Origin: Streptomyces justiciae
Lineage (GTDB): Bacteria > Actinomycetota > Actinomycetes > Streptomycetales > Streptomycetaceae
Direction: 5' to 3'
Assembly: GCF_015163075.1 (NCBI RefSeq)
Contig: NZ_JADDXU010000001.1
Span: 558,001 to 622,000, forward strand
DNA length: 64,000 nucleotides
Each line of letters opens with the position of its first letter. Position 1 is the stretch's first letter. The notes under the pieces were generated by a model. It made no database searches. It had not been told where the DNA came from and saw nothing but the letters and a program-made list of their open reading frames with translations. This document shows, in pieces, positions 1-64,000 of the stretch. A program made the translations under genes and the position numbers.

Positions 1-764
1 CGATCTCCTCGATCCGCGACTCCGGTGAGCGCCACGACCGGCTCGCCGCCCTGGAGAAGGAGAACGCGGCCCTCAAGGCGAAGCTCGGCAGCGACGACCG
101 CAACTCCAGCCGCCTCAAGCAGCTCACCAAGATGATGGGCGTCGCGGCCGAGGGCCAGTACGGCATCAAGGGTGCCGAGGTCATCGCCATAGGAGCGGCC
201 CAGGGCTTCTCCTGGACCATCACCATCGACGTCGGCTCCAACGACGGCATCAAGCGCGACATGACCGTCCTCAACGGCGACGGGCTGGTGGGCCGCGTGA
301 CGACGGTCGGCCCGAACACCGCCACCGTGCTCCTCGCCAACGACCCCGACTTCACCGTCGGCACCCGCATGGAGGCCGGCGACGAGCTCGGCTTCGCCTC
401 CGGGCAGGGCGACCGCCCGCTGCGCGTCGAACTCCTCAACGGCAAGGCCGAGGTGAAGAAGGGCGACCGCCTCGTCACCTTCGGCTCGCAGGCCGACAAG
501 CCCTTCGTGCCCGGCGTCCCGGTCGGTGTCGTCTCCCGTGTCGACCCCTCCGGCGGCGGCCTGACCCGCACGCTCTACGTGACGCCGTACGTCAGCTTCA
601 CCAAGCTCGACGTCGTCGGTGTCGTCGTCGAGGCCCCGAAGAAGGACCCGCGGGACACGGTGCTGCCGAAGAAGCCGAAGCCGACCCCCACCCCGACCGT
701 CACCGTCACGGTCACCCCCTCGGCGAACGCCAATGCCGACGGCCAGTTCGAGCAAGAGCAGTAG
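1..764 (+). CDS. mreC: MreC rod-shape-determining protein, 5' end missing
   Basis: C-terminal part of MreC, the bitopic scaffold that links cytoplasmic MreB to periplasmic-side wall synthases. The reading frame is open from the window edge (first full codon at position 3). The visible part begins with a Leu/Glu/Lys-rich heptad stretch typical of the MreC coiled coil (about the first 40 residues), followed by the beta-rich MreC domain (roughly residues 45-205), and ends in a Pro/Thr/Val-rich tail and a Q/E-rich end. The N-terminal transmembrane helix lies outside the window. The stop is 13 nt before mreD, so the two are co-transcribed. Identification rests on the coiled coil plus beta domain and on the mreD-mrdA-rodA neighbours. 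In Streptomyces this cluster acts mainly in spore-wall synthesis (established knowledge). Confidence 0.93.
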   Translation, partial: ISSIRDSGERHDRLAALEKENAALKAKLGSDDRNSSRLKQLTKMMGVAAEGQYGIKGAEVIAIGAAQGFSWTITIDVGSNDGIKRDMTVLNGDGLVGRVTTVGPNTATVLLANDPDFTVGTRMEAGDELGFASGQGDRPLRVELLNGKAEVKKGDRLVTFGSQADKPFVPGVPVGVVSRVDPSGGGLTRTLYVTPYVSFTKLDVVGVVVEAPKKDPRDTVLPKKPKPTPTPTVTVTVTPSANANADGQFEQEQ

Positions 765-777
765 GAGCTGATTCCCC

Positions 778-1458
778 TTGCGTGTCAACCGGATCCTGCT
801 CTCCACCTCCCTCGTCGTCGTCGCCCTGGTCCTGCAGGTCAGCGTCCTGTCCAGACTCCATCTCCCAGGCGCCGTCCCCGACATCCTGCTGTTGACCGTC
901 CTGGGCCTCGCCATGGTCTACGGCCATGTCGGCGGCGCCCTCGTCGGGTTCGGCGCGGGACTCCTCGCCGACCTCGCGCCGCCCGCGGACCACGCCGCCG
1001 GGCGTTACGCGCTGGTGCTGTGCGTCATCGGCTACCTCGCGGGCCTCGCCAAGCCGGAGAACGGCCGTCTGAAGTCGGCCACAGGCCCGATGGTCGTCGT
1101 GGTCGTCGCCGCCCTCGGCACGACCTTGCTGTACGCCGGTGTCGGCGCCCTCGTCGGCGACACCGCCGCCCGTCATGTCGGCCTCGGCAGCCTGCTGTTC
1201 ACGGCCGCGCTGTACGACCTGCTGCTCGCGCCGTTCGTCGTCCCCGGCATCATGGCGCTCGCCCGCCGCGCCGAGAACGACCCGCTCGCGGAGACCAACT
1301 CCTCCGCGAAGAAGGCCACGGACATCTCGTCCGGGTGGCTCTCCTCCGGTACGGGGTTGAAGATCGGCGGCCAGCGGGGCGGGCTCGGCTCGCTGAAGAC
1401 CAAGGCGCGGACGCGAACCGCGCGGGTCGGCCGTATCAAGGGGGTCAAGCGGCTGTGA
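778..1458 (+). CDS. mreD: MreD rod-shape-determining membrane protein
   Basis: Integral membrane protein of 226 residues, the usual partner of MreC. Hydrophobic segments cover most of residues 5-165, consistent with five to six membrane spans. The C-terminal ~60 residues are polar and basic (Ser/Lys/Arg/Gly-rich), a cytoplasmic tail longer than in E. coli MreD. I took the TTG at 778 as start: an AGGAG overlapping the mreC stop codon lies 10 nt upstream, and translation from here gives a hydrophobic N-terminus directly. Translational coupling to mreC is likely. A 155-bp gap separates it from mrdA, so mrdA could have its own promoter. Confidence 0.9.
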   Translation: MRVNRILLSTSLVVVALVLQVSVLSRLHLPGAVPDILLLTVLGLAMVYGHVGGALVGFGAGLLADLAPPADHAAGRYALVLCVIGYLAGLAKPENGRLKSATGPMVVVVVAALGTTLLYAGVGALVGDTAARHVGLGSLLFTAALYDLLLAPFVVPGIMALARRAENDPLAETNSSAKKATDISSGWLSSGTGLKIGGQRGGLGSLKTKARTRTARVGRIKGVKRL

Positions 1459-1613
1459 GGGCGGGTGTGTTGAGGGCCGATCAGGTGTCTGTGGCCGCCT
1501 CGGGAAGGTTCACTCGAACGTGTTTGCCGGGGCGGAACGAGCGCTCACAGGTCGGCCGTTCATCATTCGTACGCGCACACAACCCGGCGCACTGAGAGGG
1601 GGCGGCAGCCGCA

Positions 1614-3869
1614 GTGACCAACATCCCCGAGACCGGTCGGACTCCACGGGTCCAGATCAGGCTCATCGTGATCCAGATCCTCGTCCTGTCCCTCCTCGGC
1701 ACCCTCGGCGGGCGCCTGTGGTACCTCCAGATCCGCGAGGGCGACGAGTACGCGAAGGAGGCGTCCGGCAACCACGTCCAGCAGGTCGTCGAGCCCGCCG
1801 TCCGCGGCTCGATCCTGGACGCGCGCGGCGTGCCGATCGCGGACAACGAGACGCGGCTGGTGGTCTCCGCCTCCCGCACGGACCTGCTGAAGATGAAGGA
1901 CGACGGCAAGGCGGTCCTCACCAAGCTGGCCAAGGTCCTCGGCATGAAGCCCGCGGAGGTCATGCAGAAGGTCCGCCTGTGCGACGCCGAGACCCCGCAG
2001 CCGTGTTGGAACGGCTCGCCGTACCAGCCGATCCCCATCACCGACGAGGCCACCGCCAAGCAGGCCCTGCAGATCCGCGAGCGCGCCGAGGACTTCCCCG
2101 GCATCACCGCCGAGCCCGAGGCCGTGCGCCGCTACCCGAGCCCCGGCAAGGCCAACACCGCCCAGGTCCTCGGCTATCTCTCCCCGGTCACCGACGAGGA
2201 GATCACCAAGGCCCAGGACACCGACTCGCCCTATCTGCGCTCCGACCAGGTCGGCCGCTCGGGTCTTGAGCGGGAGTACGACAAGGAACTGCGCGGCAAG
2301 GCCGGCGTCACCCGCTACGAGGTGGACAACCTCGGCCGCGTCATCGGCCAGGCCGAGGCCGACGAGGCCCAGCCCGGCGCCAACCTCGTCACCAGCATCG
2401 ACTCCCGCGTCCAGCGCGTCGCGGAGTACGAGCTGAACGAGGCGATGAAGGAGGCCCGCAAGCAGTTCGACGACAACACCGGTGAGAACTACAAGGCGGA
2501 CTCCGGTGCCGTCGTCGTCATGGAGGCCAAGACCGGCCGGATCGTCGCCATGGCCTCCAACCCGACCTACGACCCCAACGCCTGGGTCGGCGGCATCTCC
2601 GCCAAGGACTACAAGAAGCTGACGGGCAAGGACTCCAACTACCCGCTGCTCAACCGGGCCATCCAGGGCCAGTCGGCGCCCGGCTCCACCTTCAAGGTGA
2701 TCTCCACGGCCGCCGCGGTCGAGGCGGGCTACGACTTCGACGGCCGTTACCCGTGCACGAGTTCGTACTCGGTCGGCGGCCAGGTCTTCAAGAACTTCGA
2801 GTCGGAGAACTTCGGCCCCATCAACCTCGGCCGCGCGCTGGAGGTGTCCTGCGACACCGTCTTCTACGGCCTTGCCCACAGGGAGTGGCAGCGGGACGGC
2901 GGCATCAACCCGAAGAAGGGCGAGCCGAAGGACTACTTCTTCAAGGCCGCCCACCAGTTCGGCCTCGGCAAGACCACCGGCATCGACCTGCCCAACGAGG
3001 TCACCGGCCGCGTCCCCGACCGCCAGTGGAAGCAGGCGTACTGGGAGGCCAACAAGGACGCCTGGTGCAAGACCGGCAAGAAGGACGGCACGTACGTCGA
3101 GAAGATCTCGTACGAGAACTGCCTCGAGGGCAACAAGATGCGTGCCGGTGACGAGATCAACTACTCCATCGGCCAGGGCGACACCATGGTCACCCCGATC
3201 CAGATGGCCACGATCTACGCGGCGATCTCCAACGGCGGCACCCTGTACGACCCGACGGTCGGCAAGGCCATCGTCAGCGCCGACGGCAAGAGCGTCGACG
3301 AGATCGCGCCCAAGTCCCACGGCAAGCTGCCGATAAGCAAGACCACGCTGGCCAAGATGGACGACGCCCTCGCGGGCGTGGCCACCCGCGGTACGGCCGC
3401 CTGGCGCTTCGCCCAGGTCGGCTGGCCGCAGGAGAAGATCCCGATGCACGCCAAGACGGGTACGGCCGAGGTCTACGGCAAGCAGACGACGTCCTGGTTC
3501 GCCACGTACACCAAGGACTACTCGATCGTGATGACGATCTCCCAGGGTGGTACGGGCTCCGGTGCCTCGGGCCCGGCGGTGCGCAACATCTACGACGCGC
3601 TGTACGGCGTCTCCGACGACGGCACCATCAACAAGAAGAACGCGCTGCTCCCCACCCCGCAGAAGAGCCTGCCGAAGGTCCGCACGGACGGCACCATCAA
3701 GTCGCCGAAGGTCGCCAAGGACCCGGCCAAGCAGCAGCGGGTGAGCCAGGAAGGCGCCCCCAAGCCGGAGGAGACCACGCTGGCGGCGACCGTCGAGCAG
3801 CCGACGAGCGGCAACCGCAACACCCGCAGGCGGCGGCGCCGCAGGGGAAGCCGGAGGATGTGCACATGA
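1614..3869 (+). CDS. mrdA: Penicillin-binding protein 2 (class B transpeptidase)
   Basis: Class B penicillin-binding protein of 751 residues that cross-links peptidoglycan with its SEDS partner RodA. It has one N-terminal membrane helix (about residues 13-35), a PBP dimerisation domain (about 50-240) and a transpeptidase domain (about 290-670). The nucleophile motif APGSTFK has its serine near residue 358, and the KTGT motif begins near residue 614; both are intact. The C-terminus is a disordered Pro/Lys/Thr tail ending in a striking Arg run (about ten Arg). GTG at 1614 is preceded by a GAGAGGGGG ribosome site. The stop overlaps the rodA start (ATGA), so the two are translationally coupled. 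The division-specific FtsI role is unlikely given the mre context. Confidence 0.94.
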   Translation: MTNIPETGRTPRVQIRLIVIQILVLSLLGTLGGRLWYLQIREGDEYAKEASGNHVQQVVEPAVRGSILDARGVPIADNETRLVVSASRTDLLKMKDDGKAVLTKLAKVLGMKPAEVMQKVRLCDAETPQPCWNGSPYQPIPITDEATAKQALQIRERAEDFPGITAEPEAVRRYPSPGKANTAQVLGYLSPVTDEEITKAQDTDSPYLRSDQVGRSGLEREYDKELRGKAGVTRYEVDNLGRVIGQAEADEAQPGANLVTSIDSRVQRVAEYELNEAMKEARKQFDDNTGENYKADSGAVVVMEAKTGRIVAMASNPTYDPNAWVGGISAKDYKKLTGKDSNYPLLNRAIQGQSAPGSTFKVISTAAAVEAGYDFDGRYPCTSSYSVGGQVFKNFESENFGPINLGRALEVSCDTVFYGLAHREWQRDGGINPKKGEPKDYFFKAAHQFGLGKTTGIDLPNEVTGRVPDRQWKQAYWEANKDAWCKTGKKDGTYVEKISYENCLEGNKMRAGDEINYSIGQGDTMVTPIQMATIYAAISNGGTLYDPTVGKAIVSADGKSVDEIAPKSHGKLPISKTTLAKMDDALAGVATRGTAAWRFAQVGWPQEKIPMHAKTGTAEVYGKQTTSWFATYTKDYSIVMTISQGGTGSGASGPAVRNIYDALYGVSDDGTINKKNALLPTPQKSLPKVRTDGTIKSPKVAKDPAKQQRVSQEGAPKPEETTLAATVEQPTSGNRNTRRRRRRRGSRRMCT

Positions 3870-5062
3870 CCGGCAACAGCTTCTCCGTCTCCGGGTACGG
3901 CCCCGAGCGTGCGGGCTGGACGCGGCTGTTCGCCCGCGACTCGCTGGCCCGCCGGCTGGACTGGCCGATACTGTTCGCGGCGCTCGCGCTGTCGGGCATC
4001 GGCTCGCTGCTGGTCTTCTCGGCGACCCGGAACCGCACCGAGATCAACCAGGGCGACCAGTACTACTTCCTGATCCGGCACATCATGAACACCGGCATCG
4101 GGTTCGCCCTGATGATCGGCACGGTGTGGCTCGGTCACCGGGCGCTGCGAACGGCGGTGCCGATCCTCTACGGCGCCTCGGTGTTCCTGATCCTCCTGGT
4201 GCTCACGCCGCTCGGCTCGACGGTCAACGGCGCCCACTCCTGGATCGTGCTCGGCGGCGGCTTCTCCCTCCAGCCCTCGGAGTTCGTGAAGATCACGATC
4301 ATCCTGGGCATGGCGATGCTGCTGGCGGCGCGGGTCGACGCGGGCGACAAGCCCTACCCGGACCACCGGACCGTGCTCCAGGCGCTGGGCCTGGCCGCCG
4401 TGCCGATGCTGATCGTCATGCTGATGCCCGACCTCGGGTCGGTCATGGTCATGGTCATCATCGTGCTGGGCGTGCTGCTCGCCTCCGGCGCCTCCAACCG
4501 CTGGGTGTTCGGGCTCCTCGGCACCGGCGCGATCGGCGCGATCGCGGTCTGGCAGCTCGGCGTCCTGGACGACTACCAGATCGCCCGCTTCGCCGCCTTC
4601 GCCAACCCCAGCCTCGACCCGGCCGGTGTCGGCTACAACACCAACCAGGCGCGGATCGCGATCGGTTCGGGCGGTCTGACGGGCGCGGGCCTGTTCCACG
4701 GCTCGCAGACCACCGGCCAGTTCGTGCCCGAGCAGCAGACGGACTTCGTCTTCACGGTCGCGGGCGAGGAGCTGGGCTTCGTCGGCGCGGGCCTGATCAT
4801 CATCCTGCTCGGTGTGGTGCTGTGGCGGGCCTGCCGGATCGCCCGGGAGACGACCGAGCTGTACGGCACGATCGTCGCGGCGGGGATCGTGGCCTGGTTC
4901 GCCTTCCAGTCCTTCGAGAACATCGGGATGACGCTGGGCATCATGCCGGTCACCGGTCTGCCGCTGCCGTTCGTGTCCTACGGCGGAACCTCGATGTTCG
5001 CGGTGTGGGTCGCGGTGGGGCTGTTGCAGTCGATCAAGGTGCAGCGGCCGATGTCGGCCTAG
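3866..5062 (+). CDS. rodA: RodA/FtsW-family SEDS glycosyltransferase
   Basis: SEDS-family peptidoglycan polymerase, 398 residues from the ATG chosen here, with about ten hydrophobic segments starting near residue 30. The conserved C-terminal region carries the family's Pro-rich 'GLPLPFVSYGG' signature near residue 370, and the large central loop between helices is present. Start choice: a GTG at 3860 would be only 2 nt after the GGAGG ribosome site (3853-3857), whereas the ATG at 3866 is 8 nt away and overlaps the mrdA stop. In Streptomyces the equivalent gene is often called sfr. With mrdA it forms the PBP2-RodA synthase pair of the Mre system (family knowledge). Confidence 0.93.
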   Translation: MTGNSFSVSGYGPERAGWTRLFARDSLARRLDWPILFAALALSGIGSLLVFSATRNRTEINQGDQYYFLIRHIMNTGIGFALMIGTVWLGHRALRTAVPILYGASVFLILLVLTPLGSTVNGAHSWIVLGGGFSLQPSEFVKITIILGMAMLLAARVDAGDKPYPDHRTVLQALGLAAVPMLIVMLMPDLGSVMVMVIIVLGVLLASGASNRWVFGLLGTGAIGAIAVWQLGVLDDYQIARFAAFANPSLDPAGVGYNTNQARIAIGSGGLTGAGLFHGSQTTGQFVPEQQTDFVFTVAGEELGFVGAGLIIILLGVVLWRACRIARETTELYGTIVAAGIVAWFAFQSFENIGMTLGIMPVTGLPLPFVSYGGTSMFAVWVAVGLLQSIKVQRPMSA

Positions 5063-5083
5063 CAGTGTCGTGGGGGGAGCGGG

Positions 5084-5692
5084 GTGTCCGAGGAGTACGT
5101 GGCCGTGTGCCCGGTCGACGAGGAGCTGGTCGACCGGCTGCTGGCCCTGGCGGAGCTGGACCTGACCGACGGCGAGACCGTGGAGGCCCGGCTGCGTGAG
5201 GCCGGCTGGCCGGACTGGTCGAAGGCGGTGGGCGGGCCGGCGTACGAGGAGACGCCCGACGTCCCCGAGGCCACCCATGTCACCCCGCACGGCCACTTCG
5301 TCACCGCCGACGGCGACGGCACGCTCCACCTGCCCTTCGCCTACCTCTACACGGTCGACGGCGGCCTCCTCGACGAGGACATCTGGGCGACCGTCCCCGG
5401 CTGGACGAGCCAGGAGGGCGCCTGGCGCCCGGAGTTCGACGCGCACCACGCCACGGTCGTCCAGCGCTTCACCGACCGACTCGGCCTCCCGCACCACGAC
5501 ATACGCCAACCCAGATACAACACCCGCTACGTCAGCTGGCGTCTGGAGCACAACGTCGTGATCGTCGGACAGGGCCCGGAACCGATGTCGTACGACCAGT
5601 TCGAGGACGCGCACGTCCTCCTCCTGTCCCGTACGGCGAAGGACGCGCCGTTCCCGGACAGCGAGGCGATGCGGGCGCTGCTCACCTCCTGA
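5084..5692 (+). CDS. Conserved hypothetical protein
   Basis: A 202-residue soluble, acidic protein that I do not recognise. It has no signal peptide, membrane helix, Cys pair or obvious catalytic motif. The sequence has a regular mix of short beta-type stretches and aromatic residues (Tyr/Trp-rich in the second half), suggesting a compact alpha/beta fold. GTG at 5084 lies 22 nt after the rodA stop and is preceded by a long G-rich ribosome site (GGGGGGAG). The short spacing places it at the distal end of the mrdA-rodA transcription unit, but this alone does not prove a wall function. Confidence 0.75.
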   Translation: MSEEYVAVCPVDEELVDRLLALAELDLTDGETVEARLREAGWPDWSKAVGGPAYEETPDVPEATHVTPHGHFVTADGDGTLHLPFAYLYTVDGGLLDEDIWATVPGWTSQEGAWRPEFDAHHATVVQRFTDRLGLPHHDIRQPRYNTRYVSWRLEHNVVIVGQGPEPMSYDQFEDAHVLLLSRTAKDAPFPDSEAMRALLTS

Positions 5693-5754
5693 TGTCCCGG
5701 AGTTTCCCCGGGATTCAGCCTCGGTGCCCTCTGCCGTCCCGCCCCGACTCCGTC

Positions 5755-5766
5755 TAGATTCGGTTC
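5755..5766 (+). promoter_or_regulatory. Candidate leaderless promoter (-10 TAGATT) of CYTH/CHAD gene
   Basis: The hexamer TAGATT at 5755-5760 is followed by exactly 6 nt and then the ATG at 5767. There is no Shine-Dalgarno sequence. This spacing would place the transcription start at or next to the A of ATG, i.e. a leaderless mRNA, common in Actinobacteria. No clear -35 box is visible. Confidence 0.5.
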
Positions 5767-7275
5767 ATGGCGGACACAAAGCGCGAGATCGAGCGGAAGT
5801 ACGAGTCCGACGACAGCGGACTGCCCGACCTCACCGGCGTCGCCGGGGTCGCGGCCGTCATCGACAAGGGTGTCGCGCACCTCGACGCCACCTACTACGA
5901 CACCCGGGACGAACGCCTCGCCGCAGCCTCGATCACCCTGCGCCGCCGCGTCGGGGGCGCGGACGCCGGCTGGCACCTGAAGTTCCCGGTGGCGCCCGGG
6001 GTGCGGGACGAGATCCAGGCGCCCCTCTCCGACACCGTCCCCCGCGCCCTCGCCGGCCTGATCCGCTCCCGGGTCCGGGACGCCGAGCTGCTGCCCGTGG
6101 TCCGGTTGCTGTCCGAGCGGGACGTCCGTCATCTCGTCGACGCCGAGGGCGTACTCCTCGCCGAGGCCAGCGTGGACGGGGTACGCGCCGAGCGGCTCAC
6201 CGAGGGCGGCGGCACCGTCCAGTGGACCGAGATCGAGATCGAGCTCGCCGACGACGGCGACCCCGTCTTCCTCGACAAGGTGGAGAAACGGCTGCGGAAG
6301 GCGGGCGTACGACCGTCGAAGTCGGCGTCGAAGCTGGCGCGGGCGCTGGCGGAGACGGGCGGGAAGAAGAAGCGGAAGAAGAAGGCCGTCGAGGCGGCCG
6401 ACCCGGAGACCGCCGGGGACCATGTCCTCGCCTATCTGCGCGCCCAGCGGGACGCGATCGTCGAACTCGACCCCGCCGTGCGGCGGGACATGTACGACTC
6501 GGTGCACCGCATGCGGGTCGCCACCCGCCGGATGCGCAGCGCCTTCCGGTCGTACGGCAAGGTCCTGGACCGGGCCGTCACCGACCCGATCGGTGAGGAG
6601 CTGAAGTGGCTCGCCGGTGAGCTGGGCGTGGACCGCGACCAGGAGGTGCTGACGGAACGGCTGACCGCCCGCCTCGACGAGCTGCCGCGCACCCTGCTCG
6701 CGGGCCCGGTCCGCACGCGGCTGCGTACCTGGTCGCACGCCCGCAGCGGCGGATCGCGGCGTCGGCTGATCGCCGTACTGGACGGGAAGCGGTACCTGGA
6801 GCTGCTGGCCGCGCTGGACGCGCTGGTGGCGGAGCCGCCGGTGCTGAAGGCGGCCGGCGGGTCGCCGTCGAAGGTGCTCGCCAAGGCCGTACGGAAGGAC
6901 TTCGGGAAGCTGACGGACCTGGTCGAGCAGGCGTTGGAGCTGCCGCCCGGTGCCGACCGGGACCTCGCGATCCACGAGGCGCGCAAGAAGTGCAAGCGCA
7001 CGCGGTACTCGGCGGAGGCGGCGGCCAAGGCGCTCGGGGAGCCTGCCGTCGATCTCGTGCGGTCGATGAAGTCCTTGCAGGGGCTGCTCGGCGATCACCA
7101 GGACAGCGTGATGACCCGCCTGGCGCTGCGCGATCTCGCAGGTCAGGCGCATGCGGCGGGGGAGAGCACGTTCACGTACGGGGTGCTGTACGGGCACGAG
7201 GAGCGGCGGGCGGAGCTGGTCGAGCTGGATCTGCCCGTCACCTGGCCGACGATCAAGGGCGACCTGGCGGTCTGA
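5767..7275 (+). CDS. CYTH and CHAD domain-containing protein
   Basis: Two-domain protein of 502 residues. The N-terminal CYTH domain (about residues 5-200) begins with the diagnostic acidic/basic ExExK motif (EIERK, residues 6-10) and alternates charged Arg/Glu/Lys on beta strands lining a triphosphate tunnel. A Lys-rich linker (GKKKRKKK, about 200-210) leads into a helical CHAD domain (about 215-495) with the conserved His and many Arg/Lys that bind polyphosphate. CYTH proteins hydrolyse inorganic triphosphate or bind polyphosphate, while CHAD alone binds polyphosphate granules (family knowledge). The basic linker fits a polyanion-binding role. No RBS is present; see the leaderless promoter at 5755. 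PhoD is in the same window, but no direct link is shown. Confidence 0.9.
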   Translation: MADTKREIERKYESDDSGLPDLTGVAGVAAVIDKGVAHLDATYYDTRDERLAAASITLRRRVGGADAGWHLKFPVAPGVRDEIQAPLSDTVPRALAGLIRSRVRDAELLPVVRLLSERDVRHLVDAEGVLLAEASVDGVRAERLTEGGGTVQWTEIEIELADDGDPVFLDKVEKRLRKAGVRPSKSASKLARALAETGGKKKRKKKAVEAADPETAGDHVLAYLRAQRDAIVELDPAVRRDMYDSVHRMRVATRRMRSAFRSYGKVLDRAVTDPIGEELKWLAGELGVDRDQEVLTERLTARLDELPRTLLAGPVRTRLRTWSHARSGGSRRRLIAVLDGKRYLELLAALDALVAEPPVLKAAGGSPSKVLAKAVRKDFGKLTDLVEQALELPPGADRDLAIHEARKKCKRTRYSAEAAAKALGEPAVDLVRSMKSLQGLLGDHQDSVMTRLALRDLAGQAHAAGESTFTYGVLYGHEERRAELVELDLPVTWPTIKGDLAV

Positions 7276-7347
7276 ACGGACGGACAGGGGAGGTCCGCGC
7301 TCGCGTTACGCTAGATGGTCACCCCTGTCAGTCCACGGAAGTGCGAG

Positions 7348-9318
7348 ATGTCAGCCGAAACCGCCGAGTCGGTGTTCCCGCAGCTCGAAGCTCTGCTCCC
7401 GCATGTGCAGAAGCCGATCCAGTACGTCGGCGGCGAGCTCAACTCCACGGTCAAGCCCTGGGAGTCCAGTGACGTCCGCTGGGCGCTCATGTACCCGGAC
7501 GCCTACGAGGTCGGGCTGCCCAACCAGGGCGTCATGATCCTCTACGAGGTGCTGAACGAACAGGAGGGCGTCCTCGCCGAGCGCACGTACAGCGTGTGGC
7601 CGGACCTGGAGGCGCTGATGCGGGAGCACGGCGTCCCGCAGTTCACGGTGGACAGCCACCGCCCGGTGAAGGCCTTCGACGTGTTCGGCCTGTCCTTCTC
7701 CACGGAGCTGGGCTACACGAACATGCTGACGGCGCTGGACCTGGCGGGCATCCCGCTGGAGTCCAAGGACCGTGGTCTGGACGACCCGATCGTGCTCGCC
7801 GGAGGCCACGCGGCCTTCAACCCGGAGCCGATCGCGGACTTCATCGACGCGGCGATCATCGGCGACGGCGAGCAGGCCGTCCTCGACATGACGCGGATCA
7901 TCCGCGAGTGGAAGGCGGAGGGACAGCCGGGCGGCCGCGAGGAGGTCCTGTTCCGCCTGGCGAAGACGGGTTCCGTCTACATCCCGGCGTTCTACGACGT
8001 CGAGTACCTCCCGGACGGCCGTATCGCCCGCGTGGTCCCGAACAAGTCGGGCGTGCCGTGGCGCGTGTCGAAGCACACGGTCATGGACCTCGACGAGTGG
8101 CCCTACCCCAAGCAGCCCCTCGTCCCGCTCGCCGAGACGGTCCACGAGCGCATGTCGGTCGAGATCTTCCGCGGCTGCACCCGCGGCTGCCGCTTCTGCC
8201 AGGCGGGCATGATCACCCGCCCGGTGCGCGAGCGGTCGATCACGGGCATCGGCGAGATGGTCGAGAAGGGCCTGAAGGCGACGGGCTTCGAGGAGGTCGG
8301 CCTTCTCTCCCTGTCCTCGGCGGACCACTCGGAGATCGGCGACATCGCGAAGGGCCTGGCGGACCGGTACGAGGAGGACAAGATCGGTCTGTCCCTCCCC
8401 TCCACCCGCGTCGACGCCTTCAACGTCGACCTCGCGAACGAGCTCACACGCAACGGCCGCCGCTCGGGCCTGACCTTCGCCCCCGAGGGCGGCAGCGAGC
8501 GCATGCGCAAGGTCATCAACAAGATGGTGTCCGAGGAAGACCTCATCCGCACCGTCGCGACGGCCTACGGCAACGGCTGGCGCCAGGTGAAGCTGTACTT
8601 CATGTGCGGCCTGCCCACGGAGACCGACGAGGACGTCCTGCAGATCGCTGACATGGCGATGAACGTGATCGCCAAGGGCCGCGAGGTGTCCCGCTCCAAC
8701 GACATCCGCTGCACGGTCTCGATCGGCGGGTTCGTCCCCAAGCCGCACACCCCGTTCCAGTGGGCCCCGCAGCTCTCGGCGGAGGAGACGGACGCCCGCC
8801 TGGAGAAGCTCCGCGACAAGATCCGCGGCGACAAGAAGTACGGCCGCTCGATCGGCTTCCGCTACCACGACGGCAAGCCCGGCATCGTCGAGGGCCTGCT
8901 GTCCCGCGGCGACCGCCGCATCGGCGCGGTCATCCGCGCGGTCTACGAGGACGGCGGCCGCTTCGACGGCTGGCGCGAGCACTTCTCCTACGACCGCTGG
9001 ATGGCGTGCGCCGACAAGGCCCTCGCCCCCTTCGGCGTGGACGTCGACTGGTACACGACCCGCGAGCGCACCTACGAGGAGGTCCTGCCCTGGGACCACC
9101 TCGACTCCGGCCTCGACAAGGACTGGCTCTGGGAGGACTGGCAGGACGCCCTCGACGAGACAGAGGTCGACGACTGCCGCTGGACGCCCTGCTTCGACTG
9201 CGGCGTCTGCCCCCAGATGGACACCCACATCCAGATCGGCCCGACCGGCAAGAAGCTCCTGCCCCTGACGGTGAAGAACGCGACGCCGGCGCCTGCTGGG
9301 AGTGGGCACGCCCACTGA
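7348..9318 (+). CDS. TIGR03960-family B12-binding-domain radical SAM protein
   Basis: Large radical SAM enzyme of 656 residues of the family usually annotated TIGR03960. The N-terminal ~220 residues have the B12-binding-type Rossmann-like half, and the radical SAM core starts with Cys277, Cys281 and Cys284 (CxxxCxxC in the run GCTRGCRFC). Near the C-terminus CFDCGVC provides an extra Cys cluster. In many bacteria this gene is adjacent to or fused with the TIGR03936 domain; here that partner is 7.5 kb away (16911-17669). Its substrate is not established. Start: an ATG at 7315 lies 2 nt after a promoter-like TACGCT, so it would probably fall upstream of or at the transcript start; I prefer the ATG at 7348, which follows GGAAG and directly precedes the conserved region. 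Confidence 0.9.
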   Translation: MSAETAESVFPQLEALLPHVQKPIQYVGGELNSTVKPWESSDVRWALMYPDAYEVGLPNQGVMILYEVLNEQEGVLAERTYSVWPDLEALMREHGVPQFTVDSHRPVKAFDVFGLSFSTELGYTNMLTALDLAGIPLESKDRGLDDPIVLAGGHAAFNPEPIADFIDAAIIGDGEQAVLDMTRIIREWKAEGQPGGREEVLFRLAKTGSVYIPAFYDVEYLPDGRIARVVPNKSGVPWRVSKHTVMDLDEWPYPKQPLVPLAETVHERMSVEIFRGCTRGCRFCQAGMITRPVRERSITGIGEMVEKGLKATGFEEVGLLSLSSADHSEIGDIAKGLADRYEEDKIGLSLPSTRVDAFNVDLANELTRNGRRSGLTFAPEGGSERMRKVINKMVSEEDLIRTVATAYGNGWRQVKLYFMCGLPTETDEDVLQIADMAMNVIAKGREVSRSNDIRCTVSIGGFVPKPHTPFQWAPQLSAEETDARLEKLRDKIRGDKKYGRSIGFRYHDGKPGIVEGLLSRGDRRIGAVIRAVYEDGGRFDGWREHFSYDRWMACADKALAPFGVDVDWYTTRERTYEEVLPWDHLDSGLDKDWLWEDWQDALDETEVDDCRWTPCFDCGVCPQMDTHIQIGPTGKKLLPLTVKNATPAPAGSGHAH

Positions 9319-9360
9319 CATGGGCGGCTGATTGCTCGGTGTGGCTGCAGGATCCTGTGA

Positions 9361-9390
9361 GCCCCCTTCCTGATCGGGAAGGGGGCTTTC
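9361..9390 (+). terminator. Intrinsic terminator after radical SAM gene
   Basis: Perfect 10-bp inverted repeat (GCCCCCTTCC / GGAAGGGGGC) with a 6-nt loop followed by TTTC, 42 nt after the stop codon at 9318. It separates this gene from the next, independently regulated phosphatase. Confidence 0.8.
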
Positions 9391-9486
9391 AGGTGTGGCG
9401 GAGGGGGTGGCCTGCGGGTCATTCGTGGGCTCGCGGGTACTCGGGACTCATCGATGTCCGTGATTTCCCCGTGGTGGGAGGCGGCG

Positions 9487-11178
9487 ATGAGGGGGCCGGA
9501 TGGTGTGCAGGGAGACGTCGTCAGGGCTCTTGACGCTCTTGGGACGGGCGCCTACCTGGCGGACGCGCAGGGGCTGATCGTCGCCGTCAACGTGCGGGGC
9601 GAGCGGCTGCTGGCGCGGCCCGCCGCCGATCTGGTCGGGCAGGACGCCCATGATCTGCTGCACCGCACGAGCTGCGGGGAACCGATGCCGAGGGCCCAGT
9701 GCCGCATCCGGGACAGTGTCCTCGGCGGGGACACACAGCAGGGGGAGGACGAGTGGCTGGAGCGCGGCGACGGCACGCTGTTGCCGGTGAGATGGCTCGC
9801 CACTCCCTGTGACACGGACGACCGCTCGTCGACCACGCTCATCCTCTTCCACTCCGCCGGGCACCAGAAGCGACCCGTCCAGCGGTCACCGTCCGGCGGA
9901 CGGCTCTCCGAACTGGAACGGCTGGCCCTGCTCGCCGAGACGACCACCCTGCTCACCTCGACCCTGGAGATCCACGAAGGCCTCCGCCACCTGATCACCC
10001 TGGTGGTGCCGCGCATCGCCGACTGGGCGGTCATCGACTTGATCGGTGAGCAGGGCGAAGTGTGGCGCTTCGCGGTCGCCCAGGCCGAGGGCGGCACCGT
10101 GGTCTTCCGGGAGGACCTCCAGGGGCCCATGCCACCGGTGCCGCAGGAGTCCCAGATGCCCCTGTCCCGCGCGCTGCGCGGCGTCGCGTCGGCTTTCGCC
10201 GGCCCCGAGACCTATCAGGGCCCGCCCGACTCCGGGATCGCCATGGAGCAGCGGCGCCTGTTCGAGGCGACCGGCATGCACTCGGCCGTCGTAGTGCCCC
10301 TGCGCACCCTGCACGACGTGATGGGTGCCGTCACCCTGGGCCGGTCCGCTCAGCCCGAACGGTTCACCGCGATGGACGCCGCCCTGCTGGAGGACATCGC
10401 CCGACGCGCCGGCATGGCCCTGGAGAACGCCCGCCTCTACCAGCGTCAGCGCAAGGTCGCCGAGACCATGCAGCGCCATCTGCTGCCGAAGCTCCCGCAC
10501 GCACCCGGCCGCAGCATGACCGTCCGCTACCTGCCCGCGCCGGACGCCTCCCACGTGGGCGGCGACTGGTACGACGCGTTCACCCTGGTGGACGGCGCCA
10601 CCGCCCTCGCCGTGGGGGACGTCGTCGGGCACGACCTGGAGGCCGCGGCGGGCATGGCGCAGCTGCGCAACATCCTCAGGGCGTACGCGGTGTCCCAGCA
10701 GCAGCCGCCGAGCAAGATCGTGGAGTGGCTCGACCATGCGACGACGCAGGGCATCGCCGAGGTCTCCATGGCCACGCTGGTCTTCGCCCGCATGACGGAG
10801 AACGCGGGCCGGTGCGAGCTGTCCTGGACGAACGCCGGTCACCCCCCTCCGCTGCTGGTCACGCACGAGGGCGTGGCCCGCTATCTGACCGACGGCCAGG
10901 GGGCCCTCCTGGGCCTCATGCCCGAGCAGGCCCGCCCCGACGCGACGGTGGAACTGCTGCCGGGGTCCACCCTGATCCTCTACACGGACGGCCTGATCGA
11001 GTCCCGGGCCAGCACCCTGGACGAGGGCATGGACCGACTGAGTCGGCACGCCGCAGCCCTGGCCCACCGCCCCTTGGAGGACTTCACCGACGAGCTGCTG
11101 GCACGTTCCCGCCCGCCGGACAACGACGACGACGTGGCCCTGCTCGCCGTGCGGTACGTGCCGAGCCCGTCCGGTTGA
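9487..11178 (+). CDS. PAS-GAF-SpoIIE (PP2C-type) serine phosphatase
   Basis: Multidomain regulatory phosphatase of 563 residues: PAS-like sensor (about residues 10-120), linker helix, GAF domain (about 150-320), then SpoIIE/RsbU-type PP2C catalytic domain (about 335-560). The metal-binding features are intact: GGDWYD, GDVVGHD, LYTDGL and the terminal DNDDDVALL. Such proteins dephosphorylate anti-anti-sigma factors in partner-switching circuits (family knowledge). No anti-sigma or STAS partner gene is nearby, so its target must be elsewhere. Start: ATG at 9487 has a GGAGG 5 nt upstream; an in-frame ATG at 9454 would add 11 residues but has a weaker site. It is an orphan unit between the terminator at 9361 and a convergent gene 22 bp downstream. 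Confidence 0.9.
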   Translation: MRGPDGVQGDVVRALDALGTGAYLADAQGLIVAVNVRGERLLARPAADLVGQDAHDLLHRTSCGEPMPRAQCRIRDSVLGGDTQQGEDEWLERGDGTLLPVRWLATPCDTDDRSSTTLILFHSAGHQKRPVQRSPSGGRLSELERLALLAETTTLLTSTLEIHEGLRHLITLVVPRIADWAVIDLIGEQGEVWRFAVAQAEGGTVVFREDLQGPMPPVPQESQMPLSRALRGVASAFAGPETYQGPPDSGIAMEQRRLFEATGMHSAVVVPLRTLHDVMGAVTLGRSAQPERFTAMDAALLEDIARRAGMALENARLYQRQRKVAETMQRHLLPKLPHAPGRSMTVRYLPAPDASHVGGDWYDAFTLVDGATALAVGDVVGHDLEAAAGMAQLRNILRAYAVSQQQPPSKIVEWLDHATTQGIAEVSMATLVFARMTENAGRCELSWTNAGHPPPLLVTHEGVARYLTDGQGALLGLMPEQARPDATVELLPGSTLILYTDGLIESRASTLDEGMDRLSRHAAALAHRPLEDFTDELLARSRPPDNDDDVALLAVRYVPSPSG

Positions 11179-11200
11179 CACGTCCGCCCCCGCAAGAGGG

Positions 11201-11869
11201 TCAGGGCGTGTCGTAGGTGTCGTGCCAGCGCCACCAGGCGTACGGATCGGTCTGGGGGTAGGTCTCCGGGGAGTCCTCCCAGGTCTCCTGGCGGCCCAGG
11301 GCCGTCATGTCCAGGTAGGTCCAGGTGCTGCCGAGGGCTTCGTCACCGCGGGCGTTGATGAAGTAGGTGCGGTAGACGGTGCCGGCGTCGTGGAGGAAGG
11401 CGTTGGTGCCGTGCCACTCGTCGACGCCGAAGTCCGCGTCGAAGTCGTCGGTGAGGGTGTACCAGGGGATCGTCCAGCCCATCCTCGCCTTCACCCGCCC
11501 GATGTCCGGCTGCGGGGCGCGTGAGGCGAAGACGAGGGTGGTGTCGCGGGCGTTGAGGTGGGCGAGGTTGCCCACGTGGTCGGCGACCATCGAGCAGCCG
11601 ACGCAGGCATGCTCCGGCCAGCCGTTGACGCCCGGCTCGAAGAAGGCGCGGTAGACGATCAGCTGGCGGCGGCCCTGGAACAGGTCGGCGAGGGTCACTT
11701 GGCCGTCGGGGCCCTCGAACTCGTACGCCTTGTCCACCTTCAGCCACGGCATACGGCGGCGCCTGGCCGCCAGGGCGTCGCGGGCCCGGGTCAGGCGCTT
11801 CTCCTCCACGAGGAGCTCCTGGCGGGCCGCCTCCCACTCCTGCGGTGAAACGATCGGGGGTGTCTTCAT
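11201..11869 (-). CDS. DUF899 (thioredoxin-like) family protein
   Basis: A 222-residue member of the DUF899 family, which has a thioredoxin-like fold. The key visible motif is ACVGC (CxxC), about residues 95-99, in the run preceded by W-P-E-H; an alpha/beta pattern surrounds it, with Trp-rich C-terminal residues typical of the family. The N-terminal ~35 residues are helical and charged. The function is unknown; the CxxC pair suggests a redox role (inference). The ATG at 11869 is the only plausible start in this frame, with AAGG about 10 nt upstream. It lies 8 nt downstream of the glycosyltransferase gene on the same strand, so the two form a small operon, and it converges on the SpoIIE phosphatase. 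Confidence 0.87.
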   Translation of the reverse strand: MKTPPIVSPQEWEAARQELLVEEKRLTRARDALAARRRRMPWLKVDKAYEFEGPDGQVTLADLFQGRRQLIVYRAFFEPGVNGWPEHACVGCSMVADHVGNLAHLNARDTTLVFASRAPQPDIGRVKARMGWTIPWYTLTDDFDADFGVDEWHGTNAFLHDAGTVYRTYFINARGDEALGSTWTYLDMTALGRQETWEDSPETYPQTDPYAWWRWHDTYDTP

Positions 11870-11877
11870 GACGGAGG

Positions 11878-13011
11878 TCACCTTCCTCTCGGTCCCCTTC
11901 CAGGGTCCGCCCTCACGGCCAGTTTGGTGCGGGCGAAGTCGTGGTTGGCGGCCACCCGCTCGCGGTGCTGCGCGGGCAGCTTCCCGCCGTCCAGGAGCTG
12001 CTCGCAGGCCTCCAGCGACTCGCGGTAGGCGCCCATCCAGTACGCCGCCACCGCCAGCTCGTCCAGGGCCCGCCAGTCGTACCAGCCGTGCTCGACGAAG
12101 AGGATGTCGTCGGGCGGCGGGAGCTCCGCCGCGCGCCGCGCGAACAGGTAGGCGAGCGGCCAGCGTTCTCCGCGGGTCCGGCACAGGTGGGCGAGCTCCC
12201 CGAGCGGTTCGGCGCGGGTGGGCCGGTGTTCGTGGGCGTCCAGGAAGCGGGACATGACCTCGGGCATACGACGCTTCAGCTCCAGGGCGAGGCGGGCCGC
12301 GTAGAGCCGGGAGCAGAACGCCTCCTCGGCGAAGCCGTCCATGGCCGCCCGGCGGTCGTAGGCGGCCAGTGCCTTCGCCGGTTCGTCGGCGTCCCGCCAG
12401 CTCTGGGCGAGATAGAAGGCGTACCGGGTGTTGCCGGGCTCCTTGGCGAGGCCGTCCTTCAGGAGCGCCGCGTCCCGCAGGTACTTCGTGCGGGAGCTGC
12501 CCTGCGACCGGCCTCCACCGCCCATGATCACCATGCGGACGCCGTCGAGGGTGGCCCGGCTGAACTCGGTGTCGCACTCCAGGTATTCGTGCAGCACCCC
12601 GACGTACCGCCAGGGGAGACGGGTCGACACCAGCGTCGGGCGCCAGTGGACGACCGGGCCGTGGCGCACCTGCATGTCGTAGCAGTCGTGGGTGAGCGCC
12701 GGCAGGGTGAAGCCGGGCTCGGTCTCCAGTACGTCGTCGGCGTCGATGAACAGCAGATGGCTCGCCTGATCGCGGGCCCGTTCGATCGCCTCCGTACGGC
12801 TCGCGCCGAAGCCGCGGAACGGGCTCTCGTACAGCGCCCCGGGCAGGTCGGCGAGGGTCTCGCGGACGACATCCTGGGTGCCGTCGGTCGAGCCGGTGTC
12901 CAGGATCACCCAGCTGTCGACGAGGGGTCGTACGGACTCGAGGCAGCGCCGGATCACATGCGCCTCGTTCTTGACGATCATATTGAGGCAGACCGCGTTT
13001 GTGTTATTCAT
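11878..13011 (-). CDS. Family 2 glycosyltransferase with helical C-terminal repeats
   Basis: GT2-type glycosyltransferase of 377 residues. The N-terminal GT-A domain starts LNMIVKNEAHVI, then has the nucleotide-binding DTGSTDGT (about residues 37-44) and the metal-binding FIDADD (about 87-92). The C-terminal half (about 195-370) is helical with TPR-like spacing of Ala/Leu/Tyr. This architecture, a SunS-like GT2 followed by TPR-type helices, is typical of peptide/protein or small-molecule glycosyltransferases of the 'TPR domain-containing glycosyltransferase' type (inference). Start: ATG at 13011, with purine-rich AGAGAAAAGA upstream. It is transcribed divergently from the membrane glycosyltransferase at 13115 and probably together with the DUF899 gene. 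Confidence 0.85.
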   Translation of the reverse strand: MNNTNAVCLNMIVKNEAHVIRRCLESVRPLVDSWVILDTGSTDGTQDVVRETLADLPGALYESPFRGFGASRTEAIERARDQASHLLFIDADDVLETEPGFTLPALTHDCYDMQVRHGPVVHWRPTLVSTRLPWRYVGVLHEYLECDTEFSRATLDGVRMVIMGGGGRSQGSSRTKYLRDAALLKDGLAKEPGNTRYAFYLAQSWRDADEPAKALAAYDRRAAMDGFAEEAFCSRLYAARLALELKRRMPEVMSRFLDAHEHRPTRAEPLGELAHLCRTRGERWPLAYLFARRAAELPPPDDILFVEHGWYDWRALDELAVAAYWMGAYRESLEACEQLLDGGKLPAQHRERVAANHDFARTKLAVRADPGRGPRGR

Positions 13012-13043
13012 GGCATTTTCTTTTCTCTGCAGAAAAGGACCGC

Positions 13044-13094
13044 CCGGTGAAATTATCCAGCGCCGGGGGTGCGTGCAAGCAGCCACCGGTGAAA
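13044..13094. promoter_or_regulatory. Divergent promoter region with two CCGGTGAAA direct repeats
   Basis: The 103-bp gap between the two divergent glycosyltransferase genes is locally A/T-rich next to 13011. It contains two exact copies of CCGGTGAAA, at 13044-13052 and 13086-13094, 42 bp apart (about four helical turns on the same face). A shared operator is possible but only inferred. Confidence 0.3.
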
Positions 13095-13114
13095 CGACCG
13101 GTATAGGTATTCCT

Positions 13115-14629
13115 ATGGTCATCGCCGCGCAGCTTCCCCCGCCTCGCGAAGAATTCCGCCCCGATGTCGCGGACGCGTCCGTGCGGGGCCGGGTACTGCT
13201 CTGGCTGGGGCCGTTCGCCCTCGCCCTGGGCCTGGGCGGCTTCGGGCTGACCGGCCCCCTCCTCGGCCGCGACGAGCTGGTCACCTGGGACATGGCCGGC
13301 CGGGACACCGACCGGATCGTCGCCACGCTGCGCCACGTCGACGCCGTACACGGCACCTATTACCTGCTGATGCACGGATGGGTGGAGCTCTTCGGGGATT
13401 CCGTCCTTTCCCTGCGACTGCCTTCCCTGTTCGCGGTGGCCGGCGCGGCGGCCGTCGTGGCGCTCCTCGGGAACCGGCTCTTCGGATATCGGGCCGGAAT
13501 TCTGGCCGGTTTTCTCTTCGCGCTCGTCCCGGCGGTGAGCCGCTACGGCCAGGAAGCCCGCTCGTACGCGCTGGTGATGCTGGCCGTCGCCAGCGCCACG
13601 CTCCTGCTGCTGCGCGCCCTGGACCGGCCGCGCGGCCCCTGGCGCTGGGCCGCCTACGCGCTCGCCCTGGCCCTCACCGGCCTCCTGCACCTGATCGCAC
13701 TCTCCGTCGTGATCGCCCACGTCTGTCTGCTCGCCGCCCACGCGCGCCGGGACCGCTCCCTGTGGTGGCGGGCCGGCCTCGCCCTCACGGCGGCCGGCGC
13801 GACGGTCGCCCCGCTCATCCTGCTCGGCCGCTCCCAGGCCGGACGCCAGCTGTACTGGGTCCCGGCGCCCGACGGCTGGGCACTGCTCTCCCTCCCCGGC
13901 GAGGTCTTCGCCTCCGCGCTGTGCGCCGGAGCCCTGATCGCCCTCGCCCTCGCGGCCCGCTCGGCGCGCAGGGCGCCGCTGCTGCTGTGCGGCACCTGGG
14001 CGCTGCTGCCCCCGGCCCTGGTCTGGGCCGCCTCGCACGGGGAGGTCTCCTACTTCCGCGGCGTCTACGTCCTGTTCACCCTCCCGGCCTGGGCGCTACT
14101 GGCCGGCTCGGGACTGGCCTCGGCCCGGCGTTCCTGGAAGGCGGGAGCGGCGGTCGTCGTGGCGCTGGCCCTGCTCGCCCTGCCGGATCAGCGGCAGCTG
14201 CGGCAGCCCTTCGAGCACAACGCCCCGGTGCCTCTCGACTACGCGGCGGCGGCCAGGGTGATCGAGCGGCTCCACCAGCCCGGGGACGCCGTGGTCTACG
14301 ACCGCTTCGACAGCTGGCAGCTCGACGGTGGCGTGCGCTACTACCTGCCGCGTGAACTGCGGCTGCGGGATGTCTTCCTGACGCGGACTCCGGCGGAGAT
14401 CGACGACCTCTACGCCGTCCAGTGCGCGGTCCCGGATCGGTGCGTCGCGGGCGAGCCGCGGATCTGGCTGCTGACGCAGGGCACCGACTTCCCCTTCAAC
14501 GCGATCGACCCGGCGCAGGCGGGGGCCCTGCGCAGCCGGTACACGATCTCGAGGAGCACGCCGGTGACGGGGATGACGGTGAGTCTGCTGGAGCGTGTCG
14601 GTGCGGCAGGGGGCGCCCGGCAGTCCTGA
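13115..14629 (+). CDS. GT-C-type (GT39/PMT-like) membrane glycosyltransferase
   Basis: Polytopic membrane protein of 504 residues with about nine to ten hydrophobic segments between residues 28 and 365 and a soluble C-terminal ~130 residues. Just after the first helix it has GRDE (about residue 50), the acidic first-loop motif of GT-C enzymes such as protein-O-mannosyltransferases and ArnT-like proteins, followed by a His-rich 'YYLLMHGW' loop. Such enzymes use polyprenyl-phosphate sugars on the outer membrane face (family knowledge). Start: ATG at 13115 was chosen because residues upstream in the same frame do not look coding; it has no strong RBS. It is divergent from a GT2 gene and convergent with the secreted collagen-like gene, a plausible but unproven glycosylation substrate. 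Confidence 0.82.
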   Translation: MVIAAQLPPPREEFRPDVADASVRGRVLLWLGPFALALGLGGFGLTGPLLGRDELVTWDMAGRDTDRIVATLRHVDAVHGTYYLLMHGWVELFGDSVLSLRLPSLFAVAGAAAVVALLGNRLFGYRAGILAGFLFALVPAVSRYGQEARSYALVMLAVASATLLLLRALDRPRGPWRWAAYALALALTGLLHLIALSVVIAHVCLLAAHARRDRSLWWRAGLALTAAGATVAPLILLGRSQAGRQLYWVPAPDGWALLSLPGEVFASALCAGALIALALAARSARRAPLLLCGTWALLPPALVWAASHGEVSYFRGVYVLFTLPAWALLAGSGLASARRSWKAGAAVVVALALLALPDQRQLRQPFEHNAPVPLDYAAAARVIERLHQPGDAVVYDRFDSWQLDGGVRYYLPRELRLRDVFLTRTPAEIDDLYAVQCAVPDRCVAGEPRIWLLTQGTDFPFNAIDPAQAGALRSRYTISRSTPVTGMTVSLLERVGAAGGARQS

Positions 14630-14641
14630 CATGCTGCCGGG
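14616..14641. terminator. Hairpin between convergent genes
   Basis: Perfect 8-bp stem CCCGGCAG / CTGCCGGG with a 10-nt loop, overlapping the stop codon of the membrane glycosyltransferase and lying 28 nt from the end of the collagen-like gene. There is no good T-run on the plus strand, so it is a modest terminator candidate for either direction. Confidence 0.4.
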
Positions 14642-14668
14642 CAGCCCCTTGTCGTGGTGCTACTTGGC

Positions 14669-15523
14669 TCAGACCCCGCCGTTCACGGCGCCTGGGGTCG
14701 GTTGCAGGGTCACGAGGGACCAGCCGTTGGGATCTTCGCAGGTGAGAGTGGGTTCGTTGTCGGTGTCCACGTCACAGGTGGTCTCGTAGATCGCACCGGC
14801 GGTGGTGATGACGTCGATGTTGACGTCCCCTTCCGTGCCCCCGCCCAGGGCCTGCTGTGCGATGGAGATTGCACAGGCGTTCGACGGGTAGTTGGCGAGG
14901 CCGCTGAGGTCGGTCCACAGGTAGTCCCCGACGGTCGGCTGGAGGTCGCGAATGCCGGCGTAGGCCCTCGTGACCGGGTCGCTCTGGGTCGCCGGGGACA
15001 GCACGGCCCGCAGCTCGAAGTTGTTCTCGTCCCGGGTGGCGTCGATGTCGACACACGGGCCGGGCGCGCCGGTGGCGCCGGTCGCTCCCGTCGCACCTGT
15101 GGCCCCGGTCGCCCCCGTCGCGCCCGTGGCACCCGGCGTGCCGTTCTCGCCCGAAGCACCGGTGGCACCGGTGGCACCGGTGGCGCCGGTGGCTCCCGTC
15201 GCGCCCGTGGCTCCGGTCGCTCCCGTTTTGCCCTTGTCTCCCTTCGGGCCCGTCGGCCCGGTGGGTCCGGTGGCGCCCTTGCACTTGTCCTTGCCGGTGT
15301 ACGCCTCCGCGCCCACCCTCGACTGGTGGGGCTTGTGCGGCTTGCAGTTGTCGCCCGTCCGCGGCGTCGCCGCCGGCCTCTCGGACACCGCCTGCGCGGC
15401 CGCCGCGGCCGGGGTGACCAGTCCGCCGGCGATGACCAGGGCGAGGGAGGTCAGCATCCCGGCCTGCTGGAACCTCGCCCGGGCCAACGGCCCCAGCAGC
15501 GAGGGAGTGTGTCGAGGACTCAT
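14669..15523 (-). CDS. Secreted collagen-like (Gly-X-Thr repeat) protein
   Basis: A 284-residue exported protein. The N-terminus is basic, followed by a hydrophobic stretch and AAAAAQA (signal peptide, cleavage near residue 44). After a short Cys-containing segment, residues about 83-153 form an uninterrupted collagen triplet region: four Pro/Lys-rich triplets, GKT, seven GAT, the trio GAS-GEN-GTP, seven more GAT, then GAP-GP. A globular C-terminal domain of ~130 residues with four Cys follows. Start: ATG at 15523 is 7 nt from AAGGAG; the ATG at 15529 would be only 1 nt from it. Trimeric triple-helix formation is expected from the family. Thr-rich triplets in BclA-type proteins are often O-glycosylated, and a GT-C enzyme gene is its neighbour. 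Confidence 0.87.
15068..15277 (-). repeat. Collagen triplet-coding repeat
   Basis: Nine-base periodic DNA coding about 23 consecutive Gly-X-Y triplets (residues ~83-153 of the collagen-like protein), mostly GAT. Third-position bases vary between copies, so the repeat is older at the protein than at the DNA level. Two blocks of seven GAT flank GAS-GEN-GTP. Confidence 0.85.
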
Positions 15524-15722
15524 AGGCATGCTCCTTGGCACGAAACGGGTCCGGGGGAGTTCCCGGACCACGGTGCGAGGGTGACCCGCTCGCCCACGAC
15601 AACCGACGCGCGCGCGACGGACGCGCCGTCAAATAGGTAAAACGGTCTAGCGGACAAGCGCCGTGACGGCATCGCAACCCACCGCGTGCATCCACGGCGC
15701 GGGCCGCGGCGTCTTGTCCGGT

Positions 15723-16862
15723 ATGGAACCGCAGAAGCCACTGCCCGAGCCCCGACAGCCGGAGGGGTGCCTCGTGACGGCCATCCGCATCCCGGTGCGG
15801 ATCGTCGTGCTCGTGCTGGTCGTGCCCGTGCGCATGGCGTGGGACGCGCTCGTCGTCGCCGGACGGTTCCTCAACGACACCGTGCTGCGGCCGCTGGGGC
15901 GGGCCCTGGAGTGGGCGCTGGAGTGGACAGGGCGAATCCTGTTCGTGTGGCCGCTCCTGGGCCTGTGGCGGTATCTGCTCGTACCGCTCGGCAAGGGGCT
16001 CGCGTGGCTCGGGAACGTACTGGTCGTCGTGCCCGCCGTATGGCTGTACCGGTACGTACTCACCCCCCTCGGGCACGGCATCGCGTGGACGGCACGAGGG
16101 ATCGCGACCGGGCTGTATGCCGCGGGGGCCTGGCTCGTGCGGTATCTCGTCGTCGCCCCCGCTGTCTGGCTGTACCGGTGGGTCCTCACGCCGTCCGGGC
16201 ACGGCGTGATGTGGCTGCTCCGGGGGATCGGGCGCGGGATCGCCGCCGTCGGGATCGGCGTGTACACGGCCGTCGCCTGGCTGGCGCGGTATCTCGTCGT
16301 CGTACCCGCCGTGTGGCTGTACGAGTGGGTCCTCACGCCGGTCGGGCACGGGGTGACGTGGCTGCTGCGGGGGATCGGGCTCGCGCTGTACTGGGTCGCG
16401 CGCGTGGTGTTCGTGCTGCCGGTGCTCGCCCTGTGGCGCTGGGTGCTCACGCCGGTCGGGCGGTTCCTCGCCGTGGTCGGGCGGGAGGTGGGGGACGCAC
16501 TCGGGCACGCCTGGCGGATCGCCGGGCACGTCTCGCTCGCCGTCGGACGCTTCCTCGCCACCCTCTTCCGGTGGGTCTGCGTCGAGCCGGTGCGCTGGGC
16601 GTACCGGACCCTGCTCACCCCGGTCGGACATGTCGTACGCGATGTCGTGCTGCGGCCCGTCGCCGAGGCCGCCCGCGGTGTGGGAAGGGCCACGCGCGAG
16701 GCGCTCGCCTCCGTACGGGAGACCGCGCGGCAGGCGCGCGCCGACTTCCGGCGCATGCTCTTCGGCGAGCCCCGGGAGACGGTCGCCGTGGACCGGCGGG
16801 AACCGACGGGGCTCGAGACACGTACTCTTGGTAGCAGTACGACCGCTCTCACGAAGGACTGA
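15723..16862 (+). CDS. Membrane protein built of repeated LTP-x-GHG units
   Basis: A 379-residue hydrophobic protein that I do not recognise as any named family. It consists of repeated ~45-residue units of the form V-P-A-V-W-L-Y-x-x-V-L-T-P-x-G-H-G followed by an amphipathic 'W-L-L-R-G-I-G' helix. Seven L-x-P-x-G elements can be counted; the central three are nearly identical. The last ~70 residues are charged and soluble. Hydrophobic stretches are short and amphipathic with frequent Arg/His/Trp, so membrane insertion may be re-entrant or peripheral. Start is uncertain: ATG at 15723 has no RBS, while GTG at 15774 has GGAGGGG 8 nt upstream. It lies immediately upstream of the TIGR03936 gene and may be co-transcribed with it and rne. 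Confidence 0.72.
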   Translation: MEPQKPLPEPRQPEGCLVTAIRIPVRIVVLVLVVPVRMAWDALVVAGRFLNDTVLRPLGRALEWALEWTGRILFVWPLLGLWRYLLVPLGKGLAWLGNVLVVVPAVWLYRYVLTPLGHGIAWTARGIATGLYAAGAWLVRYLVVAPAVWLYRWVLTPSGHGVMWLLRGIGRGIAAVGIGVYTAVAWLARYLVVVPAVWLYEWVLTPVGHGVTWLLRGIGLALYWVARVVFVLPVLALWRWVLTPVGRFLAVVGREVGDALGHAWRIAGHVSLAVGRFLATLFRWVCVEPVRWAYRTLLTPVGHVVRDVVLRPVAEAARGVGRATREALASVRETARQARADFRRMLFGEPRETVAVDRREPTGLETRTLGSSTTALTKD

Positions 16863-16910
16863 ACGACACTGGGCAAGCGACAGCCCGAAGGCCCGCCGCC
16901 CGCACCCGCG

Positions 16911-17669
16911 GTGCAGCGCATCCGACTGCGTTACACCAAGCGCGGCCGCCTCCGGTTCACCAGCCACCGTGACTTCCAGCGTGCCTTCGAGCGTGCGCTG
17001 CGCCGTGCCGAGGTGCCGATGGCGTACTCGGCGGGGTTCACGCCGCATCCGAAGGTGTCGTACGCCAATGCCGCACCCACCGGCACGGGCAGTGAGGCGG
17101 AGTATCTGGAGATCGCCCTCACCGAGGCCCGGGACCCCGAGAAGCTCAGGGTTCTGCTCGACGAGTCGATGCCCCTCGGCCTCGACATCGTCGACGCGGT
17201 CGAGGCCCGGACGTCCGGGCTCGCCGACCGGCTCACCGCCTCGGTGTGGGAGCTGCGGCTCGACGGAGTGGAGCCGGCGGAGGCCGAGAGGGCCGTTGTC
17301 GCCTTCAACGCCGCCGACGCCGTCGAGGTCCAGCGCAAGACCAAGAACGGCATCCGTTCTTTCGACGCCCGCTCCGCAGTCGTACAGCTGGAGACGCACA
17401 GTCCCCAGGCTGATAGGCCGACCGACCAGCCCTGTGCGATACTGCGGCTGGTTGTTCGGCACGTGACGCCTGCCGTACGACCCGACGACGTCCTGTCCGG
17501 TCTCCGCGCCGTGGCCGACCTGGCGCCGCCGGTCCCCGCAGCGGTGACCAGGCTGGCGCAGGGGCTGTTCGATGAAGAGACCGGCGAGGTGACCGACCCG
17601 CTCGCGCCCGACCGCGAGGCAGCTGAGGCCCCCACAACGGCCGCTGCCGCCGCGAAGGCGCCGGCGTAG
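16911..17669 (+). CDS. TIGR03936-family radical SAM-associated protein
   Basis: A 252-residue protein of the TIGR03936 family (DUF2344), recognised by its N-terminal run RIRLRYTKRGRLRF and the SHRD..RAFERALRR..VPMAYSAGFTPHP segment. The C-terminal ~25 residues are a low-complexity Ala-rich tail. The family is the usual partner of the TIGR03960 radical SAM protein (here at 7348-9318). The listed start is the GTG at 16911, which has no ribosome site. A CTG at 16869 lies 10 nt after AAGGA and would add the coding-looking 14 residues LGKRQPEGPPPAPA, so real translation may begin there. Only 260 bp separate it from rne, the conserved order in this group. Confidence 0.85.
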   Translation: MQRIRLRYTKRGRLRFTSHRDFQRAFERALRRAEVPMAYSAGFTPHPKVSYANAAPTGTGSEAEYLEIALTEARDPEKLRVLLDESMPLGLDIVDAVEARTSGLADRLTASVWELRLDGVEPAEAERAVVAFNAADAVEVQRKTKNGIRSFDARSAVVQLETHSPQADRPTDQPCAILRLVVRHVTPAVRPDDVLSGLRAVADLAPPVPAAVTRLAQGLFDEETGEVTDPLAPDREAAEAPTTAAAAAKAPA

Positions 17670-17929
17670 GGAAGGTCCCGCGAAAGGACGGACGTCGTAG
17701 CGCCGCCCTCGTACTCGGGAGCCACCTGGGTCGGGCAGCGCACCGACCAGAAGACTTTCGCCAGGCCGTACCCAACAGGGTGTACGGAACCGGCGAGACA
17801 GGACACAGAGAGCTCCCGTGCGGCGCCCGCGCCCCGGACGGCGGCACCGCGCATCGCGCGAGCCGCGGACGTCACCGGCATCGCCGGACCAGGCGCGGCG
17901 CCCGGGAGCCTGACGGGAGAAACGCCCGC

Positions 17930-20900
17930 ATGCTCGAGCCGACCGAACCCACCGAGGGTTCCGAACTCAACACCCCCAGCGACACCCTGCCGCCCCGCCG
18001 GCGGCGCCGTGCCGCATCCCGGCCGGCGGGTCCGCCGGTCGCCGCCGCGGCCGAAGCGCCGGACGAGGTGACGCCGGCCATACCGGCCGCCGCAGAGACC
18101 GCCGCCGAAGAGCCGACTGTGGCCGAAGAGACGGTCGCCGAAGAGGCGCCCGCGCCGCGTACGCGTCGGCGTGCCACCCGCCGGGCCTCCGCGCCCGCCG
18201 GAGCCCCCGCTGCCGCCGAGAGCGCTGTCGCCGAGACGGTCGTGCCGGTGGCCGAGGAGAGCGCGCCCGCCGAGGCCGCCGCGGTCGAGACCCCGGCCAC
18301 CGAAGCCGCCGAGGCCGTCGAAGAGGCGCCCGCGCCGCGTACCCGTCGTCGGGCCGTCCGCCGGGCCTCCGCGCCGACCGGGTCCCCGGCCGCCGCCGAG
18401 ACCGTGGCCGCCGAGACCGTCGTACCCGCCGCCGAACTGGAGGCCGAGGCCGAAGCCGAGGTCGTCGAGGAGCCGAAGGCCGAAGAGGCGCCCGCGCCGC
18501 GTACGCGTCGGCGTGCCACCCGTCGGGCCTCCGCGCCGGCCGGTGCGCCGGTCGCCGCCGAGACCGAGGCGGCCCCCGAGGCCGTTTCCGAGCCCGCTCC
18601 TGCGGCCGTTTCCGAGGCCGACACCGAGGCCGCTGCTCCTGCGGCCGTTTCCGAGGCCGCGTCCGAGGCCGATGCCGACGCCGCCCCCGAGGCCGCTGTC
18701 GAGGAAGAGGCCCCGCGTCGGGGTCGTCGGCGTGCCACGCGTCGAGTGGCCGCGCCCGTCGAGGCGCCCGAGACCGTGGAGGCGCCCGTGAGCGCTGACG
18801 AAGAGACCAAGCCCGCCGAGGAAGCCGCCGCCGAGGCCCCGGCCGCCGAGGAGGCCGCCCCGCGCCGCGCCCGCCGGCGTTCCGTGCGCCGCGCCGCCAC
18901 CGGGTTCTCCGAGCCCGCGCAGGCCGCCGGTGACGAGGCCGCCGAGGACGACGCCCCGCGCCGTCCCGCGCGGCCCGCCGTGGCCGTGTTCCAGGCGCCC
19001 GTGTTCACCGAGCCGCAGTTCCAGACGCCCGAGCGGGCCGCCGCCGCGGCCGCCGCCGAGGCGGAGGTCGAGGAGCCCGAGGAGACCGTCGCCGCGGAGC
19101 CCCAGGAGGAGCCGGTCGCCACGCGGCGCCGTCGCCGCCGTCGGGGTGAGCCCGCGGAGACCGAGGCGCCGCAGGCGGTCGAGGCCGAGGACGAGGCCGA
19201 AGAGGCCGACGCCGAGGCCGAGGACGCCGTCGAGGGCGACTCGGAGGACTCCGAGGAGACCGGGTCCCGTCGTCGCCGTCGTCGCGGCGGCCGTCGTCGG
19301 CGCCGTGGCGAGTCCGCCGACTCCGAGGCCGAGGGCGAGGAGGGCGACGAGCTCGCCGCCGAGCAGGCCGACCAGGATGCCGAGGACACCGCCGAGCAGA
19401 TCGAGGAGGACGCCGAGGACGAGCACGGCGACGAGGGCGGTTCCTCGTCCTCCAGCAGCCGTCGCCGCCGGCGCCGTCGTCGTCGCGCCGGTGACTCCTC
19501 CACCGACACCGAGCCCGGTGACGGCGACCCGGAGCGCACGGTCGTCAAGGTCCGCGAGCCCCGCCCGAAGTCCGAGCCGTCCGACGAGGTGCAGTCCATC
19601 AAGGGCTCGACCCGTCTGGAGGCCAAGAAGCAGCGGCGCCGGGAAGGCCGCGAGCAGGGCCGCCGCCGTGTCCCGATCATCACCGAGGCCGAGTTCCTCG
19701 CCCGCCGCGAGGCCGTCGAGCGTGTGATGGTCGTCCGGCAGAGCGGTGAGCGCACGCAGATCGGCGTCCTGGAGGACGGCGTGCTCGTCGAGCACTACGT
19801 CAACAAGGAGCAGGCCACCTCGTACGTCGGCAACGTGTACCTGGGCAAGGTCCAGAACGTGCTGCCGTCCATGGAGGCCGCGTTCATCGACATCGGCAAG
19901 GGGCGCAACGCGGTCCTGTACGCCGGTGAGGTCAACTTCGAGGCGCTGGGCATGGCCAACGGGCCGCGGCGCATCGAGTCCGCCCTGAAGTCCGGCCAGT
20001 CGGTCCTCGTCCAGGTGACGAAGGACCCGATCGGCCACAAGGGCGCCCGTCTGACCAGCCAGGTCTCCCTCCCGGGCCGCTACCTCGTGTACGTCCCCGA
20101 GGGCTCGATGACCGGCATCAGCCGCAAGCTGCCCGACACCGAGCGCGCGCGTCTGAAGACCATCCTCAAGAAGATCGTCCCCGAGGACGCGGGCGTCATC
20201 GTGCGCACCGCCGCCGAGGGCGCCAGCGAGGACGAGCTGCGCCGCGACGTCGAGCGGCTCCAGGCGCAGTGGGAGGACATCCAGAAGAAGTCGAAGAACG
20301 GCAACGCCCCGACGCTGCTGTACGGCGAGCCGGACATGACCGTCCGCGTCGTCCGCGACATCTTCAACGAGGACTTCACCAAGGTCGTCGTCAGCGGCGA
20401 CGACGCGTGGCAGACCATCCACGGCTACGTCTCGCACGTCGCGCCCGACCTCGCCGACCGGCTGTCGAAGTGGACCAGTGAGGTCGACGTCTTCGCCACG
20501 TACCGGATCGACGAGCAACTCGCCAAGGCGCTGGACCGCAAGGTCTGGCTGCCCAGCGGTGGTTCGCTGGTGATCGACCGGACCGAGGCGATGGTCGTCG
20601 TCGACGTCAACACCGGCAAGTTCACCGGCCAGGGCGGCAACCTGGAGGAGACGGTCACCAGGAACAACCTGGAGGCGGCCGAGGAGATCGTGCGTCAGCT
20701 GCGGCTGCGCGACCTCGGCGGCATCATCGTCATCGACTTCATCGACATGGTCCTGGAGTCCAACCGGGACCTGGTGCTGCGCCGCCTCCTCGAGTGCCTG
20801 GGCCGGGACCGGACCAAGCACCAGGTCGCCGAGGTGACCTCGCTGGGGCTGGTCCAGATGACCCGCAAGCGGGTCGGCCAGGGCCTGCTGGAGTCGTTCT

Positions 20901-21952
20901 CCGAGACCTGCGTCCACTGCAACGGCCGCGGTGTCATCGTGCACATGGAGCAGCCGACCTCCGTCGGCGGTGGCGGCAAGCGCAAGAAGCGCGGACGCGG
21001 CGGCATCGAGCACGTGCACGAGGCCGCGGTGGCGGCGGAGGCGGCCGAGGCCGTCGACCACGACCACGAGGTGGAGACGGAGGCCGAGGTGGCCGCCGAG
21101 CTCGCCGAGCCGGTCGCGCTGCCCGCGCCCTTCGAGCCGGACGAGGAGCTGTACAGCAGCGCCGCCGAGGCGGAGGCCGCGGCCACCCGGGGCCGTTCGC
21201 GGCGCCGGGCGAGCCGGCGGGCGTCGGCTCCGGCCGGCGCGCCGCGTCGCGAGAAGGCGTCCGAGCGGGCCGACAGGTCCGAGCGGGCGGAGCAGGTCGA
21301 GGAGACCGTCCCGACCGCGCAGGACGTCACCGTCGCGGAGGAGGTCGAGCGTCCGGTGCAGCCGGAGCCGGCCGCCGAGGCGCACGCCGAGCCGGTCGCC
21401 GTCGAGGACCCGGTCGTCGAGGAGGCCGCGCCCAAGGGCCGTACCCGTCGCCGCGCCACCCGCAAGGTGTCCGCGCCCGCCGGTTCGCCGGCCGGTGCCG
21501 AGGCCGCCGTCGTGACCGTCGCCGAGGCCGCTCCCGCGGTCGAGGCGCCGGTGGAGCAGCCCGAGGCCCAGTCCGAGGCCCCGTCGCAGGCGCCCGCCGA
21601 GAGCGCCGCCCCGGCCCGGCCGCGGCGCCGCGCCGTGCGCAAGGCCACCGCGCCGACCGCGTCCGAGGAGGCGGCCGTCGTGGTCGTGCCGACGGCGACG
21701 GAGACCGCGGAGGCGTCGGAGGCCCCGGCCGCCGACACCGAGGAAGCCGCGCCCGCCAAGAAGACGGCCCGTAAGACGGCCAAGAAGGCGACGGCGAAGA
21801 ACGCCGCCACCAAGAAGACGGCGGCCAAGAAGACCGCGGCGAAGAAGACCGCCGCCAAGAAGACGACCGCCAAGAAGGCGGCCGCGAAGAAGACGGCGGC
21901 GGCCGAACAGCAGCCGCTCTCGTCCGTCTCGACGACGGCCGACGAGAGCTGA
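17930..21952 (+). CDS. rne: Ribonuclease E/G family endoribonuclease
   Basis: RNase E/G of 1340 residues, the size I recall for Streptomyces RNase ES. The catalytic core is central (about residues 590-1020): S1 domain (YVGNVYLGKVQNVLPSMEAA), DNase I-like subdomain with the Mg-binding aspartates in VVDVNTG and VIDFID, and a CxxC Zn-link (CVHC). The first ~590 residues are disordered and acidic, with repeated basic blocks of the type TRRRATRRASAPAG (at least four near-copies), then Arg-rich clusters (SRRRRRRGGRRRRR). The C-terminal ~310 residues are similar and end in histone-H1-like KKTAAKK repeats. The core handles rRNA and mRNA processing; the arms are degradosome and RNA-binding scaffolds (family knowledge). 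Start ATG at 17930 follows GGAGA by 9 nt. Confidence 0.95.
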   Translation: MLEPTEPTEGSELNTPSDTLPPRRRRRAASRPAGPPVAAAAEAPDEVTPAIPAAAETAAEEPTVAEETVAEEAPAPRTRRRATRRASAPAGAPAAAESAVAETVVPVAEESAPAEAAAVETPATEAAEAVEEAPAPRTRRRAVRRASAPTGSPAAAETVAAETVVPAAELEAEAEAEVVEEPKAEEAPAPRTRRRATRRASAPAGAPVAAETEAAPEAVSEPAPAAVSEADTEAAAPAAVSEAASEADADAAPEAAVEEEAPRRGRRRATRRVAAPVEAPETVEAPVSADEETKPAEEAAAEAPAAEEAAPRRARRRSVRRAATGFSEPAQAAGDEAAEDDAPRRPARPAVAVFQAPVFTEPQFQTPERAAAAAAAEAEVEEPEETVAAEPQEEPVATRRRRRRRGEPAETEAPQAVEAEDEAEEADAEAEDAVEGDSEDSEETGSRRRRRRGGRRRRRGESADSEAEGEEGDELAAEQADQDAEDTAEQIEEDAEDEHGDEGGSSSSSSRRRRRRRRRAGDSSTDTEPGDGDPERTVVKVREPRPKSEPSDEVQSIKGSTRLEAKKQRRREGREQGRRRVPIITEAEFLARREAVERVMVVRQSGERTQIGVLEDGVLVEHYVNKEQATSYVGNVYLGKVQNVLPSMEAAFIDIGKGRNAVLYAGEVNFEALGMANGPRRIESALKSGQSVLVQVTKDPIGHKGARLTSQVSLPGRYLVYVPEGSMTGISRKLPDTERARLKTILKKIVPEDAGVIVRTAAEGASEDELRRDVERLQAQWEDIQKKSKNGNAPTLLYGEPDMTVRVVRDIFNEDFTKVVVSGDDAWQTIHGYVSHVAPDLADRLSKWTSEVDVFATYRIDEQLAKALDRKVWLPSGGSLVIDRTEAMVVVDVNTGKFTGQGGNLEETVTRNNLEAAEEIVRQLRLRDLGGIIVIDFIDMVLESNRDLVLRRLLECLGRDRTKHQVAEVTSLGLVQMTRKRVGQGLLESFSETCVHCNGRGVIVHMEQPTSVGGGGKRKKRGRGGIEHVHEAAVAAEAAEAVDHDHEVETEAEVAAELAEPVALPAPFEPDEELYSSAAEAEAAATRGRSRRRASRRASAPAGAPRREKASERADRSERAEQVEETVPTAQDVTVAEEVERPVQPEPAAEAHAEPVAVEDPVVEEAAPKGRTRRRATRKVSAPAGSPAGAEAAVVTVAEAAPAVEAPVEQPEAQSEAPSQAPAESAAPARPRRRAVRKATAPTASEEAAVVVVPTATETAEASEAPAADTEEAAPAKKTARKTAKKATAKNAATKKTAAKKTAAKKTAAKKTTAKKAAAKKTAAAEQQPLSSVSTTADES

Positions 21953-21972
21953 CGCTCCGACAGCCGCGCCTG

Positions 21973-22023
21973 CATGAAGCCGCCCCCCGGTCCCACGGCC
22001 GGGGGGCGGCTTCATGTTTTTTT
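21973..22023 (+). terminator. Strong intrinsic terminator after rne
   Basis: Perfect 18-bp stem (21973-21990 with 21999-22016) around an 8-nt loop, followed directly by seven T residues, 20 nt after the rne stop. It cleanly separates rne from the sugar-nucleotide operon. Confidence 0.93.
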
Positions 22024-22090
22024 CTTGTTACGTGGGCAACCCCGACGGAGTTCGGGCCGTCATACAAGTGTCGAAAGTGCGAACAGGCGT

Positions 22091-22118
22091 TGAATCACCC
22101 CTAGCTGCGGTGAATCAC
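22091..22118 (+). promoter_or_regulatory. Direct repeat TGAATCAC in rfbA upstream region
   Basis: Two identical TGAATCAC octamers, 22091-22098 and 22111-22118, exactly 20 bp apart (two helical turns), in the 193-bp A/T-richer region between the rne terminator and rfbA. A nearby GGTTAC...GTAAACC imperfect palindrome lies around 22133-22149. This looks like an activator or repressor site for the rhamnose operon; the regulator is unknown. Confidence 0.4.
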
Positions 22119-22216
22119 TCTTCCGCCAGCATGGTTACGATGTAAACCGAGATCGACGACAAATCCTGACAGTTGGGGTTTCACCCCCTCTCGGCACAGT
22201 CATTGGGGCTCAATAC

Positions 22217-23284
22217 GTGAAGGCACTCGTGCTCTCCGGGGGAGCGGGCACTCGCCTCCGCCCGATCACCCACACCTCGGCCAAACAGCTCGTGCCGGTC
22301 GCCAACAAGCCCGTGCTCTTCTACGGCCTGGAAGCGATCGCCGACGCCGGGATCACCGAAGTCGGCATCGTGGTCGGCGACACCGCCGACGAGATCCGCG
22401 AAGCGGTCGGCGACGGCTCGCGGTTCGGCATCGAGGTCACCTACATCCCGCAGGACGCGCCGCTCGGCCTGGCCCACGCGGTGCTGATCGCGCGGGAGTT
22501 CCTCGGCGACGACGACTTCGTCATGTACCTCGGCGACAACTTCATCGTCGGCGGCATCACCGGTCTGGTGGAGGAGTTCCGGGCCGAGCGGCCCGAGGCG
22601 CAGATCCTGCTGACCCAGGTGCCCAACCCGACCTCCTTCGGAGTCGCGGAACTCGACGCCCAGGGACGGGTGGTGGGCCTGGAGGAGAAGCCGAAGCAGC
22701 CCAAGAGCGACCTCGCGCTCGTCGGCGTCTACCTCTTCACCCCGGCCATACACGAGGCCGTCCGCTCCATCGAGCCCTCCTGGCGCGGCGAGTTGGAGAT
22801 CACGCACGCCATCCAGTGGCTGATCGACGAGAAGCGTGACGTCCGCTCCACCACGATCTCCGGCTACTGGAAGGACACCGGCAACGTCGCCGACATGCTG
22901 GAGGTCAACCGCTCCGTCCTGGAGACCGTCCCCGCGGTGAACGAGGGCACGGTCGACGAGGACAGCGAGATCATCGGCCGGGTCCGCATCGAGGCGGGTG
23001 CCCGGGTCAGCGGCAGCCGGATCGTCGGGCCCGCGATCATCGGGGCCGGGACGGTCGTCAGCGACGCGTACATCGGTCCGTTCACCTCGGTGTCCGAGGA
23101 CTGCCGGATCGAGGACAGCGAAATCGAGTACTCCATCGTGCTGCGCGGCTCGTCCGTGACCGGCGTGCGCCGCGTGGAGGCCTCGCTCATCGGACGTGAC
23201 GTCGAGGTCACGCCCGCACCCCGTAACCCGTCGGCCCACCGGCTCGTGCTCGGTGATCACAGCAAGGTGCAGATCTCCTCATGA
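22217..23284 (+). CDS. rfbA: Glucose-1-phosphate thymidylyltransferase, long (StrD-like) form
   Basis: First enzyme of dTDP-sugar synthesis: dTTP + glucose-1-phosphate to dTDP-glucose. It has 355 residues. The nucleotidyltransferase domain opens with LVLSGGAGTRLRPIT (residues 4-18) and carries LGDNF and EEKPKQP motifs. About 110 extra C-terminal residues form hexapeptide left-handed beta-helix repeats (I/V-rich every sixth residue), which marks the long RmlA subfamily typical of antibiotic clusters (StrD) and Actinobacteria. Start: GTG at 22217, giving the family-typical MKALVLSGG terminus; the RBS (TGGGG) is weak. Its stop overlaps the rfbB start (ATGA). First gene of a rfbA-rfbB-rfbD-GT-rfbC operon. 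Confidence 0.94.
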   Translation: MKALVLSGGAGTRLRPITHTSAKQLVPVANKPVLFYGLEAIADAGITEVGIVVGDTADEIREAVGDGSRFGIEVTYIPQDAPLGLAHAVLIAREFLGDDDFVMYLGDNFIVGGITGLVEEFRAERPEAQILLTQVPNPTSFGVAELDAQGRVVGLEEKPKQPKSDLALVGVYLFTPAIHEAVRSIEPSWRGELEITHAIQWLIDEKRDVRSTTISGYWKDTGNVADMLEVNRSVLETVPAVNEGTVDEDSEIIGRVRIEAGARVSGSRIVGPAIIGAGTVVSDAYIGPFTSVSEDCRIEDSEIEYSIVLRGSSVTGVRRVEASLIGRDVEVTPAPRNPSAHRLVLGDHSKVQISS

Positions 23285-24270
23285 CGACCACCAAGATCCT
23301 GGTGACCGGCGGCGCCGGTTTCATCGGCTCGCACTACGTCCGTACGGTGCTCGGCCCCGAGGGCCCCGGTGACGTCGAGATCACCGTCCTCGACAAGCTG
23401 ACGTACGCGGGCAACCCGGCCAACCTCGACGAGGTGCGCGCGCACCCCGGGTTCTCCTTCGTGCAGGGCGACATCTGCGACCCCGAGCTGGTCGGCAAGC
23501 TGATGGCCGAGCACGACCAGGTGGTGCACTTCGCCGCCGAGTCGCACGTCGACCGGTCCATCGACGGCGGCGCCGAGTTCGTCCGCACCAACGTCGTCGG
23601 CACCCACACGCTCATCGACGCCGCCCACCGCGCGGGCATCAGGACTTTCGTGCACATCTCCACCGACGAGGTCTACGGCTCCATCGACGAGGGCTCCTGG
23701 CCGGAGACGCACCCGCTCCAGCCCAACTCGCCGTATTCCTCCGCGAAGGCCTCCAGCGACCTGATCGCGCTGTCGTACCACCGCACCCACGGCCTGGACG
23801 TGCGCGTCACCCGCTGTTCCAACAACTACGGGCACCACCACTTCCCCGAGAAGGTCATCCCGCTCTTCGTGACCAACCTCCTCGACGGCAAGAAGGTCCC
23901 GCTCTACGGCGACGGCGGCAACGTCCGCGACTGGCTGCACATCGACGACCACGTCCAGGGCATCGAGCTGGTCCGCACCAAGGGCCGGGCCGGCGAGGTC
24001 TACAACATCGGCGGCGGCACCGAACTCTCCAACAAGGAGCTCACCGGGCTGCTCCTGGAGGCCTGTGGCGCGGACTGGGAGACCAGCGTCGAGTACGTCG
24101 AGGACCGCAAGGGCCACGACCGCCGCTACTCCGTGGACTGCACGAAGATCCGCGAGGAACTCGGCTACGAGCCCCGCAAGAGCTTCCGGCAGGGGCTCGC
24201 GGAGACCGTGCAGTGGTACAGAGACAACCGCGCCTGGTGGGAGCCGCTGAAGGAGCGGGCCGCGCTGTGA
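23281..24270 (+). CDS. rfbB: dTDP-glucose 4,6-dehydratase
   Basis: Second step of dTDP-L-rhamnose synthesis, producing dTDP-4-keto-6-deoxyglucose. The 329-residue extended SDR has the NAD-binding GGAGFIGS (residues 9-16), the FAAESHVDRS motif, the catalytic STDEVYG (Thr-Asp-Glu triad) and YSSAK (YxxxK). All catalytic residues are present and the length is normal. The ATG overlaps the rfbA stop by 4 nt, and its own stop overlaps the rfbD GTG, so the three genes are translationally coupled. This is the most certain assignment in the operon. Confidence 0.96.
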   Translation: MTTTKILVTGGAGFIGSHYVRTVLGPEGPGDVEITVLDKLTYAGNPANLDEVRAHPGFSFVQGDICDPELVGKLMAEHDQVVHFAAESHVDRSIDGGAEFVRTNVVGTHTLIDAAHRAGIRTFVHISTDEVYGSIDEGSWPETHPLQPNSPYSSAKASSDLIALSYHRTHGLDVRVTRCSNNYGHHHFPEKVIPLFVTNLLDGKKVPLYGDGGNVRDWLHIDDHVQGIELVRTKGRAGEVYNIGGGTELSNKELTGLLLEACGADWETSVEYVEDRKGHDRRYSVDCTKIREELGYEPRKSFRQGLAETVQWYRDNRAWWEPLKERAAL

Positions 24271-25163
24271 CCGACAACCGCATCTGGCTGGTCACCGGCG
24301 CCGGCGGCATGCTCGGCCAGGACGTCCTGGCCCGGCTCGCCGAGGCGGGCGAGCAGACCGTCGCCCTCGACCGCGCCGCCCTCGACCTCACCGACGCCGA
24401 CGCCGTGCGCAGCGCCCTCGAGGCGCACCGGCCCGCGGTCGTCGTCAACTGCGCGGCCTGGACCGCCGTCGACGACGCCGAGAGCCGGGAGGACGAGGCC
24501 CTGCGCATCAACGGCGACGGCCCCGCCCATCTCGCCGCCGCCTGCGCCGCCACAGGCGCCGTCCTCCTGCACGTCTCCACCGACTACGTCTTCGCGGGCG
24601 ACGCGACGACCCCGTACGCCGAGGACGCCCCCACCGCCCCGCGCAGCGCCTACGGCCGCACCAAGCTCGCCGGCGAGCGGGCCGTGCTCGGCATCGAGCG
24701 CGGCTATGTGGTGCGCACGGCGTGGCTGTACGGCACGGGCGGCCCCAACTTCGTCCGTACGATGATCAAGTTGGAGGGGCTCAAGGACACCCTGGACGTC
24801 GTCGACGACCAGCGCGGCCAGCCCACCTGGAGCGCCGATCTCGCTGGGCTGCTGTACGACCTGGGCCGCGGCGCCCTGGCCGGCACCGCCCCGGCCGGCG
24901 TCTACCACGGCACCAGCTCCGGCGAGACGACCTGGTACGGCCTCACCCGCGAGATCTTCCGGCTGCTCGGCACCGACCCCGACCGGGTCCGCCCCACCAC
25001 CAGCGAGGCCTTCGTCCGCCCCGCCCCCCGCCCGGCGTACAGCGTCCTCGGCCACGACCGCTTCGCCGTGGCCGGCATCCAGCCTCTGCGGGACTGGCGT
25101 GCGGCGCTCACCGAGGCCTTCCCGGAGATCCACCGGGTCCAGACGAAGGAGAACCCGGCGTGA
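24267..25163 (+). CDS. rfbD: dTDP-4-dehydrorhamnose reductase
   Basis: Last step of dTDP-L-rhamnose synthesis (NAD(P)H reduction of the 4-keto group). The protein has 298 residues with GAGGMLGQDV for the dinucleotide (residues 10-19), the STDYVFAG motif and YGRTK (YxxxK). Start: GTG at 24267 overlaps the rfbB stop (GTGA) and gives the expected short N-terminus before the Rossmann strand. Its own stop overlaps the glycosyltransferase start in the same way. rfbC, which acts before it in the pathway, lies two genes downstream. Confidence 0.94.
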   Translation: MTDNRIWLVTGAGGMLGQDVLARLAEAGEQTVALDRAALDLTDADAVRSALEAHRPAVVVNCAAWTAVDDAESREDEALRINGDGPAHLAAACAATGAVLLHVSTDYVFAGDATTPYAEDAPTAPRSAYGRTKLAGERAVLGIERGYVVRTAWLYGTGGPNFVRTMIKLEGLKDTLDVVDDQRGQPTWSADLAGLLYDLGRGALAGTAPAGVYHGTSSGETTWYGLTREIFRLLGTDPDRVRPTTSEAFVRPAPRPAYSVLGHDRFAVAGIQPLRDWRAALTEAFPEIHRVQTKENPA

Positions 25164-27163
25164 CCCTCAAGGTCAGCGTGGTCATCGCCGTCCACAACCC
25201 CGGCAAGTACATCGAGGACTGCATCGGCGGCCTGCTGCGGCAGAGCCTGCCGACGGACGAGTTCGAGGTGTTCTTCGTCGACGACGGCTCCACCGACGAG
25301 ACCCCGGCCCGCCTGGACGCGCTCGCGGCCGAGCACCCGCACTTCCACGTCGTCCACCAGGAGGCCTCCGGCTGGTCGGGCAAGCCCCGCAACACCGGCA
25401 TGGACGCCGCCCGGGGCGAGTACGTCATGTTCGTCGACCACGACGACTGGCTGGGCGACGAGGCCCTGGAGCGGATGTACGACTACGGCACGGCGAACGA
25501 CGCCGATGTCGTCGTAGGGAAGATGGCGGGCATCGGACGGCCGGTGCCGCAGGAGCTGTTCCGGGTCAACCGGCCGCGGGCCACGGTCGAGAACGCGCCG
25601 CTGATCGACAGCCTCACCCCGCACAAGATGTTCCGGCGGGCGTTCCTCGCCGAGCACGGCATCCGCTTCAAGGAGGGGCGCCGGCGGCTGGAGGACCACG
25701 TCTTCGTCATCGAGGCGTACCTGCGGGCCAAGAGTGTCGCCGTCCTCGGCGACTACCTGTGCTACTACCACATCACCCGCGACGACGGCTCCAACGCGGG
25801 CTTCCAGCGCTTCGACCCGGCCGGCTACTTCGGCAACCTGCGCGAGGCCCTCGACGTGGTCGAGGAGCTCACCGAGCCCGGCCCCCTGCGCGACCGGCTG
25901 TTCAGCCGCTGGCTGCGCAACGAGATGGTCGAGCGGCTGCGCGGCCACCGGCTGCTGAAGCTCCCCGAGGACTACGCCGAGGAGCTCTACCGCGAGATCC
26001 GCGGCGTGGTCGTCGAGCGCTTCGGACCCGGCGTCCTCACCCACGTCGCCCCCATGCAGCGGGTCGTCGCGGGCCTCGTCGCCGCCGACCTCTACGACGA
26101 CGTCCGGGAACTCGCCCAGTGGGAGGCCGCGATCCGGCCCACCGGCGAGCTGACCTCCCTGACCTGGGAGAACGGCCGCCTGGCCATCGGCTTCGGCGCC
26201 GAGTACGAGTCCGGCGGCGCCCCTCTCGTCTTCCGCCGGGAGGACGGGCGTGACGTGCTCGACCTGCCGCTGTCCGAGAAGGCGCGCGAGGCGCTGGACG
26301 GGCAGGGCATCACGCTGGACGCCCGGACCGACGACAGCGACGTCGACCTGGTTATCCGCAACCGCGACGACGCCACCCAGTACTACCTGCCGCTGGAGAG
26401 CGAGCGGCACGAGATCGACGCCGAGGCGGAAGGCGCCTTCCGGCAGCGGATCACCGCGACGGCCGTGCTCGACCCCGAGACCGCCGCCGCGGGCTCGCCC
26501 CTGACCAAGGGCATCTGGGACTTCTACCTGCGCATCAAGGCCGGCGGCTGGAGCAAGGAGTGCCGGATCGGCGCGGTGCACGGCGAGGGCGTGGAGCCCG
26601 GGCGGCTGGCCGCGCTCACCGGTGAGCCGCGCCGGCTCGTGCTGCCGTACTGGACCGACGGGCCGGGGAACCTCTCCCTCGACGTCGACCAGCACACCAA
26701 CAAGCTGGAGCGCGAGGCCGTGGTGCTGGTGGACCCGGCCGCGGCGACGGTGGCCGAGGGGGCGACCGTCCGGCTTCCGCTGCCGCTCGCGGTGACCGGC
26801 GAGGAGACCGTACAGCTGCGCTTCGAGCGCAAGAACGTCGGCAAGTTCGTCGCCGACGCCGTGGCGGACGGCCGTACCGTGACCGCCGAGCTGCCGGTCG
26901 AGCGGCTCACCGGGGCGCGCTGGGCGGTCCGGATCGGGCTGCCGTCCCCCGACCGGGGCGAGCCGAAGTGGACCCGGCTCCCCGTGGACGTGGTCGTCGC
27001 GGCCGATGGCACCGCTAAGGTCATCGACCGGCACATCCCGCCGGCGAAGCCCGCCCCGAAACCGGCGCCGAAGCCCAAGCAGCCCGCCCCGCCGCGGCCG
27101 CTGTGGCGCCGGGTCGCCGGACGGGTCAAGCGGGCCTTGACGAACCCGCAGAAGAAAAGCTGA
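25160..27163 (+). CDS. Large GT2 glycosyltransferase (probable rhamnosyl/wall-polymer transferase)
   Basis: A 667-residue enzyme. The GT-A domain (about residues 1-230) has VSVVIAVHNPG, FVDDGSTDET and the metal-binding FVDHDDW. A helical region follows, then an all-beta C-terminal portion (about 320-640) with several sandwich-like repeats, ending in a Pro/Lys-rich basic tail (APKPAPKPKQP) and an Arg/Lys amphipathic end that could dock on the membrane. The GT2-plus-beta-sandwich layout resembles wall teichoic acid glycosyltransferases such as TarS/TarP (fold-level inference). It is coupled to rfbD by GTGA, with GAAGGAG upstream, so a rhamnosyl donor is likely. A shorter paralogue of the N-terminal part lies at 40398-41612. 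Confidence 0.85.
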   Translation: MTLKVSVVIAVHNPGKYIEDCIGGLLRQSLPTDEFEVFFVDDGSTDETPARLDALAAEHPHFHVVHQEASGWSGKPRNTGMDAARGEYVMFVDHDDWLGDEALERMYDYGTANDADVVVGKMAGIGRPVPQELFRVNRPRATVENAPLIDSLTPHKMFRRAFLAEHGIRFKEGRRRLEDHVFVIEAYLRAKSVAVLGDYLCYYHITRDDGSNAGFQRFDPAGYFGNLREALDVVEELTEPGPLRDRLFSRWLRNEMVERLRGHRLLKLPEDYAEELYREIRGVVVERFGPGVLTHVAPMQRVVAGLVAADLYDDVRELAQWEAAIRPTGELTSLTWENGRLAIGFGAEYESGGAPLVFRREDGRDVLDLPLSEKAREALDGQGITLDARTDDSDVDLVIRNRDDATQYYLPLESERHEIDAEAEGAFRQRITATAVLDPETAAAGSPLTKGIWDFYLRIKAGGWSKECRIGAVHGEGVEPGRLAALTGEPRRLVLPYWTDGPGNLSLDVDQHTNKLEREAVVLVDPAAATVAEGATVRLPLPLAVTGEETVQLRFERKNVGKFVADAVADGRTVTAELPVERLTGARWAVRIGLPSPDRGEPKWTRLPVDVVVAADGTAKVIDRHIPPAKPAPKPAPKPKQPAPPRPLWRRVAGRVKRALTNPQKKS

Positions 27164-27216
27164 GGGCGTTGTGATGCGACGCCTGCAGAACAAGAGCTGA
27201 GGACCTGTGATGCGAC
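27148..27216 (+). repeat. Imperfect ~33-bp tandem duplication at the GT-rfbC junction
   Basis: Positions 27148-27180 and 27185-27216 are near-identical copies (about 27 of 33 positions match, one gap). Each holds a gene end, a stop codon, a ribosome-site-like GCTGAGG and GTGATGCGAC. The first copy therefore creates a 9-codon ORF (27174-27200; MRRLQNKS then TGA), whose end resembles the end of the upstream glycosyltransferase (QKKS). Confidence 0.75.
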
Positions 27217-27803
27217 CTCTTTCGATTTCCGGCTCCTGGGTGCATGAGCCGAAGGTCTTCCCCGACGGCCGGGGCAGCTTCCACGAGTGGTTCAAGGCCC
27301 CCCTCTTCACCGAGGCGGCCGGCCATCCGCTCACCCTCGCCCAGGCCAACATGTCCGTCTCCAGCCGGGGCACCCTGCGCGGCATCCACTTCGCGGACGT
27401 GCCGCCCGGACAGGCCAAGTACGTCAAGTGCGTGCGCGGCGCGGTCCTCGACGTGATCGTGGACATCCGGGTCGGCTCGCCCACCTTCGGCCGGTGGGAG
27501 ATCGTCCGCCTCGACGACCAGGACCACCACGCCGTCTACCTCTCCGAGGGCCTCGGCCACGGCTTCATGGCGCTGACCGACGACGCGACCGTGGTCTACC
27601 TGTGCTCCGAGGGCTACGCCCCCGAGCGGGAGCACGGCATCCACCCGCTCGACCCGGAGCTCGGCATCGAGTGGCCCGCCGACCTCGCCCCGCTGCTGTC
27701 CGCCAAGGACGAGCAGGCGCCGAGCCTCGCGGAGGCCCGTGAGCAGGGGCTGCTGCCCTCGTACGAGGAGTGCGTGGCGTACCGGGAGGGTCTCGGCAGG
27801 TGA
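27210..27803 (+). CDS. rfbC: dTDP-4-dehydrorhamnose 3,5-epimerase
   Basis: Cupin-fold epimerase (197 residues) that converts dTDP-4-keto-6-deoxyglucose to the L-lyxo form. Visible RmlC features are the GRGSFHEWF start, GTLRGIHF with the catalytic His, the KYVKCVRGAVLDVIVDIR strand region and LGHGFMAL. Length is slightly above the usual ~185 because of a polar C-terminal tail. Start: ATG at 27210 with GAGGAC 5-9 nt upstream; the GTG at 27207 is also in frame. Its initiation region is the second copy of a local duplication. It completes the RmlABCD set in this operon. Confidence 0.94.
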   Translation: MRPLSISGSWVHEPKVFPDGRGSFHEWFKAPLFTEAAGHPLTLAQANMSVSSRGTLRGIHFADVPPGQAKYVKCVRGAVLDVIVDIRVGSPTFGRWEIVRLDDQDHHAVYLSEGLGHGFMALTDDATVVYLCSEGYAPEREHGIHPLDPELGIEWPADLAPLLSAKDEQAPSLAEAREQGLLPSYEECVAYREGLGR

Positions 27804-27819
27804 CCGGGACGGGGCCGGT

Positions 27820-27849
27820 TTGACCCGTTCGGCAGCGGCCCCGTAACCT
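27820..27849 (+). promoter_or_regulatory. Candidate HrdB-type promoter of rplU-rpmA
   Basis: TTGACC (27820-27825) and TAACCT (27844-27849) separated by 18 bp, 146 nt before the rplU start. This is close to the principal-sigma consensus of Streptomyces and leaves a leader of about 140 nt. Confidence 0.5.
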
Positions 27850-27902
27850 TGACCCTCGGCGTGTCCTTGGATATGGGCGCGCCACATCCCCGTAAACCTC
27901 AT

Positions 27903-27929
27903 CCTCTCGGGCCTTGCGGCCGGGAGAGG
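27903..27929 (+). promoter_or_regulatory. Hairpin in rplU leader (possible L21 autoregulatory leader)
   Basis: CCTCTC-g-GGCC (27903-27913), loop TTGC, GGCC-gg-GAGAGG (27918-27929): a 10-bp stem with a small internal loop in the long untranslated leader of the L21-L27 operon. Ribosomal-protein leaders of this kind can bind the encoded protein (established for other systems); for this one it is an inference. Confidence 0.3.
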
Positions 27930-27994
27930 CCGCTCGTTCTGCCGGGCGGCTGGACTGCGGGGGTGCCGTTCCCGAGCGAGAGAGTGAGATCCGC

Positions 27995-28315
27995 GTGTAC
28001 GCCATCGTGCGCAGCGGTGGTCGCCAGCACAAGGTTGCTGTCGGCGACATCGTTGAGGTTGACAAGATTTCCACCGCCCAGGTTGGCGACACGGTCGAGC
28101 TCTCGACCCTGCTCGTTGTCGACGGCGACGCTGTGACCAGCGACCCGTGGGTGCTGGCCGGCATCAAGGTCCAGGCCGAGGTCGTGGACCACCACAAGGG
28201 CCAGAAGATCGACATTCTGCGCTACAAGAACAAGACCGGTTACCGCCGTCGCCAGGGCCACCGCCAGCAGTACACGGCGATCAAGGTCACTGAGATCCCC
28301 ACGGCTGCGAAGTAA
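27995..28315 (+). CDS. rplU: 50S ribosomal protein L21
   Basis: Large-subunit ribosomal protein bL21, 106 residues, normal length. It begins [13 protein letters not shown], the family hallmark, and ends with the basic [15 protein letters not shown] segment that contacts 23S rRNA. Start: GTG at 27995; longer in-frame extensions upstream do not resemble the family. Third-base usage is less extreme than in neighbours (more T-ending GTT/GCT codons), as expected for a highly expressed gene. It is co-transcribed with rpmA 14 nt downstream. Confidence 0.96.
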
Positions 28316-28329
28316 GGGACTGAGGAGAA

Positions 28330-28584
28330 ATGGCACACAAGAAGGGCGCATCGTCCACCCGGAACGGTCGCGACTCCAACGCCCAGCGGCTCGGCGTGAA
28401 GCGCTTCGGCGGTCAGGTCGTTTCCGCTGGTGAGATCCTCGTCCGCCAGCGCGGCACGCACTTCCACCCCGGCGCGGGCGTCGGCCGTGGCGGCGACGAC
28501 ACGCTGTTCGCGCTGAACGCTGGTGCGGTGCAGTTCGGTACGCACCGTGGCCGCAAGGTCGTGAACATCGTTCCGGTCGCCTGA
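28330..28584 (+). CDS. rpmA: 50S ribosomal protein L27
   Basis: Ribosomal protein bL27, 84 residues, whose N-terminus reaches the peptidyl-transferase centre. The sequence [16 protein letters not shown] is diagnostic, with no N-terminal extension of the kind that needs processing in Firmicutes. It has a clear GAGGAG ribosome site and lies 14 nt after rplU. A terminator-like hairpin follows before obgE, giving partial separation of the third gene of this classic rplU-rpmA-obg set. Confidence 0.97.
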
Positions 28585-28611
28585 ACCAGGCACTGATCGG
28601 AAGCTTTCGCG

Positions 28612-28653
28612 AGGCGGACCTCACTTCCCTTCCGGGAAGGCGGGTCCGCCTTT
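28612..28653 (+). terminator. Hairpin between rpmA and obgE
   Basis: Outer stem AGGCGGAC (28612-28619) with GTCCGCCT (28644-28651), inner CTTCCC/GGGAAG stem, then a short TTT. It could terminate or attenuate read-through into obgE. A T/A-rich stretch 15-30 nt downstream may carry an obgE promoter. Confidence 0.6.
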
Positions 28654-28701
28654 CGCGTGTTACGTAGTTAAGTATTCGTACGTCTCTGGAGGCACCGAAC
28701 C

Positions 28702-30147
28702 ATGACCACCTTCGTGGACCGCGTCGAACTGCATGTCGCCGCGGGTAACGGAGGTCACGGCTGTGCCTCCGTTCACCGGGAGAAGTTCAAGCCGCTCGGC
28801 GGACCCGACGGCGGCAACGGCGGGCGCGGCGGCGATGTGATCCTCACCGTCGACCAGTCCGTGACCACGCTGCTCGAGTACCACCACTCCCCGCACCGCA
28901 AGGCCACCAACGGCAAGCCCGGTGAGGGCGGCAACCGCTCCGGCAAGGACGGCCAGGACCTGGTCCTGTTCGTGCCGGACGGCACCGTCGTCCAGGACAA
29001 GGCGGGCAACGTCCTCGCCGACCTGGTCGGGCACGGCACCTCCTACGTCGCCGCCCAGGGCGGCCGCGGCGGCCTCGGCAACGCGGCGCTGGCCTCCGCC
29101 CGCCGCAAGGCGCCCGGCTTCGCGCTGCTCGGTGTGCCCGGGGACATGCAGGACATCGTCCTGGAGCTGAAGACCGTCGCCGACGTGGCGCTGGTCGGCT
29201 ACCCGAGCGCCGGCAAGTCCTCGCTGATCTCGGTGCTGAGCGCGGCCAAGCCGAAGATCGCCGACTACCCCTTCACCACCCTGGTCCCGAACCTCGGTGT
29301 GGTCACCGCCGGCTCGACCGTCTACACCATCGCCGACGTGCCCGGCCTGATCCCGGGCGCCAGCCAGGGCAAGGGCCTCGGCCTCGAGTTCCTGCGGCAC
29401 GTGGAGCGGTGCAGCGTGCTGGTGCACGTGCTGGACACGGCGACCCTGGAGTCCGACCGCGACCCCGTCTCCGACCTCGACATCATCGAGGAGGAGCTGC
29501 GGCAGTACGGCGCCGGGCTCGACAAGCGGCCCCGCATGGTCGTCCTCAACAAGATCGACGTCCCGGACGGCAAGGACCTCGCCGAGATGGTCCGCCCGGA
29601 CCTGGAGGCCCGCGGCTACCGCGTCTTCGAGGTGTCCGCCGTGGCCCACATGGGGCTGAAGGAGCTGTCGTACGCGCTGGCCGACGTGGTCGCCAAGGCG
29701 CGGGCCGCGAAGCCGAAGGAAGAGGCGACGCGGATCGTCATCCGGCCGCAGGCCGTCGACGACGCGGGCTTCACCGTCGTCCGCGAGGAGGACGGGCTGT
29801 ACCGGGTGCGCGGCGAGAAGCCCGAACGCTGGGTGCGGCAGACCGACTTCAACAACGACGAGGCCGTCGGCTACCTCGCCGACCGGCTCAACCGCCTCGG
29901 TGTCGAGGAGGAGTTGATGAAGGCGGGCGCCCGCTCCGGTGACGGCGTCGCCATCGGACCTGAGGACAACGCCGTCGTCTTCGACTGGGAGCCGACCGTC
30001 ATGGCCGGTGCCGAGATGCTCGGCCGCCGTGGCGAGGACCACCGCTTCGAGGCCCCGCGTCCGGCCGCCCAGCGCCGCCGCGACAAGCAGGCCGAACGGG
30101 ACGAGTCGGAGCGGGAGTACGACGACTTCGACCCCTTCGAGAAGTAG
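28702..30147 (+). CDS. obgE: Obg-family GTPase (CgtA)
   Basis: Essential ribosome-associated GTPase, 481 residues. The N-terminal Obg domain (about 1-158) is glycine-rich ([10 protein letters not shown] and following). The G domain (about 160-335) has G1 GYPSAGKSS, switch threonines in DYPFTT, G3 DVPGLI and G4 NKID. The C-terminal Obg (OCT) domain (about 350-430) and an acidic, Arg-rich tail complete the Gram-positive-type protein. In Streptomyces, Obg senses GTP and affects the onset of aerial growth (established knowledge). RBS CTGGAGG lies about 9 nt before the ATG. Confidence 0.96.
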
Positions 30148-30293
30148 CCCTCCGGCAAGGGTTAACGGCAGGAAAAGCCGGGGCCTACGGCAGGGCAACC
30201 AACCGCCGTTCCGGTGTGTCGTACAGGGCAGCACGGATGAGGATCTTGATCCCTCCGCCGTGATCAACTGCCCTTGCGGCCAACGGAGTTCGC

Positions 30294-31700
30294 ATGTCCC
30301 TGCCCAGTCACAGAACCCGGCGCGCCGTCGTCGCGGCGATCAGCCTGATCGCCGCCACCTGCGGCGCCCTGCCCGTCGCCCAGGCGGTCGCTCCGGCGGC
30401 CGGCGTACGGCAGGACTTCAACGGCGACGGCTACGAGGACCTCGCCGTCGCCGCGCCCTACGCGACGGTCGGCGGCAAGGCCAAGGCGGGATACGTCGCC
30501 GTCCTGTTCGGCTCGCCGAGCGGCATCCGGACGGCCTCCAGGAAGGTCTACAGCCAGGCCTCCGCCGGCATCCCCGGTGCCCCCGAGGCCGGTGACCTCT
30601 TCGGCTCCCGGCTGGCCGCGGCCGACCTCGACGGCGACGGGTACACCGACCTGCTCGTGGAGACCCTCGCCGAGCAGTGGCAGCAGGACGGCGTCGAACA
30701 CTCCGGCACCCGGACCGTGCTCTGGGGCGGCCCCGCCGGTCTCACCTCCGGCAAGGTGCTGCCCGCCGAGGGCACCGGCCGCCTCCAGGCCCCGCTCACC
30801 GTCACCGGCGACTTCAACGGCGACGGCCACCAGGACCTGGCCCGCGACGGCCGTATCCTCTTCGGTCCCCTCGGCCGCGACGGACGCCCCGCGGCCACCC
30901 AGGAGAACGCCGCCCTCACCGACGGCGACCTGCTGATCGTCGCCGTGGCCGCCGGCGACACCGACGGCGACGGCACCGACGACCTCGCCATCATCGCCCG
31001 GGAACACGACTGGGACGACGAGACCAACTACGGCAACTACGTCTACTACGCGCACGGCAGCCGCGAAGGCCTGCGCCCCGGCGCCCAGTTGACGGCCCTC
31101 GCCCTGCGCAAGCAGGACGCCATCGCCCTCGGCGACCTCGACGGCGACGGCCGCGCCGACCTGGTCCTCGGCGAGGACGGCCTCCGTGTCGTCCACGCCG
31201 GCCGGCAGGGCCTGCCCGACACCGCACCCCGGATCATCACCCAGGACACCCCGGGCGTGCCCGGCGCCCAGGAGGCCGGGGACCGCTTCGGCTGGACGGT
31301 GTCCATCGGGGACACCAATGGCGACGGGTACGGCGACATCCTCGCCGGCATCCCGGAGGAGGACTTCGGCACACTGAAGAACGCCGGGACCTTCGCCGTC
31401 GTACCCGGCGGACCGGGCGGGGCGACCGGCGCCGGCACCAAGGTCCTCAGCCAGAACACCGCCGGCGTGCCCGGCACCGCCGAGAGCGGTGACCGGTTCG
31501 GCCTGAACGCCACGTTCGTCGACGGCAACGGCGACGGAAGGGCCGAGCCGGTCGTCGCGTCCGTCGCCGAGAACTCCTTCGCGGGCGGCGTCTGGGTCTT
31601 CCCCGGCGGCGCCACGGCCAAGGGTTCCTTCACCTTCGGCGCCGGCACGCTCGGCACGGTCGCGAGCGGCGCCCGGCTGGGCGACCAGTTCCCCCGCTGA
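30294..31700 (+). CDS. Secreted FG-GAP (integrin alpha-like) beta-propeller protein
   Basis: A 468-residue exported protein. A basic N-terminus (SHRTRRAVVAA) and hydrophobic stretch end near AQAVA (about residue 36). Seven Ca-binding D-x-[DN]-x-D-G loops follow at fairly even spacing (for example DFNGDGYED, DLDGDGYTD, DTNGDGYGD, DGNGDGRAE), each in an FG-GAP repeat with 'GDxFG' elements, which predicts a seven-bladed propeller. Function is probably extracellular binding, but the ligand is unknown. RBS GGAG is 8 nt before the ATG. A paralogue with the same seven-loop layout follows 41 nt downstream; both are Asp/Gly/Thr-rich and could be co-transcribed. Enzymatic residues are not evident. Confidence 0.87.
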   Translation: MSLPSHRTRRAVVAAISLIAATCGALPVAQAVAPAAGVRQDFNGDGYEDLAVAAPYATVGGKAKAGYVAVLFGSPSGIRTASRKVYSQASAGIPGAPEAGDLFGSRLAAADLDGDGYTDLLVETLAEQWQQDGVEHSGTRTVLWGGPAGLTSGKVLPAEGTGRLQAPLTVTGDFNGDGHQDLARDGRILFGPLGRDGRPAATQENAALTDGDLLIVAVAAGDTDGDGTDDLAIIAREHDWDDETNYGNYVYYAHGSREGLRPGAQLTALALRKQDAIALGDLDGDGRADLVLGEDGLRVVHAGRQGLPDTAPRIITQDTPGVPGAQEAGDRFGWTVSIGDTNGDGYGDILAGIPEEDFGTLKNAGTFAVVPGGPGGATGAGTKVLSQNTAGVPGTAESGDRFGLNATFVDGNGDGRAEPVVASVAENSFAGGVWVFPGGATAKGSFTFGAGTLGTVASGARLGDQFPR

Positions 31701-31741
31701 CACGCCCTCCACCCCCCTTCACCCCGATCAACCGGAGCATC

Positions 31742-33247
31742 ATGAGCAAGCGCAGGCTCGCCCTCGCGGCGGCCGTGGCGGTCACCGCTGCCCTCACCGT
31801 CCCCGTGGCCGCGCAGGCCGCCGGGGCCGGACCGGCCGCGAGCAGGCTGCACGACGACTTCAACGGCGACGGGTACGACGACCTCGCGGTGGCCGCGCCC
31901 GCGGCGACCGTGGGCGGCAAGGCCAGGGCCGGGTATGTCGCGGTGCTGTACGGGTCGAAGAACGGGCTGACCACCACCGGCCGGAAGGTGTTCACGCAGA
32001 ACACCGCGGGGGTGCCCGGCAGTTCGGAGACGGGCGACGGCTTCGGCTCCGCGCTCGACACCGCCGACCTGGACGGCGACGGCTACGCGGACCTGGTGGT
32101 CGGCGTGGGCGGTGAGGACACCTCGGCCGGTGTCGACGCCGGGCTCGTCGAAGTGGTGTGGGGCGGCGCGAACGGCCTCGCCGGCGGTACGTCCGTGGCG
32201 AGCGGGAAGGCGTACGACCAGCTCGGCGCCAAGGGCCGGCTGACCGTGGGGGACATCGGCGACGACGGCTCCCCGGACGTGGTGACCGTGGCGAACCAGC
32301 ACGATCTGCGGGTCCTCAAGGGCCCGTTCACGCGCGGCGGGGCGAACGGCGGCGAGGCGCTGGTGCCGGACCGGTACGACAGCCGTGTCCTGGACCTGGC
32401 CACCGGTGACGTCAACGGCGACGGCCGCACCGACGTCGTCGGCGCCGAGAACGACGGCGACGAGTTCGACGCGCGCCGGGTCGTGTACTGGCTCGGCAAC
32501 GGGACCGGGCTCAACCCCTTCACGCTGGTGTACGACATCGACGGCGCCGGGCTCCAGGGCGGCGAGAGCCTCGACGTCGGGGACGTGAACCGGGACGGCT
32601 ACGACGACATCGTGGTGGGCCGGGCGATCGACGGCTACGACAGCGACCTCGACACCTACCTCGCCAAGGGCGGCCGGGTCGCCTGGATTCCGGGCACCGC
32701 GGACGGGCCCGACGGCGTGAAGGCGCAGTTCCTCAACCAGGACAGTCCCGGCGTGCCCGGCACCGCCGAGAAGGGCGACCGGTTCGGCACCGACGTACAG
32801 CTCGGGGACGTCGACGGGGACGGTTTCCTGGACGTCCTCACCGGGGTGCCCGGCGAGGACATCGGGTCCGTGACCGACGCCGGTGCCGTGGTAGTGCTGA
32901 GCGGCCGGGCGGACGGGCTGACCGGCGCCGGCTCCCACCAGGTCGTCACGCAGGACACCGGCAACGTGCCCGGCACCGCCGAGAAGGGCGACGCGTTCGG
33001 CACGGCCGTCCACCTCGGGGACGCCAACGGCGACGGACTGGCCGACGTGGCCGTGGGGGCGCCGGGGGAGAACGCGAACACCGGGTTCGTGTGGAGCTTC
33101 CGCTCCCGGGCGTCGTACGTCGTCGAGCCGGGCGGGGTGCCGCTGCCGGCGACGATCGTGGCACCGAACGGCACGACGGCCTTCGGCAACACGCTGCTGG
33201 GGACGACGGCGACGGGGGCGCGGCTCGGCACCGGGTTCGCCTACTGA
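31742..33247 (+). CDS. Second secreted FG-GAP beta-propeller protein
   Basis: A 501-residue paralogue of the preceding gene product. It has a signal peptide (MSKRRLALAAAVAVTAALTV..., cleavage near AQAAG, residue ~27) followed by seven Ca-loop/FG-GAP units (DFNGDGYDD, DLDGDGYAD, a degenerate DIGDDGSPD, DVNGDGRTD, DVNRDGYDD, DVDGDGFLD, DANGDGLAD). The first ~80 mature residues are nearly the same in both proteins, so this is a tandem duplication that diverged in the middle blades. The third loop has lost a canonical Asp/Asn position. It is followed by phoD after 179 bp. Confidence 0.87.
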   Translation: MSKRRLALAAAVAVTAALTVPVAAQAAGAGPAASRLHDDFNGDGYDDLAVAAPAATVGGKARAGYVAVLYGSKNGLTTTGRKVFTQNTAGVPGSSETGDGFGSALDTADLDGDGYADLVVGVGGEDTSAGVDAGLVEVVWGGANGLAGGTSVASGKAYDQLGAKGRLTVGDIGDDGSPDVVTVANQHDLRVLKGPFTRGGANGGEALVPDRYDSRVLDLATGDVNGDGRTDVVGAENDGDEFDARRVVYWLGNGTGLNPFTLVYDIDGAGLQGGESLDVGDVNRDGYDDIVVGRAIDGYDSDLDTYLAKGGRVAWIPGTADGPDGVKAQFLNQDSPGVPGTAEKGDRFGTDVQLGDVDGDGFLDVLTGVPGEDIGSVTDAGAVVVLSGRADGLTGAGSHQVVTQDTGNVPGTAEKGDAFGTAVHLGDANGDGLADVAVGAPGENANTGFVWSFRSRASYVVEPGGVPLPATIVAPNGTTAFGNTLLGTTATGARLGTGFAY

Positions 33248-33340
33248 GCGGAATCGTCTGATCATCCCTCAGACCCGTTGCGGCCACGACGAGTTCGTGT
33301 GCCGTGACGGGTCTCCTGTTGTCTGCCCAGTTGTCATGTG

Positions 33341-33362
33341 CGGGCACCCCGGCGTTCAGCGG
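33341..33362 (+). promoter_or_regulatory. Possible PHO box (PhoP site) upstream of phoD
   Basis: GGGCACC and GTTCAGC appear about 12 nt apart some 65-85 nt upstream of the phoD start. Streptomyces PhoP sites are 11-nt direct repeats beginning GTTCACC (established knowledge); here the first unit matches 5 of 7 and the second 6 of 7. The spacing is slightly off, so this is weak. Confidence 0.25.
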
Positions 33363-33426
33363 GTGGACCGACCCGGAGCATGAGCTTCCCCTGTCCATGA
33401 GGCCAGTGAGGCAAGGGAGTTCGCTG

Positions 33427-34977
33427 ATGACCGGAGCAGTTTCGCCCGACCGCCGCCGCTTTCTGACCGCCGGGGCCGCCGTGCTCGGCGCCGCCGCCTC
33501 CGCCCAGCTGTGGCTCCCGACGGCCGCCCGGGCAGCCGAAACCCCGCTGCCCGACGGGGTGTTCAGCCTCGGCGTGACCTCCGGCGACCCGCTCCCGGAC
33601 GGCATCGTGCTGTGGACACGGCTCGCCCCGGACCCGCTGAACGGGGGCGGGATGCCCGACCGGACGGTCCCGGTGGAGTGGGAGCTCGCCGAGGACGAGC
33701 GCTTCAGAAAGCCCGTCCGCCGCGGCGTCGCCCAGGCCCGGCCCGAGTACGGGCACAGCGTTCACGTGGATGTACGGGGCCTGCGCCCGGGCCGCGCGTA
33801 CTGGTACCGCTTCCGCACCGGCGGCCAGCTCTCCCCGACCGGCCGCACCCGCACCGCCCCGCACCCGCACAGCAAGGGCGGCAGCCTGCGCGTCGCGCTC
33901 GCGTCCTGCCAGAACTGGCAGCACGGCTACTTCACCCCGTACGCCGACATGCTCGCCCAGGACCCCGACTTCGTCCTCTTCGTCGGCGACTACATCTACG
34001 AGTCGACGCCGTCCTCGACGGGCGTGCGCAGGCACGAGGGCACCGGTGAGCCGTACAGCCTGGTCCAGTACCGCAACCGCTACGCCCAGTACCGCACCGA
34101 CCCCGACCTCGCCGCGATGCACGCCAACGCGCCCTGGGTCGTCACCTTCGACGACCACGAGGTCGACAACGACTTCGCCGGCGAGATCCCGCAGGACCCC
34201 GACAAGCAGCCGCATGACGCCTTCGTGGCCCGTCTGACCGCGGCCTACCAGGCGTACTACGAGCACATGCCGGTCCGCGCGACCTCGGTGCCGAACGGGC
34301 CGCACATCCAGATGTACCGGCGCCTGGAGTTCGGCCGGCTGGCCCGGCTCAACGTGCTGGACACCCGGCAGTTCCGCAGCGACCAGGCGACCACGCAGGA
34401 GGGCGCCCAGGACCCGTCGCTCACCATGCTCGGCGCCCGGCAGAAGGAGTGGCTCCTCGACGGGCTGCACGACTCCCCGGCCCGCTGGAACCTCATCGCC
34501 TCGCAGATCATGATGGCCGAGACCGACCTCAAGATCGGCGAGGGCAAGCTCTGGTACTACGACGCCTGGGACGGCTACCAGGCCGAACGCAACGCCCTCA
34601 TGGGGGAGTTCGCCGACGTCCGCAACCCGGTCGTCTTCACCGGCGACCGCCATCTGACGATGATCAGCGACCTCAAGAAGGACTTCGCCGACCCGGACTC
34701 CGACGTCGTCGGCGCCGAGTTCGTCGGCACCTCCATCTCCAGCAACGGCGACCAGGACCAGGCCGCCTTCCACGCCCAGTGGGACCCGCTGATGGCGGAC
34801 AACCCGCACTGGAAGCTGCTCGACGCCCACCGCGGCTACCACCTGTTCGACATCGACAAGCACGGCATCGACGCCCAGGTGAGGGTCGTGGACACGGTCC
34901 GGCAGCCGACGGCGACGGCGAGCACGCTGGCCGCGCTGCGGGTGGAGTCGGGACAGCCGGGCGTCGAACTCGCCTGA
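33427..34977 (+). CDS. phoD: Tat-exported alkaline phosphatase/phosphodiesterase PhoD
   Basis: PhoD-type metallophosphatase of 516 residues. The N-terminus has a twin-arginine signal (DRRRFLTAG) and an Ala-rich hydrophobic core ending ARA-AE. Domain order is an N-terminal Fn3-like PhoD_N region, then the catalytic domain with ASCQNW, FVGDYIYE, FDDHEVDND and FTGDRH, the metal-ligand set of the family. PhoD enzymes release phosphate from phosphodiesters including teichoic acids (family knowledge), which fits the adjacent teichoic-acid-type genes. Start: ATG at 33427 has AAGGGAG 9 nt upstream; in-frame starts further upstream would bury the Tat motif. A GTTCAGC/CACCCCGG-type region at 33341-33362 resembles PHO box units. 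Confidence 0.93.
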   Translation: MTGAVSPDRRRFLTAGAAVLGAAASAQLWLPTAARAAETPLPDGVFSLGVTSGDPLPDGIVLWTRLAPDPLNGGGMPDRTVPVEWELAEDERFRKPVRRGVAQARPEYGHSVHVDVRGLRPGRAYWYRFRTGGQLSPTGRTRTAPHPHSKGGSLRVALASCQNWQHGYFTPYADMLAQDPDFVLFVGDYIYESTPSSTGVRRHEGTGEPYSLVQYRNRYAQYRTDPDLAAMHANAPWVVTFDDHEVDNDFAGEIPQDPDKQPHDAFVARLTAAYQAYYEHMPVRATSVPNGPHIQMYRRLEFGRLARLNVLDTRQFRSDQATTQEGAQDPSLTMLGARQKEWLLDGLHDSPARWNLIASQIMMAETDLKIGEGKLWYYDAWDGYQAERNALMGEFADVRNPVVFTGDRHLTMISDLKKDFADPDSDVVGAEFVGTSISSNGDQDQAAFHAQWDPLMADNPHWKLLDAHRGYHLFDIDKHGIDAQVRVVDTVRQPTATASTLAALRVESGQPGVELA

Positions 34978-35004
34978 CCGGGTGTGAATCCTGTGTGACG
35001 GGAG

Positions 35005-35035
35005 CCTGGGACTCATCTGTGTCCCAGGTCTCTCT
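35005..35035 (+). terminator. Terminator-like hairpin after phoD
   Basis: Perfect 8-bp stem CCTGGGAC / GTCCCAGG with an 8-nt loop, followed by a TCTCTCTC tract, 27 nt after the phoD stop. Confidence 0.55.
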
Positions 35036-35074
35036 CAGCGCAGTCTCAGGAACCCCTCTTACCGTCCCTTAACC

Positions 35075-36256
35075 ATGGAGACGGACTGTACGAGAAGACC
35101 TGAAGGCGTCCCGCCGCTGCCGCCCGGCACCCGCCTGCTGCACATCGGCCCCCACAAGACCGGCACCACGTCGATCCAGGGCGCGATGTTCGCCGCCAAG
35201 GACCGCCTCGGCGAGCACGGCGTCCTGTGGCCCGCCACCACCCGGCACCCGATGGAGGCCGTCCTCGCGGCCTGCGCCCGGCCCGGGATGATGGGCGACG
35301 CCGGGCCCAGCGAGAAGCAGTGGCTGCACCTGGTGGACCGGGTCAACGGCGCCGGGCGGGCCGTCACCTCGGTCATCAGCAGCGAGTTCTTCGCCGACGC
35401 CCCCGACGACGCCACCATCGGGCGGATCGTGGCGCAGCTCGGCGGCGACTCCGTGCACGTCCTGGTCACCCTGCGCCCGCTGGCGAAGATCATGCCCTCG
35501 CAGTGGCAGCAGTACGTGCAGAACGGGCTGCGCATGGGCTACGAGGAGTGGCTGGAGCACATGCTCCGCAAGGCCCCGTACGAGAAGCCCAACCCCAGCT
35601 TCTGGCGCCGGCACCGGCACGACCGGCTGGTCGAGCGCTGGGTCCGGGCGGTCGGCGCCGAGCGGGTCACCGTCGTCGTGGTCGACGACCGCGACCGCGA
35701 CGGGCTGATGCGCACCTTCGAGCAGCTCCTCGGCCTTCCGCAGGGCCTGCTCCAGGAGGTCCCCGACACCGCGAACCGCTCTCTCACTCTCGCCGAGACC
35801 GAAATGCTGCGGAATCTTAATAAGGAATTCCGCGGCAATGGACTCCCCGACGAGCTGTATTCCAAGCTGGTGCGGCACGGCGCGGTGATGCATATGAAGA
35901 ACGCGTGCAGTCCGACCCCGCAGGACGTGAAGATCTGTACCCCGCAGTGGGCCGTCGAGGCGGCCGCGGAGATCGGCGCCGAGATGGCGCGCAGCATCGG
36001 GGCGACGGGCGTACGCGTCCTCGGCGACCCGGCGCTGCTGTCCGCCGTGCCCAAGCCCGGCACCGAGACCCTCGCGGAACCGCGGATCGCTCCCGAGGTG
36101 GCCGCTCAGGCCCTGTACGGGGCGCTCGCGGCGGCCGCCGCCGCGCCGATCCGGAACACCGCCCCGGTCAAGTCCCGGACCGTGCACCAGACCTCGTCCA
36201 GGGAACTCGTGAAAGTGCTCGGCCACCGGTGTCTGAAGCGACTGCGCCGCCGCTGA
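35075..36256 (+). CDS. Sulfotransferase-family protein
   Basis: A 393-residue cytosolic protein of the sulfotransferase superfamily, which move sulfate from PAPS to sugars or other acceptors. The 5'-phosphosulfate loop is HIGPHKTGTTSIQ (about residues 23-35), and the 3'-phosphate-binding segment LRPLAKIMPSQWQQYVQNG starts near residue 133. No signal peptide or membrane helix is seen; the C-terminus is basic. A short stretch near 35800-35850 is A/T-richer than its surroundings. It lies between phoD and the CDP-polyol synthesis gene, so a sulfated wall polymer is conceivable (inference). The acceptor is unknown, and a nucleotide-binding role without sulfate transfer cannot be excluded. Confidence 0.75.
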   Translation: METDCTRRPEGVPPLPPGTRLLHIGPHKTGTTSIQGAMFAAKDRLGEHGVLWPATTRHPMEAVLAACARPGMMGDAGPSEKQWLHLVDRVNGAGRAVTSVISSEFFADAPDDATIGRIVAQLGGDSVHVLVTLRPLAKIMPSQWQQYVQNGLRMGYEEWLEHMLRKAPYEKPNPSFWRRHRHDRLVERWVRAVGAERVTVVVVDDRDRDGLMRTFEQLLGLPQGLLQEVPDTANRSLTLAETEMLRNLNKEFRGNGLPDELYSKLVRHGAVMHMKNACSPTPQDVKICTPQWAVEAAAEIGAEMARSIGATGVRVLGDPALLSAVPKPGTETLAEPRIAPEVAAQALYGALAAAAAAPIRNTAPVKSRTVHQTSSRELVKVLGHRCLKRLRRR

Positions 36257-36310
36257 GCCGGTGTCGGCCCCGACGCCGCTGAGCGGTACGGTCGTCACAC
36301 ACAGCAATAC

Positions 36311-36329
36311 GTAACTCCTGTGGAGTTAC
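36311..36329. promoter_or_regulatory. Palindrome GTAACTCC-TGT-GGAGTTAC
   Basis: Perfect 8-bp inverted repeat with a 3-nt centre, flanked on both sides by ACAGCAAT (36301-36308 and 36332-36339). It lies 168 nt before the start of the cytidylyltransferase/SDR fusion gene. A dimeric-regulator operator is likely in form; the regulator is unknown. Confidence 0.45.
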
Positions 36330-36378
36330 TCACAGCAATTCCAGGGTGCTCACCACAACGGTCTCCTCAATCACCAGG

Positions 36379-36438
36379 AGTGCAAGGTGAATGACAGGTA
36401 GCGCGCACATATGCGGCGGACGGCGCTCACCTTGCACT
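36379..36438 (+). promoter_or_regulatory. 12-bp perfect inverted repeat in leader of the cytidylyltransferase/SDR gene
   Basis: AGTGCAAGGTGA (36379-36390) is the exact reverse complement of TCACCTTGCACT (36427-36438), with a 36-nt spacer. It could be an RNA stem in the leader or a pair of protein sites. It ends 58 nt before the GTG start. Confidence 0.55.
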
Positions 36439-36496
36439 GCGGTAACCCCAAGTGGGACCATTTCCAAGTTCCCTGTCGCCCCGAGGTAGGTCACCT

Positions 36497-37996
36497 GTGT
36501 CCCAGCACATCGCCAAGCCCCGTACCACCGCAGTGATCCTGGCCGGCGGTACCGGTCAGCGCGTGGGTCTCTCGATCCCCAAGCAGCTGCTGAAGATCGC
36601 CGGCAAGGCAGTCATCGAGCACACCCTGACCACCTTCGAGAACGCCGACTCGATCGACGACATCATCGTCCTGATGGCGCCGGGCTACGTGCCGGACATA
36701 GAGAAGATCGTGGCCAAGGCCGGGTTCACGAAGGTCAAGAAGATCATCGAGGGCGGTTCCACGCGGAACGAGACGACCGAGCGCGCCATCGAGGCGCTCG
36801 GCGAGGGCCTGGCCGAGGGCGAGGACCTCAACGTCCTGTTCCACGACGCCGTTCGCCCCCTTCTCTCGCAGCGTGTCATCGACGACTGCGTGGTCGCGCT
36901 CGAGCGCTACCAGGCCGTCGACGTCGCCATCCCGTCCGCGGACACCATCATCGTGACGCGCACCCACGGCGAGGACGGCGAGTTCATCACCGAGATCCCG
37001 GACCGCTCCCGGCTGCGCCGCGGCCAGACGCCGCAGGCCTTCAAGCTGTCCACGATCAAGCGGGCCTACGAGGTCGCCGCCGGCGACCCCAACTTCCAGG
37101 CCACGGACGACTGCTCGGTCGTGCTCAAGTACCTGCCGGACGTGCCGATCCACGTCGTCGCGGGCGACGAGTACAACATGAAGGTCACCCAGCCCGTCGA
37201 CGTCTTCATCGCCGACAAGCTGTTCCAGCTGGCCTCCACCGCCGCGCCCGAGCAGGTCTCCGAGGAGGCCTACCGCGAGCTGCTGACCGGGAAGACCATG
37301 GTCGTCTTCGGCGGTTCGTACGGCATCGGCAAGGACATCGCCGAACTCGCCGAGTCCTACGGCGCGAAGGTCTACGCGCTGGGCCGCTCCACCACCGGCA
37401 CGCACGTCGAGAACCCCGAGGAGGTCGACGACGCGCTGTCCAAGGCGTACGCCGAGACCGGGCGCATCGACTACGTCGTCAACACCGCCGGCGTGCTGCG
37501 CATCGGCAAGCTGGCCGAGACCGACAACGCGACCATCGAGGAAGCGCTGAAGGTCAACTACCTGGCCCCGGTGCAGATCGCCCGTTCGTCGTACAAGTAC
37601 CTGTCCGAGACCAAGGGCCAGCTGCTCCTCTACACCTCCAGCAGCTACACCCGCGGTCGCGCCGAGTACAGCCTCTACTCCTCCACCAAGGCCGCGATGG
37701 TGAACCTCACCCAGGCCCTGTCCGACGAGTGGGCCGGTGACGGCATCCGGGTCAACTGCGTGAACCCCGAGCGCACCGCAACTCCCATGCGCACCAAGGC
37801 CTTCGGTCAGGAGCCGGCCGGTTCGCTGCTGTCCTCCGAGGTCGTGGCCCGTACCTCGCTGGACGTGCTGCTGTCCGAGCTGACCGGACATGTCATCGAC
37901 GTCCGCCAGCAGGACCCGACGGCCGCCGCGGGCAAGGCCTCCGGCTTCGAGCAGGCGCTGGCCTCCGTTCTGGACCGTCAGGACGGCGTGGCATAA
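36497..37996 (+). CDS. Bifunctional cytidylyltransferase/SDR (Bcs1-like, CDP-ribitol synthesis)
   Basis: Fusion of two enzymes in 499 residues. Residues ~10-240 are an IspD/TarI-type cytidylyltransferase (VILAGGTGQRVG, IPKQLL, FHDAVRPL). Residues ~255-480 are a short-chain dehydrogenase (VVFGGSYGIGKD, NTAGV, catalytic YSSTK). The same order occurs in Haemophilus Bcs1, which reduces ribulose-5-phosphate and activates it to CDP-ribitol (established). Here it would supply the polyol-phosphate donor for the two TagF/TarL-like proteins nearby. A role in MEP isoprenoid synthesis is unlikely given the SDR fusion and context. Start: GTG at 36497 with GAGGTAGG upstream; upstream in-frame residues are non-conserved in type. 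Perfect 12-bp inverted repeats lie on both sides. Confidence 0.88.
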   Translation: MSQHIAKPRTTAVILAGGTGQRVGLSIPKQLLKIAGKAVIEHTLTTFENADSIDDIIVLMAPGYVPDIEKIVAKAGFTKVKKIIEGGSTRNETTERAIEALGEGLAEGEDLNVLFHDAVRPLLSQRVIDDCVVALERYQAVDVAIPSADTIIVTRTHGEDGEFITEIPDRSRLRRGQTPQAFKLSTIKRAYEVAAGDPNFQATDDCSVVLKYLPDVPIHVVAGDEYNMKVTQPVDVFIADKLFQLASTAAPEQVSEEAYRELLTGKTMVVFGGSYGIGKDIAELAESYGAKVYALGRSTTGTHVENPEEVDDALSKAYAETGRIDYVVNTAGVLRIGKLAETDNATIEEALKVNYLAPVQIARSSYKYLSETKGQLLLYTSSSYTRGRAEYSLYSSTKAAMVNLTQALSDEWAGDGIRVNCVNPERTATPMRTKAFGQEPAGSLLSSEVVARTSLDVLLSELTGHVIDVRQQDPTAAAGKASGFEQALASVLDRQDGVA

Positions 37997-38020
37997 TCAA
38001 CTGCAATTAGACATCTGTTA

Positions 38021-38069
38021 TTCAGGCCTCTGTGTTCGCCCGTTATCGGAGCATTCGCAGAGGCCTGAA
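38021..38069 (+). promoter_or_regulatory. 12-bp inverted repeat between the SDR fusion and TagF-like genes
   Basis: TTCAGGCCTCTG (38021-38032) and CAGAGGCCTGAA (38058-38069), perfect, 25-nt loop, in an A/T-richer 155-bp gap. There is no T-run after it, so it is more like an mRNA-stabilising or attenuating stem than a terminator. Confidence 0.5.
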
Positions 38070-38151
38070 TCCGTACCTCTCGCGAATTCCTCACATTTTC
38101 GCCGCACCACAGAACAAAACCGGCACTCCCCCTCCAAGAGCAGGTTCCTCC

Positions 38152-40203
38152 GTGATAACCAGAGCCATTCGCGTCGCCCGGGTGGGCAGTGCGGCCGAGC
38201 TGGCCGCGGCGGCCCTCATGATCCTGGGCTTCCCTGTGCTCATGCTGGCCGCGCTCGTCCCGAGCGTTCCCGCCTTCGCGGCCGCGGCCGCAGTGACGTA
38301 CCTGGCGGACCACTATCTGCATCGCAAGAGCAGCTATCTGATCAACCGCCTGAGCAAGGTGCGCGCGGGTCTGTCGATCCGCTTCCTGATCCGGCAGCTG
38401 CTGCTGATCCTGCTGCTGGCTCGCCTGGATCTCGCGGACGGCATCGTCTTCTACGGGGCGGTCGCCTGCTTCATCGCGTTCTACGGCCTCCAGGCCCCGC
38501 ACGGCGCGCTGGTCACCCTGATCCGCAACCGCCGCCGGATGCCGGTCGCCACCCGCAACGTCGACCTGGCCGCCCGGATCCGCATCCCGGACGCCCCGCC
38601 GCGCCGCCTGCTCAACCGCTCCGCGGAGAAGATGCTGCACCTGGACCTGTTCGCCGTGATCGGCGTGCTGGTCTCGGCGTTCATGGACGACACCCTCGCG
38701 GCGTTCGTCGGCATCGGCGCGACGATAGCGCTGGGCACCCTGTACGTCGTCGCGCTCATGCCGTACGTCCGCGGCAGCAAGATCCCGCCGAACGCGGAGA
38801 AGGTCCTGGCCGCGGTCGACGACTGGCTGGCCGGCTACCGGCCGGAGACGGTGCTGTACTTCTCCGGCTCCAAGGACTCGGCGTACCAGGTCAACATGTG
38901 GCTGGAGACCATGGAGCAGCTGGACTCCAAGCCGCTGATCATCCTGCGTGAGCGGGCGATACTGAACAACCTGGCGCCGACCACGGTCCCCGTCATCTGC
39001 GTGCCCGGAGGGGTGCACCTGATGAACATGGACCTGTCGACCGTGCGCGTCGCGCTGTACGCGGCCAACGTCGGCAAGAACATCCACCTGCTGCGCGTGC
39101 CGACCATGAAGCACGTCTTCATCGGCCACGGCGACAGCGACAAGCTGGCCAGCGTCAACCCGTTCAGCAAGGTGTACGACGAGGTGTGGACCGCCGGCCG
39201 CGCGGGCCGCGACCGCTACGCCATCGCCGACGTCGGTGTCCGCGACGACGACATCGTCGAGGTCGGCCGCCCGCAGTTGGCGCCGATCCAGACCTGGCAG
39301 GGCGTCCCCGAGGGTCGTATCCCCACGGTCCTCTACGCGCCCACCTGGGAGGGCTGGGACGGCAACCCCGGCAACACCTCCCTGGTGCTGGCCGGCGAGA
39401 ACATCGTCAAGAAGCTCATCAAGGCCGACCCGCCGGTCCGCGTCCTGTACAAGCCGCACCCCTTCACGGGCACGGTCAGCAAGGAGGCCGGCGCCGCGCA
39501 CGCGCGCATCACCGCGCTGGTCGAGAAGGCCGCCGCCGAGCGCGCCACCGACGCCCGCTTCACCGCGGACGCCGCCGCCCAGGCGCAGGCCAAGGCCGAG
39601 CTGACCCGTATCGAGGCGCGGATCGCCCAGCTGGCCGGCAACGGCGGCGAGAAGGGCGACGAGGCCGAGGCCACCCGTGACGGGCTGGTCGACGTGGCCA
39701 AGCACGAGGAGATCGCCCGGCTGCGCGCCGAGTGGAACGACACCTACTGGCGTTCCTTCGGCACCCACGAGCACCGGGTCATCACCGGCGCCGAGCCGCG
39801 GCTGTACGACTGCTTCAACGTCTCCGACGCGATGGTCTCCGACATCTCCTCCGTGGTCTCCGACTTCATCGCGAGCGGCAAGCCGTACGCGGTGACGGAC
39901 TCCGCGGAGCTGGGGGTGGAGGAGTTCAAGCGGCAGAACACGGCCGTGCGCGCCGCGACGATCCTGTCCAACAGCGCCGCCGAGCTGGGCGAGCTGCTGA
40001 GCGCGGTGCGCGACCTCGCGGGCGACCCGCTGGCCGAGGATCGCAAGGAGCTCAAGCAGTACCTGCTGGGCCCGGACGAGCCCACGTCCATCGAGCAGTT
40101 CAACACCGCGGTGGCGGACCTGGCCCGCAAGGCCGACACCCGCAACGTCGGCCAGGAGTCACGGGCGGCGGCCGGAGCCGCGGAGGCCACGACCACGGCC
40201 TGA
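38152..40203 (+). CDS. CDP-glycerol/ribitol glycerophosphotransferase-like polymerase (TagF/TarL family) with N-terminal membrane region
   Basis: A 683-residue protein. Residues ~10-210 contain about five hydrophobic segments, which classical TagF/TarL enzymes lack. The C-terminal Glyphos_transf domain (about 230-640) has the family hallmarks: FIGHGDSDK, DEVWTAG, VLYAPTWEGWDGN, YKPHPFTG and SDISSVVSDF, with His/Asp residues in CDP-polyol transferases. An Ala/Lys/Glu-rich helical insert (about 455-520) interrupts it. Predicted function: polymerise or prime polyol-phosphate chains from CDP-ribitol or CDP-glycerol at the membrane. Start: GTG at 38152; an earlier in-frame start at 38032 lies inside an inverted repeat. 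A paralogue lies at 41590-43731 on the other strand. It ends in a strong terminator. Confidence 0.87.
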   Translation: MITRAIRVARVGSAAELAAAALMILGFPVLMLAALVPSVPAFAAAAAVTYLADHYLHRKSSYLINRLSKVRAGLSIRFLIRQLLLILLLARLDLADGIVFYGAVACFIAFYGLQAPHGALVTLIRNRRRMPVATRNVDLAARIRIPDAPPRRLLNRSAEKMLHLDLFAVIGVLVSAFMDDTLAAFVGIGATIALGTLYVVALMPYVRGSKIPPNAEKVLAAVDDWLAGYRPETVLYFSGSKDSAYQVNMWLETMEQLDSKPLIILRERAILNNLAPTTVPVICVPGGVHLMNMDLSTVRVALYAANVGKNIHLLRVPTMKHVFIGHGDSDKLASVNPFSKVYDEVWTAGRAGRDRYAIADVGVRDDDIVEVGRPQLAPIQTWQGVPEGRIPTVLYAPTWEGWDGNPGNTSLVLAGENIVKKLIKADPPVRVLYKPHPFTGTVSKEAGAAHARITALVEKAAAERATDARFTADAAAQAQAKAELTRIEARIAQLAGNGGEKGDEAEATRDGLVDVAKHEEIARLRAEWNDTYWRSFGTHEHRVITGAEPRLYDCFNVSDAMVSDISSVVSDFIASGKPYAVTDSAELGVEEFKRQNTAVRAATILSNSAAELGELLSAVRDLAGDPLAEDRKELKQYLLGPDEPTSIEQFNTAVADLARKADTRNVGQESRAAAGAAEATTTA

Positions 40204-40228
40204 CCCAGCGGCCTGGCCCATTCGGCCC

Positions 40229-40273
40229 AGGGCCCGGTTTTCGAGGAGTGATTCTCGAAAACCGGGCCCTTTT
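40229..40273 (+). terminator. Strong intrinsic terminator after TagF-like gene
   Basis: Perfect 17-bp stem (40229-40245 with 40254-40270), 8-nt loop, followed by TTTT, 26 nt after the stop codon. Confidence 0.92.
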
Positions 40274-40306
40274 GCGTACCTGAGGGGGGAACGGTCGTTG
40301 TAGTCC

Positions 40307-40320
40307 GTGACCTGCGTCAC
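40307..40320. promoter_or_regulatory. Crp-like operator GTGACCTGCGTCAC
   Basis: This 14-mer fits the motif GTG-N6-G-N-CAC that I recall for Streptomyces Crp and is a perfect 5-bp inverted repeat (GTGAC/GTCAC). It lies 78-91 nt upstream of the glycosyltransferase start. Confidence 0.4.
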
Positions 40321-40397
40321 AAAGGCCGTGCACAAAGACAACCGCATGTGACTTTCAACCGTCTGACTGATTGTGAATATGAGGATACGGGGGAAAT

Positions 40398-41612
40398 GTG
40401 ACCCAGCCTGATGTGACCGTGGTCATCGGCGCCTACGAAGCGATGCCCTACCTCGTCGAGTGCCTCGCCTCCGTCGAGGCCCAGACCCTCGACCACGCCC
40501 GCATCGAGGTCATCGCGGTCGACGACGGCTCGACGGACGGCACGGGGGAGTGCCTGGAGCAGTTCGCGGCCCGCACGGACATGCCGGTCACCGTCATCCG
40601 CCAGGACAACTCCGGCGGCCCCAGCGGCCCGCGCAACGTCGGCCTGGACAAGGCCACCGGGCGGTACGTGTTCTTCCTCGACGCCGACGACCGGCTCGGC
40701 CCCGAGGCCCTTGAGCGGATGGTCGCGATGGCCGACCGCAACGGCACGGACGTGGTGCTCGGCCGCGTCGAGGGCATCAACCGCAAGCCGCCGCAGTCCA
40801 TGTGGGGGCGGACGCTGGAGCGCACCGACGTCTGGTCGTCCAACATCAAGTTCACGCTGAGCGCGCAGAAGCTGTTCCGCCGCGAGCTGCTGAACCGTCA
40901 CAGCATGCGCTTCGACGAGTCGCTGTGGACCGGCGAGGACGCCCTGTTCACCATGGAGGCCTATCTGCGGGCCGACGGCGTCTCCCTCATCGACGACTAC
41001 ACCTGCTACTACCTGGTGGGCCGCGAGGACGGCAAGCACGTGACGAAGAGCGGGAGTTACACCCTGCGCTTCGACTCCGCACGCGCCCTGATGACCCTCA
41101 TCTCCGACATGCTCCCGCCGGGCCCACGCCGCGACATGCTCATGGTCCGCCCGTTCGTCGTCACCCTGCTCCCGCAGTTCGGCCCCAAGTACCTGAGGGA
41201 CAGCGAGAAGGTACGACGGCACAAGTTCGAGCTGGCGAAGCCGCTGCTGGACGCCTACTGGACCGACGAGGTGGCCCGCCGGCTGCGGGTCGAGGAGCGG
41301 CTGCGGATGCACGCGGTGGCCGAGCAGCGCCCCGAACTCCTCCTGGAACTCCTGGAGTTCCGGCGGGCCAAGAAGGAGCCCGAGGCGCTACTGGAGAAGC
41401 GCGGCCGCCGGGTGTACTTCGCCTACCCGCACTTCCGGGACACCGCCGCGGGCATCCCGGACGCCCTCTACCTCGCCGAGCCCCGTGAGGCCCGCGCCGT
41501 CCCGGGCTACCGGGAGGGCGGGCTCGACTCGTTCGTGCGACGGGCGGTGCGCAAGGCGCGCCGGACGCTGCCGTCCCGGTCCCGGGACGTCAGGCCGGCT
41601 GCGGCGGCGTGA
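40398..41612 (+). CDS. Family 2 glycosyltransferase
   Basis: A 404-residue GT2 enzyme with TVVIGAYEAM (residues 6-15), VDDGSTDGT (about 38-46), GPSGPRNVG and the metal-binding FLDADDR (about 96-102). A helical C-terminal half is basic near the end, suggesting membrane docking. It resembles the N-terminal half of the rfb-operon glycosyltransferase (25160-27163), for example in the (K/S)GPRN(T/V)G loop and the LxxEDxLF acceptor-side motif, but lacks the beta-rich tail. It probably glycosylates the wall polymer made by neighbouring enzymes (inference). GTG at 40398 has GGGGGAA upstream. Its 3' end overlaps the convergent TagF-like gene by 23 bp. Confidence 0.86.
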   Translation: MTQPDVTVVIGAYEAMPYLVECLASVEAQTLDHARIEVIAVDDGSTDGTGECLEQFAARTDMPVTVIRQDNSGGPSGPRNVGLDKATGRYVFFLDADDRLGPEALERMVAMADRNGTDVVLGRVEGINRKPPQSMWGRTLERTDVWSSNIKFTLSAQKLFRRELLNRHSMRFDESLWTGEDALFTMEAYLRADGVSLIDDYTCYYLVGREDGKHVTKSGSYTLRFDSARALMTLISDMLPPGPRRDMLMVRPFVVTLLPQFGPKYLRDSEKVRRHKFELAKPLLDAYWTDEVARRLRVEERLRMHAVAEQRPELLLELLEFRRAKKEPEALLEKRGRRVYFAYPHFRDTAAGIPDALYLAEPREARAVPGYREGGLDSFVRRAVRKARRTLPSRSRDVRPAAAA

Positions 41613-43731
41613 CGGCGGACGCGTCCTCCGTGGGCCGGGGCGCGGGGATCTCCGCGGCCAGCCGCTCGGCCATCCGTACGCGGTGCTCCCGCGCCGCCGA
41701 ACACAGCGTCTGCACGGCCGCGTTGAAGCGCTCCTGCGAGGACGGCTCGTCCGGCCCGAGCAGATGCCGCTTCAACTCGGCCCGCGCCTCGGCGAGTCCG
41801 TCCTTCTCCGGATGCCGTACGGCCTCCAGCAGCTCCGGCACCCCCGCCGCGTCCGGCGACAGCACGGTCGCCGCCCGCACGGTCGGGAACGCCTCCCGGA
41901 AGGCGTCCTCGGCCAGCCCGCTGGTGTTGGCCACCGCATAGGGCTTGCCGCTCGCCAGGAAGTCGCTGACGACGCTCGACACATCGCTGACGAGCAGGTC
42001 GGCCCGGTTGAAGCAGGCGTACAGCGCGGGCCGGGTGCCGGTGACGATCTGGTGCTCCCACTCCGGCAGCGAGGCCCAGTACGCCGCCTCCCAGGCCGCC
42101 GTGGCCCGCTCCACCGCCCGGGCCCGCCCCCGCGGCGGCGCCGACTGGAGCAGCATCCGCTCCACCGAGTCGGCGCTCGTCCGGAAGTCGGCGGTGGTGA
42201 GCCGGTCCAACTCCTCGGTGCACCGGGCCAGTTCACCTCCGGCGGCGGGCCGCGCCCCGGACCGCGCCCGGTTGGCGCCCCGGATCAGCTCCCGGATGCG
42301 CAGATCGGCCGCCCCTGCCCGCGGGTCCACCGACCCGGTCAGCGGATGCGGCTTGTACAGCAGCCGTACGCCGGGATCGGCGAGCAGCGCCCGTACGAGG
42401 TTCTCGCCGGCCTCGATGACGGAGGTGTTGCCCGGATTGCCGTCCCAGCCCTCCCAGGTGGGCGCGTACAGGACGGTGACGTACGCGCCCTTCGGCGGGC
42501 CCGCGTACGGCCGTACGGCCTCCAGCTGCGGCCGTCCGATCTCCCGCACCTCGCGGTCGTCCACGCCCACCTCGGCCAGCGCGTAGCGCTCCCGTGCCGC
42601 AGGTCCTGCCACCCACACCTCGTCGTACGCCTTCGCGTACGGGTTGCACGAGGACAGCTTGTCGCTCTCGCCGTGGTTGACGAACGTGTGCTTGAGGGTG
42701 GGGATGCGTAGCACCTGGGAGGTCTTGCCGGAGTTCGACGGGTGGATGAGGACCTGGAGCGTGGAGTGCTCCAGGCGCATCAGCGTGGTGACCTTGGGCA
42801 GGCAGATGATCGGCACGTCGGTCGCGGCGATCTTCTGCACCATGAAGCGCTCGCGCAGCACGATGACCGGCCGCCCGTCGAGCTTGGCGAGCGGCTCCAG
42901 CCACATGTTCGCCTGGTACGCGGAGGACGCGCCGCCGGAGAAGTACAGGCCGACCGTGGGCTGGTAGTCGGCCAGCCAGGCGTCGAACCAGTCGAGGACC
43001 TGCTGCTCGCCCGCCGGGCGGCGGCCCGGCAGCAGCCGCAGCAGCAGCTCGCCCAGGCCGAGCAGCCCGAGGACGAGGGACACGGCGAGTCCGCCGGCCG
43101 CGGCGGCCGGGTGGTCGGTCGCCGCGGTGGCCGCCAGGCCGAAGGTCGCGGGCAGCCCGAACACCAGCAGCCGGTGCCCGGGGCGGCGCAGCAGCAGCGC
43201 GGGCGGGGCGGTCGACAGGCGCAGCGCGGAGGCGTCGATGTTCCGGGTCACCACCGGCAGGGTGCGGGTACGGCGGACCAGGACGGAGACGGCCTGGATC
43301 GCGCAGTGCAGGGCGTAGAAGAGCAGCAGGGCGGCGACGATCGGGCCGTACACCCCCTCCCGGTCCTGCTCGCCCACCCGCAGCAGGCCCGCCACCAGCA
43401 GCAGGTCCCGCAGGACGTGCCGGACGGTGATGTCCGCGTGCGACTTGGCGAACACCGTCGCCATGCCCCGCTGCCACCGGTGCAGCACCCCCTCCCCGGC
43501 GACCGAGGCGGCCGTCGCGGCGAGCAGCAGCGGCACGTCGGGGAGGAACGCGGCGACGGCCTGGGCGGCGAAGGCGGCGGCCAGCAGGACCGTGACGAGG
43601 ACGCGGGGAGCGGCGCGCCGCAGGGGCAGGCGCCGGCGCCGCGGTCGGCTCTTCGGGCTGTCGGTGGCGGAACGCTTCAGCGGGCGTCTGAGGCGGAGCA
43701 GCCGGGGTCGGCGGAGTCTCTTCGTGGGCAC
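41590..43731 (-). CDS. Second TagF/TarL-like polyol-phosphate transferase with membrane segments
   Basis: A 713-residue paralogue of the protein at 38152-40203. A very Arg-rich N-terminus (first ~42 residues) precedes about five hydrophobic segments (45-235) and the Glyphos_transf domain (about 250-690) with FVNHGESDK, DEVWVAG, VLYAPTWEGWDGN, YKPHPLTG and SDVSSVVSDF, so the catalytic motifs are intact. The domain layout is shared with the first copy. Two such enzymes commonly divide priming and elongation, or glycerol- and ribitol-phosphate transfer (family knowledge). ATG at 43731, no strong RBS. Lies 120 nt downstream of the pyruvyl transferase on the same strand and overlaps the convergent GT2 gene by 23 bp. 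Confidence 0.87.
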   Translation of the reverse strand: MPTKRLRRPRLLRLRRPLKRSATDSPKSRPRRRRLPLRRAAPRVLVTVLLAAAFAAQAVAAFLPDVPLLLAATAASVAGEGVLHRWQRGMATVFAKSHADITVRHVLRDLLLVAGLLRVGEQDREGVYGPIVAALLLFYALHCAIQAVSVLVRRTRTLPVVTRNIDASALRLSTAPPALLLRRPGHRLLVFGLPATFGLAATAATDHPAAAAGGLAVSLVLGLLGLGELLLRLLPGRRPAGEQQVLDWFDAWLADYQPTVGLYFSGGASSAYQANMWLEPLAKLDGRPVIVLRERFMVQKIAATDVPIICLPKVTTLMRLEHSTLQVLIHPSNSGKTSQVLRIPTLKHTFVNHGESDKLSSCNPYAKAYDEVWVAGPAARERYALAEVGVDDREVREIGRPQLEAVRPYAGPPKGAYVTVLYAPTWEGWDGNPGNTSVIEAGENLVRALLADPGVRLLYKPHPLTGSVDPRAGAADLRIRELIRGANRARSGARPAAGGELARCTEELDRLTTADFRTSADSVERMLLQSAPPRGRARAVERATAAWEAAYWASLPEWEHQIVTGTRPALYACFNRADLLVSDVSSVVSDFLASGKPYAVANTSGLAEDAFREAFPTVRAATVLSPDAAGVPELLEAVRHPEKDGLAEARAELKRHLLGPDEPSSQERFNAAVQTLCSAAREHRVRMAERLAAEIPAPRPTEDASAVTPPQPA

Positions 43732-43851
43732 GGCGTCACTCCAAGGTCGTCAAGGACGTGCGCCCGGGTTAACGCCCGCCGACCACTGGACGACACGCGC
43801 GTGTCCGGGCGCCTTGGGGCGACCGTGGAGTGATAGGGACGCCGGGTCCGC

Positions 43852-45249
43852 TCAGCGGCCCGACTGAAGGGCCCGGCGGATCGGGCCGCCGACGACCCGG
43901 CGGGCGCGGCGGTAGACCGACGGTGCCGGGATGGTTCCGGCCGTCTTCGTCGACCGGGAACCGGCCTTGGCGCGCGCCAGGTCGCGCTTCAACCGCTCGT
44001 TGTCCAGGGTCAGTTCGGCGATGTTGCGCTGCATGAACGCCATCCGCGTGGCGAGCGAGCCGAGGTCGGCCTCCAGCCAGGGGCGGACGCCCGCCGGGAA
44101 GGACAGCTTCCGCAGCCGTTCCTCGAAGGCCGCGCCGCCGTCGCCGTGCGTGAAGGTGTTCTGCAGGCCGTTGCGGTCGAGGAAGCCCATGAACCGCTCG
44201 TAGCGCTCGTGGTGACCGCTCATCAGCTTGCCGAAGTCCGCGTCCTCGTACAGCCGCGCCGGGTCCAGGTCCGCGGGCGCCTTGTCGATGCGCAGGTGCG
44301 GGATGTCGAAGTAGCGGCACAGCTCCAGCGTCCGGGAGTCGCCCGAGAGCACGGTCGCGGGCGTACCGGCGAGCAGCGCGGCGATGTTGCCGTGGATGCG
44401 GGAGCCGAAGGAGAAGTCGAAGCCGCGCAGGTCGTCGATCCAGGTGACCGGGTCGATGTAGACGCGGACCTTGTCCTCGGCGTACATCGGGTGGTCGGGG
44501 TGCGTCGGTATCGCCTTGACCTTGGCGTTCGGGTCCGACAGGTCCCGCCAGTGCAGCTGCCGCGCGTCGGACAGGTTCTGGCCGATGAAGCGCAGGTGCG
44601 GGTAGCGGGCGTGGGTGCGCTCGATGACCTTGCCCAGGCCCTGCTTCTGCACGGCGCTGTGCGAGCCGTTGATCGCGATCCGGGACTCGGCGGTCAGCTC
44701 CGGCGCCCGCTTGTGGACGGCGAGGTCCTTGCCGTACATGAACAGCGACGGGCAGCCGATGACCTCGACGTCCCGGAAGCCCATGTCCTTGAGGTACTGC
44801 TCGGTGAACTCACCGCGCACACCGATCGAGGCGCTGCGGTCGAGGACCGCGGAGACGAAGTCGCGCACCGCGGGCTCGATGGGCTTGAGCCGCGACGGGT
44901 CGTAGTTCAGCCCGGTCTGCGCGCCGACACCGGTCACCACGACCGGGATCTTCAGCCGTCTGATGAGCCGCGTCAGCCGCTTCAGCCCGGCCTCGAACGA
45001 GGGACGGAAGGCGTTCGCCAGCGGTACGACGAAGGCGTCGTACTCCGCGTTGATCTGGGCCGCCGACGCCACGTCGGCCTTCATGCCGTTCGACACCACT
45101 TCGGTGGTCGGCGTCTGGAGGATCTTGTGGGTGGCGTCGCTGAAGATCAGGTTGCCGGAATTGGTGGCGATGACGTCCCGCTGGAGTGCTTCCTCGACAG
45201 CGACGACGTCGAAGGGACTCTTACCGGACCTGAGGAGAACGCGCTTCAC
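43852..45249 (-). CDS. Polysaccharide pyruvyl transferase-family protein
   Basis: A 465-residue protein of the CsaB/WcaK-like pyruvyl transferase family, which add ketal-linked pyruvate from PEP to sugars. Visible features are the GVGAQTG loop near residue 100, IGVRGEFT, a central His-rich 'GSRIHGNIAALLAGTP' (the family's GxRxH signature) near residue 285, and a C-terminal helical, Lys/Arg-rich extension of ~100 residues (coiled-coil-like 'LTLDNERLKRDLARAK'). Pyruvyl groups would add negative charge to a wall glycan. Start: GTG at 45249 gives a family-like KRVLLRSGKSP terminus; a TTG three codons earlier is an alternative and the RBS is weak. It is divergent from proB and probably first in an operon with the TagF-like gene. 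Confidence 0.84.
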   Translation of the reverse strand: MKRVLLRSGKSPFDVVAVEEALQRDVIATNSGNLIFSDATHKILQTPTTEVVSNGMKADVASAAQINAEYDAFVVPLANAFRPSFEAGLKRLTRLIRRLKIPVVVTGVGAQTGLNYDPSRLKPIEPAVRDFVSAVLDRSASIGVRGEFTEQYLKDMGFRDVEVIGCPSLFMYGKDLAVHKRAPELTAESRIAINGSHSAVQKQGLGKVIERTHARYPHLRFIGQNLSDARQLHWRDLSDPNAKVKAIPTHPDHPMYAEDKVRVYIDPVTWIDDLRGFDFSFGSRIHGNIAALLAGTPATVLSGDSRTLELCRYFDIPHLRIDKAPADLDPARLYEDADFGKLMSGHHERYERFMGFLDRNGLQNTFTHGDGGAAFEERLRKLSFPAGVRPWLEADLGSLATRMAFMQRNIAELTLDNERLKRDLARAKAGSRSTKTAGTIPAPSVYRRARRVVGGPIRRALQSGR

Positions 45250-45393
45250 GGCGTTCAACTTAAGTTGGGGCGTTCTTTGATTTCTATAAGGAACCCCTAC
45301 AACCTTTTTGCCGTATGCGACGCGTGAGCAAACAGTTACGTGGTGATGTGTCCGTGGGCTGGAACGGGACGGCGGGCCCGGGCCCCCTTCGCG

Positions 45394-45399
45394 TAGATT
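45394..45399 (+). promoter_or_regulatory. -10 element (TAGATT) of proB
   Basis: TAGATT lies 18 nt before the AAGGA ribosome site, predicting a start of transcription near 45406 and a very short leader. No convincing -35 box is seen in the GC-rich sequence upstream. Confidence 0.45.
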
Positions 45400-45417
45400 G
45401 CTGCCACGCGCAAGGAA

Positions 45418-46569
45418 ATGGGGACAGTGCAGGTGGCAAGCGTCGCAAGCGCTCGGCAGGCCGTGACCGAGGCCCGCAGGATCGTCGTCAAGGTGGGCTC
45501 CTCGTCGCTGACCACCGCGTCGGGAGGCCTGGACGCCGACCGCGTCGACGCGCTCGTCGACGTCCTCGCCAAGAGCCGCAGCGGGGGAGAGAAGGAGGTC
45601 GTCCTCGTCTCCTCCGGTGCCATCGCCGCCGGCCTCGCCCCGCTCGGGCTGCGCCGTCGCCCCAAGGACCTGGCCCGCCAGCAGGCCGCCGCCAGCGTCG
45701 GCCAGGGCCTCCTCGTCGCCCGCTACACCGCCTCCTTCGCCCGCTACGGCGTCCGCGTCGGCCAGGTGCTGCTCACCAGCGACGACATGAGCCGCCGCTC
45801 CCACCACCGCAACGCCTCCACCACCCTCGACAAGCTCCTCGCGATGGGCGCCTTCCCGGTCGTCAACGAGAACGACACCGTCGCCACGGACGAGATCCGC
45901 TTCGGCGACAACGACCGGCTCGCGGCGCTCGTGGCCCATCTCGTACGGGCCGACCTGCTGGTGCTGCTCTCCGACGTGGACGGCGTGTACGACGGCGACC
46001 CCAGCAAGCCCGGCACCTCGCGGATAGCGGAGGTGAGGGGACCGGCCGACCTGGCCGGCGTCGAGATCGGCAGCAGCGGCAAGGCCGGCGTCGGCACCGG
46101 CGGCATGGTCACCAAGGTCGAGGCCGCCCGGATCGCGGCCGCCGCCGGCATCCCCGTGGTGCTCACCAGCGCCGTGCACGCGGCCGACGCGCTGAGCGGC
46201 GGTGACACCGGCACCTACTTCCACCCCACCGGCAAGCGCTCCGCCGACCGGCTGCTGTGGCTCCAGCACGCGTCCACCCCGCAGGGCTCGCTGACCCTCG
46301 ACGACGGCGCGGTGCGGGCGGTGGTGCAGCGCCGCAAGTCGCTGCTGCCGGCCGGGATCGCCGCCGTGGACGGCGAGTTCAACGCCGGGGACCCGGTCGA
46401 GCTGCGGGACACCGAGGGGCGCGCGGTGGCCCGGGGGCTCGTCAACTTCGACGCCAAGGAGATCCCCCAGCTGATCGGCCGCTCGACCCGGGAACTGGCG
46501 CGGGAGCTGGGGCCGGCCTATGAGCGCGAGGTCGTGCACCGGGACGACCTGGTGGTGCTGCACCCCTGA
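45418..46569 (+). CDS. proB: Glutamate 5-kinase
   Basis: First enzyme of proline synthesis (glutamate + ATP to glutamyl phosphate). From the ATG it has 383 residues: an amino-acid-kinase domain (about 18-270) with VVKVGSSSLT, VSSGAIAAG, NENDTV and SDVDGVY, then a C-terminal PUA domain (about 290-375), the usual long bacterial form. Start is uncertain: the ATG lies only 1-2 nt after AAGGA (45412-45416), whereas GTG codons at 45427 and 45433 are at more normal spacing, so the true N-terminus may be 3-5 residues shorter. The partner proA follows after one small gene, a spaced operon. It is divergent from the wall-polymer gene at 45249. Confidence 0.94.
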   Translation: MGTVQVASVASARQAVTEARRIVVKVGSSSLTTASGGLDADRVDALVDVLAKSRSGGEKEVVLVSSGAIAAGLAPLGLRRRPKDLARQQAAASVGQGLLVARYTASFARYGVRVGQVLLTSDDMSRRSHHRNASTTLDKLLAMGAFPVVNENDTVATDEIRFGDNDRLAALVAHLVRADLLVLLSDVDGVYDGDPSKPGTSRIAEVRGPADLAGVEIGSSGKAGVGTGGMVTKVEAARIAAAAGIPVVLTSAVHAADALSGGDTGTYFHPTGKRSADRLLWLQHASTPQGSLTLDDGAVRAVVQRRKSLLPAGIAAVDGEFNAGDPVELRDTEGRAVARGLVNFDAKEIPQLIGRSTRELARELGPAYEREVVHRDDLVVLHP

Positions 46570-46747
46570 AGGCGGTGCGCTTCGCCCCCGAAAACAGGGG
46601 GAACGCCCTGCTCTGGAAGTCACCCCCAGGTGGACGTTCCGCAAAAGTGCCACGCGAGCCCTTGCGGCCTGCTCAACTTTGTCTCAGGGACACATTCCGC
46701 ACGACCACCGTGTCGGTCACTGGGATCACTGGGTAAAGGAGGCCGTC

Positions 46748-47215
46748 GTGAGACGAGTGCGCCCTGGGGCCGGGCCCCGTGGTGGTGCCGGGGAGGCCTC
46801 GTCCCGAGCGGCCGGTGAGGAGCGCCTCTTGACGAGCGTCGCGGCCGGCGACCGCTACGAGGAGCCGGCCGAGCTGCCCAGGCTGTGGCACGTGACCCTC
46901 AGCGTCTCCGGCAAGGAGGCCCCGCTGAAGGAGGTGCGGCGCGGACTCGAACAGCTGGCCCACGACCACCCCTTTCTGCTGACCAGCCGCTACGCCAACG
47001 ACCACGCCGAGATCCGCTACTGGGAGGAGGCCCGCGACCTCCACGACGCCGCCGCCGTCGCCCTGCGCCTGTGGGGCGAGCACCGCCAGACCGCCCAGCT
47101 GCCGCCCTGGGAGATCGTCGGCCTGGAGGTCATCGACCGCGAGACCTACCACCAGCGCGTCGCCGAGGGCTACGGTCCGGCCCCCGCGACCCCGGTAGGG
47201 GTTCACCCCTTTTGA
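46748..47215 (+). CDS. Conserved hypothetical protein between proB and proA
   Basis: A 155-residue soluble protein I do not recognise. The first ~30 residues are Gly/Ala/Arg-rich and probably disordered. The rest has an alternating strand/helix pattern (LWHVTLSVSG..., HPFLLTSRYANDHAEIRYWEE..., LPPWEIVGLEVIDRETYHQR) reminiscent of a small ferredoxin-like alpha/beta domain. GTG at 46748 has an excellent AAAGGAGG 6 nt upstream, so it is surely translated. No Cys, signal or membrane helix. Position between proB and proA suggests co-conservation with proline genes but not necessarily a related role. Confidence 0.78.
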   Translation: MRRVRPGAGPRGGAGEASSRAAGEERLLTSVAAGDRYEEPAELPRLWHVTLSVSGKEAPLKEVRRGLEQLAHDHPFLLTSRYANDHAEIRYWEEARDLHDAAAVALRLWGEHRQTAQLPPWEIVGLEVIDRETYHQRVAEGYGPAPATPVGVHPF

Positions 47216-47293
47216 CCTGCATCGCTCCATAGGGGCGCATTGGCCCCGTCTCGCGGTGCAAGACGACGGGGCCCCCACCCCCGTACGGCGCAC

Positions 47294-47305
47294 TACCCTT
47301 CCCTC
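47294..47305 (+). promoter_or_regulatory. Candidate leaderless promoter (-10 TACCCT) of proA
   Basis: TACCCT (47294-47299) is followed by 6 nt and the proA ATG at 47306. There is no ribosome site, so a leaderless transcript is expected. Confidence 0.45.
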
Positions 47306-48592
47306 ATGACCACGCTCTCGCCGTACGACTCGATGTCCCCGGTCACCCAGGCCGCCTACCGTGCCAAGGCCGCCGCCGCCGACCTCGCCCCGCTGCCGCG
47401 GGCCGAGAAGGACGACGCGCTGCTCGCCATCGCGGACGCGCTCGAGGTCCGTACGAGCGAGATCGTCGAGGCCAACGCCAAGGACATCGCCAAGGCCCGC
47501 GAGGCCGGCACCAGCGAGACCGTCATCGACCGGCTGACCCTGACCCCGGAGCGCGTGCGCGCCATCGCCTCCGACGTCCGGGACGTCGTCGCGCTGCCCG
47601 ACCCGGTCGGCGAGATCGTCCGCGGCTCCACCCTCCCGAACGGCATCGACCTGCGCCAGGTCCGCGTCCCGCTCGGCGTCGTCGGCATCATCTACGAGGC
47701 CCGGCCGAACGTGACGGTCGACGCCGCCGCCCTCTGCCTGAAGGCCGGCAACGCGGTGCTGCTGCGCGGCTCGGCCTCCGCGTACGAGTCCAACACCGCC
47801 CTGGTGCGGGTGCTGCGGGACGCCGTGGGCGGGGCGGGGCTGCCCGCCGACGCCGTGCAGCTGGTGCCCGGCGAGAGCCGCGAGAGCGTGCGCGAGCTGA
47901 TGCGGGCCCGCGGCCTGGTCGACGTGCTCATCCCGCGCGGCGGCGCCTCGCTGATCCGGACCGTCGTCAGCGAGTCGACCGTCCCCGTCATCGAGACCGG
48001 CACCGGCAACTGCCACGTCTACGTCGACGCCCACGCCGACCTCGACATGGCGATCGACATCCTGATCAACTCCAAGGCCCAGCGCCCCAGCGTCTGCAAC
48101 GCCGCCGAGACCCTCCTCGTCCACCAGGACATCGCCCCCGAGTTCCTGCCGCGCGCCCTGGACGCCCTCGCGGAGGCCGGCGTCACCGTGCACGCCGACG
48201 ACCGGGTGCTGGCGTACGCCAAGGACTCCGAGGCGACCGTCGTCGAAGCCACGGCGGAGGACTGGGAGACCGAGTACCTCTCCTACGACATCGCCGCCGC
48301 CGTCGTCGACTCCCTGGACAAGGCCGTCGAGCACATCCGGCTGTGGACCTCAGGGCACACCGAGGCGATCGTCACCACCTCGCAGCAGGCCGCCCGCCGC
48401 TTCACCCAGCTGGTCGACTCCACCACCGTCGCCGTGAACGCCTCCACCCGCTTCACCGACGGCGGCCAGTTCGGCTTCGGCGCCGAGATCGGCATCTCCA
48501 CGCAGAAGCTGCACGCCCGCGGCCCGATGGGCCTGCCGGAGCTGACCAGCACCAAGTACATCGTCACCGGCGACGGGCACGTACGGCGCTGA
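47306..48592 (+). CDS. proA: Glutamate-5-semialdehyde dehydrogenase
   Basis: Second enzyme of proline synthesis, reducing glutamyl-5-phosphate with NADPH. The 428-residue protein has the aldehyde dehydrogenase-like fold with [25 protein letters not shown] (substrate/NADP loops), [13 protein letters not shown] and the catalytic-Cys region [16 protein letters not shown] (Cys near residue 260). The terminal [13 protein letters not shown] is typical. Length is normal. Start: ATG at 47306, right after a TACCCT -10 element; upstream in-frame sequence is not coding-like. Confidence 0.95.
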
Positions 48593-48748
48593 GGCGCGGA
48601 CGCCGCTGAGACATGGACGGCGCTGAGGGCGTGCGCGCCTGCGCATATGCGTGCGGCACGCGCGGTCGGCGTACGCCTGTGCGCACGGGAGACGTCTCAC
48701 CCAGCGGATGAATTTCCATACCGTCTGCCCAAATTGACCCCCCAGGTC

Positions 48749-48760
48749 TACTCTGGATCC
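48749..48760 (+). promoter_or_regulatory. Candidate leaderless promoter (-10 TACTCT), gene 48761
   Basis: TACTCT (48749-48754) then GGATCC, then GTG at 48761. The identical hexamer and spacing precede the paralogous gene at 49440. Confidence 0.5.
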
Positions 48761-49339
48761 GTGCCGGAGGACGTGGGGGGCACGCCGTTCCCTGACGGCT
48801 GGGAGCCCGACGACGACCACGACCGCGGGGTGTCGGACGAAGAGTTCGCCTCCGTGGTCTTCGACGAGGCCTTCATCCGGGCGGCCGTGGTGCACGAGCC
48901 GACCGCCGTCGAACGCCTCCTGGCCGCCGCCCAGGCGAGAGCGGAGGCCTCCGAGGCCGAGGCCCGCCGGGCCCACGGCCGCGGCGAGCGCTACGACGAC
49001 GGGTACGGCACCGACGGCCGAGCCGGTTTCGGCCATGATCCCGAGCTCGACGACCTGGACGACACGGACATCCTCGAAGGCCGCTACGGCGCCCCCGGCA
49101 CCTACGGCAAGCAGGTCCGCTGGCACCGCCCCGTCGCCTGGATGCTCGCGCTCGTGATGGGCATCGGCATGGTCGCCCTCGCCTTCACCGCGGTCTACCG
49201 CGGCGCGTCCTCGAACAACCGCGACCAGGTCCCGCCCCCGCCCGCCTCGACCGGCCTCGAACAGGGCAGCGCGGCGGCCCCCTCCGCCTCCGCCGACTAC
49301 TCCCAGCCGGCCTTCTCGGCGGTCCCGAAGACGCCCTGA
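48761..49339 (+). CDS. Single-pass membrane protein with SVVFDE motif (paralogue 1)
   Basis: A 192-residue protein of unknown function. The N-terminal cytoplasmic part is acidic and contains EEFASVVFDEAFIRAA (about residues 23-38), followed by an Ala/Glu-rich helix that may be a coiled coil, an Asp-rich stretch (LDDLDDTDILEG), one transmembrane helix (about 128-150), and a short Pro/Ser/Ala-rich outside tail. The next gene encodes a protein with the same SVVFDE motif at its N-terminus. GTG at 48761 was chosen because it sits 6 nt from a -10 box; in-frame codons further upstream look non-coding. Possibly leaderless. Confidence 0.78.
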   Translation: MPEDVGGTPFPDGWEPDDDHDRGVSDEEFASVVFDEAFIRAAVVHEPTAVERLLAAAQARAEASEAEARRAHGRGERYDDGYGTDGRAGFGHDPELDDLDDTDILEGRYGAPGTYGKQVRWHRPVAWMLALVMGIGMVALAFTAVYRGASSNNRDQVPPPPASTGLEQGSAAAPSASADYSQPAFSAVPKTP

Positions 49340-49427
49340 CAGCTTGCCGGCCATGCGCTGACGATCCTGGTGAGAACCTGTCAGAACTTGTCGTGCGGCG
49401 GGGCGTTTACCTGAGCTCCCGGAGACC

Positions 49428-49439
49428 TACTCTGAAGAT
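49428..49439 (+). promoter_or_regulatory. Candidate leaderless promoter (-10 TACTCT), gene 49440
   Basis: TACTCT (49428-49433) plus GAAGAT, then ATG at 49440: the same hexamer, spacing and preceding purine/C context as at 48749. It lies 88 nt after the stop of the first paralogue. Confidence 0.5.
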
Positions 49440-50513
49440 ATGGGAGGGCCTGGAGAACCACCTGAGGGTGCACCCGAGGGCGGCCCCGGGGGTGGTGAGG
49501 ACGAGTACCGATCCGTCGTCTTCGACGAGTCGTTCGTCCGTGCTGCCCGGCTCCAGGAGTACTCCGCGCAGGAGCGCATGGCCGACCACGCCCCGGCCGT
49601 CCGACGCCGCCCGCCGATGCGCCGGGGACTGTCCCGGCAGGCCCTCGTCCTCGTCCTGCTGATCGCCCTCGCCTTCGGCACGGCGATCTACATGGGCGTA
49701 CGGCACCCCTACCAGACCCCCGCCGCGGTACGGGACGTGTCGCTGCCCCTCCAGACGACCGTCGTCCCGCTCGCCCCGGTCGGCAAGGTGCCGGGCGCGG
49801 CCGACCCCGAGTACCTGTACGACCACAGCCCCGCCGCGCAGTTCCGCATCGGCGCCGCCGGGATCACGCTGCCCGCCGCGCGCGACACCTCGCACTTCTC
49901 CGAGACCCAGGTGATGAGCGCGCTGGACACGGTCAAGGAGTACCTGGTCCGCTCCGCGCTCTACCCGGAGGTGCTCACTGGCGGCGAGACCCGGCCCGTC
50001 CGCGTCCTGCTCCCCGCCGACCAGCACCTCCAGTTCGACGAGAGCCTGAGCCATCCGGCCGCGGACGGGCGGCACGCGGTGACCGGATGGCTGGTTCGCT
50101 TCGACGCGAGGAGCGTGCAGCTGGCCGACCCGCAGATCCGGGTGCGCGGGACGCTGGCCGTCAGCGAGACCGAGTCCACGATGCTCGAGGTGACCGCGGA
50201 CCACACGTACGTGTACGCGCTGCGGCCCGCCGGGGCCGATGCCAAGGCGGAGGCCTCGCTGTTCACCGTCCGGCGGGAGCTGCACTTCCGGTTCGACCGG
50301 GAGGACGTGCGGCTGCATCAGGCGCAGTTGTCCACGTCGTACGTGCAGGCCGGGCCGTTGTCCTGCGGGGACAACGCGGCGGATGTGCTCAGTCCGTTGC
50401 TGGCGGGGCAGACGGCGAAGGCGGGTGGGCCGGTGGGGACCGATCCGTTCGCCACGGATCGGGCTACGGCGGTTTGTGGGACCTTGGCCGCGGGGGCGTT
50501 GCCCAAGGGGTGA
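49440..50513 (+). CDS. Membrane-anchored extracellular protein with SVVFDE motif (paralogue 2)
   Basis: A 357-residue protein. A Gly/Glu/Pro-rich N-terminus leads into DEYRSVVFDESFVRAARLQE (matching paralogue 1), then one membrane helix (about residues 66-84) and a large extracytoplasmic domain (about 100-355) with regular beta strands and one Cys pair near the C-terminus (SCGDN and AVCGT). The shared cytoplasmic motif next to a membrane helix suggests that both proteins bind the same intracellular partner. I cannot name the family or function. Predicted to be leaderless. It ends convergent with the M48 protease gene. Confidence 0.8.
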   Translation: MGGPGEPPEGAPEGGPGGGEDEYRSVVFDESFVRAARLQEYSAQERMADHAPAVRRRPPMRRGLSRQALVLVLLIALAFGTAIYMGVRHPYQTPAAVRDVSLPLQTTVVPLAPVGKVPGAADPEYLYDHSPAAQFRIGAAGITLPAARDTSHFSETQVMSALDTVKEYLVRSALYPEVLTGGETRPVRVLLPADQHLQFDESLSHPAADGRHAVTGWLVRFDARSVQLADPQIRVRGTLAVSETESTMLEVTADHTYVYALRPAGADAKAEASLFTVRRELHFRFDREDVRLHQAQLSTSYVQAGPLSCGDNAADVLSPLLAGQTAKAGGPVGTDPFATDRATAVCGTLAAGALPKG

Positions 50514-50582
50514 CGCCGGTGGTTTGTGCCTAGGCGCCGTTGGGGTTCTGCGGTGTGGCAGGTGCGGGTTGTGTGTGGCTTG

Positions 50583-50609
50583 TCGCGCAGTTCCCCGCGC
50601 CCCTAAGGG
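50583..50609. repeat. Half copy of a common Streptomyces intergenic palindromic repeat
   Basis: The run TCGCGCAGTTCCCCGCGCC followed by CCTAAGGG is, from memory, the left arm of an abundant Streptomyces intergenic hairpin (GCGCAGTTCCCCGCGCCCC...GGGGCGCGGGGAACTGCGC). The right arm is missing here. It lies between convergent genes, the usual place for such repeats. Confidence 0.5.
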
Positions 50610-50630
50610 CGTCACCTCCCCCGGCGTTTG

Positions 50631-51716
50631 TCAGTCCTCGTCCGGTTCCCTCGGGGGCTGGTCCTTCGGGTTGGTGGTCGTGAAGCCGCCGAAGCCTCGG
50701 CGGACCCTGCCGCCCAGGTCGCCCGCGCCGCCTGCGATGTCCGTGACCAGCTTCATCAGGGGGTCCTTGGAGGACTTGACGTGGGTGGCGTAGTGGGACG
50801 CCGACTCGCGGAAGGAGTCCGTGACCGAGGTGTCCTTGTCCTCGGTGCGGCGCGGGTAGTGGCCGTCCATCAGGCGCTGGTAGTCGCGGGACTCGGACCA
50901 CTTCTTCAGCTCGGCCGCGCGGATCGTGGTGAAGGGGTGGCTGCGCGGGAGGACGTTCAGGATCTTCAGCACGCTGTCGCGCAGGTCGCCGCCCGCCTCG
51001 TACTCCTCGGCCTGCTTCAGGAACGCGTCCACGTTCATCTCGTGCAGATGGTGGCCGCCCGCCAGCTTCATCAGGCCGCGCATCGAGGCCTGGAGGTCCT
51101 GGCCGACGAGCAGGCCCGCGCGGTCCGCGGACAGCTCCGACTTGCGGAACCACTCGCGCAGCGCGGTCACGATCGCCATGATCGCGAGGTTGCCCAGCGG
51201 GATCCACGCCACCCGCAGGGCGAGGTTCGTCAGGAAGAGCAGGATGGTGCGGTAGACGGCGTGGCCGGACAGGGCGTGGCCCACCTCGTGGCCGACGACG
51301 GCGCGCATCTCCTCCTCGTCGAGCAGCTCGACGAGGCCGGTCGTCACCACGATGATCGGCTCGTCCAGGCCGATGCACATCGCGTTCGGCTTCGGGTCCT
51401 GGCTGACGTACATCGGCGGGACCTTCTCCAGGTCCAGGATGTAACAGGCGTCCCGCAGCATGTCGTTGAGGTACGCGAACTGCTGGTCCGAGACCCGCAC
51501 CGAGTCGGACAGGAACAGGAGCCTCAGGCTCCGCTCGGGCAGCAGGCCGCTGAGCGCCTTGAAGACCGTGTCGAACCCGCTGAGCTTGCGCAGCGCCACC
51601 AGGGCGGAGCGGTCGGCGGGGTGTTCGTACGCCCGCGAGGAGATCCCGGGGAAGCGCCTGCGCTGCCTGCTCGGGACGTTCTCGTGTCCGTTCTGCTCGT
51701 GGCCGTCGTCGGACAT
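50631..51716 (-). CDS. M48-family zinc metalloprotease
   Basis: A 361-residue membrane-associated peptidase of family M48 (HtpX/Ste24-like). The zinc motif HEVGHALSG is at about residues 158-166, with the third ligand in SELSADRAG (about 215-223). A hydrophobic stretch between them (about 170-205) may be membrane-associated. The N-terminus is charged, and the C-terminal ~60 residues are polar, Gly/Arg-rich and disordered. Such enzymes degrade misfolded membrane proteins (family knowledge). Start: ATG at 51716 has GGGGGAA immediately upstream; an ATG 12 nt earlier (51728) has none. Divergent from the small membrane protein gene at 51841. Confidence 0.9.
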   Translation of the reverse strand: MSDDGHEQNGHENVPSRQRRRFPGISSRAYEHPADRSALVALRKLSGFDTVFKALSGLLPERSLRLLFLSDSVRVSDQQFAYLNDMLRDACYILDLEKVPPMYVSQDPKPNAMCIGLDEPIIVVTTGLVELLDEEEMRAVVGHEVGHALSGHAVYRTILLFLTNLALRVAWIPLGNLAIMAIVTALREWFRKSELSADRAGLLVGQDLQASMRGLMKLAGGHHLHEMNVDAFLKQAEEYEAGGDLRDSVLKILNVLPRSHPFTTIRAAELKKWSESRDYQRLMDGHYPRRTEDKDTSVTDSFRESASHYATHVKSSKDPLMKLVTDIAGGAGDLGGRVRRGFGGFTTTNPKDQPPREPDED

Positions 51717-51840
51717 GTCTTCCCCCATGTGCGTGAGTGTGGTCCTTTGCGGACCCTTGTGCGGCCCTTTGCGCCCCCGAAGCAGAGCCCAGCCTAGGCG
51801 GAGATACGGTGGACGGGCAGTACAGCGAAGGAGTCCCGTC

Positions 51841-52002
51841 ATGGAGCACAGCCCCGCGTCCGCCTGGCTGACCGAAGCCGCGAACGCAGCCCAGCAGGAA
51901 GGGTCGGGGTATCTGCTCCGGGTCGTACTGGTCGTGATGGTGGTGGGCTGTGTGCTGACCGCGTGGTTCCTGCTGCGGGGCTACAAGCAGAAGGACGACT
52001 GA
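51841..52002 (+). CDS. Small single-pass membrane protein (53 aa)
   Basis: MEHSPASAWL... followed by one hydrophobic helix (about residues 25-44, LLRVVLVVMVVGCVLTAWFLL) and a charged end (RGYKQKDD). AAGGAG lies 8 nt upstream of the ATG, so translation is well supported. It has no recognised family. It is divergent from the M48 protease gene and shares a 124-bp promoter region with it, and could be a small modulator of a membrane complex (speculative). Confidence 0.7.
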   Translation: MEHSPASAWLTEAANAAQQEGSGYLLRVVLVVMVVGCVLTAWFLLRGYKQKDD

Positions 52003-52117
52003 GTCGGGCCGGAAGTTCCGTCGCGGTGCGCCAACGGCGGAGTCGGCGTGATCGCCGTCGAGCCGCCCGCTTACGATGGGCCGACATCTTTATCCCGCCC
52101 ACACCGGATAGGTCCAG

Positions 52118-52282
52118 ATGAGCTTCCACAGCACCGCTGCCCAGTTGGTCACCCTTGCCGCCGAGGGCGAGGAGCACGGCGGCAACCACGAGAGCCTGAG
52201 CCCCTACCTCACCGGCGGTGGCGCCTTCGTCGTCCTGCTGCTCCTGCTGTGGATCACCACCCGCTTCAACCGCGACCGCTGA
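52118..52282 (+). CDS. Small single-pass membrane protein (54 aa) upstream of nadD
   Basis: A 54-residue protein: a polar, His/Glu-rich N-terminal half ([12 protein letters not shown]), one C-terminal transmembrane helix ([13 protein letters not shown]) and a basic RFNRDR end. ATG at 52118 is preceded by GGATAGG. The coding pattern has strong third-base G/C bias. A second tiny membrane protein lies 115 nt upstream. It is 58 nt before nadD; function unknown. Confidence 0.68.
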
Positions 52283-52340
52283 GCCGCCGAGGGCCCGGGG
52301 GAGACCGGCCCCACGGAACGGGCCGGTAGGGTCTGCACGC

Positions 52341-52979
52341 ATGGGAGAGCAGGACATGCCTACCGGCCCGGGCAACGGCCCGACGAACCCCGGCAAGCGC
52401 CGTCTCGGCGTCATGGGCGGGACGTTCGACCCGATCCACCACGGACACCTCGTGGCGGCCAGTGAGGTCGCCGCGCAGTTCCACCTGGACGAGGTGGTGT
52501 TCGTACCGACCGGGCAGCCGTGGCAGAAGAGCCACCGCAGTGTCTCGCCGGCCGAGGACCGCTATCTGATGACGGTCATCGCCACCGCCGAGAACCCGCA
52601 GTTCTCGGTGAGCCGCATCGACATCGACCGCGGCGGACCCACGTACACCGTGGACACCCTGCGCGACCTGCGGGTGCTCAACCCCGACACGGACCTCTTC
52701 TTCATCACCGGGGCCGACGCCCTCGCCCAGCTCCTCACCTGGCGGGACACCGAGGAACTGTTCTCCCTCGCGCACTTCATCGGCGTGACCCGGCCGGGCC
52801 ACCACCTGACGGACGCCGGGCTCCCCGAGGGCGGTGTCTCTCTCGTGGAGGTTCCCGCGCTCGCCATCTCCTCCACAGACTGCCGTGCGAGAGTCGCCAA
52901 GGGCGACCCGATCTGGTACATGGTGCCGGACGGAGTCGTGCGCTACATCGACAAGCGCGAGCTGTACCGCGGCGAGTGA
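52341..52979 (+). CDS. nadD: Nicotinate-nucleotide adenylyltransferase
   Basis: NAD biosynthesis enzyme (nicotinate mononucleotide + ATP to deamido-NAD), 212 residues. It has [15 protein letters not shown] (HxGH nucleotide-binding, near residue 24) and the C-terminal [10 protein letters not shown] (SxTxxR). A ~20-residue polar N-terminal extension precedes the Rossmann strand. The ATG at 52341 lies 8 nt after a TAGGGT element, so the leader is very short or absent; an in-frame ATG at 52356 has a GGAGAGCAGGA upstream and could be the true start. It is followed by the LCP gene (16 nt) and rsfS, the conserved order in this group. Confidence 0.94.
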
Positions 52980-52995
52980 GCCGAGAGGGGCACCG

Positions 52996-54729
52996 GTGAA
53001 CGACCGATACGACGCGGGCCACGGCGGCGACCGCGACCAGTACCAGCTCGTCGGCTACGACGAGTACGGCCGGCCCGTCTACCGGCAGGTGCCCCAGCAG
53101 CAACAGCACCAGCAGCCGTACGACCCGTACGCGCAGCAGTCGCAACAGGGTTACGGCTACGACCCGTACGCCGCCGGAGCACAGCAGCAGACGGGGCAGT
53201 ACCCCGCGCAGTCGTACGACACCGGCACCCAGCGGCCCGTACCGCCCTACGACCCGTACGACACCGGTCAGCACAACCCCGTGCCGCCCTACGACCCCTA
53301 CGGGGGCGCGCAGGGCGGGGCGCCGGCAGCCCCGTACGACCCCTACGGGCGGGCCGCGACCAGCGCGCAGCAGCCGCGGGTCGCCGAGCAGACCGCCTAC
53401 ATCCCGCAGCAGGCCGGCCCGGCCGAGGAGCGCTCCGACGAGGCTGAACGGGACTACCACACCGGGCAGTTCGCCTTCGTCGAGGAACCCGACGGTGACT
53501 CCGAGGACGTCATCGACTGGCTGAACTTCACCGAGAACCGCACCGAGCGCCGCGAGGAGGCCAAGCGCCGCGCCCGCAGCCGGCTCGTCGCCCTGGTCGT
53601 CGTCCTGGCGCTCACCGCGGTCGGCGGCGTCGGCTACCTCTGGTACGCCGGGAAGCTGCCCGGACTGTCCTCGTCGTCCGACTCCGGGACCGGCACCGGC
53701 ACGTCCGCCGCCGCCCAGAACCGTGACGTGATCGTCGTCCATCTGCACAACACCAAGAGCGGCGGCACCTCCACGGCGCTGCTCGTCGACAACACCACCA
53801 CCAAGCAGGGCACCACCGTCCTGCTGCCCAACTCCCTCGCCCTGACCGACGACGACGGCACCACGACCACCCTCGCCAAGTCCGTCGAGGACGACGGCTC
53901 CTCCGGCACCCGCGACGCGATCGACACCGTCCTCGGCACCCAGATCCAGGGCACCTGGCGCCTGGACACCCCCTACCTGCAGAACCTCGTCGACCTCGTC
54001 GGCAACATCGACGTCGACACCAACACCGACGTGCCCGACCCGGCCGCCAAGAAGAAGGGCACCGCGCCCCTGGTGAACAAGGGCGAGGACCAGACCCTCA
54101 GCGGCAAGACGGCCGTCGCCTACGCCACCTACCGCGCCTCCGGCGAGGCCCAGAACGCCCAGCTGGAGCGGTTCGGGCAGGTCATGCAGGCCGTGCTGCG
54201 CAAGCTGTCCTCCGACGCGGGGGCCGCCACGACCACCGTGCAGACGCTGGCGCAGATCCTCGACCCGTCGCTCACCGACAAGGACCTCGGCACCTTCCTC
54301 GCCAAGCTCGCCGACCTCGCCAAGGGCGGCGACTACAAGACGGCGCTGCTGCCCGTCCAGGCCGACGGCACGCTCAGCGCCCAGGCCAGCGACAGCGTGG
54401 TCAAGGACGTCCTCGGCGGCACCGCCAAGAGCCCCGACAAGGACGCCGCCGTCCGCGTCTCGGTCCAGAACGCCAGCGGTGTGAAGGACAACACGGAGAA
54501 GGCCCGCGTGGTCCTCCTCAACGGCGGCTTCACCTTCCTGGAGGGCGGCACCGCCTCCGGCACCCAGGCCGCCTCCAAGGTCGTCTACGCCGACGCCGCC
54601 GACAAGGAGAACGCCACCGAGGTCGCCAAGACCCTGGGCCTGCCCACCAGCGCCGTCAGCAAGGGCAAGACCACCTCGAACGCGAACGTCTCCGTGGTCC
54701 TCGGCCAGAACTACGACCCGTCCTCGTAG
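52996..54729 (+). CDS. LCP/LytR-type protein with LytR C-terminal domain (wall-polymer ligase family)
   Basis: A 577-residue protein. The cytoplasmic N-terminal ~170 residues are Tyr/Gln/Pro-rich repeats (YDPYxxxQQ, PPYDPYxxG); one membrane helix is at about 200-220; then an LCP-type domain (about 240-420) and a LytR_C domain (about 475-575, VRVSVQNASGV...). LCP proteins attach teichoic acids or other glycopolymers to peptidoglycan. I recall that the S. coelicolor protein at this position (SCO2578, PdtA) is reported to attach polydiglycosylphosphate. The canonical first LCP signature with catalytic Asp/Arg (GSDxR, RxDT) is not evident here, whereas the later Arg-containing helix (RFGQVMQAVLRKL) is. 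GTG at 52996 has GAGAGGGG upstream. Confidence 0.85.
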   Translation: MNDRYDAGHGGDRDQYQLVGYDEYGRPVYRQVPQQQQHQQPYDPYAQQSQQGYGYDPYAAGAQQQTGQYPAQSYDTGTQRPVPPYDPYDTGQHNPVPPYDPYGGAQGGAPAAPYDPYGRAATSAQQPRVAEQTAYIPQQAGPAEERSDEAERDYHTGQFAFVEEPDGDSEDVIDWLNFTENRTERREEAKRRARSRLVALVVVLALTAVGGVGYLWYAGKLPGLSSSSDSGTGTGTSAAAQNRDVIVVHLHNTKSGGTSTALLVDNTTTKQGTTVLLPNSLALTDDDGTTTTLAKSVEDDGSSGTRDAIDTVLGTQIQGTWRLDTPYLQNLVDLVGNIDVDTNTDVPDPAAKKKGTAPLVNKGEDQTLSGKTAVAYATYRASGEAQNAQLERFGQVMQAVLRKLSSDAGAATTTVQTLAQILDPSLTDKDLGTFLAKLADLAKGGDYKTALLPVQADGTLSAQASDSVVKDVLGGTAKSPDKDAAVRVSVQNASGVKDNTEKARVVLLNGGFTFLEGGTASGTQAASKVVYADAADKENATEVAKTLGLPTSAVSKGKTTSNANVSVVLGQNYDPSS

Positions 54730-54859
54730 CGGCACCCGGAAGGCCGGGTCGCGGACGCCCGTGACCCGGCCCCACCTGGTGGTCCCTTAATCACATGGGG
54801 TGCGCTCGGCGGTCCGTGAGACCCTTGAGGTCAAGTGACCGCCGACCGAAAGCCGTGTA

Positions 54860-55306
54860 GTGACCGCCACTGACCGCTCCATCGAGCTCATCCACACCGC
54901 CGCCCAGGCGGCCGCCGACAAGCTCGCGCACGACATCATCGCCTACGACGTCAGCGACGTGCTGTCGATCACGGACGCCTTCCTGCTGGCCTCCGCGCCC
55001 AACGACCGCCAGGTCAAGTCGATCGTCGACGAGATCGAGGAGCGCCTGCAGAAGGAGCTCGGCGCCAAGCCGGTCCGCCGCGAGGGCGACCGCGAGGCCC
55101 GCTGGGTCCTGCTCGACTACGTCGACATCGTCGTCCACGTCCAGCACAGCGAGGAGCGGGTCTTCTACGCCCTGGAGCGGCTGTGGAAGGACTGCCCCGA
55201 GCTGGACCTGCCCGAGGACGCCAAGGTCACCCGCGGCAAGGCCGAGGAGCACGCCAAGCTGCAGGCCGCCGAGGAGTCCGCCGACCTCGGTGGTGACTGG
55301 CGATGA
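54860..55306 (+). CDS. rsfS: Ribosome silencing factor RsfS (Iojap/YbeB)
   Basis: Ribosome silencing factor, 148 residues, which binds L14 and blocks subunit joining in starvation. The family's DVSDVLSITDAFLLASAPNDRQ region (residues ~30-52) and GDREARWVLLDYVDIVVHVQ are clear. A ~30-residue acidic C-terminal extension follows the core. GTG at 54860; its RBS is poor. The stop overlaps the ATG of the phosphatase gene (ATGA), so they are translationally coupled. The nadD-LCP-rsfS order is conserved in Streptomyces. Confidence 0.95.
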   Translation: MTATDRSIELIHTAAQAAADKLAHDIIAYDVSDVLSITDAFLLASAPNDRQVKSIVDEIEERLQKELGAKPVRREGDREARWVLLDYVDIVVHVQHSEERVFYALERLWKDCPELDLPEDAKVTRGKAEEHAKLQAAEESADLGGDWR

Positions 55307-55977
55307 GCGCCACCGGTGAGGTGACGGACGCGAAGCGGGGCGGCCGCGGCCGCCGCGTCATCCTGTGGCGGCACGGCCAGACCTCCTGGAACGTGGAACG
55401 CCGCTTCCAGGGCACCACGGACGTCGCCCTCACCGAGGCCGGCATCGCCCAGGCCCGCCGCGCCGCCCGGTTGCTCGCCTCCCTGAAGCCCGACGCCATC
55501 GTGGCCTCGGACCTTCAACGGGCCGCGCACACGGCCGCCGAGCTCGCCGTGCTCACCGGTCTCGACGTCAGCCACGACGAGGGCCTGCGCGAGACGTACG
55601 CGGGCGCCTGGCAGGGCCTGACGCACGAGGAGATCATCGCCTCCTACGGCGAGGAGTACGCCGCGTGGAAGCGCGGTGAGCCGGTCCGCCGCGGCGGCGG
55701 CGAGCTGGAGACCGAGGTGGCCGACCGCGCCGCCCCGGTGGTGCTCCGGCACGCCGACAAGCTCCCCGACGAGGGCACCCTCGTCGTCGTCAGCCACGGC
55801 GGCACCATCCGTACCACCATCGGCCGTCTCCTCGGCCTGGAGGCCCGGAGCTGGGAGAGCCTCGGCGGCCTCTCCAACTGCTGCTGGTCCGTCCTCGGTG
55901 AGGGCGCCCGCGGCTGGCGGCTGCTCGAGCACAACGCCGGCACCCTGCCGGAACCCGTGCTCGGGGACGACGACTGA
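55303..55977 (+). CDS. Histidine phosphatase family protein (phosphoglycerate mutase-like)
   Basis: A 224-residue member of the histidine phosphatase superfamily. The phosphorylated His is in WRHGQTSWN (about residue 24), with RFQG downstream and the second His in VVSHGGTIR (about residue 165). Length and context (after rsfS) match small-molecule phosphatases of the CobC/GpmB type rather than glycolytic mutase. Substrate unknown. Start ATG overlaps the rsfS stop by 4 nt. A tRNA-Ala gene follows 75 nt later. Confidence 0.91.
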   Translation: MSATGEVTDAKRGGRGRRVILWRHGQTSWNVERRFQGTTDVALTEAGIAQARRAARLLASLKPDAIVASDLQRAAHTAAELAVLTGLDVSHDEGLRETYAGAWQGLTHEEIIASYGEEYAAWKRGEPVRRGGGELETEVADRAAPVVLRHADKLPDEGTLVVVSHGGTIRTTIGRLLGLEARSWESLGGLSNCCWSVLGEGARGWRLLEHNAGTLPEPVLGDDD

Positions 55978-55983
55978 GCGGAT

Positions 55984-56013
55984 TTCACTTTCTGGCAGGT
56001 CGCAGGCTAAAGT
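55984..56013 (+). promoter_or_regulatory. Candidate promoter of first tRNA-Ala
   Basis: TTCACT (55984-55989) and TAAAGT (56008-56013) with an 18-bp spacer, 39 nt before the tRNA. Confidence 0.4.
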
Positions 56014-56052
56014 TCTTCTTGTTCGCCCCGCCGAGCGGGAAGAACAAAGCTC

Positions 56053-56125
56053 GGGGCTATAGCTCAGTTGGTAGAGCGCCTGCATGGCATGCAGGAGGTC
56101 AGGAGTTCAATTCTCCTTAGCTCCA
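56053..56125 (+). tRNA. tRNA-Ala (anticodon GGC)
   Basis: A 73-nt cloverleaf: acceptor GGGGCTA pairs with TAGCTCC (one G-T), D arm GCTC/GAGC, anticodon stem CCTGC/GCAGG with loop ATGGCAT (anticodon GGC at 56086-56088), T arm with GGAGTTCAATTCTCC. The discriminator is A; CCA is not encoded. Identical in sequence to the second copy at 58382. Confidence 0.97.
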
Positions 56126-56131
56126 CAGCGA

Positions 56132-56174
56132 GATCCCGCCGGACCGATCAGGTCCGGCGGGATCTTCGGTTTTC
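56132..56174 (+). terminator. Terminator of first tRNA-Ala
   Basis: Perfect 14-bp stem GATCCCGCCGGACC / GGTCCGGCGGGATC with a 5-nt loop, then TTCGGTTTTC. It reaches the stop codon of the convergent P450 gene. Confidence 0.85.
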
Positions 56175-57546
56175 AGGAGAAGGCCATGGCCAGTCTGTCC
56201 GGCTTGACGGTAATGGCCGTCTCGGCGCGGGGCGGGCGGGAGACGAGGCGCAGGCGGGGCCAGGTCTCCAGGAGGGTCGCGAGGATGATCTGCATTTCGA
56301 CCCAGGCGAAGTTCTCTCCGATGCACTTACGGCGGCCGTCCCCGAAGGCGAAGAACGAATCACGGGTCGAGGGCAGACGGCCGTCGGCCCAGCGGTCGGG
56401 GTCGAAGGCGGCGGGGTCGGGGAAGTGGGCGGGGTCGTTCTGGTGGAGGTACGGGCTCCACACGACGTCGGCGCCCCGGGGGATGCGGTGTCCGCCGAGC
56501 TCGATGTCCCGGGTGGCGGTCCGGGTCACCATCCAGGCCGGCCCATATTTCCGGACACCCTCCTGGAGGACCTGCCGGGCGTAGGGAAGCCGGTCGAGGT
56601 CCTCCTCGCGCAAGGGCCGGCCGGCGCAGACCGCGGCCAGTTCGGCACGCAGCCGCTCCTCGATCTCGGGGTGCCGGGTGAGCTCGTACAGGGTCCAGGC
56701 GAGGGCGGTGGCGGTCGTCTCGATCGCCGCGTTCATCAGGGTGATGGCCTCGTCCTGGAGCTGCTCGCGGGTGAACTGGTCCTCGGCCGCCTTCAGGGTC
56801 TCGAACAGCCCGGCCTGTTCGTCGCCGGCGGCCGCCTGGTGGGGGCATCCGGCCGCTGCCGCCGGGTCGGGTGCGGAGGGTGTGTGGTCGATGGCCTGGT
56901 CCATGAGGACGCGCAGCCGGGCGATCCCGCGGGCCTGGGCGCGGTTCGCGGGCAGCGGGAGCCGGGTCACCCACGGCGGCAGGACGGTCTGCCGGATCGC
57001 CCCCTTCATGAGCGCGGGCATGAGAGTGGTGAACTCCCGCTGCAGGTGCGCGGGGAGGTCAGCGCCGAAGAGCGCGACGAGGAAGGCGGCGAGTGTGACG
57101 TCGTTCATGTCGGCGAACACGTCGCGGAGTTGACCCTTCTGCCACGCTCCGACCATGGACCTGGACTGCTCGATCATGGCCGTGCGGCGGGTGGCGATGT
57201 GGGCCTTGTTGAACATGGGCTGCATCAGCCGGCGGTTGCGCAGATGGGTGTCGCCGTCTCCGATCGTGGCGAGGCCGTCGCCGAACACGCCCCGCAGGAC
57301 GTCGAAGATCTTTCCCCCCTTGGCGAAGTGCGCTGCCTCGGTGACCAGTACGGTGCGGGTGAGCACGGGATCGGTGACGACGTAGGCGGGGGTCGGCCCC
57401 AGACGTATTCGGACGACGCTGCCGTGGTCGCGCAGTGATGAGATGAACGGCAGCGGGCTTCGCACCAGATGATGGGCGTGTCCGATCAACGGCAGCCCGC
57501 CAGGGGCGGTCGGGACGGGGGCGGGTACGGCGGGGGAGGCGGTCAC
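56173..57546 (-). CDS. Cytochrome P450
   Basis: P450 monooxygenase of 457 residues, longer than typical ~400-residue Streptomyces P450s and resembling the terpene-oxidising CYP group. The heme motif FFAFGDGRRKCIGENFA has its Cys ligand near residue 400. ExxR is EGVR in the K helix. The I helix reads MNAAIETTAT; the acid-alcohol pair ET is kept but the usual Gly is Ala. A Pro-rich segment GGLPLIGH follows a ~20-residue N-terminus. Start: GTG at 57546, since it gives the natural N-terminus; in-frame sequence upstream looks like a different, Arg-rich frame. No ferredoxin or terpene cyclase is adjacent, so the substrate is unknown. It is bracketed by two identical tRNA-Ala genes. An 18-bp palindrome is 74 nt upstream. 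Confidence 0.93.
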   Translation of the reverse strand: MTASPAVPAPVPTAPGGLPLIGHAHHLVRSPLPFISSLRDHGSVVRIRLGPTPAYVVTDPVLTRTVLVTEAAHFAKGGKIFDVLRGVFGDGLATIGDGDTHLRNRRLMQPMFNKAHIATRRTAMIEQSRSMVGAWQKGQLRDVFADMNDVTLAAFLVALFGADLPAHLQREFTTLMPALMKGAIRQTVLPPWVTRLPLPANRAQARGIARLRVLMDQAIDHTPSAPDPAAAAGCPHQAAAGDEQAGLFETLKAAEDQFTREQLQDEAITLMNAAIETTATALAWTLYELTRHPEIEERLRAELAAVCAGRPLREEDLDRLPYARQVLQEGVRKYGPAWMVTRTATRDIELGGHRIPRGADVVWSPYLHQNDPAHFPDPAAFDPDRWADGRLPSTRDSFFAFGDGRRKCIGENFAWVEMQIILATLLETWPRLRLVSRPPRAETAITVKPDRLAMAFS

Positions 57547-57856
57547 GGCCTTGGCACTCCTCGTGTCAGGGTTGATTGCGGCCGTAGTTTCTGCCCCGCT
57601 TCGCCCGGTGGAATGCCGACGTGAAGTGATCTTCACGGCACGTCCACGGCACGGTTCTTCAATCGGCTTGAGTCACTTGGGGTCCCGCAGGCGTATACCT
57701 CTGCGGAGGCGCTTCGGGTGTGCGTTCGCGCTGGCCGGGACCGCCGCGGTGGGCGTCGTGTCCGGACTGGTACTGAGGCGTCGCTGACCGTATTGGTCCG
57801 GCCGTGGCAGAATCAAACGGCCGGAAGGGGGCGCGGCCCGACGGGAGGGAGTAGCG
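57547..57856. promoter_or_regulatory. 310-bp divergent intergenic region with palindrome CGTGAAG-TGAT-CTTCACG
   Basis: This gap between the P450 gene and the first zinc-ribbon gene contains a perfect 7-bp-arm palindrome at 57620-57637, in a good position to control the P450 gene. The rest is GC-rich. A weak open frame (57677-57787, Arg-rich, 36 codons from a TTG) looks non-coding or at best a tiny membrane peptide. TTGGTC about 60 nt before the zinc-ribbon gene may be part of a promoter. Confidence 0.45.
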
Positions 57857-58030
57857 ATGCCTGCGAGCATCCTCGAGGAGGTCGACGGCCTTCTCGGAGC
57901 AGTGTTGACACGGGACACCGTCACCCGCCTCATCTGCCCTTCCTGCGGTTCCCTCCACGTCGCCCAGGTTCTCGGTGACAACGGCGGAATCTCCTACGTG
58001 TGCACGGCCTGCGGCCACAGCTGGAGCTGA
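57857..58030 (+). CDS. Small zinc-ribbon protein (57 aa)
   Basis: A 57-residue protein. The N-terminal half is helical (EEVDGLLGAVLTRDTV); the C-terminal half is a zinc ribbon with ICPSCG and VCTACGHSW (two CxxC). ATG at 57857 has GGGAGGGAG upstream. The next zinc-finger gene begins 3 nt after its stop, so the two are co-transcribed and possibly interact. Likely nucleic-acid or protein binding, but no family name can be given. Confidence 0.7.
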   Translation: MPASILEEVDGLLGAVLTRDTVTRLICPSCGSLHVAQVLGDNGGISYVCTACGHSWS

Positions 58031-58033
58031 TCG

Positions 58034-58267
58034 ATGGGTGCACACAGGCGAAAGTGCGACTGGTGCGGCAGCGGGACGCCGATCGTGCGGGACATGGAGC
58101 CGCTCAATCCCGACTACCAGTACTGGTGCGAGGAATGCGCGCGGGCGCTGATCATAAAAGGCGACCCGATCGAGACGTACCGCGAACTCGAGGGCGAGCC
58201 GATCTACGGCCGGCTGCTCGAAGAGCACTGCACGCTCAAGAGGTTCTACTCGTTCGTCACCGCGTGA
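58034..58267 (+). CDS. Small CxxC/CxxC zinc-binding protein (77 aa)
   Basis: A 77-residue acidic protein with paired CDWC (about residues 8-11) and CEEC (about 32-35), a likely zinc knuckle, and a C-terminal Leu/Tyr-rich helix (IYGRLLEEHCTLKRFYSF). It begins 3 nt after the previous zinc-ribbon gene, so translation is coupled. Function unknown. It precedes the second tRNA-Ala. Confidence 0.72.
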   Translation: MGAHRRKCDWCGSGTPIVRDMEPLNPDYQYWCEECARALIIKGDPIETYRELEGEPIYGRLLEEHCTLKRFYSFVTA

Positions 58268-58309
58268 GGCCCGTCGTCGGCGGGCCTCAGGGTGCCTCGG
58301 GGAAACGAT

Positions 58310-58338
58310 TTGGTGTTCCACCCGGGGGACCGTGTAAT
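58310..58338 (+). promoter_or_regulatory. Candidate promoter of second tRNA-Ala
   Basis: TTGGTG (58310-58315) and TGTAAT (58333-58338), 17-bp spacing, 43 nt before the tRNA. Confidence 0.45.
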
Positions 58339-58381
58339 GTTGGCGTCGCCGCCGGGGGAAACCGCGGAGGACACCAAGCAA

Positions 58382-58454
58382 GGGGCTATAGCTCAGTTGG
58401 TAGAGCGCCTGCATGGCATGCAGGAGGTCAGGAGTTCAATTCTCCTTAGCTCCA
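58382..58454 (+). tRNA. tRNA-Ala (anticodon GGC), second copy
   Basis: All 73 nt are identical to the copy at 56053-56125, including the anticodon loop ATGGCAT. CCA not encoded. Upstream sequences differ between copies, but the downstream terminators share the CCCGCCGG core. Confidence 0.97.
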
Positions 58455-58462
58455 CAGAAAGG

Positions 58463-58497
58463 TCCCGCCGGGTCGAAAGATCCGGCGGGATTCTTGC
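58463..58497 (+). terminator. Terminator of second tRNA-Ala
   Basis: A 12-bp stem (58463-58474 with 58479-58490, one G-T) and GAAA loop followed by TTCTTGCGTTT. Same core as the first copy's terminator, with a different loop. Confidence 0.82.
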
Positions 58498-58564
58498 GTT
58501 TCCAGGGGCAGTTGACGCTACGAGGGGCCCGTCCGCGTTCGGACGGGCCCCTACTGTTGTCGGC

Positions 58565-60178
58565 TCAGCGACCCAGCGCCCGGCGGCCGCGGCCCTGGGA
58601 GAGGACCGGGAGGTTGCGGGACTGGCCGTTGTCGCGGGGCGCCGACTCCTCCAGGCGCAGGGCGAGGGCGGGGCAGCGGCGCACCGCGCGCAGGGCCTTC
58701 GCCTCGGCGTAGCGGGGGACCTGGGCCTGGGCGACCGTGGGGAAGCCGTCGGCGCCGAGTTCGAAGACCTCCGGGAGGATGTCGGCGCACAGGCCGTGGC
58801 CGCGGCACAGCGTCCAGTCGACGTAGATCTTCTGGCGGCTGGGGCCGCTCTCCTCGGCCTCGGCGCCGCCGGGGATGCCCGTAGGTGTCTTGCCGCCCTC
58901 GAAGAGCGGCAGAACGCCCTCCACGGGCCGTCCGCAGCCGTTTCCGAGGACGTGGGCGGCGAGGTCGTCGGTGAACGCCTTGATGGTCGACTCCAGGAAC
59001 ATCGCGGAGCCGTCCGGGTGCGAGCACGCGCCGCGCCGCTTCACGTTCTTGGCGACCTGCTTGAGCGCCTCCAGGGCGGCCGGACCGCCGCCGTTGAGGA
59101 TGTCCTCCATGCCGCGCGCGGCGGCCGGCAGCCCGAGGTAGCAGGGGCCGCACTGGCCCGCGCTCTCCTCGGCCAGCCACTTCGCCACCATCAGCGACTC
59201 GCCCAGCGGGCAGGTGTCCTGGCTGATCGGCAGGATCGCGCCCGCGCCGAGCGAACCGCCCACCGCGTCCAGGGAGTTGCGGGAGACGATCGCCTCGTTG
59301 ACCGTCGCCGCGTCGATCCACTTGCCGTGGTAGCCGCCGGTCAGCACACCCTGGGGGACCGGCGGGGCGCCCGCGAGCTGGAGGACGTAGCGCAGCGGCA
59401 CGCCCGTGGGGACCTCGATGACCATGGGGCGGGCGACCGCGCCGGAGACCGTGAGCATGACGGTGCCCGGCTCGTCGTACAGGCCGGTGTTGCCGTAGCG
59501 CTCGGGGCCGATGCGGGCGGCGATCGCCAGTTGCGCGAAGGTCTCGGCGTTCGACAGCAGGGTCGGGGCGCCGCCGACGCCGTTCTGGGAGGCGCTGACC
59601 TTGCGGCCGGGCGGGATCGCCGGGCCGCCGTCGATCGAGCGGATCAGCGAGGCCGCCGCTCCGGTGACCATACGGACGGGATTGCGCTGCACACGCGCGC
59701 GGAGAGCGGATCTACGGCCGTTGCTCAGACCGCGTTCGGCGAGTGCGGCCTCCATGGAGCGCTGGGTGGACTCCCGGGTGACCCCCACCACGAGCGTGCG
59801 GGCACCGAGGGCCTCGGCGGCCAGCAGGGCGCCGTCCAGGATGAGGTGCGGGGCACGGTTGATGAGCACCGTGTCCTTGCGGCAGGCCGGTTCGTCCTCG
59901 CTGCCGTTGACGACGACGACCGGTCGTACACCGCGCTTGATGGCCGCCTCGGCGACCGAGCGCAGCTTCTTGTGGAAGGGGAAGCCCGCGCCGCCGCGGC
60001 CCTTCAGGTTGATGTTCTCGGCGAGCTTCGCGAGTTGCTCGCCGCCCATGGGTTCGAGCGGCCCGTGCACCTTCAGGTGCATGGGCAGATCGAGTCTTTC
60101 GACAAGGTCGAAGCCCGACGTGAGCTGGGGAAGACCGACCACGCGGACTTCTGGGACGTCGGGCAGGGCCTCGTTCAC
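58565..60178 (-). CDS. NuoF-like flavoprotein fused to a C-terminal ferredoxin
   Basis: A 537-residue electron-transfer protein. Residues ~40-200 match the NuoF FMN/NADH domain (GRGGAGFPFHKKL; SEDEPACRKDT), then an SLBB-like region (about 240-330) and the NuoF iron-sulfur helical bundle, where the usual ESCGxCxPC becomes ESAGQCGPC (first Cys replaced by Ala, other Cys kept). Residues ~455-515 are a small ferredoxin (CRGHGLCADILPEVF ... RRCPALAL), the type that carries one [3Fe-4S]/[4Fe-4S] cluster. GTG at 60178 overlaps the stop of the cytochrome gene (GTGA). This and its membrane partner likely move electrons from NAD(P)H to a membrane heme; it is not part of a nuo operon. Confidence 0.86.
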   Translation of the reverse strand: MNEALPDVPEVRVVGLPQLTSGFDLVERLDLPMHLKVHGPLEPMGGEQLAKLAENINLKGRGGAGFPFHKKLRSVAEAAIKRGVRPVVVVNGSEDEPACRKDTVLINRAPHLILDGALLAAEALGARTLVVGVTRESTQRSMEAALAERGLSNGRRSALRARVQRNPVRMVTGAAASLIRSIDGGPAIPPGRKVSASQNGVGGAPTLLSNAETFAQLAIAARIGPERYGNTGLYDEPGTVMLTVSGAVARPMVIEVPTGVPLRYVLQLAGAPPVPQGVLTGGYHGKWIDAATVNEAIVSRNSLDAVGGSLGAGAILPISQDTCPLGESLMVAKWLAEESAGQCGPCYLGLPAAARGMEDILNGGGPAALEALKQVAKNVKRRGACSHPDGSAMFLESTIKAFTDDLAAHVLGNGCGRPVEGVLPLFEGGKTPTGIPGGAEAEESGPSRQKIYVDWTLCRGHGLCADILPEVFELGADGFPTVAQAQVPRYAEAKALRAVRRCPALALRLEESAPRDNGQSRNLPVLSQGRGRRALGR

Positions 60179-61464
60179 CTATAGCCTCCGGAAGGCATGT
60201 TCCAAGGTTCGCCCGAGCCCGGTGCACCGAAGTCGTAGGACTCACCGGGCGTTGGATCAGTGGCGGGACCGCTGTTGTACGTGTCGTTCGAGTAGTACGT
60301 GCCGGAAACGGTGTTCGACTCACCGGTGTCGTACACGTCACTCGTGCCGTATCCGGACGTGTCCGCATTGCGGTAGGTCGGGATGTTGTATCCGGTGTCC
60401 TGGAGCGGGTCGTAGGCGGACGGGGGTGCCTCGCCGACCGGGGGTGGCGACGGGATCGGCCAGCTGCCCGAGGTGCTGCCGCCGCTGTCGTAGCGGGGCA
60501 TGGCCTCGGTGGGCTGCATGTCCATGGGCAGGTCCATGCGGGCGGTCTGGTCGGCGCCGTACGACGGTTGTTGCGGGATGCGCGGGGTCGGGGTGACGGC
60601 GCGGTAGGCGGCCGCGAAGCCGTTCGCGGGTTCCGGGGCGGGGGCGGGGGTGTCGTAGGAGGCAGGTGCCGTGCGGGGCTGGGCGGGGCGCGCGTTCTCG
60701 TAGCCGGGCAGCGCGGCGGAGGAGGCCTCGGCGACCCTGGCCCGGCTCGCGTCCAGCTCCTCGCGGCCCGGCCGCTCCTCGGTGCCCAGGATCGCCTGGA
60801 TGCGGTCGGCGACCTTGCGCTTGACCGGGCGGGGCGCCGCGCGCAGGGCGAGCGCGGCCATGACGCCGGCCAGCGAGAGGCTGTAGAGGATCACGAAGAT
60901 CGGCTTCGCCTCGCGACCCGCGTAGAGGCCGTGGACCAGGGCGAAGCACCAGGCCGGGTAGGCCAGCATGTGCATGGCGCGCCAGCGGGCCGCGACCGGT
61001 GCCGGGGAGGCGAACTGGTTGCGCAGGGCGCCGGTGATGCCCACGAAGATCATCAGCAGCCCGGCCAGCGAGCCGAGGCCGATGAGCCCGGCGCTGCCGG
61101 TGACGCCGAGCGAGAACGGGATGATCGCGGCGATCAGCTGGGTGTGGTCGAGGGCGACCTTCGTGGTGATGTGCAGCAGCAGGAAGGCGATCGAGCCGAC
61201 GGCGGTCGTGCGGTGCACGGCCTGGCCGATGATCCGCTGTTTGGGGTTGAGGAAGATCCGGTCCTGCGCGACCAGACCCCAGATCACCGAGCAGCTGAGG
61301 GAGACGAGGGACAGCACGCCCGCGCCGAAGTTCAGGAAGTCACGGACCGTGTCACCTCCTACCAGCACGAACACGGGTATGAAGAGCAGAACGACAGCCG
61401 TCGCCATGCCGTAGGCCGAGCGGCCGGGCCGGGGGAGCGAGCTGTTACTTCGACGAGGGTTCAT
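60175..61464 (-). CDS. Di-heme ferric reductase-like transmembrane protein
   Basis: A 429-residue protein with about six membrane helices in residues 15-205. Two pairs of heme-ligand-like His appear (HRTTAVGSIAFLLLH with 13 between; HMLAYPAWCFALVH with 12 between), typical of the ferric-reductase/cytochrome-b-561-like domain. The C-terminal ~200 residues are a disordered Pro/Tyr/Ser/Asp-rich tail with no FAD domain, so reduction must come from a separate protein, most simply the flavoprotein-ferredoxin encoded by the overlapping gene downstream. Start: ATG at 61464 with GGAG 8 nt upstream. The upstream promoter region is shared with the divergent leuS leader. Confidence 0.84.
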   Translation of the reverse strand: MNPRRSNSSLPRPGRSAYGMATAVVLLFIPVFVLVGGDTVRDFLNFGAGVLSLVSLSCSVIWGLVAQDRIFLNPKQRIIGQAVHRTTAVGSIAFLLLHITTKVALDHTQLIAAIIPFSLGVTGSAGLIGLGSLAGLLMIFVGITGALRNQFASPAPVAARWRAMHMLAYPAWCFALVHGLYAGREAKPIFVILYSLSLAGVMAALALRAAPRPVKRKVADRIQAILGTEERPGREELDASRARVAEASSAALPGYENARPAQPRTAPASYDTPAPAPEPANGFAAAYRAVTPTPRIPQQPSYGADQTARMDLPMDMQPTEAMPRYDSGGSTSGSWPIPSPPPVGEAPPSAYDPLQDTGYNIPTYRNADTSGYGTSDVYDTGESNTVSGTYYSNDTYNSGPATDPTPGESYDFGAPGSGEPWNMPSGGYR

Positions 61465-61713
61465 GGGGGCAACTCCGAGCAGTTCGGGAAGGCGGTCCCG
61501 CTGCCGCACTCTAAGTGGAGCCATACCGATCGGTACGGGGTTTGAGTTATTGCGCTGTTACCAAAAGGCTGTGTGGTCGTTGTGTTGTCCCTTAGGGGGC
61601 GTTACGCGAAGTAACTTTTGACGTTTGTTCAGTTCGGTACCCGATGTCCGGGGCCATAGGAGGCATACGTATGTGCGTCGCGGCTTGCTCAACGGCTGCG
61701 GTACCCTGACGCC

Positions 61714-61752
61714 ATGCGTGCCGTACGCCTTCTGCTTAGCGAGCCGCGCTGA
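61714..61752 (+). CDS. Putative leuS leader peptide (MRAVRLLLSEPR)
   Basis: A 12-residue ORF with three consecutive Leu codons (CTT CTG CTT at 61729-61737). It lies 165 nt upstream of leuS and is followed by a hairpin starting in its last codons and by an intrinsic terminator. TACCCT at 61702-61707 plus a 6-nt gap before the ATG suggests that transcription may start at this codon, i.e. a leaderless leader peptide. Alternatively, an upstream ORF (61671-61709) with a good ribosome site, ending 4 nt before this ATG, could couple translation. A slowed ribosome at the Leu codons would be the sensor. Confidence 0.65.
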   Translation: MRAVRLLLSEPR

Positions 61753-61797
61753 TCAGTCCCGACCGCCGGACGAGCCGGCCGGTCGGAGTCAGCGCGG
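61744..61797 (+). promoter_or_regulatory. Leader hairpin 1 (overlaps leader-peptide stop)
   Basis: CCGCGCTGA (61744-61752) pairs perfectly with TCAGCGCGG (61789-61797). Inside, CCGACCG (61759-61765) pairs with CGGTCGG (61780-61786), and CCGG (61766-61769) with CCGG (61775-61778). The 5' arm is exactly the last two sense codons and stop of the leader peptide, so ribosome position must control it. Confidence 0.6.
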
Positions 61798-61799
61798 CG

Positions 61800-61824
61800 T
61801 CCCCTCCTGTGCGAGGGGATTTTT
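61800..61824 (+). terminator. Attenuator terminator upstream of leuS
   Basis: TCCCCTC (61800-61806), 6-nt loop, GAGGGGA (61813-61819), then TTTTT. It lies 55-79 nt before the leuS ATG and 48 nt after the leader-peptide stop. Confidence 0.75.
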
Positions 61825-61878
61825 CGTTTCCGGAACGAGACAGCCGCTGGCAGAGACGATCGATGGAGCTTGAGGATC

Positions 61879-64000
<2,122 letters not shown>

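What the first reader, a model, noticed from the sequence alone, without database searches (positions are those of the whole stretch)
61685..61878. Apparent leucine attenuator in front of leuS
A 12-residue peptide (MRAVRLLLSEPR) with three consecutive Leu codons is followed by a long hairpin whose 5' arm is the last two codons plus stop of that peptide. A 7-bp terminator with five Ts comes next, then leuS. These are the ordered parts of ribosome-mediated attenuation. The -10 box TACCCT 6 nt before the peptide's ATG suggests it is read from a leaderless mRNA, unusual for an attenuator. I found no clear antiterminator pairing by eye, so the switching mechanism may be non-classical. I recall related predictions for leu/ilv genes in Actinobacteria but cannot confirm this one.
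Basis: partly seen in the sequence, partly recalled or inferred. Interest (0 to 1): 0.75.

Follow-up and report, generated by a model that had tools for sequence, protein, structure and literature searches.

The report
Flush two-hairpin leucine attenuator before leuS
In front of the gene for leucyl-tRNA synthetase, this very likely Streptomyces genome carries a tiny leucine-rich reading frame followed by two predicted RNA hairpins that touch each other, an arrangement found in many actinobacterial families that likely lets the cell make more of the enzyme when leucine runs short; the switch was already predicted for Streptomyces in 2005, but its parts suggest a mechanism different from the textbook one.

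Summary
New here: (1) Spread: a covariance model matches 158 of 394 genomes and 64 of 137 genera of the class; a LeuS-like gene follows in 37 of 40 fetched hit regions, and in one genome of another class. (2) The long hairpin (SL1) and the terminator covary; with a ribosome waiting at the last Leu codon (11-nt channel), 185 of 187 distinct sequences offer no upstream partner for either terminator arm. (3) Two fixed distances: SL1 starts at +12 from the P site when the last Leu codon is in the A site, the mRNA-channel entrance where stem-loops stay folded; and SL1 ends 0-3 nt before the terminator in 214 of 218 parsed leaders. Best model: a ribosome waiting for Leu-tRNA leaves SL1 folded, and SL1, flush against the terminator, would block it; a ribosome at the stop codon would unfold SL1 and permit termination. 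Leucine control and the steric step are untested.

The parts
61702..61707 (+). -10 element TACCCT (TAnnnT), 6 nt before the leader start codon; likely leaderless promoter
   Evidence: spacing 6 or 7 nt in 182 of 182 leaders found (a TAnnnT at 5-9 nt was part of the search rule); leaderless start reported for the identical peptide in S. lividans (PMC8079986)
61714..61752 (+). leader peptide gene leuL, MRAVRLLLSEPR
61729..61737 (+). Leu codons CTT CTG CTT; the last (61735-61737) is the invariant 'anchor' codon
61738..61742 (+). 5-nt linker (AGCGA) that puts the first base of SL1 at +12 from the P-site codon when the anchor codon is in the A site
   Evidence: placement compared with PMC8861025 and PMC7282821
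61743..61752 (+). 5' arm of hairpin SL1 (GCCGCGCTGA, contains the leader stop codon)
61753..61788 (+). loop region of SL1, variable in length between species; holds an inner hairpin in the window's predicted fold
61789..61798 (+). 3' arm of SL1 (TCAGCGCGGC), ends 0-1 nt before the terminator stem
61799..61819 (+). terminator hairpin, G.U + 7 bp, loop CTGTGC
61820..61824 (+). U tract of the terminator
61865..61875 (+). likely ribosome-binding region of leuS (GGAG 61865-61868, GAGG 61872-61875), strongly conserved in Streptomyces
61879..64000 (+). leuS, leucyl-tRNA synthetase, runs off the window

Best explanation
Bases 61714-61824 hold a conserved leucine-codon leader before leuS that likely works as a ribosome-controlled transcription attenuator, in which a ribosome waiting for Leu-tRNA would leave hairpin SL1 folded and the folded SL1, lying flush against the terminator, is predicted to block termination, whereas a ribosome that reaches the stop codon would unfold SL1 and let transcription stop. 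Shown here: the peptide, the rare CTT anchor codon, its fixed distance to SL1, covariation of SL1 and terminator, and their direct adjacency. Modelled here: SL1 folded with either the first Leu or the anchor codon in the A site, unfolded with the stop codon there, and almost no competing partner for the terminator arms in the waiting state. Inferred: that leucine shortage raises leuS transcription, and that two touching hairpins exclude each other inside RNA polymerase. In the terminated complex the base of the terminator stem lies next to the RNA-DNA hybrid, so an upstream duplex 0-1 nt away would have to open several of its G-C pairs. The linker also puts SL1 where frameshift stem-loops slow A-site tRNA binding, so SL1 may itself sharpen the wait at the last Leu codon (inferred).
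For: Leader ORF in 80 of 80 near leuS loci, codons CTT 80/81, CTG 81/81, CTT 81/81 with the window. Wider set: 182 of 208 loci have it; last Leu codon CTT in 179 and CTC in 3; exactly 6 nt from that codon to CCG in 182 of 182. In 37 more leaders from other families a Leu codon (CTT 34, CTC 3) sits at that place, with the leading G of SL1 required by my parser. SL1 plus terminator: 95.5% of cells paired, 6 of 17 pairs with changes on both sides, 0/500 shuffles as high. SL1 survives where the peptide end changes: stop before SL1 (MRSGLLLA, VARFLLLT, MRAILLLS) or after it (MRAATLLLTGPHRPSRR), with compensating arms. Gap SL1-terminator 0-3 nt in 180 of 182 (first set) and 34 of 36 (second set). 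State model on 187 distinct sequences: all SL1 pairs kept in 181 with the anchor in the A site (11-nt edge), none kept in 185 with stop in the A site; in the anchor state at least 4 bases pair upstream in 1 of 187 for the terminator's 5' arm and 1 of 187 for its 3' arm. [quoted passage not shown] The only other model hit at E <= 1 in this genome, the ilvB leader, has the same flush design.
Against: Both hairpins fold together in the free RNA (178 of 187; window), so exclusion rests on sterics inside RNA polymerase, which no tool here tests. If the ribosome edge is 15 nt instead of 11, the anchor-stalled ribosome leaves a median of 64% of SL1 pairs and all pairs in none of 187, and then at least 4 bases of the terminator's 3' arm pair upstream in 91 of 187, mostly with the SL1 loop (median gain 1.2 kcal/mol, 5 or more in 17). 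A 26-nt footprint centred on the codon, as used in PMC13236596, would cover about 7 of the 10 bases of the SL1 5' arm. PMC8861025 says the effect on A-site tRNA binding depends on stem length and loop, and that pairing at +13 to +15 is ambiguous for dnaX, so position alone does not prove it. SL1 can refold after the ribosome leaves, so termination must fall while a ribosome sits on SL1; and the model predicts high expression without leader translation, unlike trp (recalled). For the ilvB leader of S. coelicolor, PMC1262725 cites that codon changes had no effect. 26 of 208 loci lacked the leader by my scan (two of these, L163 and L164, are probably other synthetases), 23 of the 26 outside the family; 236 of 394 class genomes had no model hit at E <= 0.01 under strict filters. 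The terminator's outermost pair is unpaired in 22 of 50 sequences.
Confidence: 0.52

Rival explanations
1. Protector model: SL1 helps termination (like the 1:2 hairpin of trp). A ribosome stalled at the last Leu codon would cover the lower part of SL1 and free its strands, which then would disturb the terminator, for instance by pairing GCGCGG of the 3' arm with the terminator loop CUGUGC.
For: With a 15-nt ribosome edge the anchor-stalled ribosome removes part of SL1 and 91 of 187 sequences then pair at least 4 bases of the terminator's 3' arm upstream. In the window the loop pairing forms in truncated transcripts when the stop codon is in the A site, and 93% of cells pair. The last Leu codon, nearest SL1, is the most conserved one.
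Against: The loop pairing shows no covariation (0 pairs with changes on both sides; 456/500 shuffles pair at least as well) and fails in several families. The 3'-arm pairings are weak (median gain 1.2 kcal/mol against -15.0 for the terminator hairpin alone) and mostly use the variable SL1 loop. The Leu codons lie upstream of SL1, not in its 5' arm as in trp (trp layout recalled), and the stop codon is in SL1, which is the layout of an antiterminator arm.
Confidence: 0.22
2. Reversed control: SL1 folded means termination, and a ribosome moving through or ending on SL1 means read-through, so leuS would be transcribed when the leader is translated well.
For: SL1 and terminator fold together when free (178 of 187). 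With the stop codon in the A site the released strands pair with at least 4 bases of the terminator's 3' arm in 73 and of its 5' arm in 26 of 187 (gain of 5 kcal/mol or more in 42 and 8).
Against: Would lower leuS in leucine shortage, against the direction shown for the Mtb ilvB1 attenuator (PMC13236596, section 10 part 1).
Confidence: 0.08
3. Classical trp-type attenuator with a base-paired antiterminator competing with the terminator, as the 2005 paper called it.
For: Leader peptide, stop codon, hairpin and terminator in the classical order; PMC1262725 names an antiterminator hairpin (the figure is not held). In ribosome-free RNA the Leu-codon region can pair with the terminator's 3' arm in 177 of 187 sequences if the 5' arm is kept open (median gain 5.3 kcal/mol).
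Against: With the anchor codon in the A site (11-nt edge) an upstream partner exists in at most 2 of 187. The Leu-codon pairing is weaker than the terminator hairpin (median -15.0 kcal/mol), has no fixed register, would be covered by the stalled ribosome, and does not explain CTT (changing the anchor to CTC in the model raises the gain, CTG leaves the median unchanged).
Confidence: 0.13
4. No leucine control: a leaderless small ORF and a constitutive partial terminator that merely set a basal leuS level.
For: No expression data under leucine limitation in the sources read.
Against: Does not explain the rare CTT anchor, the fixed 5-nt linker, or SL1 compensation across families.
Confidence: 0.05

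Closest known systems
leuS attenuators predicted in S. avermitilis and S. coelicolor (PMC1262725) and leuL2 of S. lividans (PMC8079986)
   Same: Same gene, same place; the S. lividans peptide MRAVRLLLSEPR is identical and reported leaderless, followed by a hairpin and a U stretch.
   Different: Those reports name Streptomyces only for leuS. The 2005 paper calls it classical with an antiterminator; here almost no competing pairing is found for the stalled state, and the fixed linker, flush hairpins and wide spread are added.
ilvB/ilvBNC attenuators of Actinobacteria (Mtb ilvB1, PMC13236596; Corynebacterium ilvB-II, PMC10272879; own-genome ilvB leader L211)
   Same: Cognate codons, stop codon, hairpin, terminator. 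In the own-genome ilvB leader SL1's first G-C pair is at the same place after a CTT codon and the two hairpins touch. The Mtb attenuator responds to branched-chain amino acid shortage.
   Different: Senses Ile/Val/Leu. For Corynebacterium ilvB-II the authors propose an alternative pairing of the P1 loop with the terminator's 3' side; the analogous pairing in leuS appears only weakly and only with a 15-nt ribosome edge or at stop.
trp/leu-type attenuators of enteric bacteria
   Same: Ribosome position on a leader with cognate codons decides termination.
   Different: Those use overlapping 1:2, 2:3, 3:4 helices (recalled); here there are two adjacent, non-overlapping helices.
Frameshift-stimulating stem-loops (dnaX, HIV)
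   Different: No slippery heptamer at the Leu codons in the window; the stem would serve transcription control; the tRNA-binding effect depends on stem length and loop (PMC8861025).

Membership tests
Ribosome-mediated transcription attenuator (broad sense) | short leader ORF with run of cognate codons upstream of a gene of that amino acid | tested here: met
   Leu run before leuS
Ribosome-mediated transcription attenuator (broad sense) | intrinsic terminator between leader ORF and gene | tested here: met
   covarying stem plus U tract, (termination itself not measured)
Ribosome-mediated transcription attenuator (broad sense) | a structure whose folding depends on ribosome position | tested here: met
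   in the folding model SL1 is fully kept in 181/187 with the anchor codon in the A site (11-nt edge; 0/187 fully kept with a 15-nt edge, median 64%) and lost in 185/187 at stop
Ribosome-mediated transcription attenuator (broad sense) | expression changes with supply of the cognate aminoacyl-tRNA | not testable with these tools
   needs reporter or RNA-seq under leucine limitation
Classical trp-type attenuator | conserved antiterminator that overlaps and competes with the terminator by base pairing in the stalled state | tested here: not met
   11-nt edge: upstream partner in at most 2 of 187; 15-nt edge: weak 3'-arm pairings in 91 of 187; candidate loop pairing not covarying; Leu-codon pairing without fixed register
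Classical trp-type attenuator | a ribosome at the stop codon disrupts the antiterminator candidate | tested here: met
   SL1 lost in 185 of 187; stop 6-30 nt after the anchor codon start
T-box leader or other Rfam family | match to an Rfam model | tested here: not met
   on 61000-62500, E <= 1: only two microRNA matches far below their gathering scores, outside the element
Programmed -1 frameshift site | slippery heptamer X XXY YYZ 5-9 nt before the stem (pattern recalled) | tested here: not met
   codons CTG CTT AGC in the window, read by eye; other species not checked

The most novel reading that the evidence does not exclude
leuS, and probably ilvB, of Actinobacteria are controlled by a distinct attenuator design: a stem-loop parked at the ribosome's mRNA entrance when the last cognate codon is in the A site, and butted against the terminator so that it antiterminates by blocking space in RNA polymerase rather than by stealing bases. 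One helix would thus read the ribosome at its 5' base and the polymerase at its 3' base.
Probability: 0.37. Interest if true: 0.78.

Novelty: new variant of a known kind. Interest (0 to 1): 0.52.

Why it matters
Attenuation is a textbook case of two RNA folds competing for the same bases. Here a leader found beside leuS in 24 families of the class (my count) shows almost no such competition in the stalled state, yet fixes two distances: codon to hairpin, and hairpin to terminator. If the flush-hairpin model holds, it is a simpler way to build a tRNA-charging sensor on leaderless mRNA. It might also explain why attenuator components were missing in several actinobacterial predictions (PMC1262725), and it gives one clean experiment (a spacer insertion) to separate steric from base-pairing antitermination. 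It also widens leuS attenuation from a few Streptomyces to much of the class.

Tried and rejected
Rfam scan of 61000-62500: nothing relevant. Pairing of the SL1 3' arm with the terminator loop: looked attractive in Streptomyces but does not covary, rejected as a conserved antiterminator. Pairing of the Leu-codon region with the terminator's 3' arm: possible in 177 of 187 free RNAs when the 5' arm is held open, but weaker than the terminator, in no fixed register and not favoured by CTT, rejected as the switch. Pairing of the SL1 3' arm with leader codons 3-5 and of Leu codons with the leuS ribosome-binding site: looked at by eye only, not conserved between families. A small ORF ATGGAGCTTTGA overlapping the leuS ribosome-binding site in many Streptomyces is broken in the window and changes between species, so not counted as a part. 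Withdrawn: the part, and all, that tested for partners of the terminator arms; the constraint I used barred those bases from pairing at all, so 'no partner in 187 of 187' was an artefact. One search replaces it, and I lowered the best explanation from 0.55 to 0.52 and the novel case from 0.40 to 0.37, and raised the classical rival from 0.10 to 0.13. Literature on a leucine response of leuS in Streptomyces: none found in the listings; the 2010 review by Lopatovskaya and others was seen only as a reference entry. Supplementary 3'-end data of S. clavuligerus (PMC8269248) could not be read; the find in its main text gave no leuS. Terminator background: only 3 terminator-like sites in the window by my rule, and only the leuS one has a touching hairpin upstream, too few for a statistic.

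Full report
What is there. The window (position 558001-622000 of contig C1 of a 10.45-Mb genome) carries leuS from ATG 61879; the first 167 residues are 99% identical to those of Streptomyces sp. GKU 895, so the host is very likely a Streptomyces. Upstream lie TACCCT 61702-61707, the ORF MRAVRLLLSEPR 61714-61752, a long hairpin SL1 (arms 61743-61752 and 61789-61798), and a terminator 61799-61824. RNA folding of 61714-61835 gives -65.9 kcal/mol against -48.5 (sd 4.05) for 200 shuffles.

Prior art. PMC1262725 (whole text; figures not held) predicted 'classical candidate attenuators' before leuS in S. avermitilis and S. coelicolor. PMC8079986 (passages) lists leuL2 MRAVRLLLSEPR before leuS in S. 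lividans TK24, transcribed leaderless, followed by a hairpin and U stretch. The bare finding is therefore known. Six searches listed no experiment on a leucine response of leuS in Streptomyces and no extension of the leuS leader beyond Streptomyces; they read an open-licence library only, and the 2010 review by Lopatovskaya and others was not seen.

Spread. In 80 of 80 named near leuS loci the ORF is present with nearly invariant codons. In all 208 loci collected up to (with the window, its duplicate L083, the duplicate L167 and two probable non-leuS loci), 182 have a leader ORF with TAnnnT 6-7 nt upstream; among the 42 loci from outside the family (L168-L209) it is 19 of 42. A covariance model R1 from 56 sequences finds two places in the own genome at E up to 1: this one (8.4e-19) and the ilvB leader (0.0048). 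In the class it matches 158 of 394 genomes and 64 of 137 genera at E <= 0.01; in a phylum sample 13 of 198 genomes at E <= 0.001, one of them, G632, in another class. Of 40 fetched hit regions, chosen by me for family spread, 37 encode a LeuS-like protein downstream on the same strand (tblastn, E 1.1e-8 or better); L232 and L233 carry ilvB-like leaders and L245 ends with its contig. The G632 hit also precedes a LeuS-like gene, with peptide MAAALLLSPPR. The large model searches use strict filters, so misses are not proof of absence. By my count leuS-side loci come from 24 families of the class.

Invariants. (a) The last Leu codon ends exactly 6 nt before CCG of SL1 in 182 of 182 leaders; it is CTT in 179 and CTC in 3. 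In 37 further leaders the codon at that place is CTT 34, CTC 3. CTT is 1.8% of Leu codons in the window's putative genes. Other Leu positions vary: CTT, CTG, CTC, TTG, and two to four in number. (b) SL1 pairs: three of ten never vary, four have changes on both sides; the terminator's outermost pair has five standard types but is unpaired in 22 of 50 sequences. The shuffles do not remove relatedness. In other families the arms are rewritten together, e.g. GCCGCACCGG/CCGGTGCGGC and GCCGTGCTG/CGGCACGGC. The stop codon may fall before, in or after the SL1 5' arm (offset 6, 15, 18, 21 or 30 nt from the anchor codon), so the RNA helix, not the peptide tail, is kept. (c) The gap between SL1 and terminator is 0, 1, 2 or 3 nt in 131, 13, 35 and 1 of 182 (6 and 8 nt in one each), and 0, 1 or 3 in 21, 12 and 1 of 36 in the second set, two without a parsed terminator (gaps up to 10 nt were allowed). 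The SL1 loop ranges from 10 to 102 nt in 173 leaders and goes down to 4 nt in the second set.

Mechanism. I modelled ribosome positions on 187 distinct sequences. With the anchor codon in the A site and an mRNA channel of 11 nt, SL1 keeps all pairs in 181; with the stop codon in the A site, no pair remains in 185; with a 15-nt edge the anchor state keeps a median of 64%. The 11-nt figure is that of PMC7282821 and PMC8861025 (passages): the bacterial channel takes 11 nt downstream of the first P-site base, and frameshift stem-loops starting at +12 stay folded there and hinder A-site tRNA binding, though this last effect depends on stem length and loop. By the invariant spacing SL1 starts at +12 when the last Leu codon is in the A site. 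So SL1 is folded while the ribosome waits at any Leu codon and begins to open once the last one is decoded. If leucine shortage is to raise leuS, folded SL1 must favour read-through.

Is there a competing pairing? My first test (part, repeated) was faulty and is withdrawn. The valid test folds transcripts up to the terminator loop for the 5' arm, and with the 5' arm held open for the 3' arm, and counts at least 4 bases paired upstream. Anchor codon in the A site, 11-nt edge: 1 of 187 for each arm. 15-nt edge: 14 (5' arm) and 91 (3' arm), mostly with the SL1 loop, median gain 1.2 kcal/mol for either arm. Stop codon in the A site: 26 and 73. No ribosome: 24 and 178, of the latter 177 with the Leu-codon region, median gain 5.3 kcal/mol against -15.0 for the terminator hairpin alone. 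That Leu-codon pairing has no fixed register and is not favoured by CTT, and a stalled ribosome would cover it. Free RNA still folds into SL1 plus terminator in 178 of 187. I therefore infer that SL1 acts through its flush contact with the terminator: the base of a terminator stem lies near the hybrid inside RNA polymerase, where a second duplex one base upstream would not fit. This last step is inference from general knowledge of RNA polymerase, not tested here.

Sibling. The ilvB leader of the same genome (L211, peptide MRTRILVLGKRVG) folds into a hairpin whose first G-C pair lies 8 nt after the start of its last CTT codon (with an extra A-U pair one base earlier) and which touches its terminator. 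L233 (ilvB-like) also has touching hairpins in its predicted fold; in L232 the lowest-energy fold differs, although complementary arms are present. The Mtb ilvB1 attenuator responds to branched-chain amino acid shortage and needs its regulatory codons (PMC13236596, section 10 part 1 of 2). Against this, PMC1262725 cites changes of ilvB leader codons in S. coelicolor without effect.

Verdict. The spread through the class, the two fixed distances and the near absence of a competing pairing in the stalled state make it a variant worth testing.

Noticed in passing
L211:1501-1620 (G000:C44, outside the window): The only other hit (E <= 1) of the leuS-leader model in this genome is the ilvB leader (MRTRILVLGKRVG), with the same codon-to-hairpin distance and touching hairpins.
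   Followed up: partly
61541-61569: A block around TTGAGTTATTGCGCTGTTACC about 340 bases before leuS recurs in many Streptomyces loci (seen as the repeated small ORF FELLRCYQ), perhaps promoter or operator of the divergent ORF 60175-61524.
   Followed up: no
61849-61881: GGCAGA and GACGATCGATGGAG before leuS are nearly invariant in the Streptomyces loci; in many of them ATGGAGCTTTGA forms a three-codon ORF there, broken by one base in the window.
   Followed up: partly
L169, L170, L176, L177, L217, L218: In other families a TCCGG box follows the U tract within about 10 nt (e.g. CATGTCCGGA); its role is unclear.
   Followed up: no
L019, L034, L047, L055, L069: The stretch between terminator and leuS carries short duplications of GCAGCCGC(T/A)GG in some species.
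   Followed up: no
L212, L213, L214, L240, L242, L243, L246: Leaders whose peptide stops right after LLLx, before the hairpin, so that Pro-Arg is lost while the hairpin is kept (in L213 with a mismatch).
   Followed up: yes
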